IMG/VR virus record: IMGVR_UViG_3300017708_003308
Location: 1 to 46,234 of that record
Length of the DNA stretch: 46,234 bases
Direction: 5' to 3' (one strand)
DNA from: a virus
The notes beneath the pieces were generated by a model. It saw only the letters and a list, made by a program, of their open reading frames with translations. It did no database searches and was not told the origin of the DNA. Below, one piece after another: positions 1 to 46,234 of this stretch (position 1 is its first letter; the number at the start of each line of letters is the position of its first letter). Both the position numbers and the translations under genes were made by a program.

Positions 1-72
1 CCGAACTTCGTGACGATCTGCTATTCGCTTGCAGATATATTCCAATCGCAAGCGATACTTTGAAGACAGCAT
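1..72 (-). CDS. Partial small protein, cut by the window edge
   Basis: The minus strand is open from an ATG at 72 to the left edge, giving 24 residues that begin MLSSKYRLRLEYICKRIA. From memory, short proteins with this LSS-K/R-YRLRLE-IC opening are common in marine cyanophages; their function is unknown. It follows the exported protein at 97-768 with a 24-base gap, so it is probably the next gene of the same minus-strand operon. The C-terminus is outside the window. Confidence 0.65.
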   Translation of the reverse strand, partial: MLSSKYRLRLEYICKRIADRHEVR

Positions 73-96
73 ACTGATATCTACACCTTTCTTACT

Positions 97-768
97 TTAG
101 CTCTGTTTTACTGACTTTTTTTTCATAAACCCCTCTTCTTTCAACCATTCTCCAGTGAGAGGCGTAGGTGTGTAATACTCCCACATCTTCTTAGGACCTG
201 CACAAATTTCAAGTGCATCTTTAGTTTTATCTTCGACATACATTGCCCACATTGCTTCAGCTTCAAACGGTAACACGTGCTCAGGATACGTTTTCTCTGC
301 GCCACGACGAATCCAATCAGGTACATCTTCCTCTGGGAAGATTAAAGCTGTAAAAGTATTATCTAAAGTCCCTGCCATACAGTCCTGAGCCGTGTGCCAT
401 CCTTCATGGCGAATGACTTGAATCAACTTGGTAGGCTGATCCACATAGAACTTGTTCAAAAATATGTTGTTGAAACGAACGTCATAGACCCCACGCATCC
501 GCATCGCGAAATACTTGTCATCTGCTAAGTAGAGGGTGGCGCCGACCTTATTCAGTGCAGCAATGATGCCATCAAGTTCGACGTCAGCAATACTGTATTC
601 AGGTCCAAGATCTGACCAGGTAGTTACCTCAACAACTTCTTCTGTACATTCTCGGAGCATCATGCAACCGACAGAGTCAAAGCTTCTCCAGCTCTTGACC
701 TTATCTTCAGCGAGCACAGGCGAAGCTAATGCTGCAGCCGCAAACACAGAAGCAAGAAACTTTTTCAT
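97..768 (-). CDS. Exported HExxH protein, putative zinc metallopeptidase
   Basis: This 223-residue protein starts with a clear signal peptide (Lys-Lys, then a hydrophobic Ala-rich core, probable cleavage after VLA at residue 20), so it should leave the cytoplasm. Residues 121-125 read HEGWH, a match to the zincin motif HExxH. Glu169 or Glu171 in the FEAEAMWA segment could be the third zinc ligand of a gluzincin-like fold; that is inference. Two Cys pairs (35/41 and 130/189) could form periplasmic disulfides. I do not recognise a named family. The gene stands apart from the basic-protein operon at 806-1392, upstream of it in the same direction. A phage might use such a protein on the host envelope, but the substrate is unknown. 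Confidence 0.8.
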   Translation of the reverse strand: MKKFLASVFAAAALASPVLAEDKVKSWRSFDSVGCMMLRECTEEVVEVTTWSDLGPEYSIADVELDGIIAALNKVGATLYLADDKYFAMRMRGVYDVRFNNIFLNKFYVDQPTKLIQVIRHEGWHTAQDCMAGTLDNTFTALIFPEEDVPDWIRRGAEKTYPEHVLPFEAEAMWAMYVEDKTKDALEICAGPKKMWEYYTPTPLTGEWLKEEGFMKKKSVKQS

Positions 769-805
769 GCAGCTCTTCTAAAAAAGATGACTTACTTTAA
801 TCGTG

Positions 806-1024
806 TCAACCTTGGCCCATCTTTCTTTTTTCAGCTTTGCTCACAGCCTTACGTGCTTTTTTTGCACGGTCAGTATTCTCAACGAACTGCTTACCCTTGC
901 GACTCTCACGTTTCTTCTTATCGTCCGTCTTCCTACGCTCAGACTTTGACATAGCAGCCCATGCCTTCTCAGGGAGGTAACGCTCAGTCGACTTCCTACC
1001 AGGTTCAATTGCTTTGTCAGCCAT
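806..1024 (-). CDS. Small very basic protein
   Basis: The 72-residue product is dominated by Lys, Arg and Glu (for example KSERRKTDDKKKRESRKGKQ) and should be highly charged, helical and possibly nucleic-acid binding. Its ATG lies inside the last codons of the 1017-1148 gene (ATGGCTGA overlap), which suggests translational coupling in a three-gene operon reading 1392 to 806. No signal peptide or membrane segment is visible. Similar small basic proteins are frequent in cyanophage genomes. Function unknown. Confidence 0.7.
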   Translation of the reverse strand: MADKAIEPGRKSTERYLPEKAWAAMSKSERRKTDDKKKRESRKGKQFVENTDRAKKARKAVSKAEKRKMGQG

Positions 1025-1148
1025 TTTCTTTTGATTTTTTCAGCGTGCTCAAAATTAAGCCAAGTTTCTTGGCCTGTTTAGCATGCATACGCGAAGCCTT
1101 CTCAAGCTCACTAATGATCGCATTAATCTTGGAGTGGACTTCAGTCAT
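1017..1148 (-). CDS. 43-residue helical protein in the basic-protein operon
   Basis: The frame runs ATG at 1148 to TGA at 1017 and encodes 43 residues starting MTEVHSKINAIISELEKA, predicted to be one amphipathic helix with a basic C-terminus. Its start overlaps the stop of the 1141-1392 gene and its stop overlaps the start of the 806-1024 gene. This tight interlocking is the main evidence that it is real. I do not recognise a family. Confidence 0.6.
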   Translation of the reverse strand: MTEVHSKINAIISELEKASRMHAKQAKKLGLILSTLKKSKENG

Positions 1149-1392
1149 CCTTCTTCTTTTCATAGTCTTTTCGAGTCATCCACTTCTCTTTCCCCCAGCG
1201 TTTGAGATCTTTCTGCTTTTCGCTCTTGCCTCCTTTGTAGCCTCCGCCTTTCTCCTTATAAGCTTTGGCTAACATTTGGGCTTTGCGAGCAGACCACTGA
1301 CCGGATTTACCACCTTTCGTGCCTGACATGATGCGGTTTTTAATGCGCTCACGTAGATCAGGTTTGGTGTACTTGGAATCATCTTGTGCCAT
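1141..1392 (-). CDS. DUF5872-like small basic protein
   Basis: The product is 83 residues if it starts at the ATG at 1392 (MAQDDSKYTK); an earlier in-frame ATG at 1416 would add eight residues that do not look conserved. The pattern YTKPDLRERIKNRIM, then GTKGGKSGQWSARKAQ, then YKEKGGGYKG matches my memory of DUF5872, a short uncharacterised domain found in bacteria, algae and viruses. Lys and Gly are abundant, so binding to nucleic acid is plausible but unproven. It is the first gene of the operon 1392-806. Confidence 0.7.
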   Translation of the reverse strand: MAQDDSKYTKPDLRERIKNRIMSGTKGGKSGQWSARKAQMLAKAYKEKGGGYKGGKSEKQKDLKRWGKEKWMTRKDYEKKKDD

Positions 1393-1417
1393 CTTTATAT
1401 CATAAATTAAGCACACA

Positions 1418-1448
1418 CAAAAAAGCCTGGATCATTAAGACCCAGGCT
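1418..1448 (-). terminator. Rho-independent terminator
   Basis: Read on the minus strand, AGCCTGG pairs with CCAGGCT around an 11-base loop and is followed by six T. It sits 19 bases after the stop codon of the 1467-1829 gene, so it should end that transcript before the DUF5872-like operon. Confidence 0.85.
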
Positions 1449-1466
1449 GATAAGTTCCTGTGTGAA

Positions 1467-1829
1467 TCAGAAGGAATATTTGATTCCGCCTTTTGCACCA
1501 TAGCCATTCTCTGCGGCGGTGATTAGGGACAACTCACCGTAAACGCTTACAGCTTCAGAAACAGCAACGGCGCCGCCAGCTTTACCAGAGAACTCAAAGT
1601 CGCTGGACGAGGAGGCTGCATCCACAGCGGAATAAGCAGGGCCACCTTGGATGTAGTAGGAAGCAGCACCGTTTTCACCTTCCCAACCCACGTGCATTTC
1701 GTGGAGGGCTGAGTTGTAGTCAGATCCCGTGTAGGAAAGGTTGGTTTCCCAGTTCAGGTATGGGCCTGCAAAAGCTGCAGGGGTCGATGCGGCGATAGCT
1801 GCAGCAGCTGCAAGTAATTTCTTGAACAC
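1467..1829 (-). CDS. Exported porin-like or beta-barrel-like protein
   Basis: The 120-residue protein has a signal peptide (MFKKLLAAAAAIAAS, cleavage probably after AFA near residue 21). The mature part is rich in Tyr, Gly and Ser with alternating beta-strand patterns and ends YSF; a terminal Phe is a classic outer-membrane barrel signal. At about 100 mature residues it is short, perhaps a small barrel or an oligomer. From memory, close relatives occur in many marine cyanophages. It has its own terminator (1418-1448), so it is probably a single-gene transcript. It could alter the host outer membrane during infection or be carried on the virion. Confidence 0.75.
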   Translation of the reverse strand: MFKKLLAAAAAIAASTPAAFAGPYLNWETNLSYTGSDYNSALHEMHVGWEGENGAASYYIQGGPAYSAVDAASSSSDFEFSGKAGGAVAVSEAVSVYGELSLITAAENGYGAKGGIKYSF

Positions 1830-1974
1830 AGTCTATAGAAAATAGAGATACATTCAAAAATATAGCGAGACCTAATCAAAATAAAGCCATAGACAGTCAA
1901 AAAACTGACATTTTCATGAGTAATTCTACTCAGTTTTCAGTGGGTCTAGAGTTTTAGAACGGAGGAACTTCAAA

Positions 1975-2196
1975 ATGAACCGATTTATCCCACCCTTTAT
2001 TCTTTCTTTTATGACACTCAGTGTTGTTACGAACGTAAAACCTGTAGCTGCACGTTTTATTTGTGACACCAAGGATGAATTGATCGCAACGATCTACAAT
2101 GATCCTTTTTACTCAAAGCCACGTAATCACAGAGATAGAGACCAGCTAATCATGCGAATTATACGCGCAGAGACTGTATGTCCAGAGAAAGATTAG
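1975..2196 (+). CDS. Small exported protein
   Basis: The 73-residue product has an N-terminal hydrophobic segment (about residues 5-20) and a plausible cleavage site after VAA near residue 26, leaving about 47 mature residues with two Cys. The ATG is preceded by a strong ribosome binding site (GGAGGA at 1962-1967), which supports the start. It is divergent from the porin-like gene, so the 145 bases between 1829 and 1975 should hold two promoters. I do not recognise a family. Confidence 0.65.
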   Translation: MNRFIPPFILSFMTLSVVTNVKPVAARFICDTKDELIATIYNDPFYSKPRNHRDRDQLIMRIIRAETVCPEKD

Positions 2197-2227
2197 CTAG
2201 CCTTATATTTAACAAACAACTGAAGAA

Positions 2228-2392
2228 TCAAAATGGTGAATGAACCTGACCGTCAGTCTGACTTGGACGATAAGGAAGCGTCCTGTAGCGTAAAGAGAGT
2301 TGAGGGCGATGACGATTGTTCCGGTCAAGACGATCAGCCTCAACCTGATCCTCTTTGTAATATCGGGTGCCCCTGTAAGTTAACTGAGTCAT
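2228..2392 (-). CDS. DUF4278-like small protein
   Basis: Starting at the ATG at 2392 the product is 54 residues and opens MTQLTYRGTRYYKED. The LTYRG-x-x-Y opening and a later RTLPYRP match my memory of DUF4278, a short domain common in cyanobacteria. An ATG at 2419 would add nine hydrophobic residues that lie before the conserved part, so the shorter start is preferred. The link to cyanobacterial proteins supports a cyanobacterial host. Function unknown. Confidence 0.65.
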   Translation of the reverse strand: MTQLTYRGTRYYKEDQVEADRLDRNNRHRPQLSLRYRTLPYRPSQTDGQVHSPF

Positions 2393-2482
2393 GATTGTCC
2401 TTTGAACTAAGACAATCATACGAATTTTGTAACGATTACTACCGTTTATGTAGTAACACTTAATCTAAAGACATCGTTAAGT

Positions 2483-2606
2483 TTGGGGTGCAACCTCACC
2501 GATAGTGGTGCCGGCAAGGTTGATCAGTTTCCAGGTGCGAGAAACAGCAAAAATCGCACCTCCCCAGGGCCTGACGCTGTTCTTCTTCGGCCCCGGATGT
2601 ATAATA
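2483..2606 (+). promoter_or_regulatory. Structured leader region with -10-like box
   Basis: This stretch between genes contains three nested or adjacent inverted repeats: CAACC 2491-2495 with GGTTG 2518-2522 enclosing CACC 2497-2500 with GGTG 2507-2510; a perfect 8-base stem AGGTGCGA 2533-2540 with TCGCACCT 2554-2561; and GGGCC 2567-2571 with GGCCC 2589-2593. A TATAAT hexamer follows at 2600-2605, without a convincing -35 box. The layout suggests either a structured small RNA ending near 2595 or a regulatory region ahead of the 2608/2671 gene. Confidence 0.45.
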
Positions 2607-2607
2607 G

Positions 2608-2865
2608 ATGTATCAACTCTGTTTTACATGGACCGTGTTATCCAAAACACAGCCAAAACTTATAGGTTCTGTGTGCAGTGATTCCGGTACGCTCTCTATT
2701 GTTGATACATGTCTTGTCAAGACTTACAGGCATGGTAAGGTCAAGTTTCCAAAACGTAATCTCTACACCTCTTTCGAGACTGAAATTGGTGACGGAGACT
2801 TCCCGGTCTACGAAGTAAGGGATAGTAAAGGTAAACTCAAATGCATAGTGATAAGCCTCGAGTGA
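2608..2865 (+). CDS. Small protein of unknown function
   Basis: The frame gives 85 residues from the ATG at 2608. If the TATAAT at 2600-2605 is a real -10 box, transcription would start after that ATG and the GTG at 2671 (product of 64 residues opening VCSDSGTLSIVD) would be the better start. The conserved-looking part is the second half (KFPKRNLYTSFETEIGDGDF and later YEVRDSKGKLKCIVISLE), which reads like a small beta-rich domain. Its 3' end overlaps the start of the next gene by 25 bases. Not recognised. Confidence 0.5.
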   Translation: MYQLCFTWTVLSKTQPKLIGSVCSDSGTLSIVDTCLVKTYRHGKVKFPKRNLYTSFETEIGDGDFPVYEVRDSKGKLKCIVISLE

Positions 2866-3119
2866 AGTACGTAGACCCCGTTAAGAACCCAAACCTCTGG
2901 CTTGAATTAACTATTCTCAAAATGATTGAGGATAGAAATCCGGAACACGAGTCGACCCTACGCAGTGCTCTTCATGCAATCATTCACTGGATTGAACCGG
3001 GCTTAGTAGATGAGCTATTTGGTGAGTGGATCCAACAGTACCTAGACGCTCATAACGCACTAGAAAGCAATCAAAATAATTCTGATCCGCCGTGTTCGCT
3101 AGAGGCTGGTCAGGAGTAA
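2841..3119 (+). CDS. Small helical protein of unknown function
   Basis: The 92-residue product starts at an ATG inside the end of the previous gene. It looks mostly helical (LWLELTILKMIEDR, later SALHAIIHWIEPGLVDELF) with an acidic tail. It has no signal peptide. Its last 140 bases are antisense to the end of the minus-strand gene 2980-3582, an unusually long convergent overlap. I do not recognise a family. Confidence 0.55.
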   Translation: MHSDKPRVKYVDPVKNPNLWLELTILKMIEDRNPEHESTLRSALHAIIHWIEPGLVDELFGEWIQQYLDAHNALESNQNNSDPPCSLEAGQE

Positions 3120-3582
3120 TCCCACTTATTTTGAACTGATTTCTGATCGGGTCATCTGGATAAGGTGGTCTATGCCAAAAGAACTCCTTCCGATCTTCGT
3201 TAACCGTCCACTCTGGATGGTGTCTTCTCCACCAACTAAACGCAGAGAACTGCTTAGCTGGCGCACCTGAAGTGCTATCGATAACAAGAACGTCACCAGG
3301 GGCAAGTACCCAACGCAGCCGAAGGACTTCCATAAAGCCTCGTCGTATTGCTTTAATCCCTACTCTTCCATTAAATGCATCGTCTAGAGATCTCCTCCTC
3401 TTATTCTCACGTCTCCAGTACCAATCGTTAAGTTGCCGTTGTGACTTTCCGATCGCAAAACCAGTGTTCCATAACCAAAATCCAGGGCGATACTCGTGCA
3501 CTGGTTGGAGAAAGATTTTACAAAGGTGATCTCCTACTTGAAATGTAGAGCTTGTAAACTTGCGGCGTACTCGATATGACAT
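2980..3582 (-). CDS. Trp- and Arg-rich protein of unknown function
   Basis: This 200-residue protein is basic and rich in Trp and Arg (WLWNTGFAIGKSQRQLNDWY, and SWWRRHHPEW). The composition is coherent over the first 160 residues and resembles hypothetical proteins I remember from cyanophages and cyanobacteria. The last ~47 residues lie antisense to the 2841-3119 gene. It is the only minus-strand gene among plus-strand neighbours and is divergent from the gene starting near 3602. No function can be read from the sequence. Confidence 0.6.
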   Translation of the reverse strand: MSYRVRRKFTSSTFQVGDHLCKIFLQPVHEYRPGFWLWNTGFAIGKSQRQLNDWYWRRENKRRRSLDDAFNGRVGIKAIRRGFMEVLRLRWVLAPGDVLVIDSTSGAPAKQFSAFSWWRRHHPEWTVNEDRKEFFWHRPPYPDDPIRNQFKISGITPDQPLANTADQNYFDCFLVRYERLGTVGSTHQIAHLLSPVQSSE

Positions 3583-3601
3583 CGTGGAAGAATTACTAGC
3601 G

Positions 3602-3865
3602 ATGATTCAAAAGGACCAGGAACTCTGGGACCTTATGGAGCAGCTGAAGCACCAAGACGAGGAGCCTACTGATTTCATCTTAGACGTCGCACAGATGCTT
3701 GCAATTGAATTTGAAGATCTTCATCGCACTGATCTAAACGACAAGCTCGATGCTTTGTTCGGAGGACTACCCCCCAAGGCTTTTGAGATGGTGCCTTTGT
3801 TCCTTCACATTGCTCTCGACATTTTCATGATGCGGGCCATCCCCAACAACGAACAAGGTGGATGA
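3602..3865 (+). CDS. Small acidic helical protein
   Basis: From the ATG at 3602 the product is 87 residues, acidic and helical at first (MIQKDQELWDLMEQLKHQ), with a hydrophobic stretch near the C-terminus (FEMVPLFLHIALDIFMM) that may be a membrane-associated helix. GTG at 3584 and TTG at 3560 are earlier in-frame options. GGAAG lies 11 bases before the chosen ATG. The stop overlaps the start of the next gene (ATGA), suggesting coupling. Not recognised. Confidence 0.55.
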   Translation: MIQKDQELWDLMEQLKHQDEEPTDFILDVAQMLAIEFEDLHRTDLNDKLDALFGGLPPKAFEMVPLFLHIALDIFMMRAIPNNEQGG

Positions 3866-4101
3866 AAATGAAATCAGGATTCGTTTTCTGCAACTTAGAT
3901 AAGCAAAACGTGCTTTGCTACACCAGTGATCGGACCTCTGTCGAATTGATTCCTGTTGATTCTGCGGCAAGCCTTGGAAGAGCAATCTGCTTGAGTGACA
4001 GAACAGAGATGAGGAATATTCAAGAAAGGCTACGAAAGTGTGACATCATCGACAACGTCTATATTGTGAACATTGGATCCCTGTACAAGCGCTTCCTCTG
4101 A
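3862..4101 (+). CDS. Small protein just upstream of DNA polymerase
   Basis: The 79-residue product starts at an ATG overlapping the previous stop. It has a beta-rich first half (SGFVFCNLDKQNVLCYTSD) and a helical second half. The gene ends 7 bases before the preferred DNA polymerase start at 4109, so the two are probably co-transcribed. Family and function are not recognised. Confidence 0.6.
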   Translation: MKMKSGFVFCNLDKQNVLCYTSDRTSVELIPVDSAASLGRAICLSDRTEMRNIQERLRKCDIIDNVYIVNIGSLYKRFL

Positions 4102-4108
4102 TTATCCA

Positions 4109-5959
4109 ATGTTGAGATACGCATGCGACATCGAGACTAACGGTCTCCTGCATCAACTTGATCGCGTGCACAGTCTTGTGCTAAGAAATCTTGATACAAA
4201 CGAAGTAATAAGTTGCTCGAATGAGGGTAATTATCTGCCGTTGCAACATGGCCTGAATTTGTTACAAAATGCTGATCTAATCGTAGGGCATAATTTTATT
4301 AATTTTGATATGCGAGGGCTGGCTAGGGTCTACCCTACATTTAAAATTAAAGAAAAATGTGATATTCATGATACGTTAATTATCAGTCGTGTTTTGTCGC
4401 CAGAACTTGAACAGATTGACTTGCAAAAATATCCTCACATCGATAATAAGTATAAAGGTCGACACTCTTTAGCAGCCTGGGGCGAACGGCTAGGCGTTGC
4501 CAAAATAAAATTCACAGAGAACCAGTCCAAAAATTCTATATCAAAGGAAAATGTCTGGGAACATTGGTCGAAAGAGATGCAGGTGTACTGCGAGCAAGAC
4601 ACTCTCGTGACAAAGGTCTTGTATGAATACTTCCTGACACAAGAACTTGATCTGCGCTGCTTTGAACTGGAACATGAATTCGCAGCTATTATGACAATGC
4701 AAGAAGACTTTGGATTTCCCTTTGATGAAAGGTCTGCTTTCGCACTTGTCAATACACTTAAGACGCGACGGTCGGAAATCGACGAACAGCTTCAAGAAGT
4801 ATTTCCGCCAATTGTGGAAGAACGTTTTTCAGAAAAGACAGGTAAACGCCTCAAAGACAGGGTCGTTCTATTTAATCCCGGTTCGCGTCAACAAACGGCA
4901 CAACGTTTACAGGAGCGTTACGATGAAATTAGTTTCAACCAAACGGAGAAAGGCAATGTCAAGGTTGATGATGAAGTCCTTGAAAAGCTTGGTGAAAAAT
5001 ACCCAGAAGCTAAGCTCCTTGCTGAATATCAAACGCTCAACAAAAGGCTTGGCCAAATTGCTGAAGGTAAGGAAGCGTGGCTGACTCACAGTCGAGTTTT
5101 TGACGATAGTCGTATCCACGGTACAGTTATTACTAACGCCTGTATCAGCGGCAGGTGCTCACACCGGCGTCCCAACATGGCGCAAATTCCCAGCGTAGGT
5201 CATCATTATGGAGCGGAATGTAGATCTTTATTCGTGGCTCCTGTGGGTTGGCTTCTTGTCGGTAGTGACGCAAGCGGCTTGGAGCTTAGGGCACTTGGTG
5301 CTTGGTTAGCGCACTTTGATGGTGGGAAATATGCGAAACTTGTAAGTACTGAAGGTTTTGATATCCATACATACAATGCGCAACTGTTTGGTATTTTCGA
5401 TGGTCAGGGGGAGATCCCTAAAAAGATTAGAGACCTTTCGAAAAGATTAATTTATGCCCTACTTTATGGTGCCGGATCAAAGAAGGTGGGTAGTGTCATT
5501 GATCCATCTTTAGGTGAATGGAAGCAGGCTGATCTTGGTAAGGAAACGATTAATACTTTCTATAAAAATCTACCAGCTATCAAACAACTTAAAGACAAGA
5601 TTGATGAGCGTATATCTCAACGAGGATACTTGACTGGTATTGATGGCCGTCATCTTCAAATTCGTTCTAGGCATTCAGCACTTAATCAACTTCTTCAGTC
5701 GACAGGTGCAATCACTGTAAAGAAAGCAACAACAATTTTGTACGATGATTTAAAAGAGGTGGGACTCCAATGGGGAAAAGACTATGCGTTTGTTGCACAC
5801 GTGCACGACGAAATTCAATCTTTAGTAAGGCCTGAGTATGTTGCACCTTACACAACACTTGCGATTGCTTCGTTTAGAAAATCAGGTGAGTTCTACAATC
5901 TTAAGTGCCCAATGACTGGTGAGGCTCGTGTTGGGCACAACTGGATGGAGACTCATTAA
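4109..5959 (+). CDS. T7-type family A DNA polymerase
   Basis: The enzyme replicates the phage genome. From the ATG at 4109 it has 616 residues, somewhat shorter than T7 gp5 (704). The N-terminal 3'-5' exonuclease domain begins with the DxE motif (Asp7, Glu9 in ACDIETNG). The polymerase domain has motif A SDASGLELR (Asp387), motif B RDLSKRLIYALLYGAG (Arg441, Lys445, Tyr449) and motif C HDE (566-568). All three closely track T7 gp5, and Tyr449 corresponds to T7 Tyr526, the nucleotide-selectivity position. A TTG at 4073 is in frame but would add twelve residues before the conserved MLRYACDIE start. The gene ends a short plus-strand operon and converges on the tail fibre gene at 6023. Confidence 0.95.
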   Translation: MLRYACDIETNGLLHQLDRVHSLVLRNLDTNEVISCSNEGNYLPLQHGLNLLQNADLIVGHNFINFDMRGLARVYPTFKIKEKCDIHDTLIISRVLSPELEQIDLQKYPHIDNKYKGRHSLAAWGERLGVAKIKFTENQSKNSISKENVWEHWSKEMQVYCEQDTLVTKVLYEYFLTQELDLRCFELEHEFAAIMTMQEDFGFPFDERSAFALVNTLKTRRSEIDEQLQEVFPPIVEERFSEKTGKRLKDRVVLFNPGSRQQTAQRLQERYDEISFNQTEKGNVKVDDEVLEKLGEKYPEAKLLAEYQTLNKRLGQIAEGKEAWLTHSRVFDDSRIHGTVITNACISGRCSHRRPNMAQIPSVGHHYGAECRSLFVAPVGWLLVGSDASGLELRALGAWLAHFDGGKYAKLVSTEGFDIHTYNAQLFGIFDGQGEIPKKIRDLSKRLIYALLYGAGSKKVGSVIDPSLGEWKQADLGKETINTFYKNLPAIKQLKDKIDERISQRGYLTGIDGRHLQIRSRHSALNQLLQSTGAITVKKATTILYDDLKEVGLQWGKDYAFVAHVHDEIQSLVRPEYVAPYTTLAIASFRKSGEFYNLKCPMTGEARVGHNWMETH

Positions 5960-6022
5960 AAAGCAAACTAAAAAGGTGACAGGGAAGTATGCCACCTCGC
6001 GTCACTATGGGGGCGATTACCT

Positions 6023-8029
6023 TCAACCTGCCTCCAGTGTGGCCACTTTAGCTTCAAGGGTTTCAATGCGCTCCATTGCTTCTTGGAGTGCCTTGACTGC
6101 TTTCATATAGAGCACGGAATACTTGACTGATTTAGTAACCGTTCCAAGATCGTTGCCGTCTTCGTCGCGATCAGGTGCTTCATCAATGAGACCAGGCGAT
6201 ACTGCTTCAAGCTCTTGTGCAACAACACCAATCTGCGTATGAGTTTGTCCTTCAATAAAATTAAAGTTTCGGACTCTTACATCTTTAATGTTGTTCCACT
6301 GAGAGTTTGCATCAACAATGTTTTCTTTCAGCTTTTGATCTGAAATCTGTCCGTAAGAGTTGTTGGTATTTACAACATTTCCGTTAGACCACACAGTAAA
6401 ACTTTCTGTTCCACTGAGCATGTTGCCAGCAGCAGCGGAATGATGTCCCCTGAACAGGTATTTAACTGTTCCAGCACCTACGGTGGTTCCAGCTAGGAAG
6501 CCATGATTTGTTGATATATGATAAATAACTCCTTCATTTGTAAGCCTTATCCGCTCTGCACTGCTTGCTTCATCTTTAATTGCTAAAAATGAATTATTGG
6601 CAACCGCTAAAGAATATGTTCCATTGCCAGGATTATTTAGTACAAATTTAGCATTAGTATCATCCGTTACTTGAAAGTTTGCATCTGCTACATAGGGGCT
6701 TGTAGCGCCCACCAACAGCCTGCCCGCGCTGTCGATTCTCATTCGTTCCGTAGCAGATGATTGATCGTCTGCTGTTGTGGAGAAAATTAAACGGCCTGGT
6801 TTATTGTTGATTGCCTGAGTTCCATCAGCCGCTGCAATAATTGAAGCGTTTTCTTGATAAGCACCATCATTATCATTGCTGTAAAATCTTATAGCTCCAA
6901 CAGCGTCTCCAGCTACAACAGTGGTGTCGTTTCTACCTAAGTAAATTTCTGCGCCAGAAGAATCGGCAGCCTGGATTTTTCCATAACTGGTTGCATTAAT
7001 TGCAGATGATGTCCCCACCAACAGCCTGCCACTTGTGTCCAAGCGTGCCCTCTCGCTGTTTCCATCAGTGGCAAAAAGTAAGTTTTCTTCTGCTCTAAGT
7101 CCAAAGTCAGTATTAGAGCCACCAGAAGTTACATGATTTGCACTTGCTAAATAACCAGCAAATCCGGAACCGCCTCCGTCTTTAAATTCAAGATACTTGT
7201 TTAGTCGTACACCACCATCAGAGCTAATTCGTAATTGCTCGGCAGCAGCGATATCAAACCGCATAAAATCGCCTGCATGGTTGTAAAGAACAGCGCCACG
7301 ATAAAGAGCATCACCCGAAGTACCATCGGCAAAATAAATAGTTCCGTAATTACTAGTGCCGCTAGCAATACTTAAACCTTGTCCGCCTGATCCAGAACCT
7401 ACAACTAAATTCCTTCCGTCACTATTGTAACTACCAGGCGATGAGTTATTTATTCCAACGTTGCCCGAGCTGTCGATTCGCATCGCCTCACCTGCTGGAG
7501 TATGGAATGCTAATGCATCTGTCCCGTGATCAAACCTAATAATGCCACGTTGATTACCATCGTCAGTGTCATTGAAATAAATACTGCCATCACTACTTGA
7601 TCCTGAACGAATTGTTATGCCAGCATTAGTGGCATTTTTAATAACTAAATCTCTTGCAGCTGCGGCATAAGATGATGGGCTCGCAGTCCCAATCCCAACA
7701 TTTCCCGAGCTGGCAAAAGTGACAGTCTCAGTAGTACCTGACCCGCCTTGGCGAAAATGAAATGCGGTGTTATTAGCATCTAAATAGATTTCATCGGCAA
7801 CTGTAGAATTTGTGCCATCGCCAATATAAATAAAACCACGATCAACCGTACTTGCAGCACGTTCTAAAACAATTCCTTGACGATAACCACCATCTTTAAT
7901 TGTTAATCTACCGGTAGGCGACGACGTTCCAATCCCAACATTGCCCGAGCCATCGATAACGAACGAATCAGCAGGAGCGCTGGAATTAATATTTAAACCT
8001 TCTATGAGTTGAGCTTTAGTTTGACTCAT
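6023..8029 (-). CDS. Tail fibre with C-terminal S74 chaperone domain
   Basis: The 668-residue protein has a Gly/Ser-rich shaft with recurring units such as DSSGNVGIGTSSP and RLLVGTSS, typical of trimeric phage fibres. The C-terminus is an intramolecular chaperone of the peptidase S74 type: SDQKLKENI (Ser563 would be the autocleavage nucleophile), then IGVVAQELEAV and a terminal coiled coil (ALQEAMERIETLEAKVATLE). The S74 domain guides trimer assembly and is then cut off. It lacks the N-terminal anchor shared by the fibres at 33026 and 35430 and lies 25 kb away from them. It probably recognises the host surface. A promoter-like sequence lies at 8055-8082. Confidence 0.92.
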   Translation of the reverse strand: MSQTKAQLIEGLNINSSAPADSFVIDGSGNVGIGTSSPTGRLTIKDGGYRQGIVLERAASTVDRGFIYIGDGTNSTVADEIYLDANNTAFHFRQGGSGTTETVTFASSGNVGIGTASPSSYAAAARDLVIKNATNAGITIRSGSSSDGSIYFNDTDDGNQRGIIRFDHGTDALAFHTPAGEAMRIDSSGNVGINNSSPGSYNSDGRNLVVGSGSGGQGLSIASGTSNYGTIYFADGTSGDALYRGAVLYNHAGDFMRFDIAAAEQLRISSDGGVRLNKYLEFKDGGGSGFAGYLASANHVTSGGSNTDFGLRAEENLLFATDGNSERARLDTSGRLLVGTSSAINATSYGKIQAADSSGAEIYLGRNDTTVVAGDAVGAIRFYSNDNDGAYQENASIIAAADGTQAINNKPGRLIFSTTADDQSSATERMRIDSAGRLLVGATSPYVADANFQVTDDTNAKFVLNNPGNGTYSLAVANNSFLAIKDEASSAERIRLTNEGVIYHISTNHGFLAGTTVGAGTVKYLFRGHHSAAAGNMLSGTESFTVWSNGNVVNTNNSYGQISDQKLKENIVDANSQWNNIKDVRVRNFNFIEGQTHTQIGVVAQELEAVSPGLIDEAPDRDEDGNDLGTVTKSVKYSVLYMKAVKALQEAMERIETLEAKVATLEAG

Positions 8030-8054
8030 TACAACAATTACCGCGCCCTAGATA

Positions 8055-8082
8055 TATCTATTTTAGAGGAGTACACCGTCAA
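8055..8082 (-). promoter_or_regulatory. Candidate promoter for the tail fibre gene
   Basis: On the minus strand TTGACG (8082-8077) is followed after 16 bases by TAGATA (8060-8055), close to the sigma70 pattern and 26 bases before the ATG at 8029. The downstream half shares the ATAGAT(A/C)TATCTAG string with the region before the fibre gene at 35092, which suggests a common late-gene signal. A purine-rich GAGGAG-like string is not present near the start codon. Confidence 0.45.
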
Positions 8083-8156
8083 ATACGATTGAAACAAAAA
8101 TCAACATGCAAAACTGAGAAACACCGACTACTGTTGATTCGCTCCCTCGTAGCACC

Positions 8157-8330
8157 ATGAAATCACCTAAGCCTCAAATTAGTAAAGGGGCACTTGACAA
8201 ATTCGGCTACCTCGAACTTGTCGAGTTGCACAACGATCTTGAAGAATGGATGGAGGTCTGGGAGAGCAGACTCGAGCAGCTTCAGGAAGAAATCATAAAG
8301 CGCCTCGATGAACGCTTCCATAAAAAATGA
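8157..8330 (+). CDS. 57-residue coiled-coil protein
   Basis: The frame from ATG 8157 to TGA 8330 encodes a highly charged helix (LVELHNDLEEWMEVWE, then RLEQLQEEIIKRLDERF), probably a short coiled coil. Its stop overlaps the start of the dCMP deaminase gene (ATGA), which supports translation. It is the first gene of the plus-strand replication module. Not recognised. Confidence 0.65.
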   Translation: MKSPKPQISKGALDKFGYLELVELHNDLEEWMEVWESRLEQLQEEIIKRLDERFHKK

Positions 8331-8785
8331 ACAGCATCACGCAAAGTAAGTGGGACACTCGTTTTCTGAAGCTTGCTCATGAGGTCGCAAAATGGAGTAA
8401 GGACCCCAGTACAAAAGTCGGCTGCGTACTTGCCAAAGGTAAGAGGATCGTCAGCCTGGGATACAACGGTCTTCCTATGGGGGTCGAGGATACTCTCGAA
8501 CGTCTGACAGACCGTGACCTCAAGTACGAGATGACAGTCCACGCAGAGGTCAACGCTGTTACAACTGCTGCATTCCACGGGGTCAGTACTAATGGCGCTA
8601 CTGCGTATGTCACTTTTCATCCATGTAGTCGCTGTGCTGCTGTGCTCATCAACGCTGGTATTTCAACCGTCGTTGTCTCAGCTCACACCATAAACTGCGA
8701 TCGGTGGCTCGACAGCTTCCAACTTGCCGCACAACTACTTAATGAGGCCGGAATCGGTCACGAAATTGTAGACCCTGAAATCTAA
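8327..8785 (+). CDS. Deoxycytidylate (dCMP) deaminase
   Basis: The enzyme converts dCMP to dUMP, the precursor of dTMP, and so supplies thymidine nucleotides for phage DNA synthesis. At 152 residues it has the family's usual length. The zinc site is complete: His72 and the catalytic Glu74 in VHAEVNAV, and Cys100 and Cys103 in HPCSRC. The substrate-loop segment KVGCVLAKGKRIVSLGYNGLP is also typical. The gene overlaps both neighbours by 1-4 bases, so it is part of one operon with the SSB gene. No thymidylate synthase is visible in this window. Confidence 0.93.
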   Translation: MNSITQSKWDTRFLKLAHEVAKWSKDPSTKVGCVLAKGKRIVSLGYNGLPMGVEDTLERLTDRDLKYEMTVHAEVNAVTTAAFHGVSTNGATAYVTFHPCSRCAAVLINAGISTVVVSAHTINCDRWLDSFQLAAQLLNEAGIGHEIVDPEI

Positions 8786-9480
8786 TGAATCTCATCACTG
8801 CAACTGCAACGTTCATCGGACCTGCTCAAACTGAGAGCGGTGTCCGTTGTATGCACCTCGAAATCCAAAACCAAGGGGCCAAGGCATTGCCGGTCCCGGT
8901 ATATCTCATCCCAACCAGGGCTGCTGGTGACACCTTTGTCATTGATGCCTATGAACACGGAACCACCCTGCTGTTCACGGGTCGGATGTATCCAAGCAAA
9001 AGCGATCACAAAATGTACATCGCTCCCACGACACCACTTCAAACTGTCCAAGCCAACACGTTGTTAAACCAAGTGCAGGTTGCTGGAGGCGTCGGTTTCA
9101 TCGCTGAGCAGCGTCGCGAAGATCTTTTCAGTTGCGGAATGCTTTGCCAGGCTCCAGCGCAGAAGCTGGTGGATTTTACCTGGGATGACAGCATCCCACT
9201 TCGGTTAGATGCATGGGGTGATGATGCAGTTCGCTTCCGCAAGTTCATCTTCAAGGGCCGGCAAATGGCCATCGGTGGTCGCCTGAAGTACGAATCTTGG
9301 CAAGGTAAAGATGGTGAAACCCGGACGGCTTACAAGGTTCAAATTCGAGGCGGTCAATACACTTTCTTCGGTAAGAACGCTCCTGAGAAAGCAGCTGCGA
9401 AGGTTGAACCCCCAGTTCACTCTGCGCAAGAGACCGTACTCCCCCAACCGGTCCCTAAGGGTGATGAAATTCCATTTTGA
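8785..9480 (+). CDS. Single-stranded DNA-binding protein, probably two OB folds
   Basis: The protein coats single-stranded DNA during replication. It has 231 residues and ends GDEIPF, the acidic-hydrophobic tip used by bacterial SSBs to recruit partners. The second half (about 110-195) reads like a bacterial SSB core, including GRQMAIGGRLKYESWQGKDG. The first ~95 residues (VRCMHLEIQ, TTLLFTGRMY) look like a second OB fold. A Pro-rich linker precedes the tip. It is longer than the usual 150-180 residues. It follows the dCMP deaminase gene with one shared base and is followed by a terminator at 9530. Confidence 0.82.
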   Translation: MNLITATATFIGPAQTESGVRCMHLEIQNQGAKALPVPVYLIPTRAAGDTFVIDAYEHGTTLLFTGRMYPSKSDHKMYIAPTTPLQTVQANTLLNQVQVAGGVGFIAEQRREDLFSCGMLCQAPAQKLVDFTWDDSIPLRLDAWGDDAVRFRKFIFKGRQMAIGGRLKYESWQGKDGETRTAYKVQIRGGQYTFFGKNAPEKAAAKVEPPVHSAQETVLPQPVPKGDEIPF

Positions 9481-9529
9481 TTTTATGGCGCCGAATCGAA
9501 GGCGTCGCTAGTTTCATATCACGAGGGGG

Positions 9530-9553
9530 AGCTCTGGGTAACCAGGGCTTTTT
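9530..9553 (+). terminator. Rho-independent terminator after SSB gene
   Basis: AGCTCTGG (9530-9537) pairs with CCAGGGCT (9542-9549) around a GTAA tetraloop, followed by a short T run to 9553. It would end transcripts of the deaminase-SSB operon, possibly incompletely because the T run is only five bases. Confidence 0.75.
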
Positions 9554-9576
9554 CTCTGCACCTACCGTTGAACCTT

Positions 9577-10515
9577 ATGTCAGTCCTTGACCGCTACCTG
9601 AACACTGAAAAGTATCAGGGTGTGATGCGTGAGCTAGCCATCGCACAAATCCTGAACGAAAAGACCAAGCCAGGTCTTTTTATCAAACAGAACGCCCTTG
9701 ACCGTTGTGGTTTCACAGGCGAAGCTGAAGACTTCCCGAATGCGGAAGCCGACTACGAGCATGTCTTTAACACCGGAGACACCGAAAAGGGGATGTTCTT
9801 CAAGACACCCCGAATGTTGATCATCCATGGTGGTAACCCGAAGGACACCACCTTCATTGAAAACTCGAAAAATAAAGGTGAGATCGTAGGGATTTACCCG
9901 CAGGACAACTTCCTCTATGACGATTGGGAGGAAAAGAACCCTGGTCAGCCCTGCCCTTACAAGCGTCGCCGTTTGATCCTGATGTACCTCGTGAACGAGG
10001 AAGGAGTTGCTGCACACAAAAAACCTTTGATCCTCTCACTGCACGGAGGCGCATCGCGTGAGTTCGTCACTGCCTATGGACGTTTCCTTGAGCAGCTCGA
10101 GGGTGCTTTCAGTGACAAGTACAACCTGAAGAGTGCCACAGGTTTCGACCCCAAACAAGCTGCTGCTGCCATCTTTACTCCCACCTTTGGGACTGTGATG
10201 TACGGCGAAAAGCAGAAGTCTGCAATCGCAGTACCTAAAACCTGGAAAGAACCTACCGCTAAAAACCTTGAAGAGTTCTTCCCAGCAAAAGGGGACGACA
10301 TCGATTACATCGAGGACGTGCACCAAACCGTGACCATGGAGGTCTACTGCGCCAAATTCTTCAAGCAATGCGAGAAGGAGATTGGTATCAACGCCATCGC
10401 ACCTGGTGTTGACTTAAGCAACCTCACACTTCCTGTGCCTGAAGGGTCCGGTGGCATTCGTGCCATGCTGTCTGCTAGAGACGAGACCGGAGCCATTGAG
10501 GGTGGGCTGAAGTAA
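9577..10515 (+). CDS. DUF5895-like protein of the replication module
   Basis: The product is 312 residues from the ATG at 9577. It resembles, from memory, DUF5895 proteins of cyanobacteria and their mobile elements, which have unknown function. Visible features are FKTPRMLIIHGG, IYPQDNFLYDDWEEKNPGQP and LILMYLVNEEG, which suggest an alpha/beta domain, and an ordered second half with several Lys-rich segments. It has no signal peptide or membrane helix. It stands between two terminators (9530 and 10633), so it is probably expressed as its own unit next to SSB, and a role in DNA metabolism is a guess from position. Confidence 0.7.
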   Translation: MSVLDRYLNTEKYQGVMRELAIAQILNEKTKPGLFIKQNALDRCGFTGEAEDFPNAEADYEHVFNTGDTEKGMFFKTPRMLIIHGGNPKDTTFIENSKNKGEIVGIYPQDNFLYDDWEEKNPGQPCPYKRRRLILMYLVNEEGVAAHKKPLILSLHGGASREFVTAYGRFLEQLEGAFSDKYNLKSATGFDPKQAAAAIFTPTFGTVMYGEKQKSAIAVPKTWKEPTAKNLEEFFPAKGDDIDYIEDVHQTVTMEVYCAKFFKQCEKEIGINAIAPGVDLSNLTLPVPEGSGGIRAMLSARDETGAIEGGLK

Positions 10516-10556
10516 AGTTTATTTGGAATCTTTAACAGATTCTCTTACATACTGTG

Positions 10557-10578
10557 CGGGGACTTTGGTATGTCCCCG
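10557..10578 (+). repeat. Inverted repeat after the DUF5895-like gene
   Basis: CGGGGAC (10557-10563) and GTCCCCG (10572-10578) form a perfect 7-base stem with an 8-base loop. No T run follows, so it is more likely an RNA-stabilising hairpin or part of a small RNA than a terminator. Confidence 0.6.
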
Positions 10579-10632
10579 TCAACAAATGTGGTCAAAAACT
10601 TGAAGTGCAGGCTGTCTTTAAGGCAGGCTTAA

Positions 10633-10659
10633 GCGGGGGTTAACACCCTCGTTTTTTTT
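10633..10659 (+). terminator. Rho-independent terminator
   Basis: CGGGGGT (10634-10640) pairs with ACCCTCG (10645-10651), with one G-T pair, around a TAAC loop, and eight T follow (10652-10659). It should end transcription of the 9577-10515 gene before the convergent minus-strand gene at 10696. Confidence 0.9.
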
Positions 10660-10695
10660 GGCTTGGCTTGAATTTTGACGTACTACTTTGTGTAT

Positions 10696-10953
10696 TCAGG
10701 TGGTCTCATCATTAAGAAACCCTTGTAATGCCATTGTTTCGTATTGGACGAGACGCTTACATAAACCACGAATTGCAGCTTGTCTTGCAGTAGCAATTTG
10801 CACAAGCTTTTTTGCAGCCTCACGTAACTCATCTACGTTTGTTGCTGCATCAATCTCTTTGTTTATACGCGCTTCTAAAAACTCATCTTCCATAGTTTTT
10901 GAAATATCTAACTCCTCGAACGGGACTTCGATGATCGCAAACTCTTCAGACAT
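10696..10953 (-). CDS. Small helical protein of unknown function
   Basis: The 85-residue protein is acidic at the N-terminus (VPFEELDISKTMEDEFLEARI) and more basic later (IATARQAAIRGLCKRLVQYE), probably a helical bundle. It is the lone minus-strand gene inside the plus-strand replication module. Relatives with the ATxRQAxIRGLCKRL pattern seem familiar from cyanophages, but no function is known to me. Confidence 0.6.
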   Translation of the reverse strand: MSEEFAIIEVPFEELDISKTMEDEFLEARINKEIDAATNVDELREAAKKLVQIATARQAAIRGLCKRLVQYETMALQGFLNDETT

Positions 10954-11039
10954 TTAGTTTTTTACATAATGATTATTCTAACAATGGGTGCAATATATAA
11001 AGTACAAGAGTCTATATTATCTTTATAAAATTTTTCCTA

Positions 11040-11067
11040 TTGACAGACAGCAGGTGGTGACTATCAT
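11040..11067 (+). promoter_or_regulatory. Sigma70-type promoter of the replication operon
   Basis: A consensus -35 box TTGACA (11040-11045) is followed after 16 bases by TATCAT (11062-11067), five of six matches to the -10 consensus. Transcription would begin near 11074, about 15 bases before the ATG at 11089. The region upstream (10960-11040) is very AT-rich. This would let the host RNA polymerase transcribe the run of genes to about 17423. Confidence 0.7.
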
Positions 11068-11088
11068 CTGAATATCTTTTTTAACTCC

Positions 11089-11226
11089 ATGGCAGCTCGG
11101 AAGTCGTTCAACAACAGTCAAACGATCGAAGCGACTCCTAAGAAAACGTCGATCGGTCATGGGCGTCGCAAGCGTGGCTCGTTCAAAGTCCGAGGACAAA
11201 AGCCTTATCGCGGTCAAGGTAAGTGA
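11089..11226 (+). CDS. 45-residue basic protein, conserved in cyanophages
   Basis: ATG 11089 to TGA 11226 encodes a small Arg/Lys/Gly-rich protein with TPKKTSIGHGRRKRGSFK and an end PYRGQGK. From memory, short proteins with PKKTSIG near the middle and YRGQG(K/R) at the end are widespread in marine cyanophages. The charge suggests nucleic-acid or ribosome binding; that is inference. It is the first gene after the promoter at 11040 and its stop overlaps the GTG start of the next gene. Confidence 0.75.
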   Translation: MAARKSFNNSQTIEATPKKTSIGHGRRKRGSFKVRGQKPYRGQGK

Positions 11227-11348
11227 TCTCAGAAGACTGCTTCCCCCTTCTAAAGAAAAAAGCGGTCGAGGTTCCTGCTTACATCAAATGGTCGATCAAC
11301 AAAAAACCAGATTTGCAAGGACACTTTTCGTTTCCCTCAAAAAATTGA
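11223..11348 (+). CDS. 41-residue protein, GTG start
   Basis: The frame starts with GTG at 11223, inside the stop region of the previous gene (GTGA overlap), and ends at 11348, four bases before the Gp157-like gene. The product begins MISEDCFPLLKKKAVEVPAY and contains YIKWSINKKPD. The tight packing supports translation. Not recognised. Confidence 0.5.
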   Translation: MISEDCFPLLKKKAVEVPAYIKWSINKKPDLQGHFSFPSKN

Positions 11349-11351
11349 TTC

Positions 11352-11954
11352 ATGGCTGATCCGAAAAGTTACCAAGAGATCCTGCAAGAGCAAAAAATGA
11401 TCGAGGAGTTGATTGACCTCCCTGATACAGATGACGAGCAGAAGGCAGAACTAGCCATGCTTTGGCGTGACTTAAAAAGCCGTGAAGCTTACAAGTTTGA
11501 CGCGATTATCGGTGTCATTAAAGAGTGCGACAACTGCATTCATCAGTTCACTAAAGAGATGGACGAGCTTCGAGGTACTGTCGACTACTGGAAATCGAAG
11601 CGCCAAAATGTTATCAACATTATTAAGGCAGCCTATCAGACTCAATTAATAAGTGCGAAACCTACTGGTCTTAAGTATCAAGCCACTATTAAAAATGTTC
11701 TGCCAAAAGTTAAGGACAACTTTGATAGATGGAGTGAAGCTGAGCGGCAAAAATTTGGAATTAAAAAAACAGTCGTTGTGGAAACAATTCGCGATGGTGA
11801 CGTAATTAAAAAGAGAGAAGACATATATGCAGATAAAGAGGAGTTGCGTCAAGTACTAATGGATAATCCTTCACTGGCACCAGATGAAGCACAGCTCGTC
11901 AGGAGAGTCTCACTCTCATATGGCTATCGTAAACGTTTGCAAAAAGGCGTTTGA
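11352..11954 (+). CDS. Siphovirus Gp157-like protein
   Basis: This 200-residue protein resembles the Gp157 family, helical phage proteins often found next to SSB or recombination genes. The N-terminal ~90 residues form long charged helices (ILQEQKMIEELIDLP, then LKSREAYKFDAIIGVIKECD and MDELRGTVDYWKSKRQNVI), followed by a beta segment (TGLKYQATIKNVLPKV) and a charged C-terminus. Members often have an N-terminal coiled coil that keeps Lys and Glu in register as here. Role in replication or recombination is inferred from the family's usual context. Its stop shares two bases with the next ATG. Confidence 0.7.
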   Translation: MADPKSYQEILQEQKMIEELIDLPDTDDEQKAELAMLWRDLKSREAYKFDAIIGVIKECDNCIHQFTKEMDELRGTVDYWKSKRQNVINIIKAAYQTQLISAKPTGLKYQATIKNVLPKVKDNFDRWSEAERQKFGIKKTVVVETIRDGDVIKKREDIYADKEELRQVLMDNPSLAPDEAQLVRRVSLSYGYRKRLQKGV

Positions 11955-12067
11955 TGCCTCTTGACCTAGCTGGAATAGCCGATAACCTACGACTGTCGCG
12001 CATCGAATCAGTTGCCGTACCTACACTGCACAAGACTTTCAGCGGACACCTACGAGGCCAGGATTAA
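11954..12067 (+). CDS. Short frame overlapping the AbrB-like gene; possible frameshifted N-terminus
   Basis: An ATG overlapping the Gp157 stop opens a 37-residue frame (MPLDLAGIADNLRLSRIESV and onward) ending at 12067. The next frame (12012-12245) has no ATG start. Reading the first frame up to about 12042 and then switching gives a continuous protein, so this may be the real N-terminus of the AbrB-like protein, separated by a one-base shift or an assembly error. Alternatively it is an independent tiny gene. Confidence 0.4.
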   Translation: MPLDLAGIADNLRLSRIESVAVPTLHKTFSGHLRGQD

Positions 12068-12245
12068 GGATGAGCATGACTTCGACAAAGACTTCAGAAA
12101 AAAATGGAACTTCTCCCTCGACATCGAAGGAAAGTTCGACATTCCGGAAGACCTTCTTGGACAACTTGGTTGGAAAGATAATGATTTACTGGAGTGGTTC
12201 GAAACTAGGGCTGAAGAATTTCTTTTAGTTAAAATTGAAAAGTAA
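12012..12245 (+). CDS. AbrB-like DNA-binding protein
   Basis: The frame is open to 12245; the listed start is TTG at 12012, which lacks a ribosome binding site. The second half (WNFSLDIEGKFDIPEDLLGQ, then LGWKDNDLLEWFE) matches the swapped-hairpin AbrB pattern, in which a beta-strand, a PxxLL turn and a GWxxxDxLEW segment form a dimeric DNA-binding fold. The first half is charged (RIKDEHDFDKDFRKKW). AbrB-like proteins are transcription regulators in cyanobacteria, and related proteins occur in cyanophages. Its true start probably lies in the overlapping frame at 11954. Confidence 0.65.
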   Translation: MPYLHCTRLSADTYEARIKDEHDFDKDFRKKWNFSLDIEGKFDIPEDLLGQLGWKDNDLLEWFETRAEEFLLVKIEK

Positions 12246-12415
12246 TGAACAAAAACAAACGTCAGTCTTACCTCGACATGATCGAGGCAGCAGCTAAAAC
12301 ACAACGAAAAGAGCTATCTTGGGTCAGCAACCTTTACCATAAAAGGCTGATTGAACTTGAGGAACAAGTAAGTAACTATGACCAATGGGTACAATCTCGA
12401 GATGAGCACGCTTGA
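12245..12415 (+). CDS. 56-residue helical protein
   Basis: ATG at 12245, overlapping the last base of the previous stop, to TGA at 12415. The product is polar and helical (MNKNKRQSYLDMIEAAAK, later LYHKRLIELEEQV). Its end overlaps the start of the next small frame at 12402 by 14 bases. Not recognised, but its position in a tight operon supports it. Confidence 0.55.
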   Translation: MNKNKRQSYLDMIEAAAKTQRKELSWVSNLYHKRLIELEEQVSNYDQWVQSRDEHA

Positions 12416-12557
12416 TGATGGCAGAGTGCGTGTTTGTCTGAGAGAAGACGGCTTCAGCGCATGCGCAATAGTCAGCTCGATGCATCTTGCTCCTGACAAA
12501 GGTCGGCAGCTCCGTGCATCTATTCAGCGACAAGCACTCAATGCAATGTTTGAGTGA
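12402..12557 (+). CDS. 51-residue protein of unknown function
   Basis: ATG 12402 to TGA 12557 encodes a product with a beta-rich start (MSTLDDGRVRVCLREDG), a middle SACAIVSSMHLAP and a helical end (RQLRASIQRQALNAMF). It overlaps the previous gene by 14 bases. It could instead be a chance frame, but it fills an otherwise empty 190-base stretch. Not recognised. Confidence 0.45.
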   Translation: MSTLDDGRVRVCLREDGFSACAIVSSMHLAPDKGRQLRASIQRQALNAMFE

Positions 12558-12604
12558 TTCAGGATTAGGGTAATTAAGCTTGTACCGTTGTTGCACCCTC
12601 AATA

Positions 12605-12883
12605 ATGAGGCAAGCTAAAAAATTTAAGTATCGCGGCGAAAAGTCGGAGATCCTTGACTCAATCATCCACGAGGGATATGAGATCAAGAGTCTTAAACAC
12701 GGAAACACCGGACACATTCTCTATAAATTTCCCAGCAAAATCCATGCTTGGGAAATGTGCTGGACAATGGATTTGCAGACAGCTAAGTCCGGGGTCACAA
12801 AGTACCTTGCAAAGCACAAAAACGCTAACAGCGAAGAGAGTAACAGTCCCGTAGAATCAAACCTAGATAAAATTAGGCAGTAA
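12605..12883 (+). CDS. Small basic protein
   Basis: The 92-residue product is basic and mixed alpha/beta (FKYRGEKSEILDSIIHEGYE, then LYKFPSKIHAWEM), ending in a polar Ser/Asn tail. No signal peptide, membrane helix or known motif is visible. It is followed two bases later by the winged-helix gene and so is probably in the same operon. Confidence 0.6.
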   Translation: MRQAKKFKYRGEKSEILDSIIHEGYEIKSLKHGNTGHILYKFPSKIHAWEMCWTMDLQTAKSGVTKYLAKHKNANSEESNSPVESNLDKIRQ

Positions 12884-12900
12884 AAGTGGTGCGTCCGGTA

Positions 12901-13146
12901 ATGACTGACCTCATGGATGACTTAGCAATGGGCATTCATGAGTATCTCCTGGAGATCGCAACTAATTATGGCGGGTCGTACTTCGTATTGATCCCTGTTA
13001 CTGAAGTGGTCAAAAAGTTCGGTCGTAATCATCGCACCATTCAACGCCGCATCCAAGCCCTTAAAGATGAAGGGATTCTTGTCCCTGTCATCAAAAGGCA
13101 AACCATCACCCTTTACGAGGTCAAAGACCTGGAGGATCAGGCATGA
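12901..13146 (+). CDS. Winged helix-turn-helix protein
   Basis: From the ATG at 12901 the product is 81 residues. The helix-turn-helix reads TEVVKKFGRNHRTIQRRIQA, followed by LKDEGILVPVIKR and a beta wing (QTITLYEVKDLE). The proportions match small DNA-binding winged-helix proteins used as repressors or replication initiators. An upstream GTG at 12886 is a second possible start. It overlaps the next gene by four bases. A regulator of the replication module is the likely role. Confidence 0.65.
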   Translation: MTDLMDDLAMGIHEYLLEIATNYGGSYFVLIPVTEVVKKFGRNHRTIQRRIQALKDEGILVPVIKRQTITLYEVKDLEDQA

Positions 13147-13448
13147 CTGAACAACCGAATAGTGAAAGAAATCTGGAGATCATTAACTTTCTGCTGTCCT
13201 CATTTACCGATAACGGCAAATCTCTCCGTGCGTTCACCACAAATCCACAGGAACAGGCCATAACCATTCTGACAGCTGGATTGTTGGCGAATAGCAAGCT
13301 GATGATCGGTCCTGATGATGCAATCAAATCGGCTTTTGACATTCATTCAAGGATCCAAAAGCACGTTAGTAAGTTCCAATCGATGCAGTTTCAAGCTAAC
13401 ATCGAAGATTGCTTTCAAGAAAAACCTCCCGAAACCGATCACTACTGA
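13143..13448 (+). CDS. Small protein of unknown function
   Basis: The 101-residue product starts by ATG overlapping the previous stop. It is mostly helical (NLEIINFLLSSFTDNGKSL, then AFDIHSRIQKHVSKFQ). The position between the winged-helix gene and the exonuclease gene suggests a replication-linked role, but no motif supports one. Confidence 0.6.
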   Translation: MTEQPNSERNLEIINFLLSSFTDNGKSLRAFTTNPQEQAITILTAGLLANSKLMIGPDDAIKSAFDIHSRIQKHVSKFQSMQFQANIEDCFQEKPPETDHY

Positions 13449-13500
13449 GATACGGACGTAGATTTAGTAGCCGTATTCTCCTCACAACTGCAACAGTGAG

Positions 13501-14319
13501 TTGTTTAATTATCGGTCTGACGGTGATACCCGCCTAACCATTAATGGGTCGCGTCATTACAAAACACCGTATGGAGCTCTACCTTCAGTAACGACAATCC
13601 TGTCGGCCACTGGTGGAAATAAGGCTGCACTTGAGCGCTGGGCTAAGAAAAATCCAGGTGGCAGAGAGGCTGCCGCTGCTCGTGGAACGAAAGTACATTC
13701 CTTGATGGAGGAATTTTTGCTTGGGATAGAACGTGATCCTGTAATCGATGATCCTGAGATCTCCTCTTTTTGGGAAGGTCTGCCCCAAAATCTTGAGAAG
13801 TTGGAGAATGTCATCTGGGCTGAAAACCCTGCAAAGCCTGGTGATTTTGGCTGGACAATGGGTGGTGACGGTATCTCACGGGTGTGGCATCCCGGTGTAA
13901 ATGAAGAACAAAAATGGGGCTGGGCAGGTGCTCCTGACATTGTGGCTGAGTACAAAGGGAAGATTGTTCTTGGTGATCTGAAAACCAGTAATGGCCCCTA
14001 CTACTCGAAATGGCCTGGTCCTGAGACGCCGAAAAATCAGTACGGCATGCGACGGGCCGGCTTTATGAAGTATCAAAAATGTCAGCTACAACTGGCCGCG
14101 TATGCCTTTGGACTCGAGCACACAGTCAACATCAAACCTGAACTGTTCATGACCTTCGTGTCGACGCGAGAAATAGTACAAGTTTTCGCAATCCAAGCAG
14201 GAACCATCGAGAAGTACAAACAGAAATGGCTCGACACAGTCGAGAAGTACTACTCAGAGATTCTCCCTGCTCAGAAAGCAGCAGAACTAGAAATGAATGC
14301 AGTAGAAGATAAGGACTAA
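13501..14319 (+). CDS. PD-(D/E)XK exonuclease (RecB/Cas4/MGME1-like)
   Basis: The 272-residue protein carries the RecB-like nuclease core. ARGTKVHSLMEEFL is motif I (helix with Gly-x-x-x-His). GAPDIVAEYKGKIVLGDLKTS supplies the catalytic Asp and Asp-x-Lys residues. KCQLQLAAYAFGLEHT is the QxxxY motif. The opening PSVTTILSATG is typical of phage and mitochondrial MGME1-like exonucleases. It probably recycles host DNA or processes phage DNA ends, like T7 gp6. The start is taken as TTG at 13501 because no ATG or GTG lies upstream in frame; start confidence is low. It directly precedes the primase-helicase gene. Confidence 0.85.
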   Translation: MFNYRSDGDTRLTINGSRHYKTPYGALPSVTTILSATGGNKAALERWAKKNPGGREAAAARGTKVHSLMEEFLLGIERDPVIDDPEISSFWEGLPQNLEKLENVIWAENPAKPGDFGWTMGGDGISRVWHPGVNEEQKWGWAGAPDIVAEYKGKIVLGDLKTSNGPYYSKWPGPETPKNQYGMRRAGFMKYQKCQLQLAAYAFGLEHTVNIKPELFMTFVSTREIVQVFAIQAGTIEKYKQKWLDTVEKYYSEILPAQKAAELEMNAVEDKD

Positions 14320-14381
14320 CTTAAAAAAAAAATTTGTCAACGCTAATGCTGACTTATTTGAATTAATGTAAACCTACACGG

Positions 14382-14412
14382 AAACTGGAAAACTTTCGGA
14401 TAACCAGTTTTC
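14382..14412 (+). repeat. Inverted repeat before primase gene
   Basis: AAACTGG (14382-14388) pairs with CCAGTTT (14404-14410) around a 15-base loop, followed by TC. It lies in the 152-base gap between the exonuclease and primase-helicase genes. It could be a weak terminator or a 5' leader hairpin of the primase-helicase transcript. Confidence 0.5.
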
Positions 14413-14471
14413 AGAACTCTCTTGACTGACTAACCTTTGTCCGGAGCATCTAAAACCACGGAATATAACTA

Positions 14472-17108
14472 GTGACCAGCGCCGCTCCTGAGCAAAATCG
14501 CCCCGATCGACACACCGCTCCGGGGGAAATTAATCTTGATTTTATCCCGCAAGACTGGGCTTTGACGCCTCTGCGGGAGAAGAGAGCTTATACACCTGGC
14601 TGGACTTCTGCGCCTTTCTCAGTTGACCAAATTCGTAATGAATTAGAAGAAGGGCGTGCGACCGGAGTCGGACTTATGTCCGGGCAGTGGTCAAATCAAG
14701 GTGGGCTGGTCTGGGTTGATATTGATGGACCTGAAGCAATACCTGTTCTTGAAGAGCGAGCAGGTGGACCTCTTGATGCAATCTTCCCCAATACACTGAC
14801 AATCTCCTCAGGCAAAGAGGGGCGTCAACGGATGCTTTACAGCATCCCAAACTCAAAAATTGGGTTAATTCCTGACAAGGCCACGATCAAAATCGGTGTG
14901 CCCTCATTCGAAATCCTTTTTAGATCTCGTCAAGGTGCCCTCATGGGTGCTCATCCTGAAACAGAGGGCTACTACACAACAACTCATGGTGGGTTTGAGT
15001 TCGCTAAAAACCCTCCTGAGCTGCCTGAATGGCTCTACAACGAGATCCAAAAGGCATTCCCTATCAATAAGTATCGCAAACCTGTCACGAGCGGAATATG
15101 CACGCAAAGCGTCAATCTGACGTACGAGGAAGGGTCAACTTATCACCAGGAAGAATCTATTGCTGAGGCAAGAATCTACCTTGATCACCTCAGTATTGAA
15201 CGTTCTGCCGATTATGAGGAATGGCTTGCTGTAGGCATGTGTCTGCACCAAGTTGATGATCGCCTCATCGAAGACTGGATCGCATGGTCTGAAAAAGCGC
15301 CAAACTTTGAAAACGGTGTCTGCGAACAAAAGTGGCGCTCTTTTGAAAGAGTTCCCGGTGGGCCAAGTCCCGAAGGTTCCCGTGGATTGCATTCTCTCAG
15401 GGCTAAGGCGAAGGAAGATGGATATATCGAACTTGGCAACTATGTCGTTGAGTCACCAGAGGCTCTCGTCAAAAAAGCACAAGAATTCTTCTCTGATAAA
15501 AGCGAACGTATGGGCGAACACGACGTAGCAGAACAAATTCTAGAGAGCATCATCGGCTTCCCTGACAGGGGTATGCGCGATGAAATTGAGGATCGCAAGA
15601 AGAGAGAACGCCGCCCCAAAAACCCCCCTAGTTCTGAACTTGCGGAATACGCTACCGAAATGGTAATTCAGTGCGGCTGGCGCTTTGATCCGAGATACGA
15701 AGTGTTCATGTTCTACCAACAAAATAAAGGCGTTTGGAGACGTGAAGAATACAAGCATGAGTACAAGCACTTTATCCAGGATCTCTTTGTACGAGAGCGG
15801 ATTCCCCTACCAGGTGGCTTCAACAACACCCTGCTAAATGATGTGGTCAGCCTGACCCAGGCGTACATCAGCCACACCTATTGGGATGACGATGATGATC
15901 GTCTGGCCTTCACAAACGGTGTGCTTGAGGTCTCATCAGGAGAATTTCTAGAACATAGCCCTGAGCACTACATCACCTGGGGTCTGGACTTTGACTATGA
16001 CCCTTATGCCAATCCAGGACCAATCATTGACTGGCTCCTACGCACTCAGTACGGAGACAATGACCGTGTTCAAGTACTTCGTGCATGGCTGAAATCCTGT
16101 CTTGTCGGTCAAGGTCACGAGATTCAAAGATTCCTCGAGCTCATTGGCCCCGGCGGAAGAGGGAAATCAACCTTCGCAAACCTATGCTGTGCCTTGGTTG
16201 GAGCTCGTAATTATGCGAGTACGACTCTTAACCAACTCGAGCAATCCCGGTTTGAAGTTGCATCTATTAAGGGCAAACGTCTTACCTTGATCAACGACTC
16301 GGAACGTTACGGAGGATCTGCACAGATCTTTAAAGCACTGACCGGTGGCGATAACCTTCGTTTTGAGGAAAAAAATAAAAATGTTGGTGAACCTTTTGTC
16401 TATACCGGAATGGTCATGGTCTGCGCCAATGAACCAATTCAAACTACCGACAACACCTCTGGACTCACCCGTCGCCGCCTAACCGTAGAGTTCAATCGAT
16501 CGCTCTACAACAAGAACTCTGAAGCCAAGGAGATGATTAAGGTCGATAATGGGGTCGTAAAAGGCTTATGGAAGGATTGCATACCCGGTTTAGTGAATTG
16601 GGTACTTCAAATGACCGACGATGAAATGCGTCAGTACTTGCTTGACACTTATGAGATGGTTCCGTCTTTGAAGCGTGTCCGCAATGAAATCATGCTCAAC
16701 AGCAATAATCTCGTCGAGTGGCTTCAGTCCGAGGCGGTACTAGATGAAAAAGCTGTCACTCCTGTTGGTAAAAAAATTCCAGCAGCAAAGGATGCACAGG
16801 AACGGTATTGCAACAGTAACTTTCACTTGTACGCGAGTTACGCATCCTATTGTGAAGACACGGGATCGAAACCTGTTGGTCAGAAGCGATTCATCGCTCT
16901 CCTCCTTGATTGCACCAAAAATCAACTTGGTCGTGACACTGTCACTGGTTTCACTAAATTTGGTAAGCCTTATCTGAAGGGGATTGCTCTTCGCAACTCT
17001 GATCAGAAATTTAGGAATGCTCCTACCGTTCTCCCAGAAAACCGCCAACAGGAGGCAAATGGACAAGCATCAGAAGGAGAACTGGGAGAAGATCGCAAAG
17101 CATCTTGA
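14472..17108 (+). CDS. PrimPol - SF3 helicase replication protein
   Basis: This 878-residue protein fuses priming and unwinding. Residues 25-190 resemble a bifunctional primase-polymerase domain: VGLMSGQ at 66-72 and WVDIDG with the metal-binding Asp83 and Asp85. Residues about 230-315 resemble PriCT-2 (YEEWLAVGMCLHQ, then CEQKWRSFERV). The C-terminal half is a D5-type superfamily 3 helicase: Walker A GPGGRGKST at 559-567, acidic LTLINDSE, and the arginine-rich TRRRLTVEF after an Asn sensor (MVMVCANEP). The start is GTG at 14472. It replaces the T7 gp4 or T4 gp41/61 type of primase-helicase that would be expected with a T7-like polymerase. The next gene overlaps its 3' end. Confidence 0.9.
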   Translation: MTSAAPEQNRPDRHTAPGEINLDFIPQDWALTPLREKRAYTPGWTSAPFSVDQIRNELEEGRATGVGLMSGQWSNQGGLVWVDIDGPEAIPVLEERAGGPLDAIFPNTLTISSGKEGRQRMLYSIPNSKIGLIPDKATIKIGVPSFEILFRSRQGALMGAHPETEGYYTTTHGGFEFAKNPPELPEWLYNEIQKAFPINKYRKPVTSGICTQSVNLTYEEGSTYHQEESIAEARIYLDHLSIERSADYEEWLAVGMCLHQVDDRLIEDWIAWSEKAPNFENGVCEQKWRSFERVPGGPSPEGSRGLHSLRAKAKEDGYIELGNYVVESPEALVKKAQEFFSDKSERMGEHDVAEQILESIIGFPDRGMRDEIEDRKKRERRPKNPPSSELAEYATEMVIQCGWRFDPRYEVFMFYQQNKGVWRREEYKHEYKHFIQDLFVRERIPLPGGFNNTLLNDVVSLTQAYISHTYWDDDDDRLAFTNGVLEVSSGEFLEHSPEHYITWGLDFDYDPYANPGPIIDWLLRTQYGDNDRVQVLRAWLKSCLVGQGHEIQRFLELIGPGGRGKSTFANLCCALVGARNYASTTLNQLEQSRFEVASIKGKRLTLINDSERYGGSAQIFKALTGGDNLRFEEKNKNVGEPFVYTGMVMVCANEPIQTTDNTSGLTRRRLTVEFNRSLYNKNSEAKEMIKVDNGVVKGLWKDCIPGLVNWVLQMTDDEMRQYLLDTYEMVPSLKRVRNEIMLNSNNLVEWLQSEAVLDEKAVTPVGKKIPAAKDAQERYCNSNFHLYASYASYCEDTGSKPVGQKRFIALLLDCTKNQLGRDTVTGFTKFGKPYLKGIALRNSDQKFRNAPTVLPENRQQEANGQASEGELGEDRKAS

Positions 17109-17223
17109 GGATTTAGGTGCTACTGATAATGACTACTATTTAAGAGCAAAAGCGATTACTGAAGGAAATAAGGATCCGGTACAGAAAATTTCACCTCTTA
17201 CCGTGCTTAGAACGCTTGACTGA
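17059..17223 (+). CDS. 54-residue protein overlapping primase 3' end
   Basis: The ATG at 17059 follows a strong ribosome binding site (AGGAGG at 17050-17055), which decides the start although the frame is open further upstream. The product opens MDKHQKENWEKIAKHLEDLG and ends with ISPLTVLRTLD. It overlaps the primase gene by 50 bases and the next gene by one. Not recognised. Confidence 0.65.
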   Translation: MDKHQKENWEKIAKHLEDLGATDNDYYLRAKAITEGNKDPVQKISPLTVLRTLD

Positions 17224-17423
17224 TGACCTTCGAGGAACACGAGGTCAGCATAAAATTAAATGGGCGAGCTGTAAAACTTCTGCTCAATCTGCTTATAGAT
17301 GCTCATAAAAATTGGCCGGGTGGCAATCCCCAAGAGCAGGAAGATTTATACACACTTAAAAACGGCTTTTATCGGGCCTATATGGACTGTATATTTACGA
17401 TGGAATCAGACAAACCCAGGTAA
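17223..17423 (+). CDS. 66-residue protein, cyanophage type
   Basis: The product has AVKLLLNLLIDAHKNWPGG followed by NGFYRAYMDCIF. From memory, similar short proteins recur in marine cyanophages, which supports the frame. It is the last gene of the plus-strand replication run and ends 18 bases inside the convergent gene 17406-17762. No function is known. Confidence 0.65.
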   Translation: MTFEEHEVSIKLNGRAVKLLLNLLIDAHKNWPGGNPQEQEDLYTLKNGFYRAYMDCIFTMESDKPR

Positions 17424-17762
17424 CTGTGGCCCGGATCCTCCTCGAGGTAGTGACGGGGTTATAGGTACAAAACCACGTCTAATACGTTCGTCCATAAAGG
17501 GTGAATCAAGATGTGGTGCCTTAATTATTGTTCCAGGTGGCGCGAAATTACCTCGCACGTAGCGAGGCATCTCGGCCAAAAGTGGCCCCTCCGTCGCTGT
17601 CACCTGTGTAACTTCAGGCCCACCAAGCATTTGCTGTGAAGCGTAAGCCAACGTTTGTGCAGGTTTCCCCGTCTCTTGCTCGGAAATCATTCCCCTCTTC
17701 TTCATAAAACCTTGAAGAAAATCTCCATTCGCCATCACGGCTGGAAAGTCGTTGTCACCCAT
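17406..17762 (-). CDS. Probable virion-module protein
   Basis: The 118-residue product is rich in Gly, Pro and Met with low predicted structure at its C-terminus (TPSLPRGGSGPQLPGFV). It belongs to a block of four minus-strand genes (19091 to 17406) with 2-3-base gaps, opposite in direction to the replication genes. Minus-strand blocks in this window mostly encode structural proteins, so a virion or injected protein is the inference. No family recognised. Confidence 0.6.
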   Translation of the reverse strand: MGDNDFPAVMANGDFLQGFMKKRGMISEQETGKPAQTLAYASQQMLGGPEVTQVTATEGPLLAEMPRYVRGNFAPPGTIIKAPHLDSPFMDERIRRGFVPITPSLPRGGSGPQLPGFV

Positions 17763-17764
17763 AA

Positions 17765-18052
17765 TTAACGAAAAAGATCACGCGCTAAATTGCCGATACC
17801 CTGAGCAGCTATTCCTGTAAGGCCTGCAGACAGGGCTCCTCCAGGATTACCACTCGCAAATAAATTATTCATACCGCCTAACATTGGATCTAAAAGATCA
17901 GTCTTGCGTTGTTGGCTTCTCATCCTATTTTCATAATCACCCTTCTCTTTAAAAAAACGATCAGCAGCAAAACTTGAAAGAAAATCTTTTTCAGGACTTC
18001 CTTCCTCATCCCCTGATTGGAAGAAATAGCTTGGTAAACCTGAATCAAACAT
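17765..18052 (-). CDS. Probable virion-module protein
   Basis: The 95-residue product has a polar helical first half (SPEKDFLSSFAADRFFKEKG) and a Gly/Ala-rich, mildly hydrophobic second half (GGALSAGLTGIAAQGIGNLA) that could insert in or touch a membrane. That combination is seen in small injected virion proteins, but this is inference. It lies in the four-gene block 19091-17406. Confidence 0.6.
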   Translation of the reverse strand: MFDSGLPSYFFQSGDEEGSPEKDFLSSFAADRFFKEKGDYENRMRSQQRKTDLLDPMLGGMNNLFASGNPGGALSAGLTGIAAQGIGNLARDLFR

Positions 18053-18054
18053 GA

Positions 18055-18294
18055 TTAGCCTCTTAAAGCGTTTTGAATGTAGCCAGCAAGAAACATCTTG
18101 CCAGGCTCCTGGGAAGCAGCATTCATAGGGTTGGTTTTTTCAGCTGCTTTAATGTTGGCCTCAGCATAAGGAGCACTGACAGCCTGCCCTTGTGTGGCAT
18201 AACCACCTGGTAGCTTCTCTTGGCGACGTGGATCACCTAGTTCAGCGTTCATATCAAGACCCTGTGGGTCGAATCCTGCGGGGTTGTACATCAT
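18055..18294 (-). CDS. Probable virion-module protein
   Basis: The 79-residue product starts MMYNPAGFDPQGLDMNAELG and is Pro/Gly/Ala-rich with no clear domain. It follows the 264-residue gene after a two-base gap and precedes the next after two bases, so the four genes are almost certainly one transcript. Not recognised. Confidence 0.6.
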   Translation of the reverse strand: MMYNPAGFDPQGLDMNAELGDPRRQEKLPGGYATQGQAVSAPYAEANIKAAEKTNPMNAASQEPGKMFLAGYIQNALRG

Positions 18295-18296
18295 GA

Positions 18297-19091
18297 TTAG
18301 TTAAAGTAACTTCCAAATTTTGATTTCGCAAACTCTTTTGCAAAATCCTCTTCCTTTGTTGGAGAAATGTCGAACTCTGTTGGTGATTTAGAAATTGGAC
18401 TTCCCGCTCCATACTGTTTCTGTTGTTCGAATGATCCAGCTGTTTCACCTCTTACAGCAGTACCAGTGTCAAACATGGTGTTATCAGGTATGTCAGCTTG
18501 GCGCCTTTGCTCCTTAATTAACTCACGTTGAGCAAGCATTGGATTCACCTTGGCCCAAGCCTGCATATTTTTATCTCCCGCATACATATTCTGGATTTCA
18601 TCCTGATTAACACGGCCCAAAGCACTTTGTGATGCGTACATCGATGCAATGTTGGTATCTGTCTCAGGTGCTCGGAGCTGATTCCCTAGTTCCTCCATTG
18701 CAGATGCATCTTGAGGCGCTCCCTTACCTCTTGATCCTGCACCGAATACATTATTAAACTCAGGAGTTTGGAAGTAACGTTGATACTGACCTTCAAGAGT
18801 ATTATCAAACTGCTGCGATGTTAAAGGTGTTGAAGTTTCTGTTGTGATCTTTTGTCTATCAATATCTCCTGGACGCACACCTTCTTCAAAATTGCTTCCG
18901 CCTGGTAAAACTGTAAAATCAGTGCCTCCGAATTGACTCATACGTGATTGACCTTTTGTACGGCCCTTCTTTGCATAATTTTTAGCAAAGTCAATTGCAG
19001 GTGGTAAAAAAGTTGCACCGAGGCCTAAAGCTGCTAATCCCGTAGAAATAGCTTTTGCTCCGTACAAAGCTGGCATTACAAAAGGGAGCAT
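18297..19091 (-). CDS. Membrane-associated virion-module protein
   Basis: The 264-residue protein has a hydrophobic N-terminal segment of about 30 residues (MLPFVMPALYGAKAISTGLA and on) followed by a basic patch (KNYAKKGRTKGQSR), then a long polar, Gln/Gly/Ala-rich, low-complexity remainder. This layout suits an internal virion protein that is ejected into the cell envelope, although no family is recognised. It is the first gene of the four-gene minus-strand block and is divergent from the gene at 19148. Confidence 0.6.
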   Translation of the reverse strand: MLPFVMPALYGAKAISTGLAALGLGATFLPPAIDFAKNYAKKGRTKGQSRMSQFGGTDFTVLPGGSNFEEGVRPGDIDRQKITTETSTPLTSQQFDNTLEGQYQRYFQTPEFNNVFGAGSRGKGAPQDASAMEELGNQLRAPETDTNIASMYASQSALGRVNQDEIQNMYAGDKNMQAWAKVNPMLAQRELIKEQRRQADIPDNTMFDTGTAVRGETAGSFEQQKQYGAGSPISKSPTEFDISPTKEEDFAKEFAKSKFGSYFN

Positions 19092-19147
19092 TTACCTAAT
19101 CGTACAGAAATATCCTTTATACAATAGTAACACTGACTAGCAGATCA

Positions 19148-19357
19148 ATGGAACTTATCAAGACTTTCCCGAAAGGTTCGACTGTTATGTTGATACATCA
19201 AGAGTTCAATAGCAAGGAATACAGAACATGTTCTCCCTCGGGTGGTTTGTGTACTTACGACACATGCATTGATCGTGCGTTGGAATTAGCTCAGGTATAT
19301 GAGGACTACTACAACCACAAGCCCGCTAAAACGTTCGACGAGAGTATTAATTTCTAG
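19148..19357 (+). CDS. 69-residue protein of unknown function
   Basis: The product has a beta-rich first half with three Cys (YRTCSPSGGLCTYDTCID) and a helical second half (RALELAQVYEDYYNH). The Cys spacing could bind a metal or form disulfides, but there is no signal peptide. It precedes the structured gap 19358-19645. Not recognised. Confidence 0.6.
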   Translation: MELIKTFPKGSTVMLIHQEFNSKEYRTCSPSGGLCTYDTCIDRALELAQVYEDYYNHKPAKTFDESINF

Positions 19358-19413
19358 AGGGTGGACACCAAAATCCGCTAGCCTCGTCGCGGAAATGCAT
19401 TGCGGCACAGCAG

Positions 19414-19583
19414 GTTTGACCAGTTATCTACCAAACATAGTTTTAGAACCGGGTTTTTATTTAGACGTATAGGAAAGGGGTCTAGGTGATTGTGAGATAA
19501 AAAATGAACGCACAATGACCTAGGCCCCCTCTCTATAAAAAGAACTTAAAAGACGCTTTTAAATTCATCTTTGGTAGATAAAC
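19414..19583 (+). other. Highly structured intergenic element
   Basis: Inverted repeats nest here. TTATCTACCAAA (19424-19435) matches TTTGGTAGATAA (19570-19581) perfectly over 12 bases. Inside lies a large hairpin whose arms 19477-19494 and 19511-19528 pair at 16 of 18 positions plus one G-T, with an A-rich loop. A further perfect 7-base stem TTAAAAG/CTTTTAA spans 19546-19562. The left 12-mer can also fold locally through GTTTG/CAAAC. The gap from 19358 to 19645 contains no convincing gene. It could be a structured RNA, a terminator complex or a replication or packaging site. Confidence 0.6.
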
Positions 19584-19645
19584 CGAGATCCATTGACATG
19601 ACTTGGCTCTGTCGTTAGGGTTTGCTCCTGCAGACTCTCCCCCTA

Positions 19646-20791
19646 ATGGAAACCCTGAAATTCTTCCGCAACAACGGTCTGATTCCACCGGACGTCGTGG
19701 TCTTCGCAAAAGCTTTTCAAATTTTCATGAGGTTGGTGGGCAAGGACGCTTGCTGGGACATCAGTAAGTCCAGGCACAGCATTTTTTCAGGGTTCATCAA
19801 CAGCAAGCGAAACCACTTGTTTTATAAAACTTTGGACGCCAGGCCTTTTTTGTTGGCCATGGTCGGTAAGTTTCCCGATGAAATAAATCGTGTGATTGTC
19901 AGGAAGCACTCATGCAATTGCAAGTACTGCTTGAACCCCTCTCACTATTACTACGGGACAATGGCGGACGTACGCCTGGAAACGAATCAAAGAAAAGGCG
20001 ACTCTCTTACTCCTGAGGTTGTCGAAAAAATACGCACAGCTGACGAGTGGCTTTCAAGCACAGAGATCTCCAGACGTCTTAAGATTCCTTATCAGAGGGT
20101 GCGAAAGATACGTGTTGGAATCACATTCGATTCCCTGCAAAAAAAAGACCAACCCTTTACCCTCAGCGAGGGTTGGGAAACGCTGGATGCAGTCCTCCAG
20201 CAGCTCTCGTCCAGTCATCCTGACGAGGTTCGTCGCTACGAGCTCGACTACCACATGACAAATGAAAAGGAGTGCCCCTGGCACCGACACGGCACCGAGG
20301 GACATAAAGGTCGATTCGGCCACATGGGCGAATGCCTGGATTGCCTCGAGGAGCTCGAGAAGGGGCGCTGTACCGTCGATGTCACTAGGTTCGATTATCG
20401 CTGGTATTGGACCGTTAAACGCTTCTGGGACCAGGTCGATGTACGCGGTCCAGATGAATGTTGGCCTTGGCTAGGCGCAACCAAGAAAGGTGGTACGGAA
20501 TCTGTCGCCTACTGTCCTTCACCTGTGCACTCCGGCGCCACGCAATCAGCGATGCGCGTTGCATTTTGGCTGAGTAGAGGATTTGTAGGTAAGTACAGAA
20601 TTCATACCAAAAAAGGCTGCGAAAAATTCTGTTGCAACCCGCTGCATCTAGAGGCACGTGGACTTGACGATGTACTTGAGCCGTCTAAAATTGAAACGAT
20701 TCAGTTGAATTATGTCAACATCTTTAGCCACTTCAAAGAAGCCAGCACACAAAGAGGTGATGGTGGTGGCCAGCAACAACCACCTTCCTGA
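19646..20791 (+). CDS. Duplicated HNH_3-like (His-Me finger) endonuclease with central HTH
   Basis: The product is 381 residues from the ATG at 19646 (TTG at 19622 is an upstream option). Two similar modules are visible. The first (about 33-108) runs from DACWDI to CNCKYCLNPSHYYYGT. The second (about 250-340) runs from DECWPWLGATKKGG to HTKKGCEKFCCNPLHLE. Both follow the HNH_3 layout of a Cys-Trp start and a C-x(n)-CxNPxH zinc end. Between them lies a helix-turn-helix (TEISRRLKIPYQRVRKIRVG) and a Cys/His cluster (KECPWHRHG, then CLDCLE). Homing-type endonucleases of this sort are selfish or exclusion elements in phages; whether both halves are active is uncertain. Confidence 0.7.
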   Translation: METLKFFRNNGLIPPDVVVFAKAFQIFMRLVGKDACWDISKSRHSIFSGFINSKRNHLFYKTLDARPFLLAMVGKFPDEINRVIVRKHSCNCKYCLNPSHYYYGTMADVRLETNQRKGDSLTPEVVEKIRTADEWLSSTEISRRLKIPYQRVRKIRVGITFDSLQKKDQPFTLSEGWETLDAVLQQLSSSHPDEVRRYELDYHMTNEKECPWHRHGTEGHKGRFGHMGECLDCLEELEKGRCTVDVTRFDYRWYWTVKRFWDQVDVRGPDECWPWLGATKKGGTESVAYCPSPVHSGATQSAMRVAFWLSRGFVGKYRIHTKKGCEKFCCNPLHLEARGLDDVLEPSKIETIQLNYVNIFSHFKEASTQRGDGGGQQQPPS

Positions 20792-21059
20792 AAAAAATTA
20801 TTGCGCTCTTGTCAATATTGGGGGTGAACTCACCTGGAGTGTTTCCTGGCACGATGATTTCGAGGAGGCTGAATTAGATCTTCGCTGCATGATCAATAAC
20901 CTCAACTACGAGTTAATTGAAACGAAGGCTTGCGAGGGGGTATATCCTGAGCGGGTTATAATGATGGAAGAAAAATATCAATCGTCTGGAAGGACTAATG
21001 GTCTCTTTACAGGATTAATGACTGAAGATGTCAAGATTTCTGACGACAATCCCCAATAA
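20760..21059 (+). CDS. Small protein of unknown function
   Basis: From the ATG at 20760 the product is 99 residues; an earlier ATG at 20712 would add 16 polar residues. An AGAGG string lies just before the chosen ATG, though the spacing is short. The protein reads as a small alpha/beta domain (YCALVNIGGELTWSVSWHD, then EEAELDLRCMINNLNYELIE). Both ends overlap neighbouring genes by about 30 bases. Not recognised. Confidence 0.55.
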   Translation: MVVASNNHLPEKNYCALVNIGGELTWSVSWHDDFEEAELDLRCMINNLNYELIETKACEGVYPERVIMMEEKYQSSGRTNGLFTGLMTEDVKISDDNPQ

Positions 21060-21693
21060 CTCAGGCTTTGCAAACCTTGGAACTGTTGAAGCTTACCCTA
21101 CCGGAGGTACAGGGCCTACTGCTTATGGCCCAACCTCCTACTTCGGCTCTGATCCACTCCCTGCGGAGCCTGGAGATAGCCTTTATACTCCTATTGATCT
21201 GGGCGATTTCTCTTCTGTATTCCGCTCGATCACACTAAATGGTTCCCACGGGGGGCTATCACGTAAAACTACTACTTTTTATAAAATCAGGATTAACAAA
21301 TCCAGATCAATTCAATTCACACAGAATTTCAGTCAGTTTAGTTACACCCAAGATACAAACAGAAATACTCTTTTAGCGTTCTATAAAATTGAAGACGGCA
21401 GTAGAAGAGAAGAACTTCCTATTAACAACCAGGGTTATGTATCACCTGAATCTTCAATTGATTACAACCAGGAGAATCTTCGCCTAGAAGATTATCCAAG
21501 CACACGGCTTGATCCCGGGGAATATTTGTTTCTTATTACAAACGATATTAGGTTTTTAGAAACTAATTATTCAATCTCTATAAACGTATCCGTAGTTGAC
21601 TGGCGTTTCGTCAACGAAATCGTTGATGAATCTATTGATTTCGGTCTAGCGTCAGCAACAGTCGCTTCCGCTCTCGATTTCGGCAGCGTCTAA
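21028..21693 (+). CDS. PPC-like beta-sandwich protein, possible virion or exported protein
   Basis: The 221-residue protein has a Gly/Pro/Tyr-rich N-terminus (PTGGTGPTAYGPTSYFGSDP) and then a beta-rich domain of about 110 residues, from TTFYKIRINKSRSIQFTQNF through RLDPGEYLFLITND to YSISINVSVV. The layout resembles the bacterial pre-peptidase C-terminal (PPC) sandwich, in which DPGxYyL is characteristic. It has no signal peptide. From memory, proteins ending in repeated DFG phrases like ALDFGSV occur in cyanophage virion modules. It is encoded on the plus strand, opposite the neighbouring 21699-22229 gene. Confidence 0.6.
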   Translation: MSRFLTTIPNNSGFANLGTVEAYPTGGTGPTAYGPTSYFGSDPLPAEPGDSLYTPIDLGDFSSVFRSITLNGSHGGLSRKTTTFYKIRINKSRSIQFTQNFSQFSYTQDTNRNTLLAFYKIEDGSRREELPINNQGYVSPESSIDYNQENLRLEDYPSTRLDPGEYLFLITNDIRFLETNYSISINVSVVDWRFVNEIVDESIDFGLASATVASALDFGSV

Positions 21694-21698
21694 GGAGA

Positions 21699-22229
21699 TC
21701 AAGCTTTGTCTTCAGGCATGGTGACCTTGAAGATGTCGTTTTTGCGTTTCGCGTATTCAGGATCAAACACACTTGGATCAACAAGAGAAGCAGATGTCTG
21801 GCCCTTCTGAGAGGTTGCTTTCTGCAAAGCTTTTTTAGCTTGATCAACGTTGGTCAAAGCAGCTTTTTGGGCTTCATCTGACCCCTGCTGTAAATTCACC
21901 GTACCCGAGCCTTTAGAAATCGGTCGCCCCTCCTTATCACGAGCCACCTCCATAATTCCTGGATCCTTGAATTGTCCAGGCAACGATGCTGCGTAAGAAG
22001 CTCGCTCCTGCATCTCACGCCCACGCATACGCTCCGCCAGCTCAGCCGAAGTACCGACTTCAGTCTCTCGATCTTTCTGCAAGGAAAGAATTTGCTCATC
22101 AAGTCGCTTTCCGAAAGCAGCAACGTCTTGATAGCTCTCTTGCGGAATTAATGTCCGATACAGCTGTGGTGCCGTAGGAGTAGGCATCACAATTGTCGGT
22201 GGTGGTGGAGGCGCTGGCTTACTCCCCAT
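21699..22229 (-). CDS. Pro-rich virion-module protein
   Basis: The 176-residue product begins with a poly-Pro segment and a VMPTPTAPQLYRTLIPQ stretch, then continues with charged helices (KRLDEQILSLQKDRETEVG, then SAELAERMRGREMQER) and a polar tail. From memory, similar Pro-rich proteins are found in the structural regions of cyanophages. It is transcribed opposite to the gene at 21028 and its 5' end faces the promoter at 22229. Function unknown. Confidence 0.6.
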   Translation of the reverse strand: MGSKPAPPPPPTIVMPTPTAPQLYRTLIPQESYQDVAAFGKRLDEQILSLQKDRETEVGTSAELAERMRGREMQERASYAASLPGQFKDPGIMEVARDKEGRPISKGSGTVNLQQGSDEAQKAALTNVDQAKKALQKATSQKGQTSASLVDPSVFDPEYAKRKNDIFKVTMPEDKA

Positions 22230-22257
22230 TGTTTTATTTCATTCTGATTTCTATACT
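22229..22257 (+). promoter_or_regulatory. Candidate sigma70-type promoter
   Basis: TTGTTT (22229-22234) is followed after 17 bases by TATACT (22252-22257), four and five of six consensus matches. Transcription would begin near 22264, ahead of the 22288 gene and the plus-strand run up to 24317. Confidence 0.5.
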
Positions 22258-22287
22258 GATTCTATCTGTCACAAACCCGTAAACACT

Positions 22288-22686
22288 TTGGGCAGTATAA
22301 ACGCCGACAGGAGCGAGAATCAGCACCAGCAGCAACTCAGCGTAAGTGATGTGGCGGCGCATTTTGATAAATACCCTTTTATTCATGAGTTTAGCGAGCT
22401 CATAGCAGATCTGTCCACGAATGAGCTACTTAGCTTGATGACAAATCAACAGAAGAACCTTGCAAAGGCACTATGGGAAGCTGAAAACTATGGTGGGGAC
22501 ACGGAAAAAGCTAAGAAACGACTTTCAGAGACACACGGGCCTCAATGGTTTAAATCCATCAAATTCAAAGACTACTTTCACCCGCTCCGTGAATACCGCG
22601 AATTGGTTCTAATTCTTGAGCACCAACGTCAATGGGACGAACAAAAAAAATTCGCTAAGATTAATCTAGACAACGTTCTCCAATGA
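22288..22686 (+). CDS. Helical protein of unknown function
   Basis: The frame gives up to 132 residues from a TTG at 22288; a GTG at 22351 is an alternative. The body is helical and charged (FIHEFSELIADLSTNELLSL, then QQKNLAKALWEAENYGG and LREYRELVLILEHQRQWDE). It shares four bases with the next gene. The start is uncertain because neither option has a clear ribosome binding site. Not recognised. Confidence 0.55.
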   Translation: MGSINADRSENQHQQQLSVSDVAAHFDKYPFIHEFSELIADLSTNELLSLMTNQQKNLAKALWEAENYGGDTEKAKKRLSETHGPQWFKSIKFKDYFHPLREYRELVLILEHQRQWDEQKKFAKINLDNVLQ

Positions 22687-23276
22687 CGGAAAATCAGGAG
22701 GACTGGCTTGACGTTTTAAATAGGACTCAGTTCGAACCGACGCCCTCGACTGCAAACTCATATCAGAGCTATCGCTTTGCTGATTTAGATATCAGTACTG
22801 TCACAGTAGAAAATTACGCCACAGCTTTAGTCCCGTCTCTGGTCAAGCAGGTAGAGATGTTTATACCTCCCTCAGGCAGCTTTGAGACAACTGACCTAAG
22901 ACGCTACTTAGAACTGGTCTGCGGATACGAAACAAGCACATCTGACCTGGTACTTGGACTGTCTCTTGCTGATCAGATTCGAATTACATTCAGTGATATG
23001 AAGATCAGCACCATCTGTGACCGGTATCCCGAAATTAATCTTGCTGAGAAAAGGCGCTACCGCTGTGTGGCGGAATACCTGATCAGGCAAGGCGAACTGA
23101 CCAAACTGCGAGATGCTGATGGAAAATTGATCAAAAAGATTGGCAACATGCAAAAAGCAGTTGTGTTGTATAAACCGCTTCCTAAGCTACTAGAGACTCT
23201 CAAACGCTCTGGACTCAGTAATTTCATCAAGCTTGAGGAGGAAAAAACCGAAGTGCCCGCTGAAAAAACTTGCTAA
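22683..23276 (+). CDS. Putative DNA-binding protein
   Basis: The 197-residue product overlaps the previous stop. Its middle is helical (LRRYLELVCGYETSTSDLVL), and the C-terminal half (EINLAEKRRYRCVAEYLIRQ, then GELTKLRDADGKLIKKIGN) resembles a winged-helix segment with Lys/Arg-rich ends. DNA binding is a weak inference. It is in a plus-strand run with the methyltransferase-like gene at 23694. Confidence 0.55.
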   Translation: MTENQEDWLDVLNRTQFEPTPSTANSYQSYRFADLDISTVTVENYATALVPSLVKQVEMFIPPSGSFETTDLRRYLELVCGYETSTSDLVLGLSLADQIRITFSDMKISTICDRYPEINLAEKRRYRCVAEYLIRQGELTKLRDADGKLIKKIGNMQKAVVLYKPLPKLLETLKRSGLSNFIKLEEEKTEVPAEKTC

Positions 23277-23298
23277 ACTGGTTTATCTGAGGAACATT

Positions 23299-23697
23299 AT
23301 GTCAAACCGTCGTAACAAACTTCTCACCAAACTTCTTCAGAGCACTACGGGTGAGACAGAAGAAACACTCATGAAGCTCACAATCGAGCGCATCTGCTCT
23401 GATATGTGTGAGTACTATGGAAAGTTTTATAATGCAGAAGGCCCTGGTGTGCTCGTGTTTAAACCAGCCGCCAATGATAAAGATAGTATGTTCTATCTCT
23501 GTGTAGACGCACTTATCAATGCCTTGGAAGATTACCGTGATCAAGAGAGTGTCTCCTCTGTCTTCCAAGGTGCAATCCGTAGGGCTGAGCAGATTGACCC
23601 GAATAAAGAGTCGCTTTTCTTGGTTCAAGATGATACCGAGCTGGCACTCATTCACTATCGCCACGATGAAGAAAATAGTAATTTTCTTATCTCGTGA
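23299..23697 (+). CDS. Protein of unknown function
   Basis: From the ATG at 23299 the product is 132 residues, starting MSNRRNKLLTKLLQSTTGET. It then reads as a helical and beta-mixed domain (IERICSDMCEYYGKFY, SMFYLCVDALINALEDY, ESLFLVQDDTELALIHY). An upstream in-frame ATG at 23233 lies inside the previous gene and is less likely. Overlaps the next gene by four bases. Not recognised. Confidence 0.55.
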   Translation: MSNRRNKLLTKLLQSTTGETEETLMKLTIERICSDMCEYYGKFYNAEGPGVLVFKPAANDKDSMFYLCVDALINALEDYRDQESVSSVFQGAIRRAEQIDPNKESLFLVQDDTELALIHYRHDEENSNFLIS

Positions 23698-24317
23698 AGC
23701 ACAGAGCAAAATGGCGTTCGCTTAGGAATGTCTATGGGAAGATCGGCCACATCCGCGAGGATTGGTTGACTCCTTGTGACTATCTGCCTTTGATTGACGC
23801 CTTGCTTGGAGATCTAGATTTAGATCCCTGTAGTACACACGATGCTAATCAGCAGTTTCTTCGTGCAAAACAGATTTATACCCTTGATGATGACGGACTT
23901 AATGTTGAGGCACCCTGGACGGGCAAGACCTATTTGTTCCCTCCGACGTACGGACGTTGTACGTACAGCAAACAACGTGGTACTTGGCGGTGGAGCCCAC
24001 GCGGAGGCAGTGTATCCAAAGCACCTTCAGTCATCTGGTTTCGACGTCTAGTCAGGGAGTGGAAGCTTAGGAATATTCCCGAAGCACTTTTTTATACAAC
24101 CTATCCAGAAATGCTCAGAACCTGCCCTGAGATTTGGGATTTTCCTTTATGTTTCCCAAAAGACAGAGCGCATCTGATCCATGGTAGAAAGTATTTCACT
24201 CTTAAATCACCTATGTACTGGGGATATTTTGCTTATTTGCCACCAACAGATCTAGGCTTCTCTCAAATTGACAAATTTGAGTCTATTTTTTCAACGATCG
24301 GAAGAGTTATCCGGTAG
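23694..24317 (+). CDS. Dam-like phage methyltransferase relative with altered catalytic motif
   Basis: The 207-residue product resembles phage DNA N6-adenine methyltransferases. The family markers are WLTPCDYLPLIDALLGDLDL followed by DPCS and later LDDDGLNVEAPWTGKTYLF, in which family members normally continue with Asn-Pro-Pro-Tyr. Here the motif reads FPPTYGR, so the catalytic [DN]PP[YW] signature is not intact. Length is typical. It may be a divergent active enzyme, or a non-catalytic relative. It ends the plus-strand run that begins at 22288 and converges on the 24307-24573 gene. Confidence 0.65.
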   Translation: MKHRAKWRSLRNVYGKIGHIREDWLTPCDYLPLIDALLGDLDLDPCSTHDANQQFLRAKQIYTLDDDGLNVEAPWTGKTYLFPPTYGRCTYSKQRGTWRWSPRGGSVSKAPSVIWFRRLVREWKLRNIPEALFYTTYPEMLRTCPEIWDFPLCFPKDRAHLIHGRKYFTLKSPMYWGYFAYLPPTDLGFSQIDKFESIFSTIGRVIR

Positions 24318-24573
24318 CTCTGAATAGATTTCTGAAAGAACCAATATTTCCAGTAGAAAAAGGTGTTCTCTCACCAAAAACAAACCTATTATCGTTAGCC
24401 CTAGAGGCCTTTACGTTCAATGCCTCACTGTCTTTTTTTGCTTCTACAAACCTTTTAAGAAAGCTTTTCGCACTTTCATTGTCGGTAGCAGAGATGTCTT
24501 GTCCGGGTTTAACAGTATAACTACCTGCACGCCGGTTATCGATATCGTATGCTTGGCTTAATTGGTCGTTCAT
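24307..24573 (-). CDS. Small polar protein, possible virion-module protein
   Basis: The 88-residue product is polar with a central charged helix (SAKSFLKRFVEAKKDSEALN) and a Phe/Gly-rich end (TPFSTGNIGSFRNLF). It is a single minus-strand gene between plus-strand genes. Composition resembles the other minus-strand small proteins at 17406-18294, so a structural role is a guess. Confidence 0.55.
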   Translation of the reverse strand: MNDQLSQAYDIDNRRAGSYTVKPGQDISATDNESAKSFLKRFVEAKKDSEALNVKASRANDNRFVFGERTPFSTGNIGSFRNLFRATG

Positions 24574-24585
24574 CCCTTTATTCTA

Positions 24586-24873
24586 ATGACCCTCACCGAA
24601 ACACAAACTCAAATCAGTTTGATCTGTGATGACATAAAAGAGCTGTTGATTTATAAAAATCGAAAGTATGGTAATTCAGCGCTCAAACCTGTTCGAATCT
24701 TTAGTAAATCCGATAGTGTCGAGCAGATTCTTGTGAGGATTGACGATAAACTTAATCGTATACAACAAGGCGCGGGTCTTCTTGACGAAGATGAAGACGT
24801 CATCATTGATTTGATTGGCTACCTCGTGCTTCTCAAAATCGCTTTAGCCCAAAACTCTAAAAATGAAGTATGA
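24586..24873 (+). CDS. Nmad1-like (DUF1599-like) nucleotide-linked protein
   Basis: From the ATG at 24586 the product is 95 residues. The sequence KNRKYGNSALKPVRIFSKS, then ILVRIDDKLNRIQQG and a final EDEDVIIDLIGYLVLLKIAL matches the pattern of DUF1599/Nmad1, small helical proteins related to MazG-type nucleotide pyrophosphohydrolases and often linked to DNA base modification in phages. The Glu-x(2)-Asp-x(3)-Asp arrangement in the last helix would hold a metal in the active site. The role is inferred. It overlaps the next gene by 11 bases. Confidence 0.6.
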   Translation: MTLTETQTQISLICDDIKELLIYKNRKYGNSALKPVRIFSKSDSVEQILVRIDDKLNRIQQGAGLLDEDEDVIIDLIGYLVLLKIALAQNSKNEV

Positions 24874-25036
24874 AGATTTCATAGCTGCTTACACGCCTGA
24901 CTTGGCTATTTTTGACGCTATTGATCTTCTGAAACATTTTGACCCGGACGCTCTTGATTACCTAAACCGCGAGGTGGAGTGGACCAAAGTCGATAGAAAC
25001 GACGAATCACATGACCAGAAGGATCCCAATCCTTAA
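24863..25036 (+). CDS. 57-residue acidic protein overlapping the lysozyme-like gene
   Basis: ATG 24863 (inside the end of the Nmad1-like gene) to TAA 25036 encodes an acidic product opening MKYEDFIAAYTPDLAIFDAI and then DLLKHFDPDALDYLN. Its last 119 bases are antisense to the end of the convergent gene 24918-25700. The start overlap and a protein-like composition support it, but it is small and unrecognised. Confidence 0.5.
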   Translation: MKYEDFIAAYTPDLAIFDAIDLLKHFDPDALDYLNREVEWTKVDRNDESHDQKDPNP

Positions 25037-25700
25037 TTTTCTTTTCCAAATACTCAACCGCCTTAATTTGAGAAGGAGACCCTGTGTAAGTCTCCGGCAG
25101 ATTTAAAAGGCAAACTGACGTGTGGCAATCATGCCGTACAAATGAAGGCATTTTGACGTCTGCAGAAAAATATGTATTTAATTCTGTGCGACGCCTATCC
25201 CTCATCAGTTCACCTCCTGATAGCCAATACTTATTGATATAAGGGCTCCACTCCTTAATTAGCTCTCTTTTGCTTGCGTGGCTGTTTATCAGCTCCAATA
25301 AACGAGAGTTTTTGAAACCTAAAATCCCAAGACTGTGTGCGAAACTTAGGACAGCGGCCTTCCTGTTTTTGTTGAGGGGCACGTAAACGTACTGCTGCAC
25401 CTGATCAGAGAAGGTCTGCAGATCTTTTTCAAGCTGCTCCTCAATCTCGTTGGTATAAAGTTTGTCATGCATCGAAACTGCACGACCGAACACCTGCTGA
25501 CTACCATAGCCGACTCGCCAAAACTTCTCACCATACTCTCGGTAAGAAGCAAAACGCCCCATACCGATAGCAGTACGGGGCGGGGTATATATCTTGATTA
25601 ATTGAATTCCTTTTTCTGTAAGAAAAGGGTGTTCTTTCCAAACACGTGATTTCTTACGGGACGACAACCTTAGCGATGTAGCTGACTTCAGAATAACCAT
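24918..25700 (-). CDS. GH24 (T4-type) lysozyme-like protein, catalytic Glu not evident
   Basis: The 260-residue product contains the signature of phage lysozymes: Tyr53 to WRVGYGS (61-67), AAVLSFAHSLGILGFKNSRL (115-134), and RDRRRTEL (167-174), matching the GYG, helical core and RRxxE regions. The region before Tyr53 normally supplies the catalytic Glu (EGxRLxAY); here it reads GMGRFASY, so the Glu seems to be replaced by Gly. The first ~25 residues are basic and the last ~60 form an extra domain. It may be a divergent endolysin or a tail-associated or regulatory relative. Its 5' end overlaps the 25654 gene by 47 bases; a TTG at 25667 is another possible start. Confidence 0.7.
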   Translation of the reverse strand: MVILKSATSLRLSSRKKSRVWKEHPFLTEKGIQLIKIYTPPRTAIGMGRFASYREYGEKFWRVGYGSQQVFGRAVSMHDKLYTNEIEEQLEKDLQTFSDQVQQYVYVPLNKNRKAAVLSFAHSLGILGFKNSRLLELINSHASKRELIKEWSPYINKYWLSGGELMRDRRRTELNTYFSADVKMPSFVRHDCHTSVCLLNLPETYTGSPSQIKAVEYLEKKIKDWDPSGHVIRRFYRLWSTPPRGLGNQERPGQNVSEDQ

Positions 25701-26037
25701 CCAGCTTCAAGAGGACAATGTAGTTCTTGGTGGCATTTGTCACCGTCACACCGACTGCGCCTTTGCCTTTCCCAGCCTGTGCGACATTAAATGCCTTCTT
25801 ATAACCGGTGGGAGCTGAACCAGCTGAGTGGTCATCATCCTGGAAGATCTCCATGGAAATGACACCGGCGGAACGGTCTAAAGAAACAGTGATGTCGCCT
25901 GTGGTGCTGGGGTTTACTTCAAAAGCACGTTGACTTAGGCCGGTATTGTTACCAACACCTGCACCTTTGTAAGTGACGTCACTTCCAGAGTCGACTGAGA
26001 ATGTGTCAAGAGTACCCGTAACAATACGATCAGCCAT
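25654..26037 (-). CDS. Virion-type beta-sandwich protein
   Basis: The 127-residue product is a Gly/Ser/Thr/Val-rich beta protein (TGTLDTFSVDSGSDVTYKGA, later GDITVSLDRSAGVISMEIF and AVGVTVTNATKNYIVLLKL), the style of small phage structural or decoration proteins. It has no signal peptide. It follows the NblA-like gene by five bases and precedes the lysozyme-like gene, so all three are probably one minus-strand operon. Family not recognised. Confidence 0.6.
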   Translation of the reverse strand: MADRIVTGTLDTFSVDSGSDVTYKGAGVGNNTGLSQRAFEVNPSTTGDITVSLDRSAGVISMEIFQDDDHSAGSAPTGYKKAFNVAQAGKGKGAVGVTVTNATKNYIVLLKLDGYSEVSYIAKVVVP

Positions 26038-26042
26038 GGCTA

Positions 26043-26258
26043 TTAAGAGATTTGTCCAATAGTGGAGAAGTTGAACTTGATATCGGCGTCGATACCGTGG
26101 TCTTTCAGAATGCCTAGGAACATCTGACGGTCAAGAGCTTTTTGATGAAGCATTTCGATAAATGCTTCCTCTAACTCATCTCGATCCAGGCCTTGAATGG
26201 CCAGAGATGCTGCGTGGATTTGAAATTCAACGTCCACGGGAAGCTCTAATGCATCCAT
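26043..26258 (-). CDS. NblA-like phycobilisome-degradation adaptor
   Basis: The 71-residue product looks like NblA, a small two-helix dimer that links phycobilisomes to the Clp protease in cyanobacteria. It opens MDALELPVDVEFQIHAASLA, then has LDRDELEEAFIEMLHQK and MFLGILKDHGID. It aligns without gaps to my memory of NblA: the L/S-x-E-x-x-F opening, the (S/D)RE/D-(D/E)LE-(D/E)-x-FIE segment, the QK and the final xFxGxLK. Length (about 60 residues plus a tail) fits. The C-terminal tail (ADIKFNFSTIGQIS) is longer than usual. A purine-rich GGTAGG lies about 9 bases before the ATG. Similar cyanophage genes are known; a search should confirm this one. Confidence 0.6.
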   Translation of the reverse strand: MDALELPVDVEFQIHAASLAIQGLDRDELEEAFIEMLHQKALDRQMFLGILKDHGIDADIKFNFSTIGQIS

Positions 26259-26297
26259 GGTAATTACCTACCTTGGATCTATCTTACCAGCGCTGAA

Positions 26298-26462
26298 TTA
26301 ACTGACAAGCAGATCAGGTCTGACGTTCGTGACTGCATTCTCACGTAGGTCCCTGATTTCTTTCGGGATTAGGCGGCCAGGGTCGACATCAGCTGCTTCA
26401 AGCCCTAATCCAGCGTCCTTTACGTATTCTTCGAGAAAGCGTTCGGCTGATCTGGACTTCAT
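26298..26462 (-). CDS. 54-residue protein of unknown function
   Basis: ATG 26462 to TAA 26298 encodes a charged product opening MKSRSAERFLEEYVKDAGLG, followed by LEAADVDPGRLIPKEIRDLR. The composition is protein-like and the frame is open for a further 48 bases upstream without a start codon. It lies upstream of the NblA-like gene on the same strand. Not recognised. Confidence 0.5.
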   Translation of the reverse strand: MKSRSAERFLEEYVKDAGLGLEAADVDPGRLIPKEIRDLRENAVTNVRPDLLVS

Positions 26463-26550
26463 GACTTGAGCTGCATTTCTTAAGGGTATTTCGAGCCGTC
26501 CAATAGGCGCCTGCGAATAACACGGTGAACGTTACGACGCAAAGCCCCAT
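26398..26550 (-). CDS. 50-residue single-membrane-helix protein (candidate)
   Basis: ATG 26550 to TGA 26398 encodes a product with an N-terminal hydrophobic segment (MGLCVVTFTVLFAGAYWTA) and a basic C-terminus. It overlaps the 26298-26462 gene in another frame by 65 bases. The lysozyme-like gene nearby makes a small lysis-linked membrane protein conceivable, but nothing else supports that. Confidence 0.35.
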   Translation of the reverse strand: MGLCVVTFTVLFAGAYWTARNTLKKCSSSHEVQISRTLSRRIRKGRWIRA

Positions 26551-26600
26551 AGTTTTAAACTCAAGTACCCTCTATATTGTACGAAGGGTCCTCCGAGACA

Positions 26601-27395
26601 ATGGACGATATTGGATTTCAACGTGAATTACTCACTGCAGCTATTGGTGGCGTCAGCAAGACACAACTGCTGAGAACACTTACAAAAAAATACGGCTGTA
26701 CCGAAGAATATATAAATGAAGCCCTTGACCTCTGTTCATTAAAAACTAAGCCCGAAAGCATTAGACACAAAGATTTTTACGATTGCCCGATAACTAAAAA
26801 AGCAAAAAAAATAAATTATCCATTTACACAGATTTATAAACAGGAAGATTTTTTAAGTGAAGCCGAATGCTCTGATCTGATTGACCTTATGAACCAAAAT
26901 CTTAGGCCTTCCACAGTGTCTGACAAGACAGACAGCAACTGTGTCAGTTCTTACCGGACAAGCACGACCGCTGATCTACACTACTTTGATAACGATTTTT
27001 ACTTACAACTAGATAAAAAAATTAGTGAGTTTATGGGATTAGAACCATTTCTCGGTGAGGCCATACAAGCTCAAAAGTACGAGCCAGGCCAATATTTCAA
27101 AGAGCATTGGGATTTCTTTGATCCTTTGACCACAGAATATAAAATTTATTGCGAATGGATGGGGCAAAGAACTTGGACAACAATGATATATCTAAACGAT
27201 GTTGAAGAAGGTGGAGAGACGTGGTTTAAGCACTTAAAACTCACAGTCAAGCCCAAGCGCGGTCTGCTTCTTGCGTGGAATAATCTTTACAAAAATGGTA
27301 TTCCAAATTTTAAAACAATGCACGAAGCCTTCCCACCAAAACAAGGTAATAAGTACGTGATCACTAAATGGTGGCGCAGCTGGGCCTTAATTTGA
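26601..27395 (+). CDS. 2OG-Fe(II) oxygenase (prolyl 4-hydroxylase-like)
   Basis: The protein is 264 residues from the ATG at 26601 (TTG at 26577 is possible). The iron and 2-oxoglutarate site is visible: His169-x-Asp171 in KEHWDFFD, His241 in TMHEAFPP, and Lys251 in NKYVITKWW, in the order of the P4H fold. The barrel segments TTMIYLNDVEEGGETWF and KRGLLLAWNN are typical. N-terminal residues 1-60 are a helical extension. It would hydroxylate a protein or other substrate using 2-oxoglutarate and oxygen; such genes are common in cyanophages, and their substrates are mostly unknown. It converges on the 27387 gene with a 9-base overlap. Confidence 0.88.
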   Translation: MDDIGFQRELLTAAIGGVSKTQLLRTLTKKYGCTEEYINEALDLCSLKTKPESIRHKDFYDCPITKKAKKINYPFTQIYKQEDFLSEAECSDLIDLMNQNLRPSTVSDKTDSNCVSSYRTSTTADLHYFDNDFYLQLDKKISEFMGLEPFLGEAIQAQKYEPGQYFKEHWDFFDPLTTEYKIYCEWMGQRTWTTMIYLNDVEEGGETWFKHLKLTVKPKRGLLLAWNNLYKNGIPNFKTMHEAFPPKQGNKYVITKWWRSWALI

Positions 27396-27524
27396 TTGGT
27401 TCTTCTGTTTCATGGCTAGTGCGATAGCCAAAGCCTGCTTGCGATTTGTCACTTTTTTACCACTACTGGATTTAAGTTCGCCTGCTTTGAACTCAGACAT
27501 TACCTTTTCAACTTTGTCTTTCAT
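27387..27524 (-). CDS. DUF6496-like small protein
   Basis: ATG 27524 to TAA 27387 encodes 45 residues beginning MKDKVEKVMSEFKAGELKSS, then SGKKVTNRKQALAIALAMKQ. The (K)VMxEFKxGxLKSxSGKKVxxRKQAxAIAL pattern matches my memory of DUF6496, a short basic domain of bacteria and phages. It lies seven bases after the DUF6321-like gene and converges on the oxygenase gene with nine shared bases. Function unknown. Confidence 0.75.
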   Translation of the reverse strand: MKDKVEKVMSEFKAGELKSSSGKKVTNRKQALAIALAMKQKNQSN

Positions 27525-27530
27525 ATCAGA

Positions 27531-27818
27531 TCACCATTTAACCTTGTGGCTCCAGTAACGAGCTGACATCTTGTCAGGACTCGAATCCTGCGCATCGTGC
27601 CTGGCGTAGTAAGAAGCCTTACGCGCCTTCTCTTTAGCTGTTTTAGGGTTTTTACCCGCACCTTTTACGCCTTGTTGACCGAAACGAATAATCTTCTCCT
27701 CACCTTCCTTGCAGGCTTTCACTACATGGGACTTGGTGTCGTGGTCGGGAGTCCGCTTCGGCTTGTTGCATTTCATCTGCTCCTTAGCAAGCCTCTTTGC
27801 TTTTGCTCTATCAGCCAT
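27531..27818 (-). CDS. DUF6321-like small basic protein
   Basis: The 95-residue product contains KCNKPKRTPDHDTKSHVVKA, then EEKIIRFGQQGVKGAG and ends with KMSARYWSHKVKW. This matches my memory of DUF6321, a short basic domain spread among cyanophages and other large viruses. The central motif looks like a conserved nucleic-acid or protein-binding patch, but no function is known. It sits in a run of overlapping minus-strand genes (27984 to 27387). Confidence 0.75.
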   Translation of the reverse strand: MADRAKAKRLAKEQMKCNKPKRTPDHDTKSHVVKACKEGEEKIIRFGQQGVKGAGKNPKTAKEKARKASYYARHDAQDSSPDKMSARYWSHKVKW

Positions 27819-27819
27819 A

Positions 27820-27984
27820 TCAGACCTTCAGAACGCCTCTTTCGACCTTACCGATAATATCGTTGCGCACTTCTCCCCTCAGCGCAGTGTCTCCAGGCCC
27901 AGGAACCCGCTTCTCTTTCATGCGCTCAAGAAAGTCTGAAAGAAACTGTTCTTCAGACTGATATCCAGCTGATGGAGAAATCAT
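27820..27984 (-). CDS. 54-residue protein between HNH and DUF6321 genes
   Basis: ATG 27984 to TGA 27820 encodes a product opening MISPSAGYQSEEQFLSDFLE and ending with IIGKVERGVLKV. Its start overlaps the end of the HNH gene by 32 bases and its stop is one base before the next gene's ATG. The coupling supports it. Not recognised. Confidence 0.6.
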   Translation of the reverse strand: MISPSAGYQSEEQFLSDFLERMKEKRVPGPGDTALRGEVRNDIIGKVERGVLKV

Positions 27985-28372
27985 TATCAATATATGTTTG
28001 AAGGGAATCTGTGCTTGGTAGCTTTATAGAGTTTGGTTTTTGCTCTAACCACTCCTTGATTTTAACTGATCTCTCTTCAGTAAAATGAATATTATTTTCA
28101 GTGTACCACTCGTCCAGTAACATGGAGCCTTTTGATCTATTGCACGACGAGCAGCAACAACACATATTTGATCTAATGTTGTGACCACCCTTGTGTTTTG
28201 ATAGGATGTGATCAATGGTTGCGGTGTCTTGCGTTAGATGCTTACCGCAGTAGGCACAAGCCCAATCCCAAGAAGCAAAAATATAAAGTTTAAATTTGCG
28301 CCTTGCAAGTTTTGGGGTTAAGACAATGAGATTGGCTAAAAGATCTTGCTCGCAATGAAACACGTCCAGCAT
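27953..28372 (-). CDS. HNH endonuclease
   Basis: The 139-residue protein has a standard HNH core. A Cys pair (Cys39 and Cys42 in CAYCG) and a second Cys pair near 74-77 (CSSCN) bind structural zinc. The catalytic stretch is ATIDHILSKHKGG (Asp54, His55), followed by Asn65 and a later SxCNRSKG that often marks the end of the domain. It cuts DNA, probably as a free-standing homing-type endonuclease of cyanophages. It lies upstream of the 27820 gene with a 32-base overlap. Confidence 0.85.
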   Translation of the reverse strand: MLDVFHCEQDLLANLIVLTPKLARRKFKLYIFASWDWACAYCGKHLTQDTATIDHILSKHKGGHNIRSNMCCCCSSCNRSKGSMLLDEWYTENNIHFTEERSVKIKEWLEQKPNSIKLPSTDSLQTYIDNDFSISWISV

Positions 28373-28427
28373 TCCAACCTTGTCAAAACTTTATGCTGCA
28401 CACACTTGTACTTTTGCTATGAACTAA

Positions 28428-28661
28428 TTAATCAATTAATCCGATTAAATTTAAATTTTCTATATCTTCTGCAGGATCATAATCAGAATCCTCAATAATC
28501 TTAAGCAGGAAGTAGTGCAATCTATCCAGCACCCAACGCAAGTCTTCGTCAGGGACGTCTCTGATGATTGCATCTAACCGCATTTCACGAGATGGCGGTG
28601 AAATGTGGTCTGCCACTAAACAGAGCGCATTGTATCGGTTTTTGTTAATGTCTTTCAACAT
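28428..28661 (-). CDS. Small helical protein of unknown function
   Basis: The 77-residue product is charged and helical (MLKDINKNRYNALCLVADHI, then DLRWVLDRLHYFLLKIIEDS) with an acidic tail. It follows the 28663 gene by one base. No motif recognised. Confidence 0.6.
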   Translation of the reverse strand: MLKDINKNRYNALCLVADHISPPSREMRLDAIIRDVPDEDLRWVLDRLHYFLLKIIEDSDYDPAEDIENLNLIGLID

Positions 28662-28662
28662 C

Positions 28663-28866
28663 TTAACGATCGAAATCTTCTACAGGAGTTTCTTCAAGTG
28701 CAGCAACACGTCCACGGACAATAGCCACACCCTCCAGTGCTCCAGTGACTTTGAGGTAAAGCTCTTTATTGCGCATTAACTCAGCCTCACCAGTTTTGAT
28801 GAATTCAGCAAGCTCTTCCTGCTGCTTGACCAGCTGTTTCTCTGTGTCTGAAAAAATCTCTTCCAT
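28663..28866 (-). CDS. Small coiled-coil protein
   Basis: The 67-residue product is a highly charged helix (MEEIFSDTEKQLVKQQEELA, then ELMRNKELYLKVTGALEGVA) and probably a coiled coil. It follows the C39-like gene's reading direction with a 30-base gap. Function unknown. Confidence 0.6.
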   Translation of the reverse strand: MEEIFSDTEKQLVKQQEELAEFIKTGEAELMRNKELYLKVTGALEGVAIVRGRVAALEETPVEDFDR

Positions 28867-28896
28867 CTTGTTTGGACGATTCGAAATAAGTATAGC

Positions 28897-29706
28897 TTAA
28901 TTTTTCCGGCAATTCAGCCATCCAAAGGCACTGCAACCGCCACCAAAAAAAATACGATTACGAGACTCTTCAATGTCATATGTCACCGCTTTACCACTGC
29001 CCTCTTCATTAGAAACCCAAAAACCCCTTTGGATGTCAGCCCGACCAATTGAGTCATGTGCTAACCAGTGCGTGTCGCTGTAGCCGTAGATAAGAATGCA
29101 ATACGTAAATCCGCGTGGTTTCTCAGGTGTACCTTTAATTACAAGCCCTACAGGAATGCTTAGACCTTGATCAATCGTTTCTTTAATGTCACTTTCATCT
29201 AAATCTCTGACGAACTTCATGGGAACACCCATCTCGCGCAAGATATCAAGGTGTGTGGTGGCTTTTGAAGAATCACCATAGTTGCCAACCCTGCTTACAT
29301 ACTCTTCATAAGTGTCATTATTAAAGAGTTTTTGCTGAAGGAGGCACGCCCCTAAAGTGCAGGATAGAGATTTCGCAGCGTCAGTTACTCCGTTGTATGG
29401 GTGGTGGATGTAAGGGGTGTCTGGCAAAAACCTGAAACCTTCTGACTCCAAATACGGAGGGGCTGCCGTCGGTATGTTGCTATCGATCCAGTCCTGATTT
29501 TTAATCCACCAGGGTCCAATCACTGTCCTTATCTTTGTATAACCTTCTGAAGTATTGAGAATAAAGCAATTCTTTAGATGTCTGTCCTTAAGGACAAGAG
29601 CATACTGGTCTGGCGCCAAATCCTCAGTACGCCTCGGCTCCTCTAGAAGCTCTGTATTACTGATCGAGGTTAGGTCAATAGAAGCACCTGGCCGACCTAA
29701 AATCAT
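28897..29706 (-). CDS. C39-like peptidase-fold protein, candidate endolysin
   Basis: The 269-residue product resembles C39-type papain-fold peptidases. The candidate nucleophile is Cys116 in SLSCTLGACLLQQK. The downstream strand GFTYCILIYGYSDTHWLAHD (199-218) matches the region that in active members reads GGHxxxxxGYxxxxWxxHDP. The catalytic His of that motif appears to be replaced here, near Thr201. The N-terminal ~80 residues are a separate domain (YALVLKDRHLKNCFIL, then WWIKNQDWID). Its start overlaps the stop of the putative holin gene by four bases, which suggests a lysis pair. Alternatively it is a virion hydrolase relative. Confidence 0.6.
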   Translation of the reverse strand: MILGRPGASIDLTSISNTELLEEPRRTEDLAPDQYALVLKDRHLKNCFILNTSEGYTKIRTVIGPWWIKNQDWIDSNIPTAAPPYLESEGFRFLPDTPYIHHPYNGVTDAAKSLSCTLGACLLQQKLFNNDTYEEYVSRVGNYGDSSKATTHLDILREMGVPMKFVRDLDESDIKETIDQGLSIPVGLVIKGTPEKPRGFTYCILIYGYSDTHWLAHDSIGRADIQRGFWVSNEEGSGKAVTYDIEESRNRIFFGGGCSAFGWLNCRKN

Positions 29707-29960
29707 TTAGCTGGAGGTGTCTGATCCTTTGACTCAATTGTAAACTTTTTTTCAGATTTTTTGGTATCTTTATCATCTTTTCTAGAGACTCCATACACAG
29801 CCAAGACTGACGTCACCAAGGATGAAATGAACGCTGCATCAATCTTTGCATAACCCATGTAGCTTGCAGTCAACATTGCAAGAGCCCAAGAAAGGACACC
29901 AGCAGGGACGAGAGTCGCCAAAAGATCCTTAAAAGAGAACTGTGAGTCATCATCTTTCAT
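29703..29960 (-). CDS. Putative holin
   Basis: The 85-residue product has two hydrophobic segments (LLATLVPAGVLSWALAMLTA and FISSLVTSVLAVYGV) separated by a short polar loop, and a Lys-rich C-terminal tail. That layout matches class II-type phage holins. It overlaps the C39-like gene by four bases (ATGA) and so would be the first gene of a two-gene lysis cassette. The call rests on topology and context. Confidence 0.65.
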   Translation of the reverse strand: MKDDDSQFSFKDLLATLVPAGVLSWALAMLTASYMGYAKIDAAFISSLVTSVLAVYGVSRKDDKDTKKSEKKFTIESKDQTPPAK

Positions 29961-30019
29961 CTCAACATTTTATACTGAATGTGCTCCTACTAAGATCAAT
30001 ATACAAACTAGGTTTTTTT

Positions 30020-30502
30020 ATGTGGAGGCTGCTTGTAATTATCGCTTTTGCGGGAGCACCTGCTTACGCTGATATTACCCACAAACTACAAAGCTCAGTC
30101 CAGCTGACTGTTGACGCCGCCGCAACGAACGCAATGAGGCTAGGCTCCTCGTTTTCCGTCAGCGGCAATGGTGTAGATACTACGGATGGCACAACTGCAA
30201 ATACTATTTCAGCCGGAACAATAACTCAAGGTGTGTATGCGCCAGGAACTATCGCTGCTACGCAAGATACGCCTGGTAGTGCGTTCTCTTTTAGTCAGTC
30301 CTATATCGCAGGGGATGCAGTTCCAAGCTCTGCTCCAACCGTAGGAGCTGTCCCAAACTTCTCCAGTGTGACGAGTACGTCAGCTGGGACAGCAGGAAGC
30401 TTGGCTGGAACCATCACATCTGCAGGTGCAGTCTCTGTGACCGCAGGTGGAGCTGGAACAACGGCTACAGGACAACACGTAAGCGAAATTACTGTCCGAT
30501 AG
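30020..30502 (+). CDS. Exported Ser/Thr/Gly-rich protein of a three-gene cassette
   Basis: From the ATG at 30020 the product is 160 residues. It has a signal peptide (MWRLLVIIAFAGAPAYA, cleavage near residue 17) and then a Ser/Thr/Ala/Gly-rich beta-like region (SSVQLTVDAAATNAMRLGSS, later GSLAGTITSAGAVSVTAGG). From memory, related exported proteins occur in cyanophages in the same order as here, next to tail-fibre modules. It could be a virion component or a host-envelope protein. The next gene follows without a gap. Confidence 0.65.
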   Translation: MWRLLVIIAFAGAPAYADITHKLQSSVQLTVDAAATNAMRLGSSFSVSGNGVDTTDGTTANTISAGTITQGVYAPGTIAATQDTPGSAFSFSQSYIAGDAVPSSAPTVGAVPNFSSVTSTSAGTAGSLAGTITSAGAVSVTAGGAGTTATGQHVSEITVR

Positions 30503-30958
30503 ATGGACCGTTTACATGAGGGAATTGCTCTAGGTTTTATCCTAGGACTGCTTCATGGATTAGTGCAGCCTGGCTACTCAGTGCCTGTTGTCCCTAACTT
30601 CACGCAAGGTAGTTTGACCCAAAAAACAGAAACAACTTCTGTCGTGACTGAGGTAATAAATTCTATGGACTACAACACGGGCTACCAATACTCCGTGACC
30701 GGCACTAATATAAAGAACACAGGAAACAGTATTGCGCCCTCCACAACATCTGGAAATAGCAATACTCTTAATGGCGTTACCAGCACATGGACAACACTAG
30801 ATGCTGCAAACAAGCCAAGCTGGTCAATAATCGACAACACCAAGGGATTTCAATTTACCGAGACGCTACAGGCTCCTGGTTTGGCAAATCACACGATTGT
30901 AAACAGATCTACAGAGATAAGAAGCGTCACAGAAAGTACATCCATTTTCTCGCAATAG
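30503..30958 (+). CDS. Exported or membrane-anchored protein of the cassette
   Basis: The 151-residue product starts with an N-terminal hydrophobic segment (GIALGFILGLLHGLV) and continues with a polar Thr/Ser/Asn-rich region (TETTSVVTEVINSMDYNTGY, then NTGNSIAPSTTSGNSNTLNG). It begins directly after the stop of the 30020 gene. The last 172 bases overlap the long frame 30787-31782 in another frame. No known family. Confidence 0.6.
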   Translation: MDRLHEGIALGFILGLLHGLVQPGYSVPVVPNFTQGSLTQKTETTSVVTEVINSMDYNTGYQYSVTGTNIKNTGNSIAPSTTSGNSNTLNGVTSTWTTLDAANKPSWSIIDNTKGFQFTETLQAPGLANHTIVNRSTEIRSVTESTSIFSQ

Positions 30959-31782
30959 GGATAGCGTCGTTGCTTGGGGCACCCTCATGGGCAGCTGATG
31001 TCGGAGGTGTCAGCGCCACTGCAAACCCAATTGCTAACAGCAGCGGCAGCGTAACTAATCAGGCTATTCAGGTACTTCAAGGACCTTATATCACTAATAC
31101 TTATGGGGCTGGTATTCAATGCCAAGGGCCGACCCTTAATGTCACACCGTTTATGACACGGACTGGCTCATTTCAACAGCCTTTCGAAGACTATTACAAT
31201 GACCCTGTCTATGACACCAGTGATTTAAATGACGATGGAGTACTAGACAACCCTGGGAAAGTCCTGTATTACAAGCCAGTAAGGACAGGTCAAAAAAATA
31301 ATTTTAGCTGGAATGCTGGCCTCTCTGCAACGCTTTCTATACCTCTTGACGGAGGTCTTCAATCAAGATGTAAGCGAGCTGCAAATGCACAGATTGCAAT
31401 ACAAGAACAAACCTTGGCCAATCGAAGGCTTGATTTTGAAATTGCGCGTCTTAAAAATTGTGGCGTATTAGCTAAGCAAGGTATAACGTTTCGTCCTGGC
31501 TCACAGTTTGCAAAAATATGTGCGGACATTGTGGTGAAAATGCCCAATGAAACTGTGTCTCCTCATGTGCACCCTATTTCTTTAACGACCGTCTTAGCGC
31601 CAGAAGAGCACGATTCCGATCCCGCTGAGCAAGGACACGCTCACGGACTGAGTCAACCTTTGTCTTCTTCCCAAGTACGTCAAACAGTTTCTTCTGGGTC
31701 TTCTTCACAACAGGCTTCACCAGCTTTAGAAGCAAGTCGGCAAGCGGCTTTGCTAGGAGGGCCGCTGAAGTCGCAACAATAG
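30787..31782 (+). CDS. Exported protein with Gln-rich helix; start uncertain
   Basis: The frame is open for 331 residues from an ATG at 30787, but its first ~46 residues are antisense-like filler overlapping the previous gene. A signal-peptide-like segment (YIHFLAIGIASLLGAPSWAAD) begins near residue 48, so the true start is probably near 30925, at a codon other than ATG. The mature part opens VGGVSATANPIANSSGSVTN and contains QVLQGPYITNTYGAGIQCQG, and a later coiled-coil-like helix (IQEQTLANRRLDFEIARLKN) reminiscent of outer-membrane efflux ducts. The last 209 bases are antisense to 31574-32299. Confidence 0.55.
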   Translation: MDNTRCCKQAKLVNNRQHQGISIYRDATGSWFGKSHDCKQIYRDKKRHRKYIHFLAIGIASLLGAPSWAADVGGVSATANPIANSSGSVTNQAIQVLQGPYITNTYGAGIQCQGPTLNVTPFMTRTGSFQQPFEDYYNDPVYDTSDLNDDGVLDNPGKVLYYKPVRTGQKNNFSWNAGLSATLSIPLDGGLQSRCKRAANAQIAIQEQTLANRRLDFEIARLKNCGVLAKQGITFRPGSQFAKICADIVVKMPNETVSPHVHPISLTTVLAPEEHDSDPAEQGHAHGLSQPLSSSQVRQTVSSGSSSQQASPALEASRQAALLGGPLKSQQ

Positions 31783-32299
31783 CGATCGAAGCTGTCGTGG
31801 TTACCTGCTGCGGTGTAGGCAGGAAATCGATCACGGTTGTCTTTGTCTCCACTGGCTGAGTCGGGACGGTTTCTGAAACTGGTTTAGCAGGCTCTGCAGG
31901 CGGTTCTTGAGTACTCTGTGTAATCGGCGGCTTTGGCTTAGGTAAATTCGTCGGTAACTCTGGAGTAGCAGGAACTTCTGGGGGCTGTGGTTTATAAGCT
32001 GGAGCAGGTGTCTCTACGGTATAAATTAAATCTTGTGGTGAGTAGTCAAGAGGAGTAAAAGATGGTGCATTTGAGTCGCAGTAAGTCTTGACACCATTCT
32101 GGTCATCCTTTTGAATCGAATTAGATCTATTTGATAAAGGGTGTGACTCTACACATCCGGGCATTAAAACAATCGGTGTTCCGATATTGACAGTAACAGG
32201 CACCTCAATTGTGTTCACAACAGGAGGAAGCACCATCCAAGAATGAACCTGAACGGTGTTGATTTTATTGATACCTATGTCAGGTATCTCAGGCATCAC
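31574..32299 (-). CDS. Pro-rich membrane protein of the virion module
   Basis: The 241-residue product opens MMPEIPDIGINKINTVQVHS, a pattern I recall in cyanophage structural proteins, and has a conserved-looking CVES segment. A Pro-rich stretch (about 105-160, with repeated PKPxPP and PxPV) leads to a hydrophobic segment (TTASIAIVATSAALLAKPLA) and a basic C-terminus. The layout suggests a membrane-spanning or fibre-anchoring protein. It shares four bases with the next gene (32296) and overlaps the opposite-strand gene by 209 bases at its 3' end. Confidence 0.65.
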   Translation of the reverse strand: MMPEIPDIGINKINTVQVHSWMVLPPVVNTIEVPVTVNIGTPIVLMPGCVESHPLSNRSNSIQKDDQNGVKTYCDSNAPSFTPLDYSPQDLIYTVETPAPAYKPQPPEVPATPELPTNLPKPKPPITQSTQEPPAEPAKPVSETVPTQPVETKTTVIDFLPTPQQVTTTASIAIVATSAALLAKPLADLLLKLVKPVVKKTQKKLFDVLGKKTKVDSVRERVLAQRDRNRALLALRRSLKK

Positions 32300-32586
32300 C
32301 TCATTGGGATAGCTGGTCCAGTCTGTTTAGGAAGAACTTTCAGCTGACTTTGATGCTGAGAAGTCATCTCCGGCTTTATTTTATCGGAAAACATGGAGTC
32401 CATGTTGCCGGTCAAGTTTTTTGTCTGCGCACTAAGTTGGCTTGTTAGCTGGCCGCCGATGCTCTCCATCAACGCCTCCTTTTGCTCTTTGATGATCGCG
32501 TCTTTATTTAAGTAGACGTAACCGATCAGCAGATTGGGAAAAAGCGCAAGTACTGTGATTGCCAGCCTAAAAATTAAAGTCACCAA
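32296..32586 (-). CDS. Small protein with N-terminal membrane helix
   Basis: The 96-residue product has a hydrophobic N-terminus (LIFRLAITVLALFPNLLIGY) followed by a charged helical region (IIKEQKEALMESIGGQL) and a polar tail ending IPMR. A single N-terminal anchor plus a helical periplasmic part resembles inner-membrane spanins, but a virion-linked role is also possible. It overlaps both neighbours by a few bases. Confidence 0.6.
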   Translation of the reverse strand: MVTLIFRLAITVLALFPNLLIGYVYLNKDAIIKEQKEALMESIGGQLTSQLSAQTKNLTGNMDSMFSDKIKPEMTSQHQSQLKVLPKQTGPAIPMR

Positions 32587-32909
32587 GGTACACCGCTGAG
32601 TTTTGTTGGAGAAATTTTCTCGGTGAGGGCGGCTTCAAGAGCATTTTCAATATCAGTAACTTTATCGGCACCACCAATAGCAGTCTGCACCCAACCGATA
32701 ATCGTCTCTTCATTCAAAGAGTCATAAGCGATAAGTTCACCTTCGGGGCGCTCGACACCGACGCTTCCGTAAGCACCTTGAGAATAAGCTTGACCTTCAG
32801 AATCTAATGCGTCACTGACAGCAGTTACAGAATAATGAACGTTATAGACATATCCATCTGAAACCTCTCTATCGAGAGTGTTAATGGACCAAGTAGTGGT
32901 GATTGCCAT
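32580..32909 (-). CDS. DUF7936-like cyanophage protein
   Basis: The 109-residue product opens MAITTTWSINTLDREVSDGY and ends LSGVPW. The internal ETIIGWVQTAIGGADKVTDI is followed by an acidic LENALEAALTEK-like helix. This TTTW start, IGWV segment and SGxPW end match my memory of DUF7936, a protein conserved across marine cyanophages and probably virion-associated. No enzymatic motif is seen. It lies at the head of the 32909-31574 operon. Confidence 0.75.
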   Translation of the reverse strand: MAITTTWSINTLDREVSDGYVYNVHYSVTAVSDALDSEGQAYSQGAYGSVGVERPEGELIAYDSLNEETIIGWVQTAIGGADKVTDIENALEAALTEKISPTKLSGVPW

Positions 32910-32995
32910 GCGCTTAAAGTGCCTTTACAAATTATAAATCAAAACTATTTTGTCAACTTTTGGTAGACACTCCTCAACTTCGAGTGTAACTTGAG

Positions 32996-33017
32996 CGCCC
33001 CACGTTGCCATGGGGCG
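32996..33017 (-). repeat. Strong inverted repeat after the fibre gene
   Basis: CGCCCCA (32996-33002) and TGGGGCG (33011-33017) pair perfectly over seven bases around an eight-base loop. It lies nine bases after the stop of the 33026-35092 gene. No T run follows on the minus strand, so it may stabilise the transcript end rather than terminate. Confidence 0.6.
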
Positions 33018-33025
33018 GTTGCTAA

Positions 33026-35092
33026 TCATTCTTCTGTTTCTTCCACTGCTTCAACAACCTTCTCAGGTTCTGTAATGACGCGACCAGCGGCATCAGTCCA
33101 GTCGGTATCAATCATGTGCTGATCTTTACGTTCGCCAACAACCATCCAAGACACCTTGCTTGTTGCTGTTGCATCTTGAGCGGCAATTGTTAACACATTG
33201 CCTGTGACTGAACCTTTAACAGCGATCCAATCAGATTCGTTACTTGTAAAACAACTAACGTTGGTACAAAGCACTTCAAATGTGCCTTCTGACATACGAC
33301 CTGCAGTATCAATGTTAACTGTTGCTTGACCATCAACTAAGTCAACGTAACCGCGATAAATTAGATCAGCCTGCGGTCCTTCAATAAAAGAGTGAACAAG
33401 ATGATGCGTTTCGGCTTTAGCAGGTAAAGGATGGCTGATTTTAAATGAGCCTGACCCCTTAGAAAGAGACCCAGCAAATGTCGCGTTTCCGTTACCTAGG
33501 ATTGAACAAGTAGTGGTTCCAGAAGAGTTTACTCCACAGAAAGTGCGTCCACCAGCGTTAAAGTTTTGAGCAAATACAGTAGATGTATTACCTGTACTTG
33601 TTCTATTCGAATAAGCAGTAATGCCGTAGTCAACAGAAGTGCCACTTACTGCCGCATGACCAGTTTTTACTCTTTGTTTGAACAAGCCTTCGCCGCCTGC
33701 TGAAACAGAAAAGGTAGCTGTTGAATTGCCGGTCGTATAGCCTCTATATATAAACGAGCCTGTACTATCAAAAGAGGCAGAGAATCCACTCTGTCCGTCT
33801 ATTCTCGATCCATTATTAGCCCCTGCGCCAGCGTCCCCTTGTGAAATAATTGTGCTAGCAAAAGTGGCGGTGCCGTCTGAAGCAATGGAAGCCTTTGTTG
33901 TTCCGTTTAGCTTGGCATGAAAACAACCGTCACCACTACTCGTTCGGTTTACTGATAAGACACCACCAAACTCAGCAGTGCCTGTAGCAGTAATATTCCC
34001 ATCGCTACTAATCCTCATCCGCTCCGTAGGGCTCGATGCACCAGCGGCGGTGGTGGAAAATACGAGACGGCCAGGTTTGTCATTAGCGGCATGAGCACCG
34101 CTTGCTTGACAAGCAATGCGAGCAACTTTTTGAGACCCCCCATCGGTTGAACGAAAGTCAATAATTCCGATAAAATCGTCAGCAGCTACTGAACTATCTT
34201 CTCTTCCAAGTAGTAACTTACCTGCGCTTGAGGTAAATATTTGAACTTTAGCGTTTGCATCGCTTTCTGATTGGTCACTGCTGGTTCCCAGTAACATCCG
34301 GCCACTTGAGTCGATTCGTAGCGCCTCAACCGATGAAGTACGAAACTGCATTGAATTATCAGCGTGATCGTATCTCAGCATTCCTGCAAATTCAGCAGAA
34401 GTTGCTGTGTTATCTCCAAAATAAATGGAGCCTTTGCCGGAAGTTGAAGTTTGGAGAGAGATTATTTCACTTGCAGACGTATTATCACCAAGCTGTAAGT
34501 CACGGACAGGCGACGCCGTGCCTATACCAATCCGATCATTTCCACCATCGACAAACAGCATGTGAGTCTGGCCATTTGACTCGACGCGGAAGTCAACATC
34601 ATTGCTGCCGTCGTTGAATACAACTTCAGAACTGCCAATCTCTAAACGCTCAACACCACCTGTGGTGACATTCACCTTATCTGCTGCACTACTGAACAGA
34701 CCACTATCAGTGCCGCCTAACTGAAGGGACGAAGTAGCAGCTGAACCGTCAGCTAAATTAACAGTAAGCCCACTTGCAAGCTTTGAAGTAGTGACGGTCG
34801 CATCACCAGGAGTATTAGTATCTGTTACGTCGCCCTGAATGACACCAAAGAAATCAAGGCTGGCTGCAGGAGCCGTGGTAAAAGTAATCTGATTACCTGC
34901 GATGGTGAAATCAGTGAGAGGGTTCTGGATTATACCGCCAACTGAAATCCACAACTGGAGGGCACTTCCAACACTTACGTTCTGGCTTGCGATCTGTAAC
35001 GTGAATGTCGTCTGGCTACCATTAAAGCCACCGGAAATGTCGTCTAACTTACGGTTCTGGCCACGAACCAGCTGCTTTCCAATGTAAGGCAC
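33026..35092 (-). CDS. Tail fibre with anchor domain shared with the repeat fibre
   Basis: The 688-residue fibre starts with GTG at 35092. Residues 1-90 are an N-terminal virion-anchor domain (MPYIGKQLVRGQNRKLDDIS, then GGFNGSQTTFTLQ and DFFGVIQGDV) that resembles the first 90 residues of the 35430 fibre. The shaft has fibre-type units such as EVVFNDGSNDVDFRVESNG, DRIGIGTASPVRDL and MRISSDGNITATGTAEFGG. It ends with a beta-rich tip (ESDWIAVKGSVTGNVLTIAA) and an acidic tail, and has no S74 domain. Host adsorption is the inferred role. A promoter-like sequence precedes it (35113-35142). Confidence 0.85.
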   Translation of the reverse strand: MPYIGKQLVRGQNRKLDDISGGFNGSQTTFTLQIASQNVSVGSALQLWISVGGIIQNPLTDFTIAGNQITFTTAPAASLDFFGVIQGDVTDTNTPGDATVTTSKLASGLTVNLADGSAATSSLQLGGTDSGLFSSAADKVNVTTGGVERLEIGSSEVVFNDGSNDVDFRVESNGQTHMLFVDGGNDRIGIGTASPVRDLQLGDNTSASEIISLQTSTSGKGSIYFGDNTATSAEFAGMLRYDHADNSMQFRTSSVEALRIDSSGRMLLGTSSDQSESDANAKVQIFTSSAGKLLLGREDSSVAADDFIGIIDFRSTDGGSQKVARIACQASGAHAANDKPGRLVFSTTAAGASSPTERMRISSDGNITATGTAEFGGVLSVNRTSSGDGCFHAKLNGTTKASIASDGTATFASTIISQGDAGAGANNGSRIDGQSGFSASFDSTGSFIYRGYTTGNSTATFSVSAGGEGLFKQRVKTGHAAVSGTSVDYGITAYSNRTSTGNTSTVFAQNFNAGGRTFCGVNSSGTTTCSILGNGNATFAGSLSKGSGSFKISHPLPAKAETHHLVHSFIEGPQADLIYRGYVDLVDGQATVNIDTAGRMSEGTFEVLCTNVSCFTSNESDWIAVKGSVTGNVLTIAAQDATATSKVSWMVVGERKDQHMIDTDWTDAAGRVITEPEKVVEAVEETEE

Positions 35093-35112
35093 TTTCTAAC
35101 TACATCTAGATA

Positions 35113-35142
35113 GATCTATTCTAAAGGTCTTATTCTTGTCAA
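35113..35142 (-). promoter_or_regulatory. Candidate promoter for the 688-residue fibre gene
   Basis: On the minus strand TTGACA (35142-35137) is a perfect -35 box. TAGATC (35118-35113) follows after 18 bases, or TAGAAT (35123-35118) after 13. The TAGAATAGAT(C/A)TATCTAG stretch is shared with the region before the fibre gene at 8029. It lies directly after a terminator (35144-35170), fitting a new transcription unit. Confidence 0.55.
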
Positions 35143-35143
35143 T

Positions 35144-35170
35144 AAAAAACCACCCCTTGAAGGGATGGTT
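35144..35170 (-). terminator. Rho-independent terminator
   Basis: On the minus strand AACCATCCCTT pairs with AAGGGGTGGTT (35170-35148) with a short loop, followed by a T run. It ends transcripts coming from 38540-35178 before the fibre gene at 35092. Confidence 0.85.
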
Positions 35171-35177
35171 CAAACGA

Positions 35178-35408
35178 TCAGGCTGCACCACCTCGAGTGA
35201 CAGCATCATTAAGAGGATCAAGGTCTTCACTCGTCCAGTAGGTCTTAGTAACCATAATCTGAAGATGCTCGACGTTGCGTGAAACTGTTGCTGTTTCTTC
35301 TTCGGTACGGCTGGACAGGTCCATCAAGTCATTAATGAGATTGACGGAATCCAAAGCTGCAGAATAGTTTTTGGCAATTTCTGCAGCGGTCAAAGTTTCT
35401 TCGGACAT
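35178..35408 (-). CDS. Small helical protein between fibre genes
   Basis: The 76-residue product is helical and acidic (AEIAKNYSAALDSVNLINDL, then RTEEETATVSRNVEHLQIM). It follows the large repeat fibre gene by 21 bases and is followed by a terminator. Small helical proteins next to fibres are often fibre chaperones, but this is inference. Confidence 0.6.
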   Translation of the reverse strand: MSEETLTAAEIAKNYSAALDSVNLINDLMDLSSRTEEETATVSRNVEHLQIMVTKTYWTSEDLDPLNDAVTRGGAA

Positions 35409-35429
35409 TGTTGTGTTAAAAAGTAGAGG

Positions 35430-38400
35430 TTAGATGCCTGCAGCATCCAGTCTAGCTTTGAGCGCAGTATTTTCTGCAGACAGTTCCTGCACAGCTTTTA
35501 CCAGCGGCATCACGAACATCTCGTAGCTGATGCCTTGGATGTCTTCATTGTCAACAGTCCAACCAGCAAAGTCAGTGACGTTGTGATCATCTAAGGCTTG
35601 CTTTACCTCTTGAGCAATAAAGCCATACATCTTGTTGGTGTAGCTAGCTTCGGTCTTGCTTGCGTCGTAGCCGTACAAGTCGCTATCAAGCTCAGACGGT
35701 GCTTTCCATTTATAAGTAACGGTTCTGAGGTCGTTAATAAAACCAAGACCCAAATCAGCATTGGTTTGAATGTCTTTCTTTAGGCGAACATCGGAGCTGC
35801 GAGTCCACGATGCGTTTGATGTGAACTGGTTGTAGACCCTGTTACCTGAGCTGCCAAAAGTAAAATAATTATCGCCTATAGCCGAAATGCTTGTACCGAT
35901 TGTAATTGAATATACTTGGCTATTTGCAGCAGCGTCAGCGTTATAACCAACGCAAATATTTGAAGCGCCAGTAGTAATTGCGACACCCGCACCTTTGCCA
36001 ATTGCAGTGTTGTTATTGCCAGTGGTGACGTTATAAAGAGCACTTAAACCAACCGCTGTGTTATTAATAGCACTGGTATTGTTATAAAGAGCTTCTTTTC
36101 CAAAGGCTGCGTTGCTGTGACCAGTTGTGTTGGTAAACAAAGCAGCACGTCCGGTAGCCGTATTATCTGAAGCAGTGGTGTTGTTATAAAGAGCAGCCCA
36201 TCCAGCGGCGGTGTTTTTACTTCCAGTGGTGTTGCTATATAAAGCTTGATACCCATTAGCTGCACATTCAGCGCCAGTAGTGTTTGTATAAAAAGCTTTA
36301 TATCCGACAACACTATTAAAGCTGCCAGTAGTATTGTTAAAAGAAGATTGAGAACCGACCGTAACATTTCCCGTGCCAGTGGTGCTATAAACCAAAGAAT
36401 TAAATCCAACAGCTACATTGTCAGATCCAGTGGTGTTAGCAGTAAGAGCACCTTGTCCTATGGCAGTGTTTTGATCAGCAGTAGTGTTTGCGTAAAGAGC
36501 TTTTCGTCCAACGGCTGTGTTGCTATCACCACTGACGCTGCTATAGAGAGCCTTAAACCCGATGGCTGTGTTGTTATCAGATTGGGTATTTGAATAAAGA
36601 GCTTGTCGCCCAACAGCTACGTTGTTACCACCAATGGTGTTAGCCCAAAGAGCTTGGTAACCAATAGCTTCGTTGTTAGCGCCAGTGGTATTGGTATAAA
36701 GGGCTTGGTATCCAATGGCGTTATTTTGAGCACCAGTGGTGTTGTTATACAGGGCTCTATACCCGTGAGCGGCGTTGTTAGCAGCAGTAGTGTTGGATCC
36801 GAGAGCGCCTTCTCCGGTAGCTGTGTTTCTAATGCCAGTGGTGTTGGCAGTAAGAGCTAAGTATCCATTAGCCGTGTTATCAGAACCAGTAGTGTTGGCG
36901 TATAAAGCGTTAAATCCGTTAGCTACGTTGTAATTACCAGTAGTGTTGCTATATAAAACTTGGGCTCCGTTAGCTGTGTTTCTAATGCCTGTGGTGTTGG
37001 AATAAATGGCTCGGTATCCGCTAGCTGTGTTCTCAACGCCAGTGGTGTTTGCCTGGAGAGCACTGCTTCCAGTAGCTGTGTTATTAGCTCCAGTGGTGTT
37101 TGCTTCTAAAGCTCTAAACCCGAGGGCAATGTTAGATGCACCTGTTGTATTTGCTTCTAACGCTTCTTGGCCGAACGCGCAGTTAAAATCAGCAGTGGTT
37201 GTATTTTCTCCAGCTAATGTGCCAAAAAAGCTATTGTTAGATCCCGTTGTAACTGATTTTCCAGCATGCTTACCAAAGGCACTGTTGCTGCCACCAGTGG
37301 TGTTTGAATCAAGCGCTTGTGAACCGACTGCAGTGTTACTGCTGCCAGTGGTGTTCTCTTCTAAAGCTTGATAACCCACAGCCGTATTATCGCCAGCGGT
37401 CGTATTCTTTTGCAGTGCTTCATTGCCAACTGCTACGTTATTGTTTCCTGTAGTTACTGTGTCTAAAGCGATATAACCGACGGCAACATTATGCGTTCCA
37501 GTGGTTAAGTTTGCTAAAGCATTGCTACCTAACGCTGTGTTTTCGCCCCCCGTAGTGCAATCGGTAAGAGCCGATCTGCCGACAGCAGTGTTGTTATCTG
37601 CAGTAGTGTTTGCATCGAGAGCAAGATAACCAACGGATACGTTGCTAGCACCAGTGGTGTTTGCTCCAAGTGCATCTGCGCCAACAGCAACATTTTTTAA
37701 ACCTGAAGTATTTGCATCTAGTGCGTTGTTGCCAACAACCGTGTTTGTCGCAACGTCACCCGCTCCACGGCCAACAGTGACCTCATGGATTAAGGCGTCT
37801 CCACCATCAACATCAAGAAGTGCTGAAGGAGTTGCAGTAGAGATACCTACCCTGTCATTACCTGCATCTATGTGTAGAAGGTTGGCATCACCATTCCCTT
37901 CAACGCGGAAATCTAAATCATTACTTGCATCGTTAAATACAATTTCTGCGCTGCCAAACGAAGCACGCTCAACACCACCTGTCGTGATGATAATTTCGTC
38001 AGACGCAGGACGTGCAAGGCCTGTGTTCGTATCTGACGTGAAAAAGATGCTTGGACTAGCAGCAGATCCGTCAGCAAAGCCACTGCTCAGACCAGTCGCA
38101 CTAAATACACCAACCTCAGTACCAGCACATGCAATGCCGATTTCATTAGCTGCTTTTGAGAAGAACCCAGTATCTTTGTCCGTGACGAAGGTGATAGAGG
38201 GCGCGGCGACACTGCCTGCCGGGAAATCAACACCTACATTGACATAATCAGCACCAGCAAGAATTACACCAAAGAAGCTTGCACCACCTGATGGTGCTGA
38301 GCTAAATACAATATTACCGCCGCTAAGATTAAAACCTGATGAGCCTGTAGGATCAGGCTCTTGAATAACACCAGCGATTGAAATTAAACATTGCTGGGGG

Positions 38401-38540
38401 TTAATTGGTAAAGGTACAGGTGCTGCACCACCTACTTGTAGGGCAAAACTTGTAACACTGCCATTGAAAGAAGAACTAATATCATCAATGATCAGATAAC
38501 TTTGAAAAGCTACCTCAAGGTCGTTACCGATGTAAGCCAT
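35430..38540 (-). CDS. Giant tail fibre with 35 tandem 17-residue repeats and S74 chaperone
   Basis: The 1036-residue fibre has three parts. Residues 1-100 are an N-terminal anchor like that of the 33026 fibre (MAYIGNDLEVAFQ, IDDISSSFNGS, FFGVIL). Residues 273-867 are 35 perfectly phased 17-residue repeats of the form ALYxNTTGxxNTAxGxx (for example ALYSNTTGSKNTAAGWA), 51 bases each, DNA positions 35940-37724. The C-terminus is a peptidase S74 chaperone (SDVRLKKDI with Ser916, then YGFIAQEVKQAL and a final coiled coil). The repeats resemble the left-handed beta-roll of trimeric autotransporter adhesins. The role is host recognition. Confidence 0.92.
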   Translation of the reverse strand: MAYIGNDLEVAFQSYLIIDDISSSFNGSVTSFALQVGGAAPVPLPINPQQCLISIAGVIQEPDPTGSSGFNLSGGNIVFSSAPSGGASFFGVILAGADYVNVGVDFPAGSVAAPSITFVTDKDTGFFSKAANEIGIACAGTEVGVFSATGLSSGFADGSAASPSIFFTSDTNTGLARPASDEIIITTGGVERASFGSAEIVFNDASNDLDFRVEGNGDANLLHIDAGNDRVGISTATPSALLDVDGGDALIHEVTVGRGAGDVATNTVVGNNALDANTSGLKNVAVGADALGANTTGASNVSVGYLALDANTTADNNTAVGRSALTDCTTGGENTALGSNALANLTTGTHNVAVGYIALDTVTTGNNNVAVGNEALQKNTTAGDNTAVGYQALEENTTGSSNTAVGSQALDSNTTGGSNSAFGKHAGKSVTTGSNNSFFGTLAGENTTTADFNCAFGQEALEANTTGASNIALGFRALEANTTGANNTATGSSALQANTTGVENTASGYRAIYSNTTGIRNTANGAQVLYSNTTGNYNVANGFNALYANTTGSDNTANGYLALTANTTGIRNTATGEGALGSNTTAANNAAHGYRALYNNTTGAQNNAIGYQALYTNTTGANNEAIGYQALWANTIGGNNVAVGRQALYSNTQSDNNTAIGFKALYSSVSGDSNTAVGRKALYANTTADQNTAIGQGALTANTTGSDNVAVGFNSLVYSTTGTGNVTVGSQSSFNNTTGSFNSVVGYKAFYTNTTGAECAANGYQALYSNTTGSKNTAAGWAALYNNTTASDNTATGRAALFTNTTGHSNAAFGKEALYNNTSAINNTAVGLSALYNVTTGNNNTAIGKGAGVAITTGASNICVGYNADAAANSQVYSITIGTSISAIGDNYFTFGSSGNRVYNQFTSNASWTRSSDVRLKKDIQTNADLGLGFINDLRTVTYKWKAPSELDSDLYGYDASKTEASYTNKMYGFIAQEVKQALDDHNVTDFAGWTVDNEDIQGISYEMFVMPLVKAVQELSAENTALKARLDAAGI
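35940..37724 (-). repeat. 35 copies of a 51-base (17-residue) repeat
   Basis: The repeats encode ALxxNTTGxxNTAxGxx units without any gap or phase change, 35 x 51 = 1785 bases. Copies 10, 11 and 35 begin with AG instead of AL, and copies 27-29 are the most diverged. The region should be prone to slippage and length variation. The high repeat conservation keeps the opposite strand open in several frames, but those frames are only shadows. Confidence 0.93.
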
Positions 38541-38549
38541 TTAAAATTT

Positions 38550-38846
38550 TTACAGACTGGGCTGGACAGGCCAACTGATATCTTCTAATCTAGCAGCCTG
38601 ATAAGTTTGAGGAAGATCACGAAGTGCTTGTCTGTATGCAGCCCAAGCGGCCTGATCAATGGTAGAGCCTGGGGTCATCACCCAGTCAGTGGAACGTAAG
38701 AGAGCGTCCCTTTTCTGTCTTACTACTCGCCAAGAAGAATCTTCCTGCGAAAGAATTGCGACAGGATTAAGAAGAGCTTCCAGCTCCTCTACACGAAGAG
38801 TTAACGCCTTTACTAATTCTGTAGCTTCATTAGTTGTTAAACCCAT
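38550..38846 (-). CDS. Tail-fibre assembly chaperone-like protein
   Basis: The 98-residue product contains WRVVRQKRDALLRSTDWVMT, PGSTIDQAAWAAYRQALRDL and a final ISWPVQP. This matches the widespread phage tail assembly chaperone pattern, where xxxRDxLLxxTDWxxLP is followed by AWxxYRQALRDLP. Such proteins help fold tail fibres. It lies directly upstream of the giant fibre gene in the operon. Confidence 0.75.
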   Translation of the reverse strand: MGLTTNEATELVKALTLRVEELEALLNPVAILSQEDSSWRVVRQKRDALLRSTDWVMTPGSTIDQAAWAAYRQALRDLPQTYQAARLEDISWPVQPSL

Positions 38847-38852
38847 GACCTA

Positions 38853-39197
38853 TTAAGGAGTCTGCTCTAAGTAGCTAATTGATAGATCTAGAGCTGTTGC
38901 CGTATTGCTACGCGCTCTAAGTACATCATTTGATTCAAGAATAATTTTTGATCCCGAAATCACCTCGAGGGTAGAACCCGCAGGAACTGGCGCATTACGA
39001 ATTAGATAAACATCGTCGCCGGTGTTTGTGACCAAATAAATATCAACATCAGCGCTACTACTGGCTTTATTTGAAACAAGACAGCTAAGCAAAACCAAGG
39101 TTGCAGTGTTTCCTACAGTAAGAACGTTAGTTGCGGAATCTGTGATTACCGTAGTAACGAGGCTTGACTTGGTGTCGATTTTAAAAGTGTTTGCCAT
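38853..39197 (-). CDS. Virion-type beta protein
   Basis: The 114-residue product is a beta-rich Thr/Ser/Val/Leu protein (MANTFKIDTKSSLVTTVITD, later DDVYLIRNAPVPAGSTLEVI and SGSKIILESNDVLRA), typical of small phage virion components. No signal peptide is present. Gaps to both neighbours are one to six bases. From memory, similar proteins occur in cyanophage tail modules. Confidence 0.65.
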   Translation of the reverse strand: MANTFKIDTKSSLVTTVITDSATNVLTVGNTATLVLLSCLVSNKASSSADVDIYLVTNTGDDVYLIRNAPVPAGSTLEVISGSKIILESNDVLRARSNTATALDLSISYLEQTP

Positions 39198-39198
39198 A

Positions 39199-39603
39199 TT
39201 ATCCTAAGGCGACAATCAGAGCGAGGTTTTCGGATGAATCGAATGCACCGCTTACTGTCAAACTTCCAGTAATCGTGACATTACCAGGAACGCTAATAGC
39301 GCCAGCTGAATCTATTGTAAGCCTAGCAACACCACCCGTCACGAATGACACTTGGTCAGGTCCCGGTGAAATAATTCCGGTGTTGGGATCAGAGGCAAAT
39401 TTTAAAGCGCAACTACTTAATGAGCCTAAAGCAAGTTGAGAATTACTCCCATCATCTCTGAGAAGAGGAAAGCCTCCTACTGTTGCTGCATCGTGTATTA
39501 CGCATGCATTCTTATCAGTGTCGACAGTAACTTCACCAGCAGCGCCTGTAAAGACTGAATGCTGGACAGTTGTGCCTCTGCGGAATTGTACTTGGGTTGC
39601 CAT
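39199..39603 (-). CDS. Short fibre-like protein with Mtd_N-like start
   Basis: The 134-residue product opens MATQVQFRRGTTVQHSVFTG, then AAGEVTVDTDKNACVIHDAA. This matches the N-terminal domain of phage major tropism determinants and many fibres (xxQFRRGTxxxxxxFxGxxGEVTVDTDKxxxxVHD). The rest is a short shaft (ALKFASDPNTGIISPGPDQV, then ISVPGNVTITGSLTVSGAFD). It may cap or connect fibres. The ATG follows an AGGATAGATCT string. Confidence 0.75.
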   Translation of the reverse strand: MATQVQFRRGTTVQHSVFTGAAGEVTVDTDKNACVIHDAATVGGFPLLRDDGSNSQLALGSLSSCALKFASDPNTGIISPGPDQVSFVTGGVARLTIDSAGAISVPGNVTITGSLTVSGAFDSSENLALIVALG

Positions 39604-39607
39604 AGAT

Positions 39608-40789
39608 CTATCCTAATGCAACTGCAATTGCGGTAGCAAAATCTTCTGTAGCGATTGTTCCGCTCGAATTAGGAACGGTCATCGTTCGAGTTGTCGAGGA
39701 TGCTATACCAGAACACTCGAAAGCAAGTTGTTTTGTGTTGTCTGAATCATCTCTAACTCTAAAGCCACTATCGTTAGTCACTAATGCAGCTGAAGTTATT
39801 GATGTCAAGCCTGCAATAGTCGTGGCTGAACTACCTAAAGCAATTGAGGTAGAGCCAACCGTCACTGTGGAGTTTGCTAGTTGAGAATTAGGTATTGCAT
39901 TTGTACCGAACTCCCCTGTCGAGCTGTTATACGTAAGCCCCGATCCTGATGCAACACTTAAATGAGCACGTACTTCACTAGCACTCGGCCCTGTGTAAGT
40001 TATTACTCCTGTCGAGTTGTTATAAGCAAGACTTCCATCCCCACCAGCGTCAGTGACTGAGATTTCACCTCTTATGTTTGCAGCTGTAACTTTTGTATAA
40101 GTAAAAGCACCTGTTGAATTGTTATACGCTAAAGATCCATGTCCCGTTCCGCTGTTACTTGCGCTTAGAGAGGTGAGTAGCGCTACAGTGCCACCGGCAT
40201 CTGGAAAAAGTATTGAACGATCTGCAGTGGCATTCGTTACTGAAATAGTTGTTTCGTTCGCATCAGCACTAGAACCTTCAAATGTAATCCCAGAGGAATT
40301 TAGAAGTATTCCGTTTGCTGCATCTGCTGCACCAACTCGTACGGTAGTTGTACCTTCAAGTGTGGTGGATGTGAGAGACGTAAGACCAGCAACTGTGGTT
40401 GCAGTGGCACCAAGTGCAATGCTTGTCGAACCAACCGTTAACGAGCTGTTTGCTAGCTGGCTATTAGGTATTGCACTTGTACCAAATTCTCCTGACCCGT
40501 TGTTATACGTAAGCCCCGATCCTGATGCAACACTTAAATGAGCACGTACTTCACTTGCACTTGATCCTGTATAAGTAATTACACCGGTGCTTGAATTGTA
40601 AGCAAGAGACCCATCGCCTCCGGAATCAGTAACAGATATTGCACCTCTTGCTCTGGCATTTGTAAAGTACTGATTAGTGCCTTCAGACAGATCAGAAGTA
40701 CTATTTCCAGCAAGATTTAACTTATCCGAAGAGGTGTTTAGCTCCTGGATAAACCCTGAATTTAGGATTAATGAGTTTTTTGTTGCCAT
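39608..40789 (-). CDS. Tail fibre protein with internal duplication
   Basis: The 393-residue product is a beta-helical fibre-type protein. Two copies of a ~90-residue unit run from NSSTGVITYTG, through SASEVRAHLSVASGSGLTYN, IPNSQLANS and TVGSTSIALG, to AGLTS. They lie about 192 residues apart, and 55 bases (39925-39979 and 40501-40555) are identical at the DNA level. It starts MATKNSLILNSGFIQELNTS and has no S74 domain. It sits in the minus-strand fibre module and may be a tail spike or fibre segment. Confidence 0.75.
   Translation of the reverse strand: MATKNSLILNSGFIQELNTSSDKLNLAGNSTSDLSEGTNQYFTNARARGAISVTDSGGDGSLAYNSSTGVITYTGSSASEVRAHLSVASGSGLTYNNGSGEFGTSAIPNSQLANSSLTVGSTSIALGATATTVAGLTSLTSTTLEGTTTVRVGAADAANGILLNSSGITFEGSSADANETTISVTNATADRSILFPDAGGTVALLTSLSASNSGTGHGSLAYNNSTGAFTYTKVTAANIRGEISVTDAGGDGSLAYNNSTGVITYTGPSASEVRAHLSVASGSGLTYNSSTGEFGTNAIPNSQLANSTVTVGSTSIALGSSATTIAGLTSITSAALVTNDSGFRVRDDSDNTKQLAFECSGIASSTTRTMTVPNSSGTIATEDFATAIAVALG
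39925..40555 (-). repeat. 55-base direct repeat inside the fibre gene
   Basis: Positions 39925-39979 and 40501-40555 are identical over 55 bases, 576 bases (192 codons) apart and in the same frame. Given the synonymous freedom elsewhere in the duplicated unit, this suggests a recent duplication or ongoing gene conversion. Recombination between the copies would delete 192 residues without shifting the frame. Confidence 0.8.
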
Positions 40790-40814
40790 GGATCTATCCT
40801 ATCAGTGGTAAAAA

Positions 40815-41276
40815 TTAACTCAGAAGAATCGGAGGTTCTAATTGAATGATTAAGTTTGCTGTTGTAGACGCCTCACCTACTCTCACTAGATATTGTCCAG
40901 CTGTCGATGGTGGTGTTGCTGTTATACCCCCGTAGCCTGTAGCAAGGTAAAACGGATCTCCTGCATCTAAACCAGAAGTAGCGAGGACACCGATCGTAAG
41001 AACACGAACTTCTTCGCCTGCATTCTTTGCGGTCTGAGCAAAACCGACAACCGTAGCTTCATCAAGCGTTCCCGCAGCTCGCGCTAAACCAACCTTGCCA
41101 TCTGAAGAACGTGAATAAAGAGCTGCACCCTGAGTCACATTTTCAAAGGCTAAAGCACCAAAACCAGCAACTGCATAGACAGTTTTACCTGCCATGGTGT
41201 CTTTCAAGTCAATGAGTACTTGAGTAAACCCCTCGGCATTTGAAGAGTATGGTTTGTAATTACTGACTCCTGCCAT
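40815..41276 (-). CDS. Virion protein, tandem paralog
   Basis: The 153-residue product has a Gly/Ala-rich beta-like layout (ALYSRSSDGKVGLARAAGTL, then DEATVVGFAQTAKNAGEEVR). It is a paralog of the 41276 gene: the segment ALYxRSSDGxVGxAxAxGTxDEAxVVGFA is nearly shared, and both end LEPPxxLx. It is probably a small fibre- or baseplate-linked protein. One base is shared with the previous gene's stop. Confidence 0.65.
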   Translation of the reverse strand: MAGVSNYKPYSSNAEGFTQVLIDLKDTMAGKTVYAVAGFGALAFENVTQGAALYSRSSDGKVGLARAAGTLDEATVVGFAQTAKNAGEEVRVLTIGVLATSGLDAGDPFYLATGYGGITATPPSTAGQYLVRVGEASTTANLIIQLEPPILLS

Positions 41277-41803
41277 CAGTTCAGTCTCATTGGAGGTTCA
41301 AGTTGAATGCTAAATTTGGATGTAGTTGCTCCTTCACCAACACGTGCTACAAATTCACCAGATCCTGTAGGTGATGATGTGGCTATAGCTCCAGGCGTCG
41401 TGCTGAGAAAGTACACATCGCCTGGGTCGATAGCGCTTGGATAATCAAGTAATCCAGCAACAAGTACTTTTACAATTGCACCTGATGCCGCAGCATCATC
41501 TGCAAAACCAACAACAAGAGCTTCGTCCTGTGTACCATCAGCCTGAGCTTTACCTACTTGCCCATCACTACTTCTCATATACAGTGCGTCGCCGTCAGCC
41601 ACGGACTCAAAAGTGGTGGCGTCAAAACCGATCCTTTCTGGTGAAAATACAGGGAAACCTTCTTTTAGATCGATAACTGCATCAACCAGGCCACGATAGT
41701 TTGGCTCGTAAGGTTGCCGAGTCATTGTGAAGGCATTGGCAGTCATTAGGTCTACTAAGACTGCAATTGCGCCTTCTACATTGGGCTCATAGCCGGTTGC
41801 CAT
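41276..41803 (-). CDS. Virion protein, tandem paralog
   Basis: The 175-residue product carries two N-terminal copies of an EPNxxGxxxxVIDL-like element (EPNVEGAIAVLVDL and EPNYRGLVDAVIDLKEG) and then the shared ALYMRSSDGQVGKAQADGTQ, DEALVVGFADDAAASGAIVK region of its paralog at 40815. It ends LEPPMRLN. The pair arose by tandem duplication. No enzymatic motif is visible. Confidence 0.65.
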   Translation of the reverse strand: MATGYEPNVEGAIAVLVDLMTANAFTMTRQPYEPNYRGLVDAVIDLKEGFPVFSPERIGFDATTFESVADGDALYMRSSDGQVGKAQADGTQDEALVVGFADDAAASGAIVKVLVAGLLDYPSAIDPGDVYFLSTTPGAIATSSPTGSGEFVARVGEGATTSKFSIQLEPPMRLN

Positions 41804-41872
41804 ATTTCAACCCTATAATTAATAATTCTAAATTGATTGACCCTTTAGAATAGATAGATAAGAGAAGCAAGC

Positions 41873-42115
41873 ATGTCACCTGAATTGATAACTGCTGTAA
41901 TCACAGGTGGCATTGGCGCCTTTACGGGACTTTCGCGTGCCTTGAACAATTTTAACAAGAAAATCGAAAAACGTTTTGAACGTCTTGAAAAGGATTACGA
42001 TTCTCTTTATGACAAAATTACAAAAGAATATGTGCTGAAAGAAGATTTCAGACGTGAAATTGGATCAGTGCACACCAAGCTTGACCGAATACTGGACCAC
42101 TTACTATCTCGTTAG
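41873..42115 (+). CDS. Small membrane/coiled-coil protein
   Basis: The 80-residue product has a hydrophobic N-terminal segment (LITAVITGGIGAFTGL) followed by a charged coiled coil (FNKKIEKRFERLEKDYDSLY, then FRREIGSVHTKLDRILDHLL). It is the only plus-strand gene in the minus-strand structural block and is divergent from the 41276 gene. The layout suits a small holin or a spanin-like protein, but other roles are possible. It ends four bases inside the convergent 42112-42525 gene. Confidence 0.6.
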   Translation: MSPELITAVITGGIGAFTGLSRALNNFNKKIEKRFERLEKDYDSLYDKITKEYVLKEDFRREIGSVHTKLDRILDHLLSR

Positions 42116-42525
42116 AGTGTGACCCAGGCAGCAGCATCTGCGTCATACATAAGAAAATTAGAGGCGGCGCTGTCATAGTGAAGCTGCCCATCGACAGGAC
42201 TTGTAGGCTGGCCTGCACTTCTTGATACAACAGCCTTCACCGTCTTAAAACTGGTTCCATCATTAATTTTAAGTATCTGCGTACTTGCTGTATCCAGCCA
42301 AGACTCACCTTTACTGTTACTCGTGAAGCCAACACCAGAGGCATTGGGTGCTGTAGCTCCTACAAACGTTGGGCCTGCTTTGATTAAACCAGTGCCTGAA
42401 TCTTTGAAAAATAAACCTGGCTCTCCTACATTTGTATTGATAGCAAGTTCACCGTCACCAAGTCTTGTGGGAAACGGGCGGTCTCTTAAAACTGAGGAGC
42501 GTCTGGAGAGTATTTGTACCGACAT
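42112..42525 (-). CDS. Short fibre-like virion protein
   Basis: The 137-residue product opens MSVQILSRRSSVLRDRPFPT, then LGDGELAINTNVGEPGLFFK, a pattern of phage fibre N-terminal domains that recurs as GxGELAxNTNxxEPGLFFxD. The remainder is a short shaft and tip (SPVDGQLHYDSAASNFLMYD). It immediately follows the 42526 structural gene and converges with the small plus-strand gene at 42115. Confidence 0.7.
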   Translation of the reverse strand: MSVQILSRRSSVLRDRPFPTRLGDGELAINTNVGEPGLFFKDSGTGLIKAGPTFVGATAPNASGVGFTSNSKGESWLDTASTQILKINDGTSFKTVKAVVSRSAGQPTSPVDGQLHYDSAASNFLMYDADAAAWVTL

Positions 42526-44823
42526 TTAAGTATTGATGTATGCACCAGCATCAACTATTCTATCTTGATCAGTCAATGGGCTGTAAGTACTAGCTTCAAT
42601 CGTCACAACGGATGCTGTGCTTTCTGTGGGAATACCACTGAGATATTCTCCTCCCTCCACAAAACCTTGCTCAAATTCATCGGTGTACTCACTCAAAGGT
42701 TGGTCAATCAATCCAAACTTTGCGTTCTCAATTACCTCAGGTTGTAAGTTAAAAAGCTTGTTCACCAGCTGCGCAAACCTGCTAGTTGTGTTAAAAACAG
42801 TACCTGATCGGTCAAGCAAACCTTGAGCGTTACGTCTGATATCGTCTGTCAATAACATCGAAGGTGCCGAAGCTCTGAAGTCAGCAACATCTTCAGGATT
42901 ATTGTTCTGCCCTGTGATGTTTTGCGTTCCAGCCCAGCCAAAAAATTGCCTATCGAGCACATATTTCTCAGCTGCTTCTTTTAATTTGATTGATTCTTTT
43001 TCAAAATTTTTGTAGAAAGTTTGTAAACCTTTGCCAACAGGTTGATCACTTGGTTCTAAAAGCCAGGTCCCGACATACTCATGTGGTTGAAGGTTTGAAA
43101 CATCACAATATCCTGCTGTCGTATCACTAAATGGGTAGACAATCACAAATACATTAGAGTCTGTTACTGACGAGACCACATAATCGCCGTTAAGGGCTGC
43201 TCCGCTGGTAAAAGTAATTTTTACGCGCTGATTCTGCTCCAAACCGTGGTCAACTGCATTAATTGTGATGTTAGGACCACTCTGTGTGTACGACGAAGAC
43301 AATGAAATCGGCTGCCCACCTTCATCATGAATCAACGCCCACATGGAGGCATATATATGTTTACACCAACGGGGCTGATAGTAAAGCAGTGTTTGAGAAG
43401 CAAACTCCGCTGTATCTTCGTACTCAGGTAGTTGGTAAAAATTGTTTACAGTTGTATAGCCAAAATCCTCGAAAACACCTGGGTTGTCCCTACTATTACT
43501 GAGCTCATTGTTTTTATTTATTGTCTGTCCTGGGCTTAAGTTCTGTACAGGTGTAACAGGAAACCTCTTTTTATTTTTGTCTGCAAAAAGATTGTATCCT
43601 CTTCTTTTTGTATAGTCTTGACAACTACACTGCCATCTCAATTCAGTGGTAAGGTATCTTCCAACTGTAAATCCTCGGTGCGCTGGGACAACTGTGGCGG
43701 TCTGTCCCGATATGGTTTTAGCCCCGTAGCTATCTTTACGTTGAAAAATTATTTCCTTTGTTGTCGCATCAGAGCCTGTGACTGTAAAACCAACATAATC
43801 AGTGTAATCAAACCCTCTTATAAGACGATTGACTTTTACATTACCGCTCGTAGAGCTACTCGTAATAGTTAAGAAAGTAAAAGTAGTTGTTGAGGTGACA
43901 GTAATTGAATAACGACCTGATGGGACATCTCCGGTAGAAACATCTAGAAACACTTTGTTTCCAGTAGCAAGACCATGGGCAGAACCAGTGGTGACTGTTA
44001 CTGTCGAGGCAAATCTGCTATATGTCGAATCAATACCAGGATCGCGTTCGACAATACGGTCAGTCATCCGCTCATCCTTCAGAAGACTGACCTGTTCAGG
44101 CAATTCGCGAAGCTTTACCCTGGTGCTTGTCCACCTTGTATCAGTAAAGATTGTCGATAAGTAATAAGTGACGTTGCCACTTGTCGTGGCAGAGGTTGCT
44201 GCTGTCAGCGTAAATGTATTCTGCGTTCTAGAAACAATCGCCAAGGTGTCATCAGTAGCCGAACCTGTTGTGAAGTCAAGATATATTTGGTCACCTATAA
44301 AATAATTATGATTTGACTGTGTAACAGTGATGGTAGTCCCTGATTGTGCGTAAGTTGCACCTACTCCAGCTGATAAATAACGTACTTCATCAATAGGAAT
44401 GCCAATATCGTAAAAAGAAAACGAATTTGTATCACGCATTCCTACCAGCTGCTCACCTATCTCATTACTTGCTGATGGATAGGTGAAAAGGCGAGCAGGA
44501 ACAAAGATACCTGGGAATTGTTGGAACGAAAAATATAAACGATAGTCCCCACGGGCGTTTCTTTCCCTGAAAAGCGAGCCTAATGTGCTTTGAGTAATGG
44601 AATACAGCTCAAACCCCCTTCTCCAGCGAGACCAAAGGGAATCCTGGTTATAAAAACGGATTTCACTAGCGTCTTGAGGATTATTGGTCGTGTCAAATGG
44701 GTTTTCTACTGCAGCACGACGATTTGGGCCTTCGAAAGACGTTAATCTGCCGAAATTTTTGTCCTGATTACGGTCAAAAGGCCCAGACGAAGAGCTTTTG
44801 AACTTGTTTAGTCCAAAAGGCAT
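42526..44823 (-). CDS. Large structural protein with FCCH-like modules and SWIM-like zinc motif
   Basis: The 765-residue protein is probably a tail or baseplate component. The N-terminal part (SLWSRWRRGFELYSITQSTL, then RGDYRLYFSFQQFPGIFVPA) is familiar from cyanophage structural proteins. Three FCCH-like beta modules lie at about 157-222, 267-333 and 510-575 (HGLxxGxxVxxxxxxG...xFxx type). Between the second and third, Cys399-x-Cys401 (WQCSCQDYTKRRG) and Cys487-x-His489 (RWCKHIYA) fit the SWIM zinc-finger ligands, but with an 85-residue insert. The C-terminal region (KEAAEKYVLDRQFFGWAG, later LLDRSGTVFNTTSRFAQLV) is helical. It sits at the upstream end of the fibre module. Confidence 0.75.
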   Translation of the reverse strand: MPFGLNKFKSSSSGPFDRNQDKNFGRLTSFEGPNRRAAVENPFDTTNNPQDASEIRFYNQDSLWSRWRRGFELYSITQSTLGSLFRERNARGDYRLYFSFQQFPGIFVPARLFTYPSASNEIGEQLVGMRDTNSFSFYDIGIPIDEVRYLSAGVGATYAQSGTTITVTQSNHNYFIGDQIYLDFTTGSATDDTLAIVSRTQNTFTLTAATSATTSGNVTYYLSTIFTDTRWTSTRVKLRELPEQVSLLKDERMTDRIVERDPGIDSTYSRFASTVTVTTGSAHGLATGNKVFLDVSTGDVPSGRYSITVTSTTTFTFLTITSSSTSGNVKVNRLIRGFDYTDYVGFTVTGSDATTKEIIFQRKDSYGAKTISGQTATVVPAHRGFTVGRYLTTELRWQCSCQDYTKRRGYNLFADKNKKRFPVTPVQNLSPGQTINKNNELSNSRDNPGVFEDFGYTTVNNFYQLPEYEDTAEFASQTLLYYQPRWCKHIYASMWALIHDEGGQPISLSSSYTQSGPNITINAVDHGLEQNQRVKITFTSGAALNGDYVVSSVTDSNVFVIVYPFSDTTAGYCDVSNLQPHEYVGTWLLEPSDQPVGKGLQTFYKNFEKESIKLKEAAEKYVLDRQFFGWAGTQNITGQNNNPEDVADFRASAPSMLLTDDIRRNAQGLLDRSGTVFNTTSRFAQLVNKLFNLQPEVIENAKFGLIDQPLSEYTDEFEQGFVEGGEYLSGIPTESTASVVTIEASTYSPLTDQDRIVDAGAYINT

Positions 44824-44832
44824 GGCAATTAA

Positions 44833-45621
44833 TCAATAGAAGCCGCCTTGGACCCCGACATAGAAGCCATTTGTAAGAGCGGTAGACCCACTTACAGCCG
44901 CGTATAGGGCTTGCCCACGCTTGAGCATCAATCCACGGCTTTTCAGTGCTTTACTGCTATTTGCGCTACCCATATTTGTACCTGCCTGCACCACTGGGTG
45001 ATTAATAAAAGGTAAATCCTCTTTATCAGTTAGGCTATAAACTACTTCGGAGCCCGACGCCTCAACGCTGGAGACAAAAAGTGGAAAGAATTGGTTGGTG
45101 TTACTGACAGTACCAACGTTTACTAAATAGAAACAGATATCAATAGGAAGGCGCACGCTCACGTTACCGGTGATAGTGCCACCAAGGCTCGGAATGGCTG
45201 CGGTGAACGTCGTCGGGGTAACTGTAGCGATAGTCAATTCAGCATCGATGGGCACGGCGCCTGAACTGTAAGTGGTGAAATCACACCACACCTTTTGTCC
45301 AACTCGTGCATTATGACCACCAGCGATGGTCACAGTTACCGTCGTGCTATTAGCAGAATAGGTCCCTGTGGTGGCAGCCTGTGCGTCAATAAACTCAAGA
45401 CAACGCTTTGTATAACGCAGCCAAATTTCATCGATGTAAGCACCAGAAATAGACGTGTTCGTCGCACCGGAGTCAACATCAAAAATCTTTGTTGCGTTAC
45501 CAACAGCAGTAGGAACAAGGTTTGTGCTGAAGGCCTGGCCTGAAGCAACGGTCAACAACGTCGAGGTTGTTGCCGGGCGATCGACCATCAATGGTTGCTT
45601 ATTAGAACTACTGCTTGACAC
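44833..45621 (-). CDS. Structural protein with one FCCH-like module
   Basis: The 262-residue product is a beta-rich structural protein. Residues about 85-155 (GTYSANSTTVTVTIAGGHNA, then VGQKVWCDFT and FTAAIPSLGGTITGNVSV) are an FCCH-like module like those in the next gene. The end (KSRGLMLKRGQALYAAVSGS, ALTNGFYVGVQGGFY) looks like a small lectin-like or receptor tip. A -10-like TATAAT (minus, 45653-45648) precedes the gene by about 27 bases. Confidence 0.65.
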   Translation of the reverse strand: MSSSSSNKQPLMVDRPATTSTLLTVASGQAFSTNLVPTAVGNATKIFDVDSGATNTSISGAYIDEIWLRYTKRCLEFIDAQAATTGTYSANSTTVTVTIAGGHNARVGQKVWCDFTTYSSGAVPIDAELTIATVTPTTFTAAIPSLGGTITGNVSVRLPIDICFYLVNVGTVSNTNQFFPLFVSSVEASGSEVVYSLTDKEDLPFINHPVVQAGTNMGSANSSKALKSRGLMLKRGQALYAAVSGSTALTNGFYVGVQGGFY

Positions 45622-45647
45622 TTCTATCAGCTGATAACGTTATTTGT

Positions 45648-45653
45648 ATTATA
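45648..45653 (-). promoter_or_regulatory. Candidate -10 box for the structural gene
   Basis: Read on the minus strand this is a perfect TATAAT, 27 bases before the ATG at 45621, but no -35 box is recognisable at the expected distance. It may work with a phage activator, or be chance. Confidence 0.4.
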
Positions 45654-45664
45654 GCGGAATAGGT

Positions 45665-45829
45665 TTAGTCTTTCTTTTTCTTCTCTTCCATACGCTTACG
45701 TGCCTTGGAGAGAGCATCCTTATGCTTCTCCTTATCACTCATCTTGGATTCTTTATCGGAGCCCTCCTTTCCTTCCTGTTTCTTCTTGAAGTGAGCCAGG
45801 AGCTCTGGGGGCATTTTATTTTTAGCCAT
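45665..45829 (-). CDS. 54-residue Lys-rich protein
   Basis: ATG 45829 to TAA 45665 encodes a highly charged product opening MAKNKMPPELLAHFKKKQEG and ending KRMEEKKKKD. The MPPELLAHFKKK start is a familiar opening of cyanophage small proteins. It lies two bases after the 45832 gene on the same strand. Function unknown. Confidence 0.65.
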   Translation of the reverse strand: MAKNKMPPELLAHFKKKQEGKEGSDKESKMSDKEKHKDALSKARKRMEEKKKKD

Positions 45830-45831
45830 GA

Positions 45832-46119
45832 TTAAAAGCGTGAATAGATATTGCCAGCACTAGATAAATTATTGCCAGCTCCTTGTAGGTATCTTGAACG
45901 TGTCTGTTTAGACACCCTGTCAGGGTTGTAAGAACTACTGAATTGTTCATCCAGAAGATCAGGCGTGCCGATGATGTCTTTAGGTCCAGTACCCAACGCT
46001 TGTCCGGCCAAACGATCAACAACTTGCTGAGCGTCTGCGGCCAACCCTGGTGCCTCGACAACGATACGGTCACCTTGAGGCGATGGTTTCCCTGATGGGG
46101 ATGATTTAGCTTGACCCAT
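45832..46119 (-). CDS. Small virion-module protein
   Basis: The 95-residue product is polar and Ser/Gln/Gly/Ala-rich (MGQAKSSPSGKPSPQGDRIV, then EAPGLAADAQQVVDRLAGQA) and resembles the small virion proteins at 17406-18294. It follows the partial gene at 46124 by four bases. No family recognised. Confidence 0.6.
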   Translation of the reverse strand: MGQAKSSPSGKPSPQGDRIVVEAPGLAADAQQVVDRLAGQALGTGPKDIIGTPDLLDEQFSSSYNPDRVSKQTRSRYLQGAGNNLSSAGNIYSRF

Positions 46120-46123
46120 TTAC

Positions 46124-46234
46124 TTAATTAACTGTTTTTAAGTAATTTCCGCGAAGTTCATCGCGCAAGTCGGAGCCAGAAACATATGGCTCAGGACTAG
46201 AACCTGGCACTAATAATTCTAACGGAAGTCTATC
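46124..46234 (-). CDS. Partial gene cut by the right edge
   Basis: The minus strand is open from the right edge to TAA at 46124, giving 36 residues (DRLPLELLVPGSSPEPYVSG, then SDLRDELRGNYLKTVN). The start is outside the window. It is the upstream member of the minus-strand operon continuing into 46119-45665. Not recognised. Confidence 0.6.
   Translation of the reverse strand, partial: DRLPLELLVPGSSPEPYVSGSDLRDELRGNYLKTVN

Follow-up and report, generated by a model that had tools for sequence, protein, structure and literature searches.

NblA, a small dimeric protein of cyanobacteria, recruits the Clp protease to the antenna by binding ClpC close to its N terminus and phycobiliproteins close to its C terminus (PMC4103541, PMC7966870, PMC7760959). 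The conserved N-terminal motif of the family is held to make the contact with ClpC (PMC4103541). Phage-borne NblAs have been published for Ma-LMM01, PaV-LD, phages from marine metagenomes and S-SCSM1 (PMC9602691, PMC4103541). S-TIM5 is also listed among the nblA-bearing phages; moreover, phage NblAs are expressed in infection and expressed copies lead to loss of phycobilin (PMC9602691). Marine cyanophage NblA has been known since 2019, going by the citation of Nadel et al. 2019 in PMC9602691.

Here we analyse a virus record of 46,234 bases (hereafter the window), in which a first-pass annotation had recognised a small gene for an NblA-like adaptor handing phycobilisomes to Clp. The open reading frame, which we call a-type, is exactly where that annotation placed it; it lies on the minus strand, runs complete from ATG to stop and encodes 71 residues (MDALELPVDVEFQIHAASLAIQGLDRDELEEAFIEMLHQKALDRQMFLGILKDHGIDADIKFNFSTIGQIS), and on the opposite, plus strand stops interrupt the interval (Table 1). 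The protein resembles cyanobacterial NblA/Ycf18 (PF04485, NF045916; 3cs5, 1ojh, 2q8v, 2qdo) in size, predicted helices and a C-terminal lysine, and aligns without gaps over ~50 residues at 27% identity to the Synechococcus elongatus protein. It departs from that family in scoring below the cut-offs, in carrying D-V for E-Q in its opening motif and in a conserved C-terminal part of 19 residues past the core. The freshwater phage NblAs of Ma-LMM01 and PaV-LD, for which bleaching activity is published, are likewise phage-borne and similar in size and predicted helices; however, they reach 45-52 bits with Pfam NblA and share just 17-18% identity with the a-type. Marine S-SCSM1 (ORF237), S-TIM5 and metagenomic phages also carry NblA-like genes, and a second gene of the window (c-type, below) belongs near these, whereas hhalign gave no direct match between the a-type and the S-SCSM1 and S-TIM5 proteins. 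The protein AHV82245.1 (b-type) of the cultured Synechococcus phage S-EIV1 matches the a-type with 87-89% hhalign probability over 57 gap-free columns that include the tail; like the a-type it adjoins a lysozyme gene and has a c-type gene in the same genome. It differs in sharing 28% identity over the aligned columns, in its longer acidic C terminus and in its reversed order relative to the lysozyme gene.

The a-type is therefore a real divergent branch of NblA-like proteins and not something categorically new. The branch appears not to have been annotated before, judging by comparison with S-SCSM1, S-TIM5, Ma-LMM01 and PaV-LD. As to the earlier description of a phage copy, NblA homology and the cyanophage setting are both well supported, but phage NblA as such had already been published.

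Table 1. Positions of the genes and sequence elements discussed (window coordinates unless a genome is named)
Feature	Position	Strand	Remarks
NblA-like a-type gene	26043..26258	-	complete ORF, ATG to stop, 71 aa
Ribosome-binding-site-like sequence	26267..26274	-	AAGGTAGG, ahead of a-type ATG
Promoter-like element	26280..26312	-	TTGTCA (26308-26303), 16-nt spacer, extended -10 TGGTAAGAT
127-aa protein gene	25654..26037	-	5 nt downstream of a-type; no significant family match
Phage lysozyme/endolysin gene	24918..25700	-	Pfam Phage_lysozyme 1.2e-15; PHROG endolysin
Terminator-like hairpin	25555-25582	-	at lysozyme ORF start
54-aa upstream ORF	26298-26462		probably not a gene
2OG-Fe(II) oxygenase gene	26577-27395	+	divergent to a-type
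Second endolysin-type gene	28897-29706	-	PHROG 10051
Tail-fibre/tail-spike gene	6023-8029	-	large
Tail-fibre/tail-spike gene	33026-35092	-	large
Tail-fibre/tail-spike gene	35430-38540	-	large
NblA-like c-type gene	10696..10953	-	85 aa; family-profile matches, hhalign
DUF5895 gene	9568-10515		flanks c-type
200-aa protein gene	11352-11954		flanks c-type
S-EIV1 (KJ410740) b-type, AHV82245.1	73902-74222 (L083:34403-34723)		annotated hypothetical, NblA-like
S-EIV1 (KJ410740) c-type	L082:27768-27986		annotated hypothetical, NblA-like

Homology, motifs and conservation of the a-type protein

Among 177,635 PDB sequences searched with phmmer, the top match of the a-type was S. elongatus NblA (3cs5; E 0.0025), with Anabaena NblA also among the matches (E 0.66), and hmmsearch with a family profile of 29 relatives retrieved NblA from the PDB at E 9e-4. 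The best NCBIfam family was the NblA equivalog model NF045916 (E 1.8e-4), where the protein scored 21.7 bits, far short of the 100-bit cut-off. General Pfam and PHROG scans gave no match to the a-type, and the Pfam NblA model (PF04485; cut-off 25 bits), run across the whole window, did not match the protein either. A search against this Pfam profile had been proposed as the check on the annotation, and its outcome was mixed: the protein itself was missed, yet for a diverged ortholog on an 84-kb contig (L270) NblA was the best Pfam family (19.3 bits, E 0.0016, below cut-off), as it was in NCBIfam. Because the scores of the a-type fall under both curated cut-offs, we file it as NblA-like and not as a certified NblA.

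Profile-profile comparison of the a-type family with a small NblA alignment gave 93-94% hhalign probability over 59-60 columns, a score that none of 200 column shuffles reached (maximum 22.9 vs 37.7) and for which the reversed profile returned 4.6%. The gap-free likeness noticed at first reading was borne out by an ungapped alignment to S. elongatus NblA with 13/48 identities (27%, Z = 11.8), within the range that accepted NblAs share with the S. elongatus protein (25-29%); identity to the remaining NblAs tested was lower (13-22%). Furthermore, a profile built from cyanobacterial and freshwater-phage NblAs only was run over 19,274 ORFs drawn from the window and the fetched loci, and its top non-training matches were the a-type family and its S-EIV1 counterpart. 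A tblastn search for the a-type in cultured phages yielded chance matches only.

An unrelated two-helix protein could resemble NblA by chance, since short helical sequences easily match one another and the scores lie below the curated thresholds. We consider this highly improbable given the shuffled and reversed controls, the ranking among the 19,274 ORFs and the agreement of separate searches (phmmer, family profile, Pfam and NCBIfam). The shuffles and the ORF-wide scan likewise rule out an effect of composition. Homology to established NblAs is thus detectable by phmmer, hmmsearch, hhalign with shuffles and the ORF scan, and on these comparisons the a-type is very probably a homologue of NblA.

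All the motifs quoted in the first-pass annotation are present, namely LELPVDVEF (residues 4-12), of which the LExP/S opening is part, DRDELEEAFIEMLHQK (25-40) and MFLGILKD (46-53). The N-terminal motif of NblA, read from A2, is L-x-x-E-Q-x-F; the a-type has L-x-x-D-V-x-F, in which L and F are invariant, E is replaced by D (42/46 sequences) or N, and Q by V (45/46). The opening of the diverged ortholog, LELSMDNEF (D-N), is nearer to the NblA opening LSLEQEF. Replacement of the E-Q pair by D-V makes ClpC binding by the a-type uncertain, and this contact is the weakest link in reading the protein as an adaptor. At the other end, the C-terminal phycobiliprotein-binding residues of Anabaena NblA, Leu51 and Lys53, align in the a-type with I50, a position held by I or V, and with K52, which is kept in 46/46 sequences. 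The C-terminal tail had been called distinctive; Nostoc NblAs have a tail too, and what is unusual here is its invariance (KDHGIDA in 46/46 sequences).

These same features could point to a retargeted or inhibitory NblA, which would deliver another protein to ClpC, or pair with host NblA and block it, leaving the antenna intact. Nearly all members carry D-V for E-Q while the remainder of the protein is frozen, the invariant extended tail (KDHGIDA...) suggests an added contact, and the same genome holds a second NblA-like protein. Nevertheless, the near-normal opening of the diverged ortholog, the invariant C-terminal lysine and the phycobilin loss caused by those phage NblAs that have been tested (PMC9602691) all speak against this, and we regard retargeting or inhibition as possible but unlikely.

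The proposed check by predicted fold came out in favour of NblA at the level of the single chain. AlphaFold2 placed helices in the a-type at residues 8-21, 26-40 and 44-53 with modest confidence (pLDDT 72.5), matching helix for helix a control PaV-LD-type phage NblA modelled identically (9-23, 27-39, 45-54). At 71 aa, and with these helices predicted at modest pLDDT, the protein has the make-up of a small, ~60-residue two-helix hairpin. Foldseek of the a-type model against the PDB and BFVD found no NblA; the positive control missed NblA in the PDB as well, and this null result therefore carries no weight.

Scans of viral contigs returned 199 and 258 stretches encoding a-type relatives, a total of at least 258. 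Across the loci compared, the a-type proteins share a median of 86% identity with that of the window, compared with 60-72% for five neighbouring genes, a contrast that is inflated because the loci were picked by similarity to the a-type protein. The a-type is under strong purifying selection, with dN/dS of ~0.04 and synonymous sites near saturation. When 19 contigs were chosen instead by the c-type gene, 11 carried the a-type, more diverged ones included. The search for cellular relatives gave a single match, on a phage-like contig in a Bacteroidetes MAG (QQUU01000116.1). This contig holds the same phage gene block with an NblA-like protein 99% identical to the a-type, and is probably phage contamination of the MAG.

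Gene neighbourhood and promoter-like element

The 127-aa gene adjoins the a-type in 95/97 loci and the lysozyme gene is kept beside it in 92/97. The lysozyme-like neighbour of the first-pass annotation is confirmed by its family match, whereas the 'virion-type' neighbour finds no support, the 127-aa protein having no significant match in Pfam, PHROG or NCBIfam. In the window the lysozyme ORF overlaps the 127-aa ORF. Where the lysozyme ORF begins, a strong hairpin resembling a terminator recurs, with loop changes, in 32/90 relatives, and the true lysozyme start codon may lie downstream of it; its restriction to these relatives and its overlap with the lysozyme frame make a role as terminator of the 127-aa gene no more than a possibility.

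Several other genes lie around this block. The 2OG-Fe(II) oxygenase gene, divergent to the a-type, is present in 71/97 loci. The second endolysin-type gene is the fastest evolver of the neighbourhood, with identity falling to 23-35%. Three large tail-fibre/tail-spike proteins share PHROG modules, and one of their genes stands isolated next to the DNA polymerase gene. The 54-aa ORF upstream of the a-type was dismissed as a gene, being found in just 11/97 loci.

Upstream of the a-type, an AAGG-type ribosome-binding motif is kept in most of 66 distinct sequences. Further upstream is a promoter-like element whose 16-nt spacer holds the palindrome CAGCGCTG between the -35 and the -10. Promoter-like sites by themselves occur at chance level in the region. 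This element, however, lies upstream of all 96 a-type loci scanned and also of three loci outside the matrix training set (L271-L273), and there are no further copies within the window. With an element so conserved and gene-specific, the a-type is probably served by a host-type promoter of its own, as opposed to simply forming part of a late operon, and the palindrome could be the operator for some regulator. The earlier remark that the neighbours are unusual for lack of a metabolic cassette is weakened accordingly.

The position of the gene would also suit a small helper in lysis or the virion, one retaining an NblA-like fold and partnering the 127-aa protein and the lysozyme, ahead of whose genes it stands in 92-95 of 97 loci, with 5 nt of spacing in the window. 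Against this, the a-type is preceded by a promoter-like element specific to it, diverges at a much lower rate than the 127-aa and lysozyme genes and matches no lysis or virion family, while its sequence homology favours NblA. We judge such a helper role distinctly unlikely.

A second NblA-like gene and the phage lineage

The c-type gene was absent from the first-pass annotation and was found after a Pfam NblA search of relatives had flagged additional genes. Run against whole phage genomes, its profile matched S-SCSM1 at 208957-209109, inside ORF237, which is both annotated and published as NblA. It also matched the annotated nblA of PaV-LD and the S-TIM5 protein AEZ65625.1, annotated as hypothetical. 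In hhalign the c-type scored 96% with S-SCSM1 NblA, 92% with the S-TIM5 protein and 90% with the NblA profile. Direct homology between a-type and c-type was unsupported (hhalign 3-7%) and the two are thus linked only through NblA. The c-type gene is present in 11/11 a-type genomes of the first panel and in 6/7 b-type genomes, S-EIV1 included; all three types occur together in one genome.

NblA1 and NblA2 of Synechocystis form an obligate heterodimer. By analogy, S-EIV1-like phages might maintain a standing pair of unlike NblAs (a or b with c) that cooperate under separate control as a two-part system of antenna disposal, in which the partners could likewise form an obligate heterodimer. We consider this arrangement doubtful. 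Four features set the a-type branch apart from NblAs described so far: the changed N-terminal motif, the invariant tail, the dedicated promoter-like element and the regular pairing with the c-type.

The window encodes DNA polymerase A, primase, nucleases, endolysins and tail fibres. The primase has its best match in S-EIV1 (33% identity over 96%), and the c-type gene is likewise shared with that phage. The closest relatives of the DNA polymerase are roseophage polymerases, which makes kinship to S-EIV1 distant, and window DNA from 20000 to 44900 matched no cultured phage. Therefore, on gene content, the source phage is best described as an uncultured S-EIV1-like cyanophage, distantly related to S-EIV1 itself. 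The lineage of Flores-Uribe et al. 2019 is reported to carry NblA and an integrase and to have its DNA polymerase split; the polymerase of the window is intact (628 aa), and the two lineages are thus probably different. Matches to the hli-type (chlorophyll-binding) family occur in 9/16 genomes of the S-EIV1-like lineage, four of them over cut-off, in accord with cyanobacterial hosts. A search for CpeT found none, and nor did one for AOX/PTOX, for which the AOX control was likewise silent. A survey table of marine viral genomes gives the S-EIV1 group hli and ptoX only as photosynthesis genes (PMC5332604), and antenna degradation may therefore have been overlooked there.

Proposed function and significance

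We favour, with some reservation, the reading that S-EIV1-like cyanophages encode in the a-type a diverged homologue of NblA, which as an adaptor passes phycobilisomes to the Clp machinery of the host. The protein would dimerise, with the C-terminal part of the dimer binding phycobiliproteins and the N-terminal part binding host ClpC. The antenna would then be dismantled and fed to ClpCP, with bleaching; the infected cell would thereby gain amino acids and absorb less light. Timing would be set by the gene's own host-type promoter, from which transcription possibly also continues through the genes for the 127-aa protein and the lysozyme. This role is supported by the NblA homology, the helix pattern, the invariant K52, the kinship to S-EIV1, the hli matches and the precedent of phage NblAs; it is weakened by the below-cut-off scores, the D-V opening and the modest confidence of the model. 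Hosts of the Prochlorococcus type have little or no phycobilisome, and the possibility of such a host counts against it. Moreover, with the gene placed ahead of that for lysozyme, another role would fit too.

Phage NblA is among the few known viral routes that dismantle, and do not sustain, the photosynthetic machinery of the host. As the a-type shows, small adaptor genes of this kind slip past Pfam and PHROG scans. The a-type branch is widespread in a little-studied cyanophage lineage, where its conservation suggests a core gene and not an occasional acquisition.
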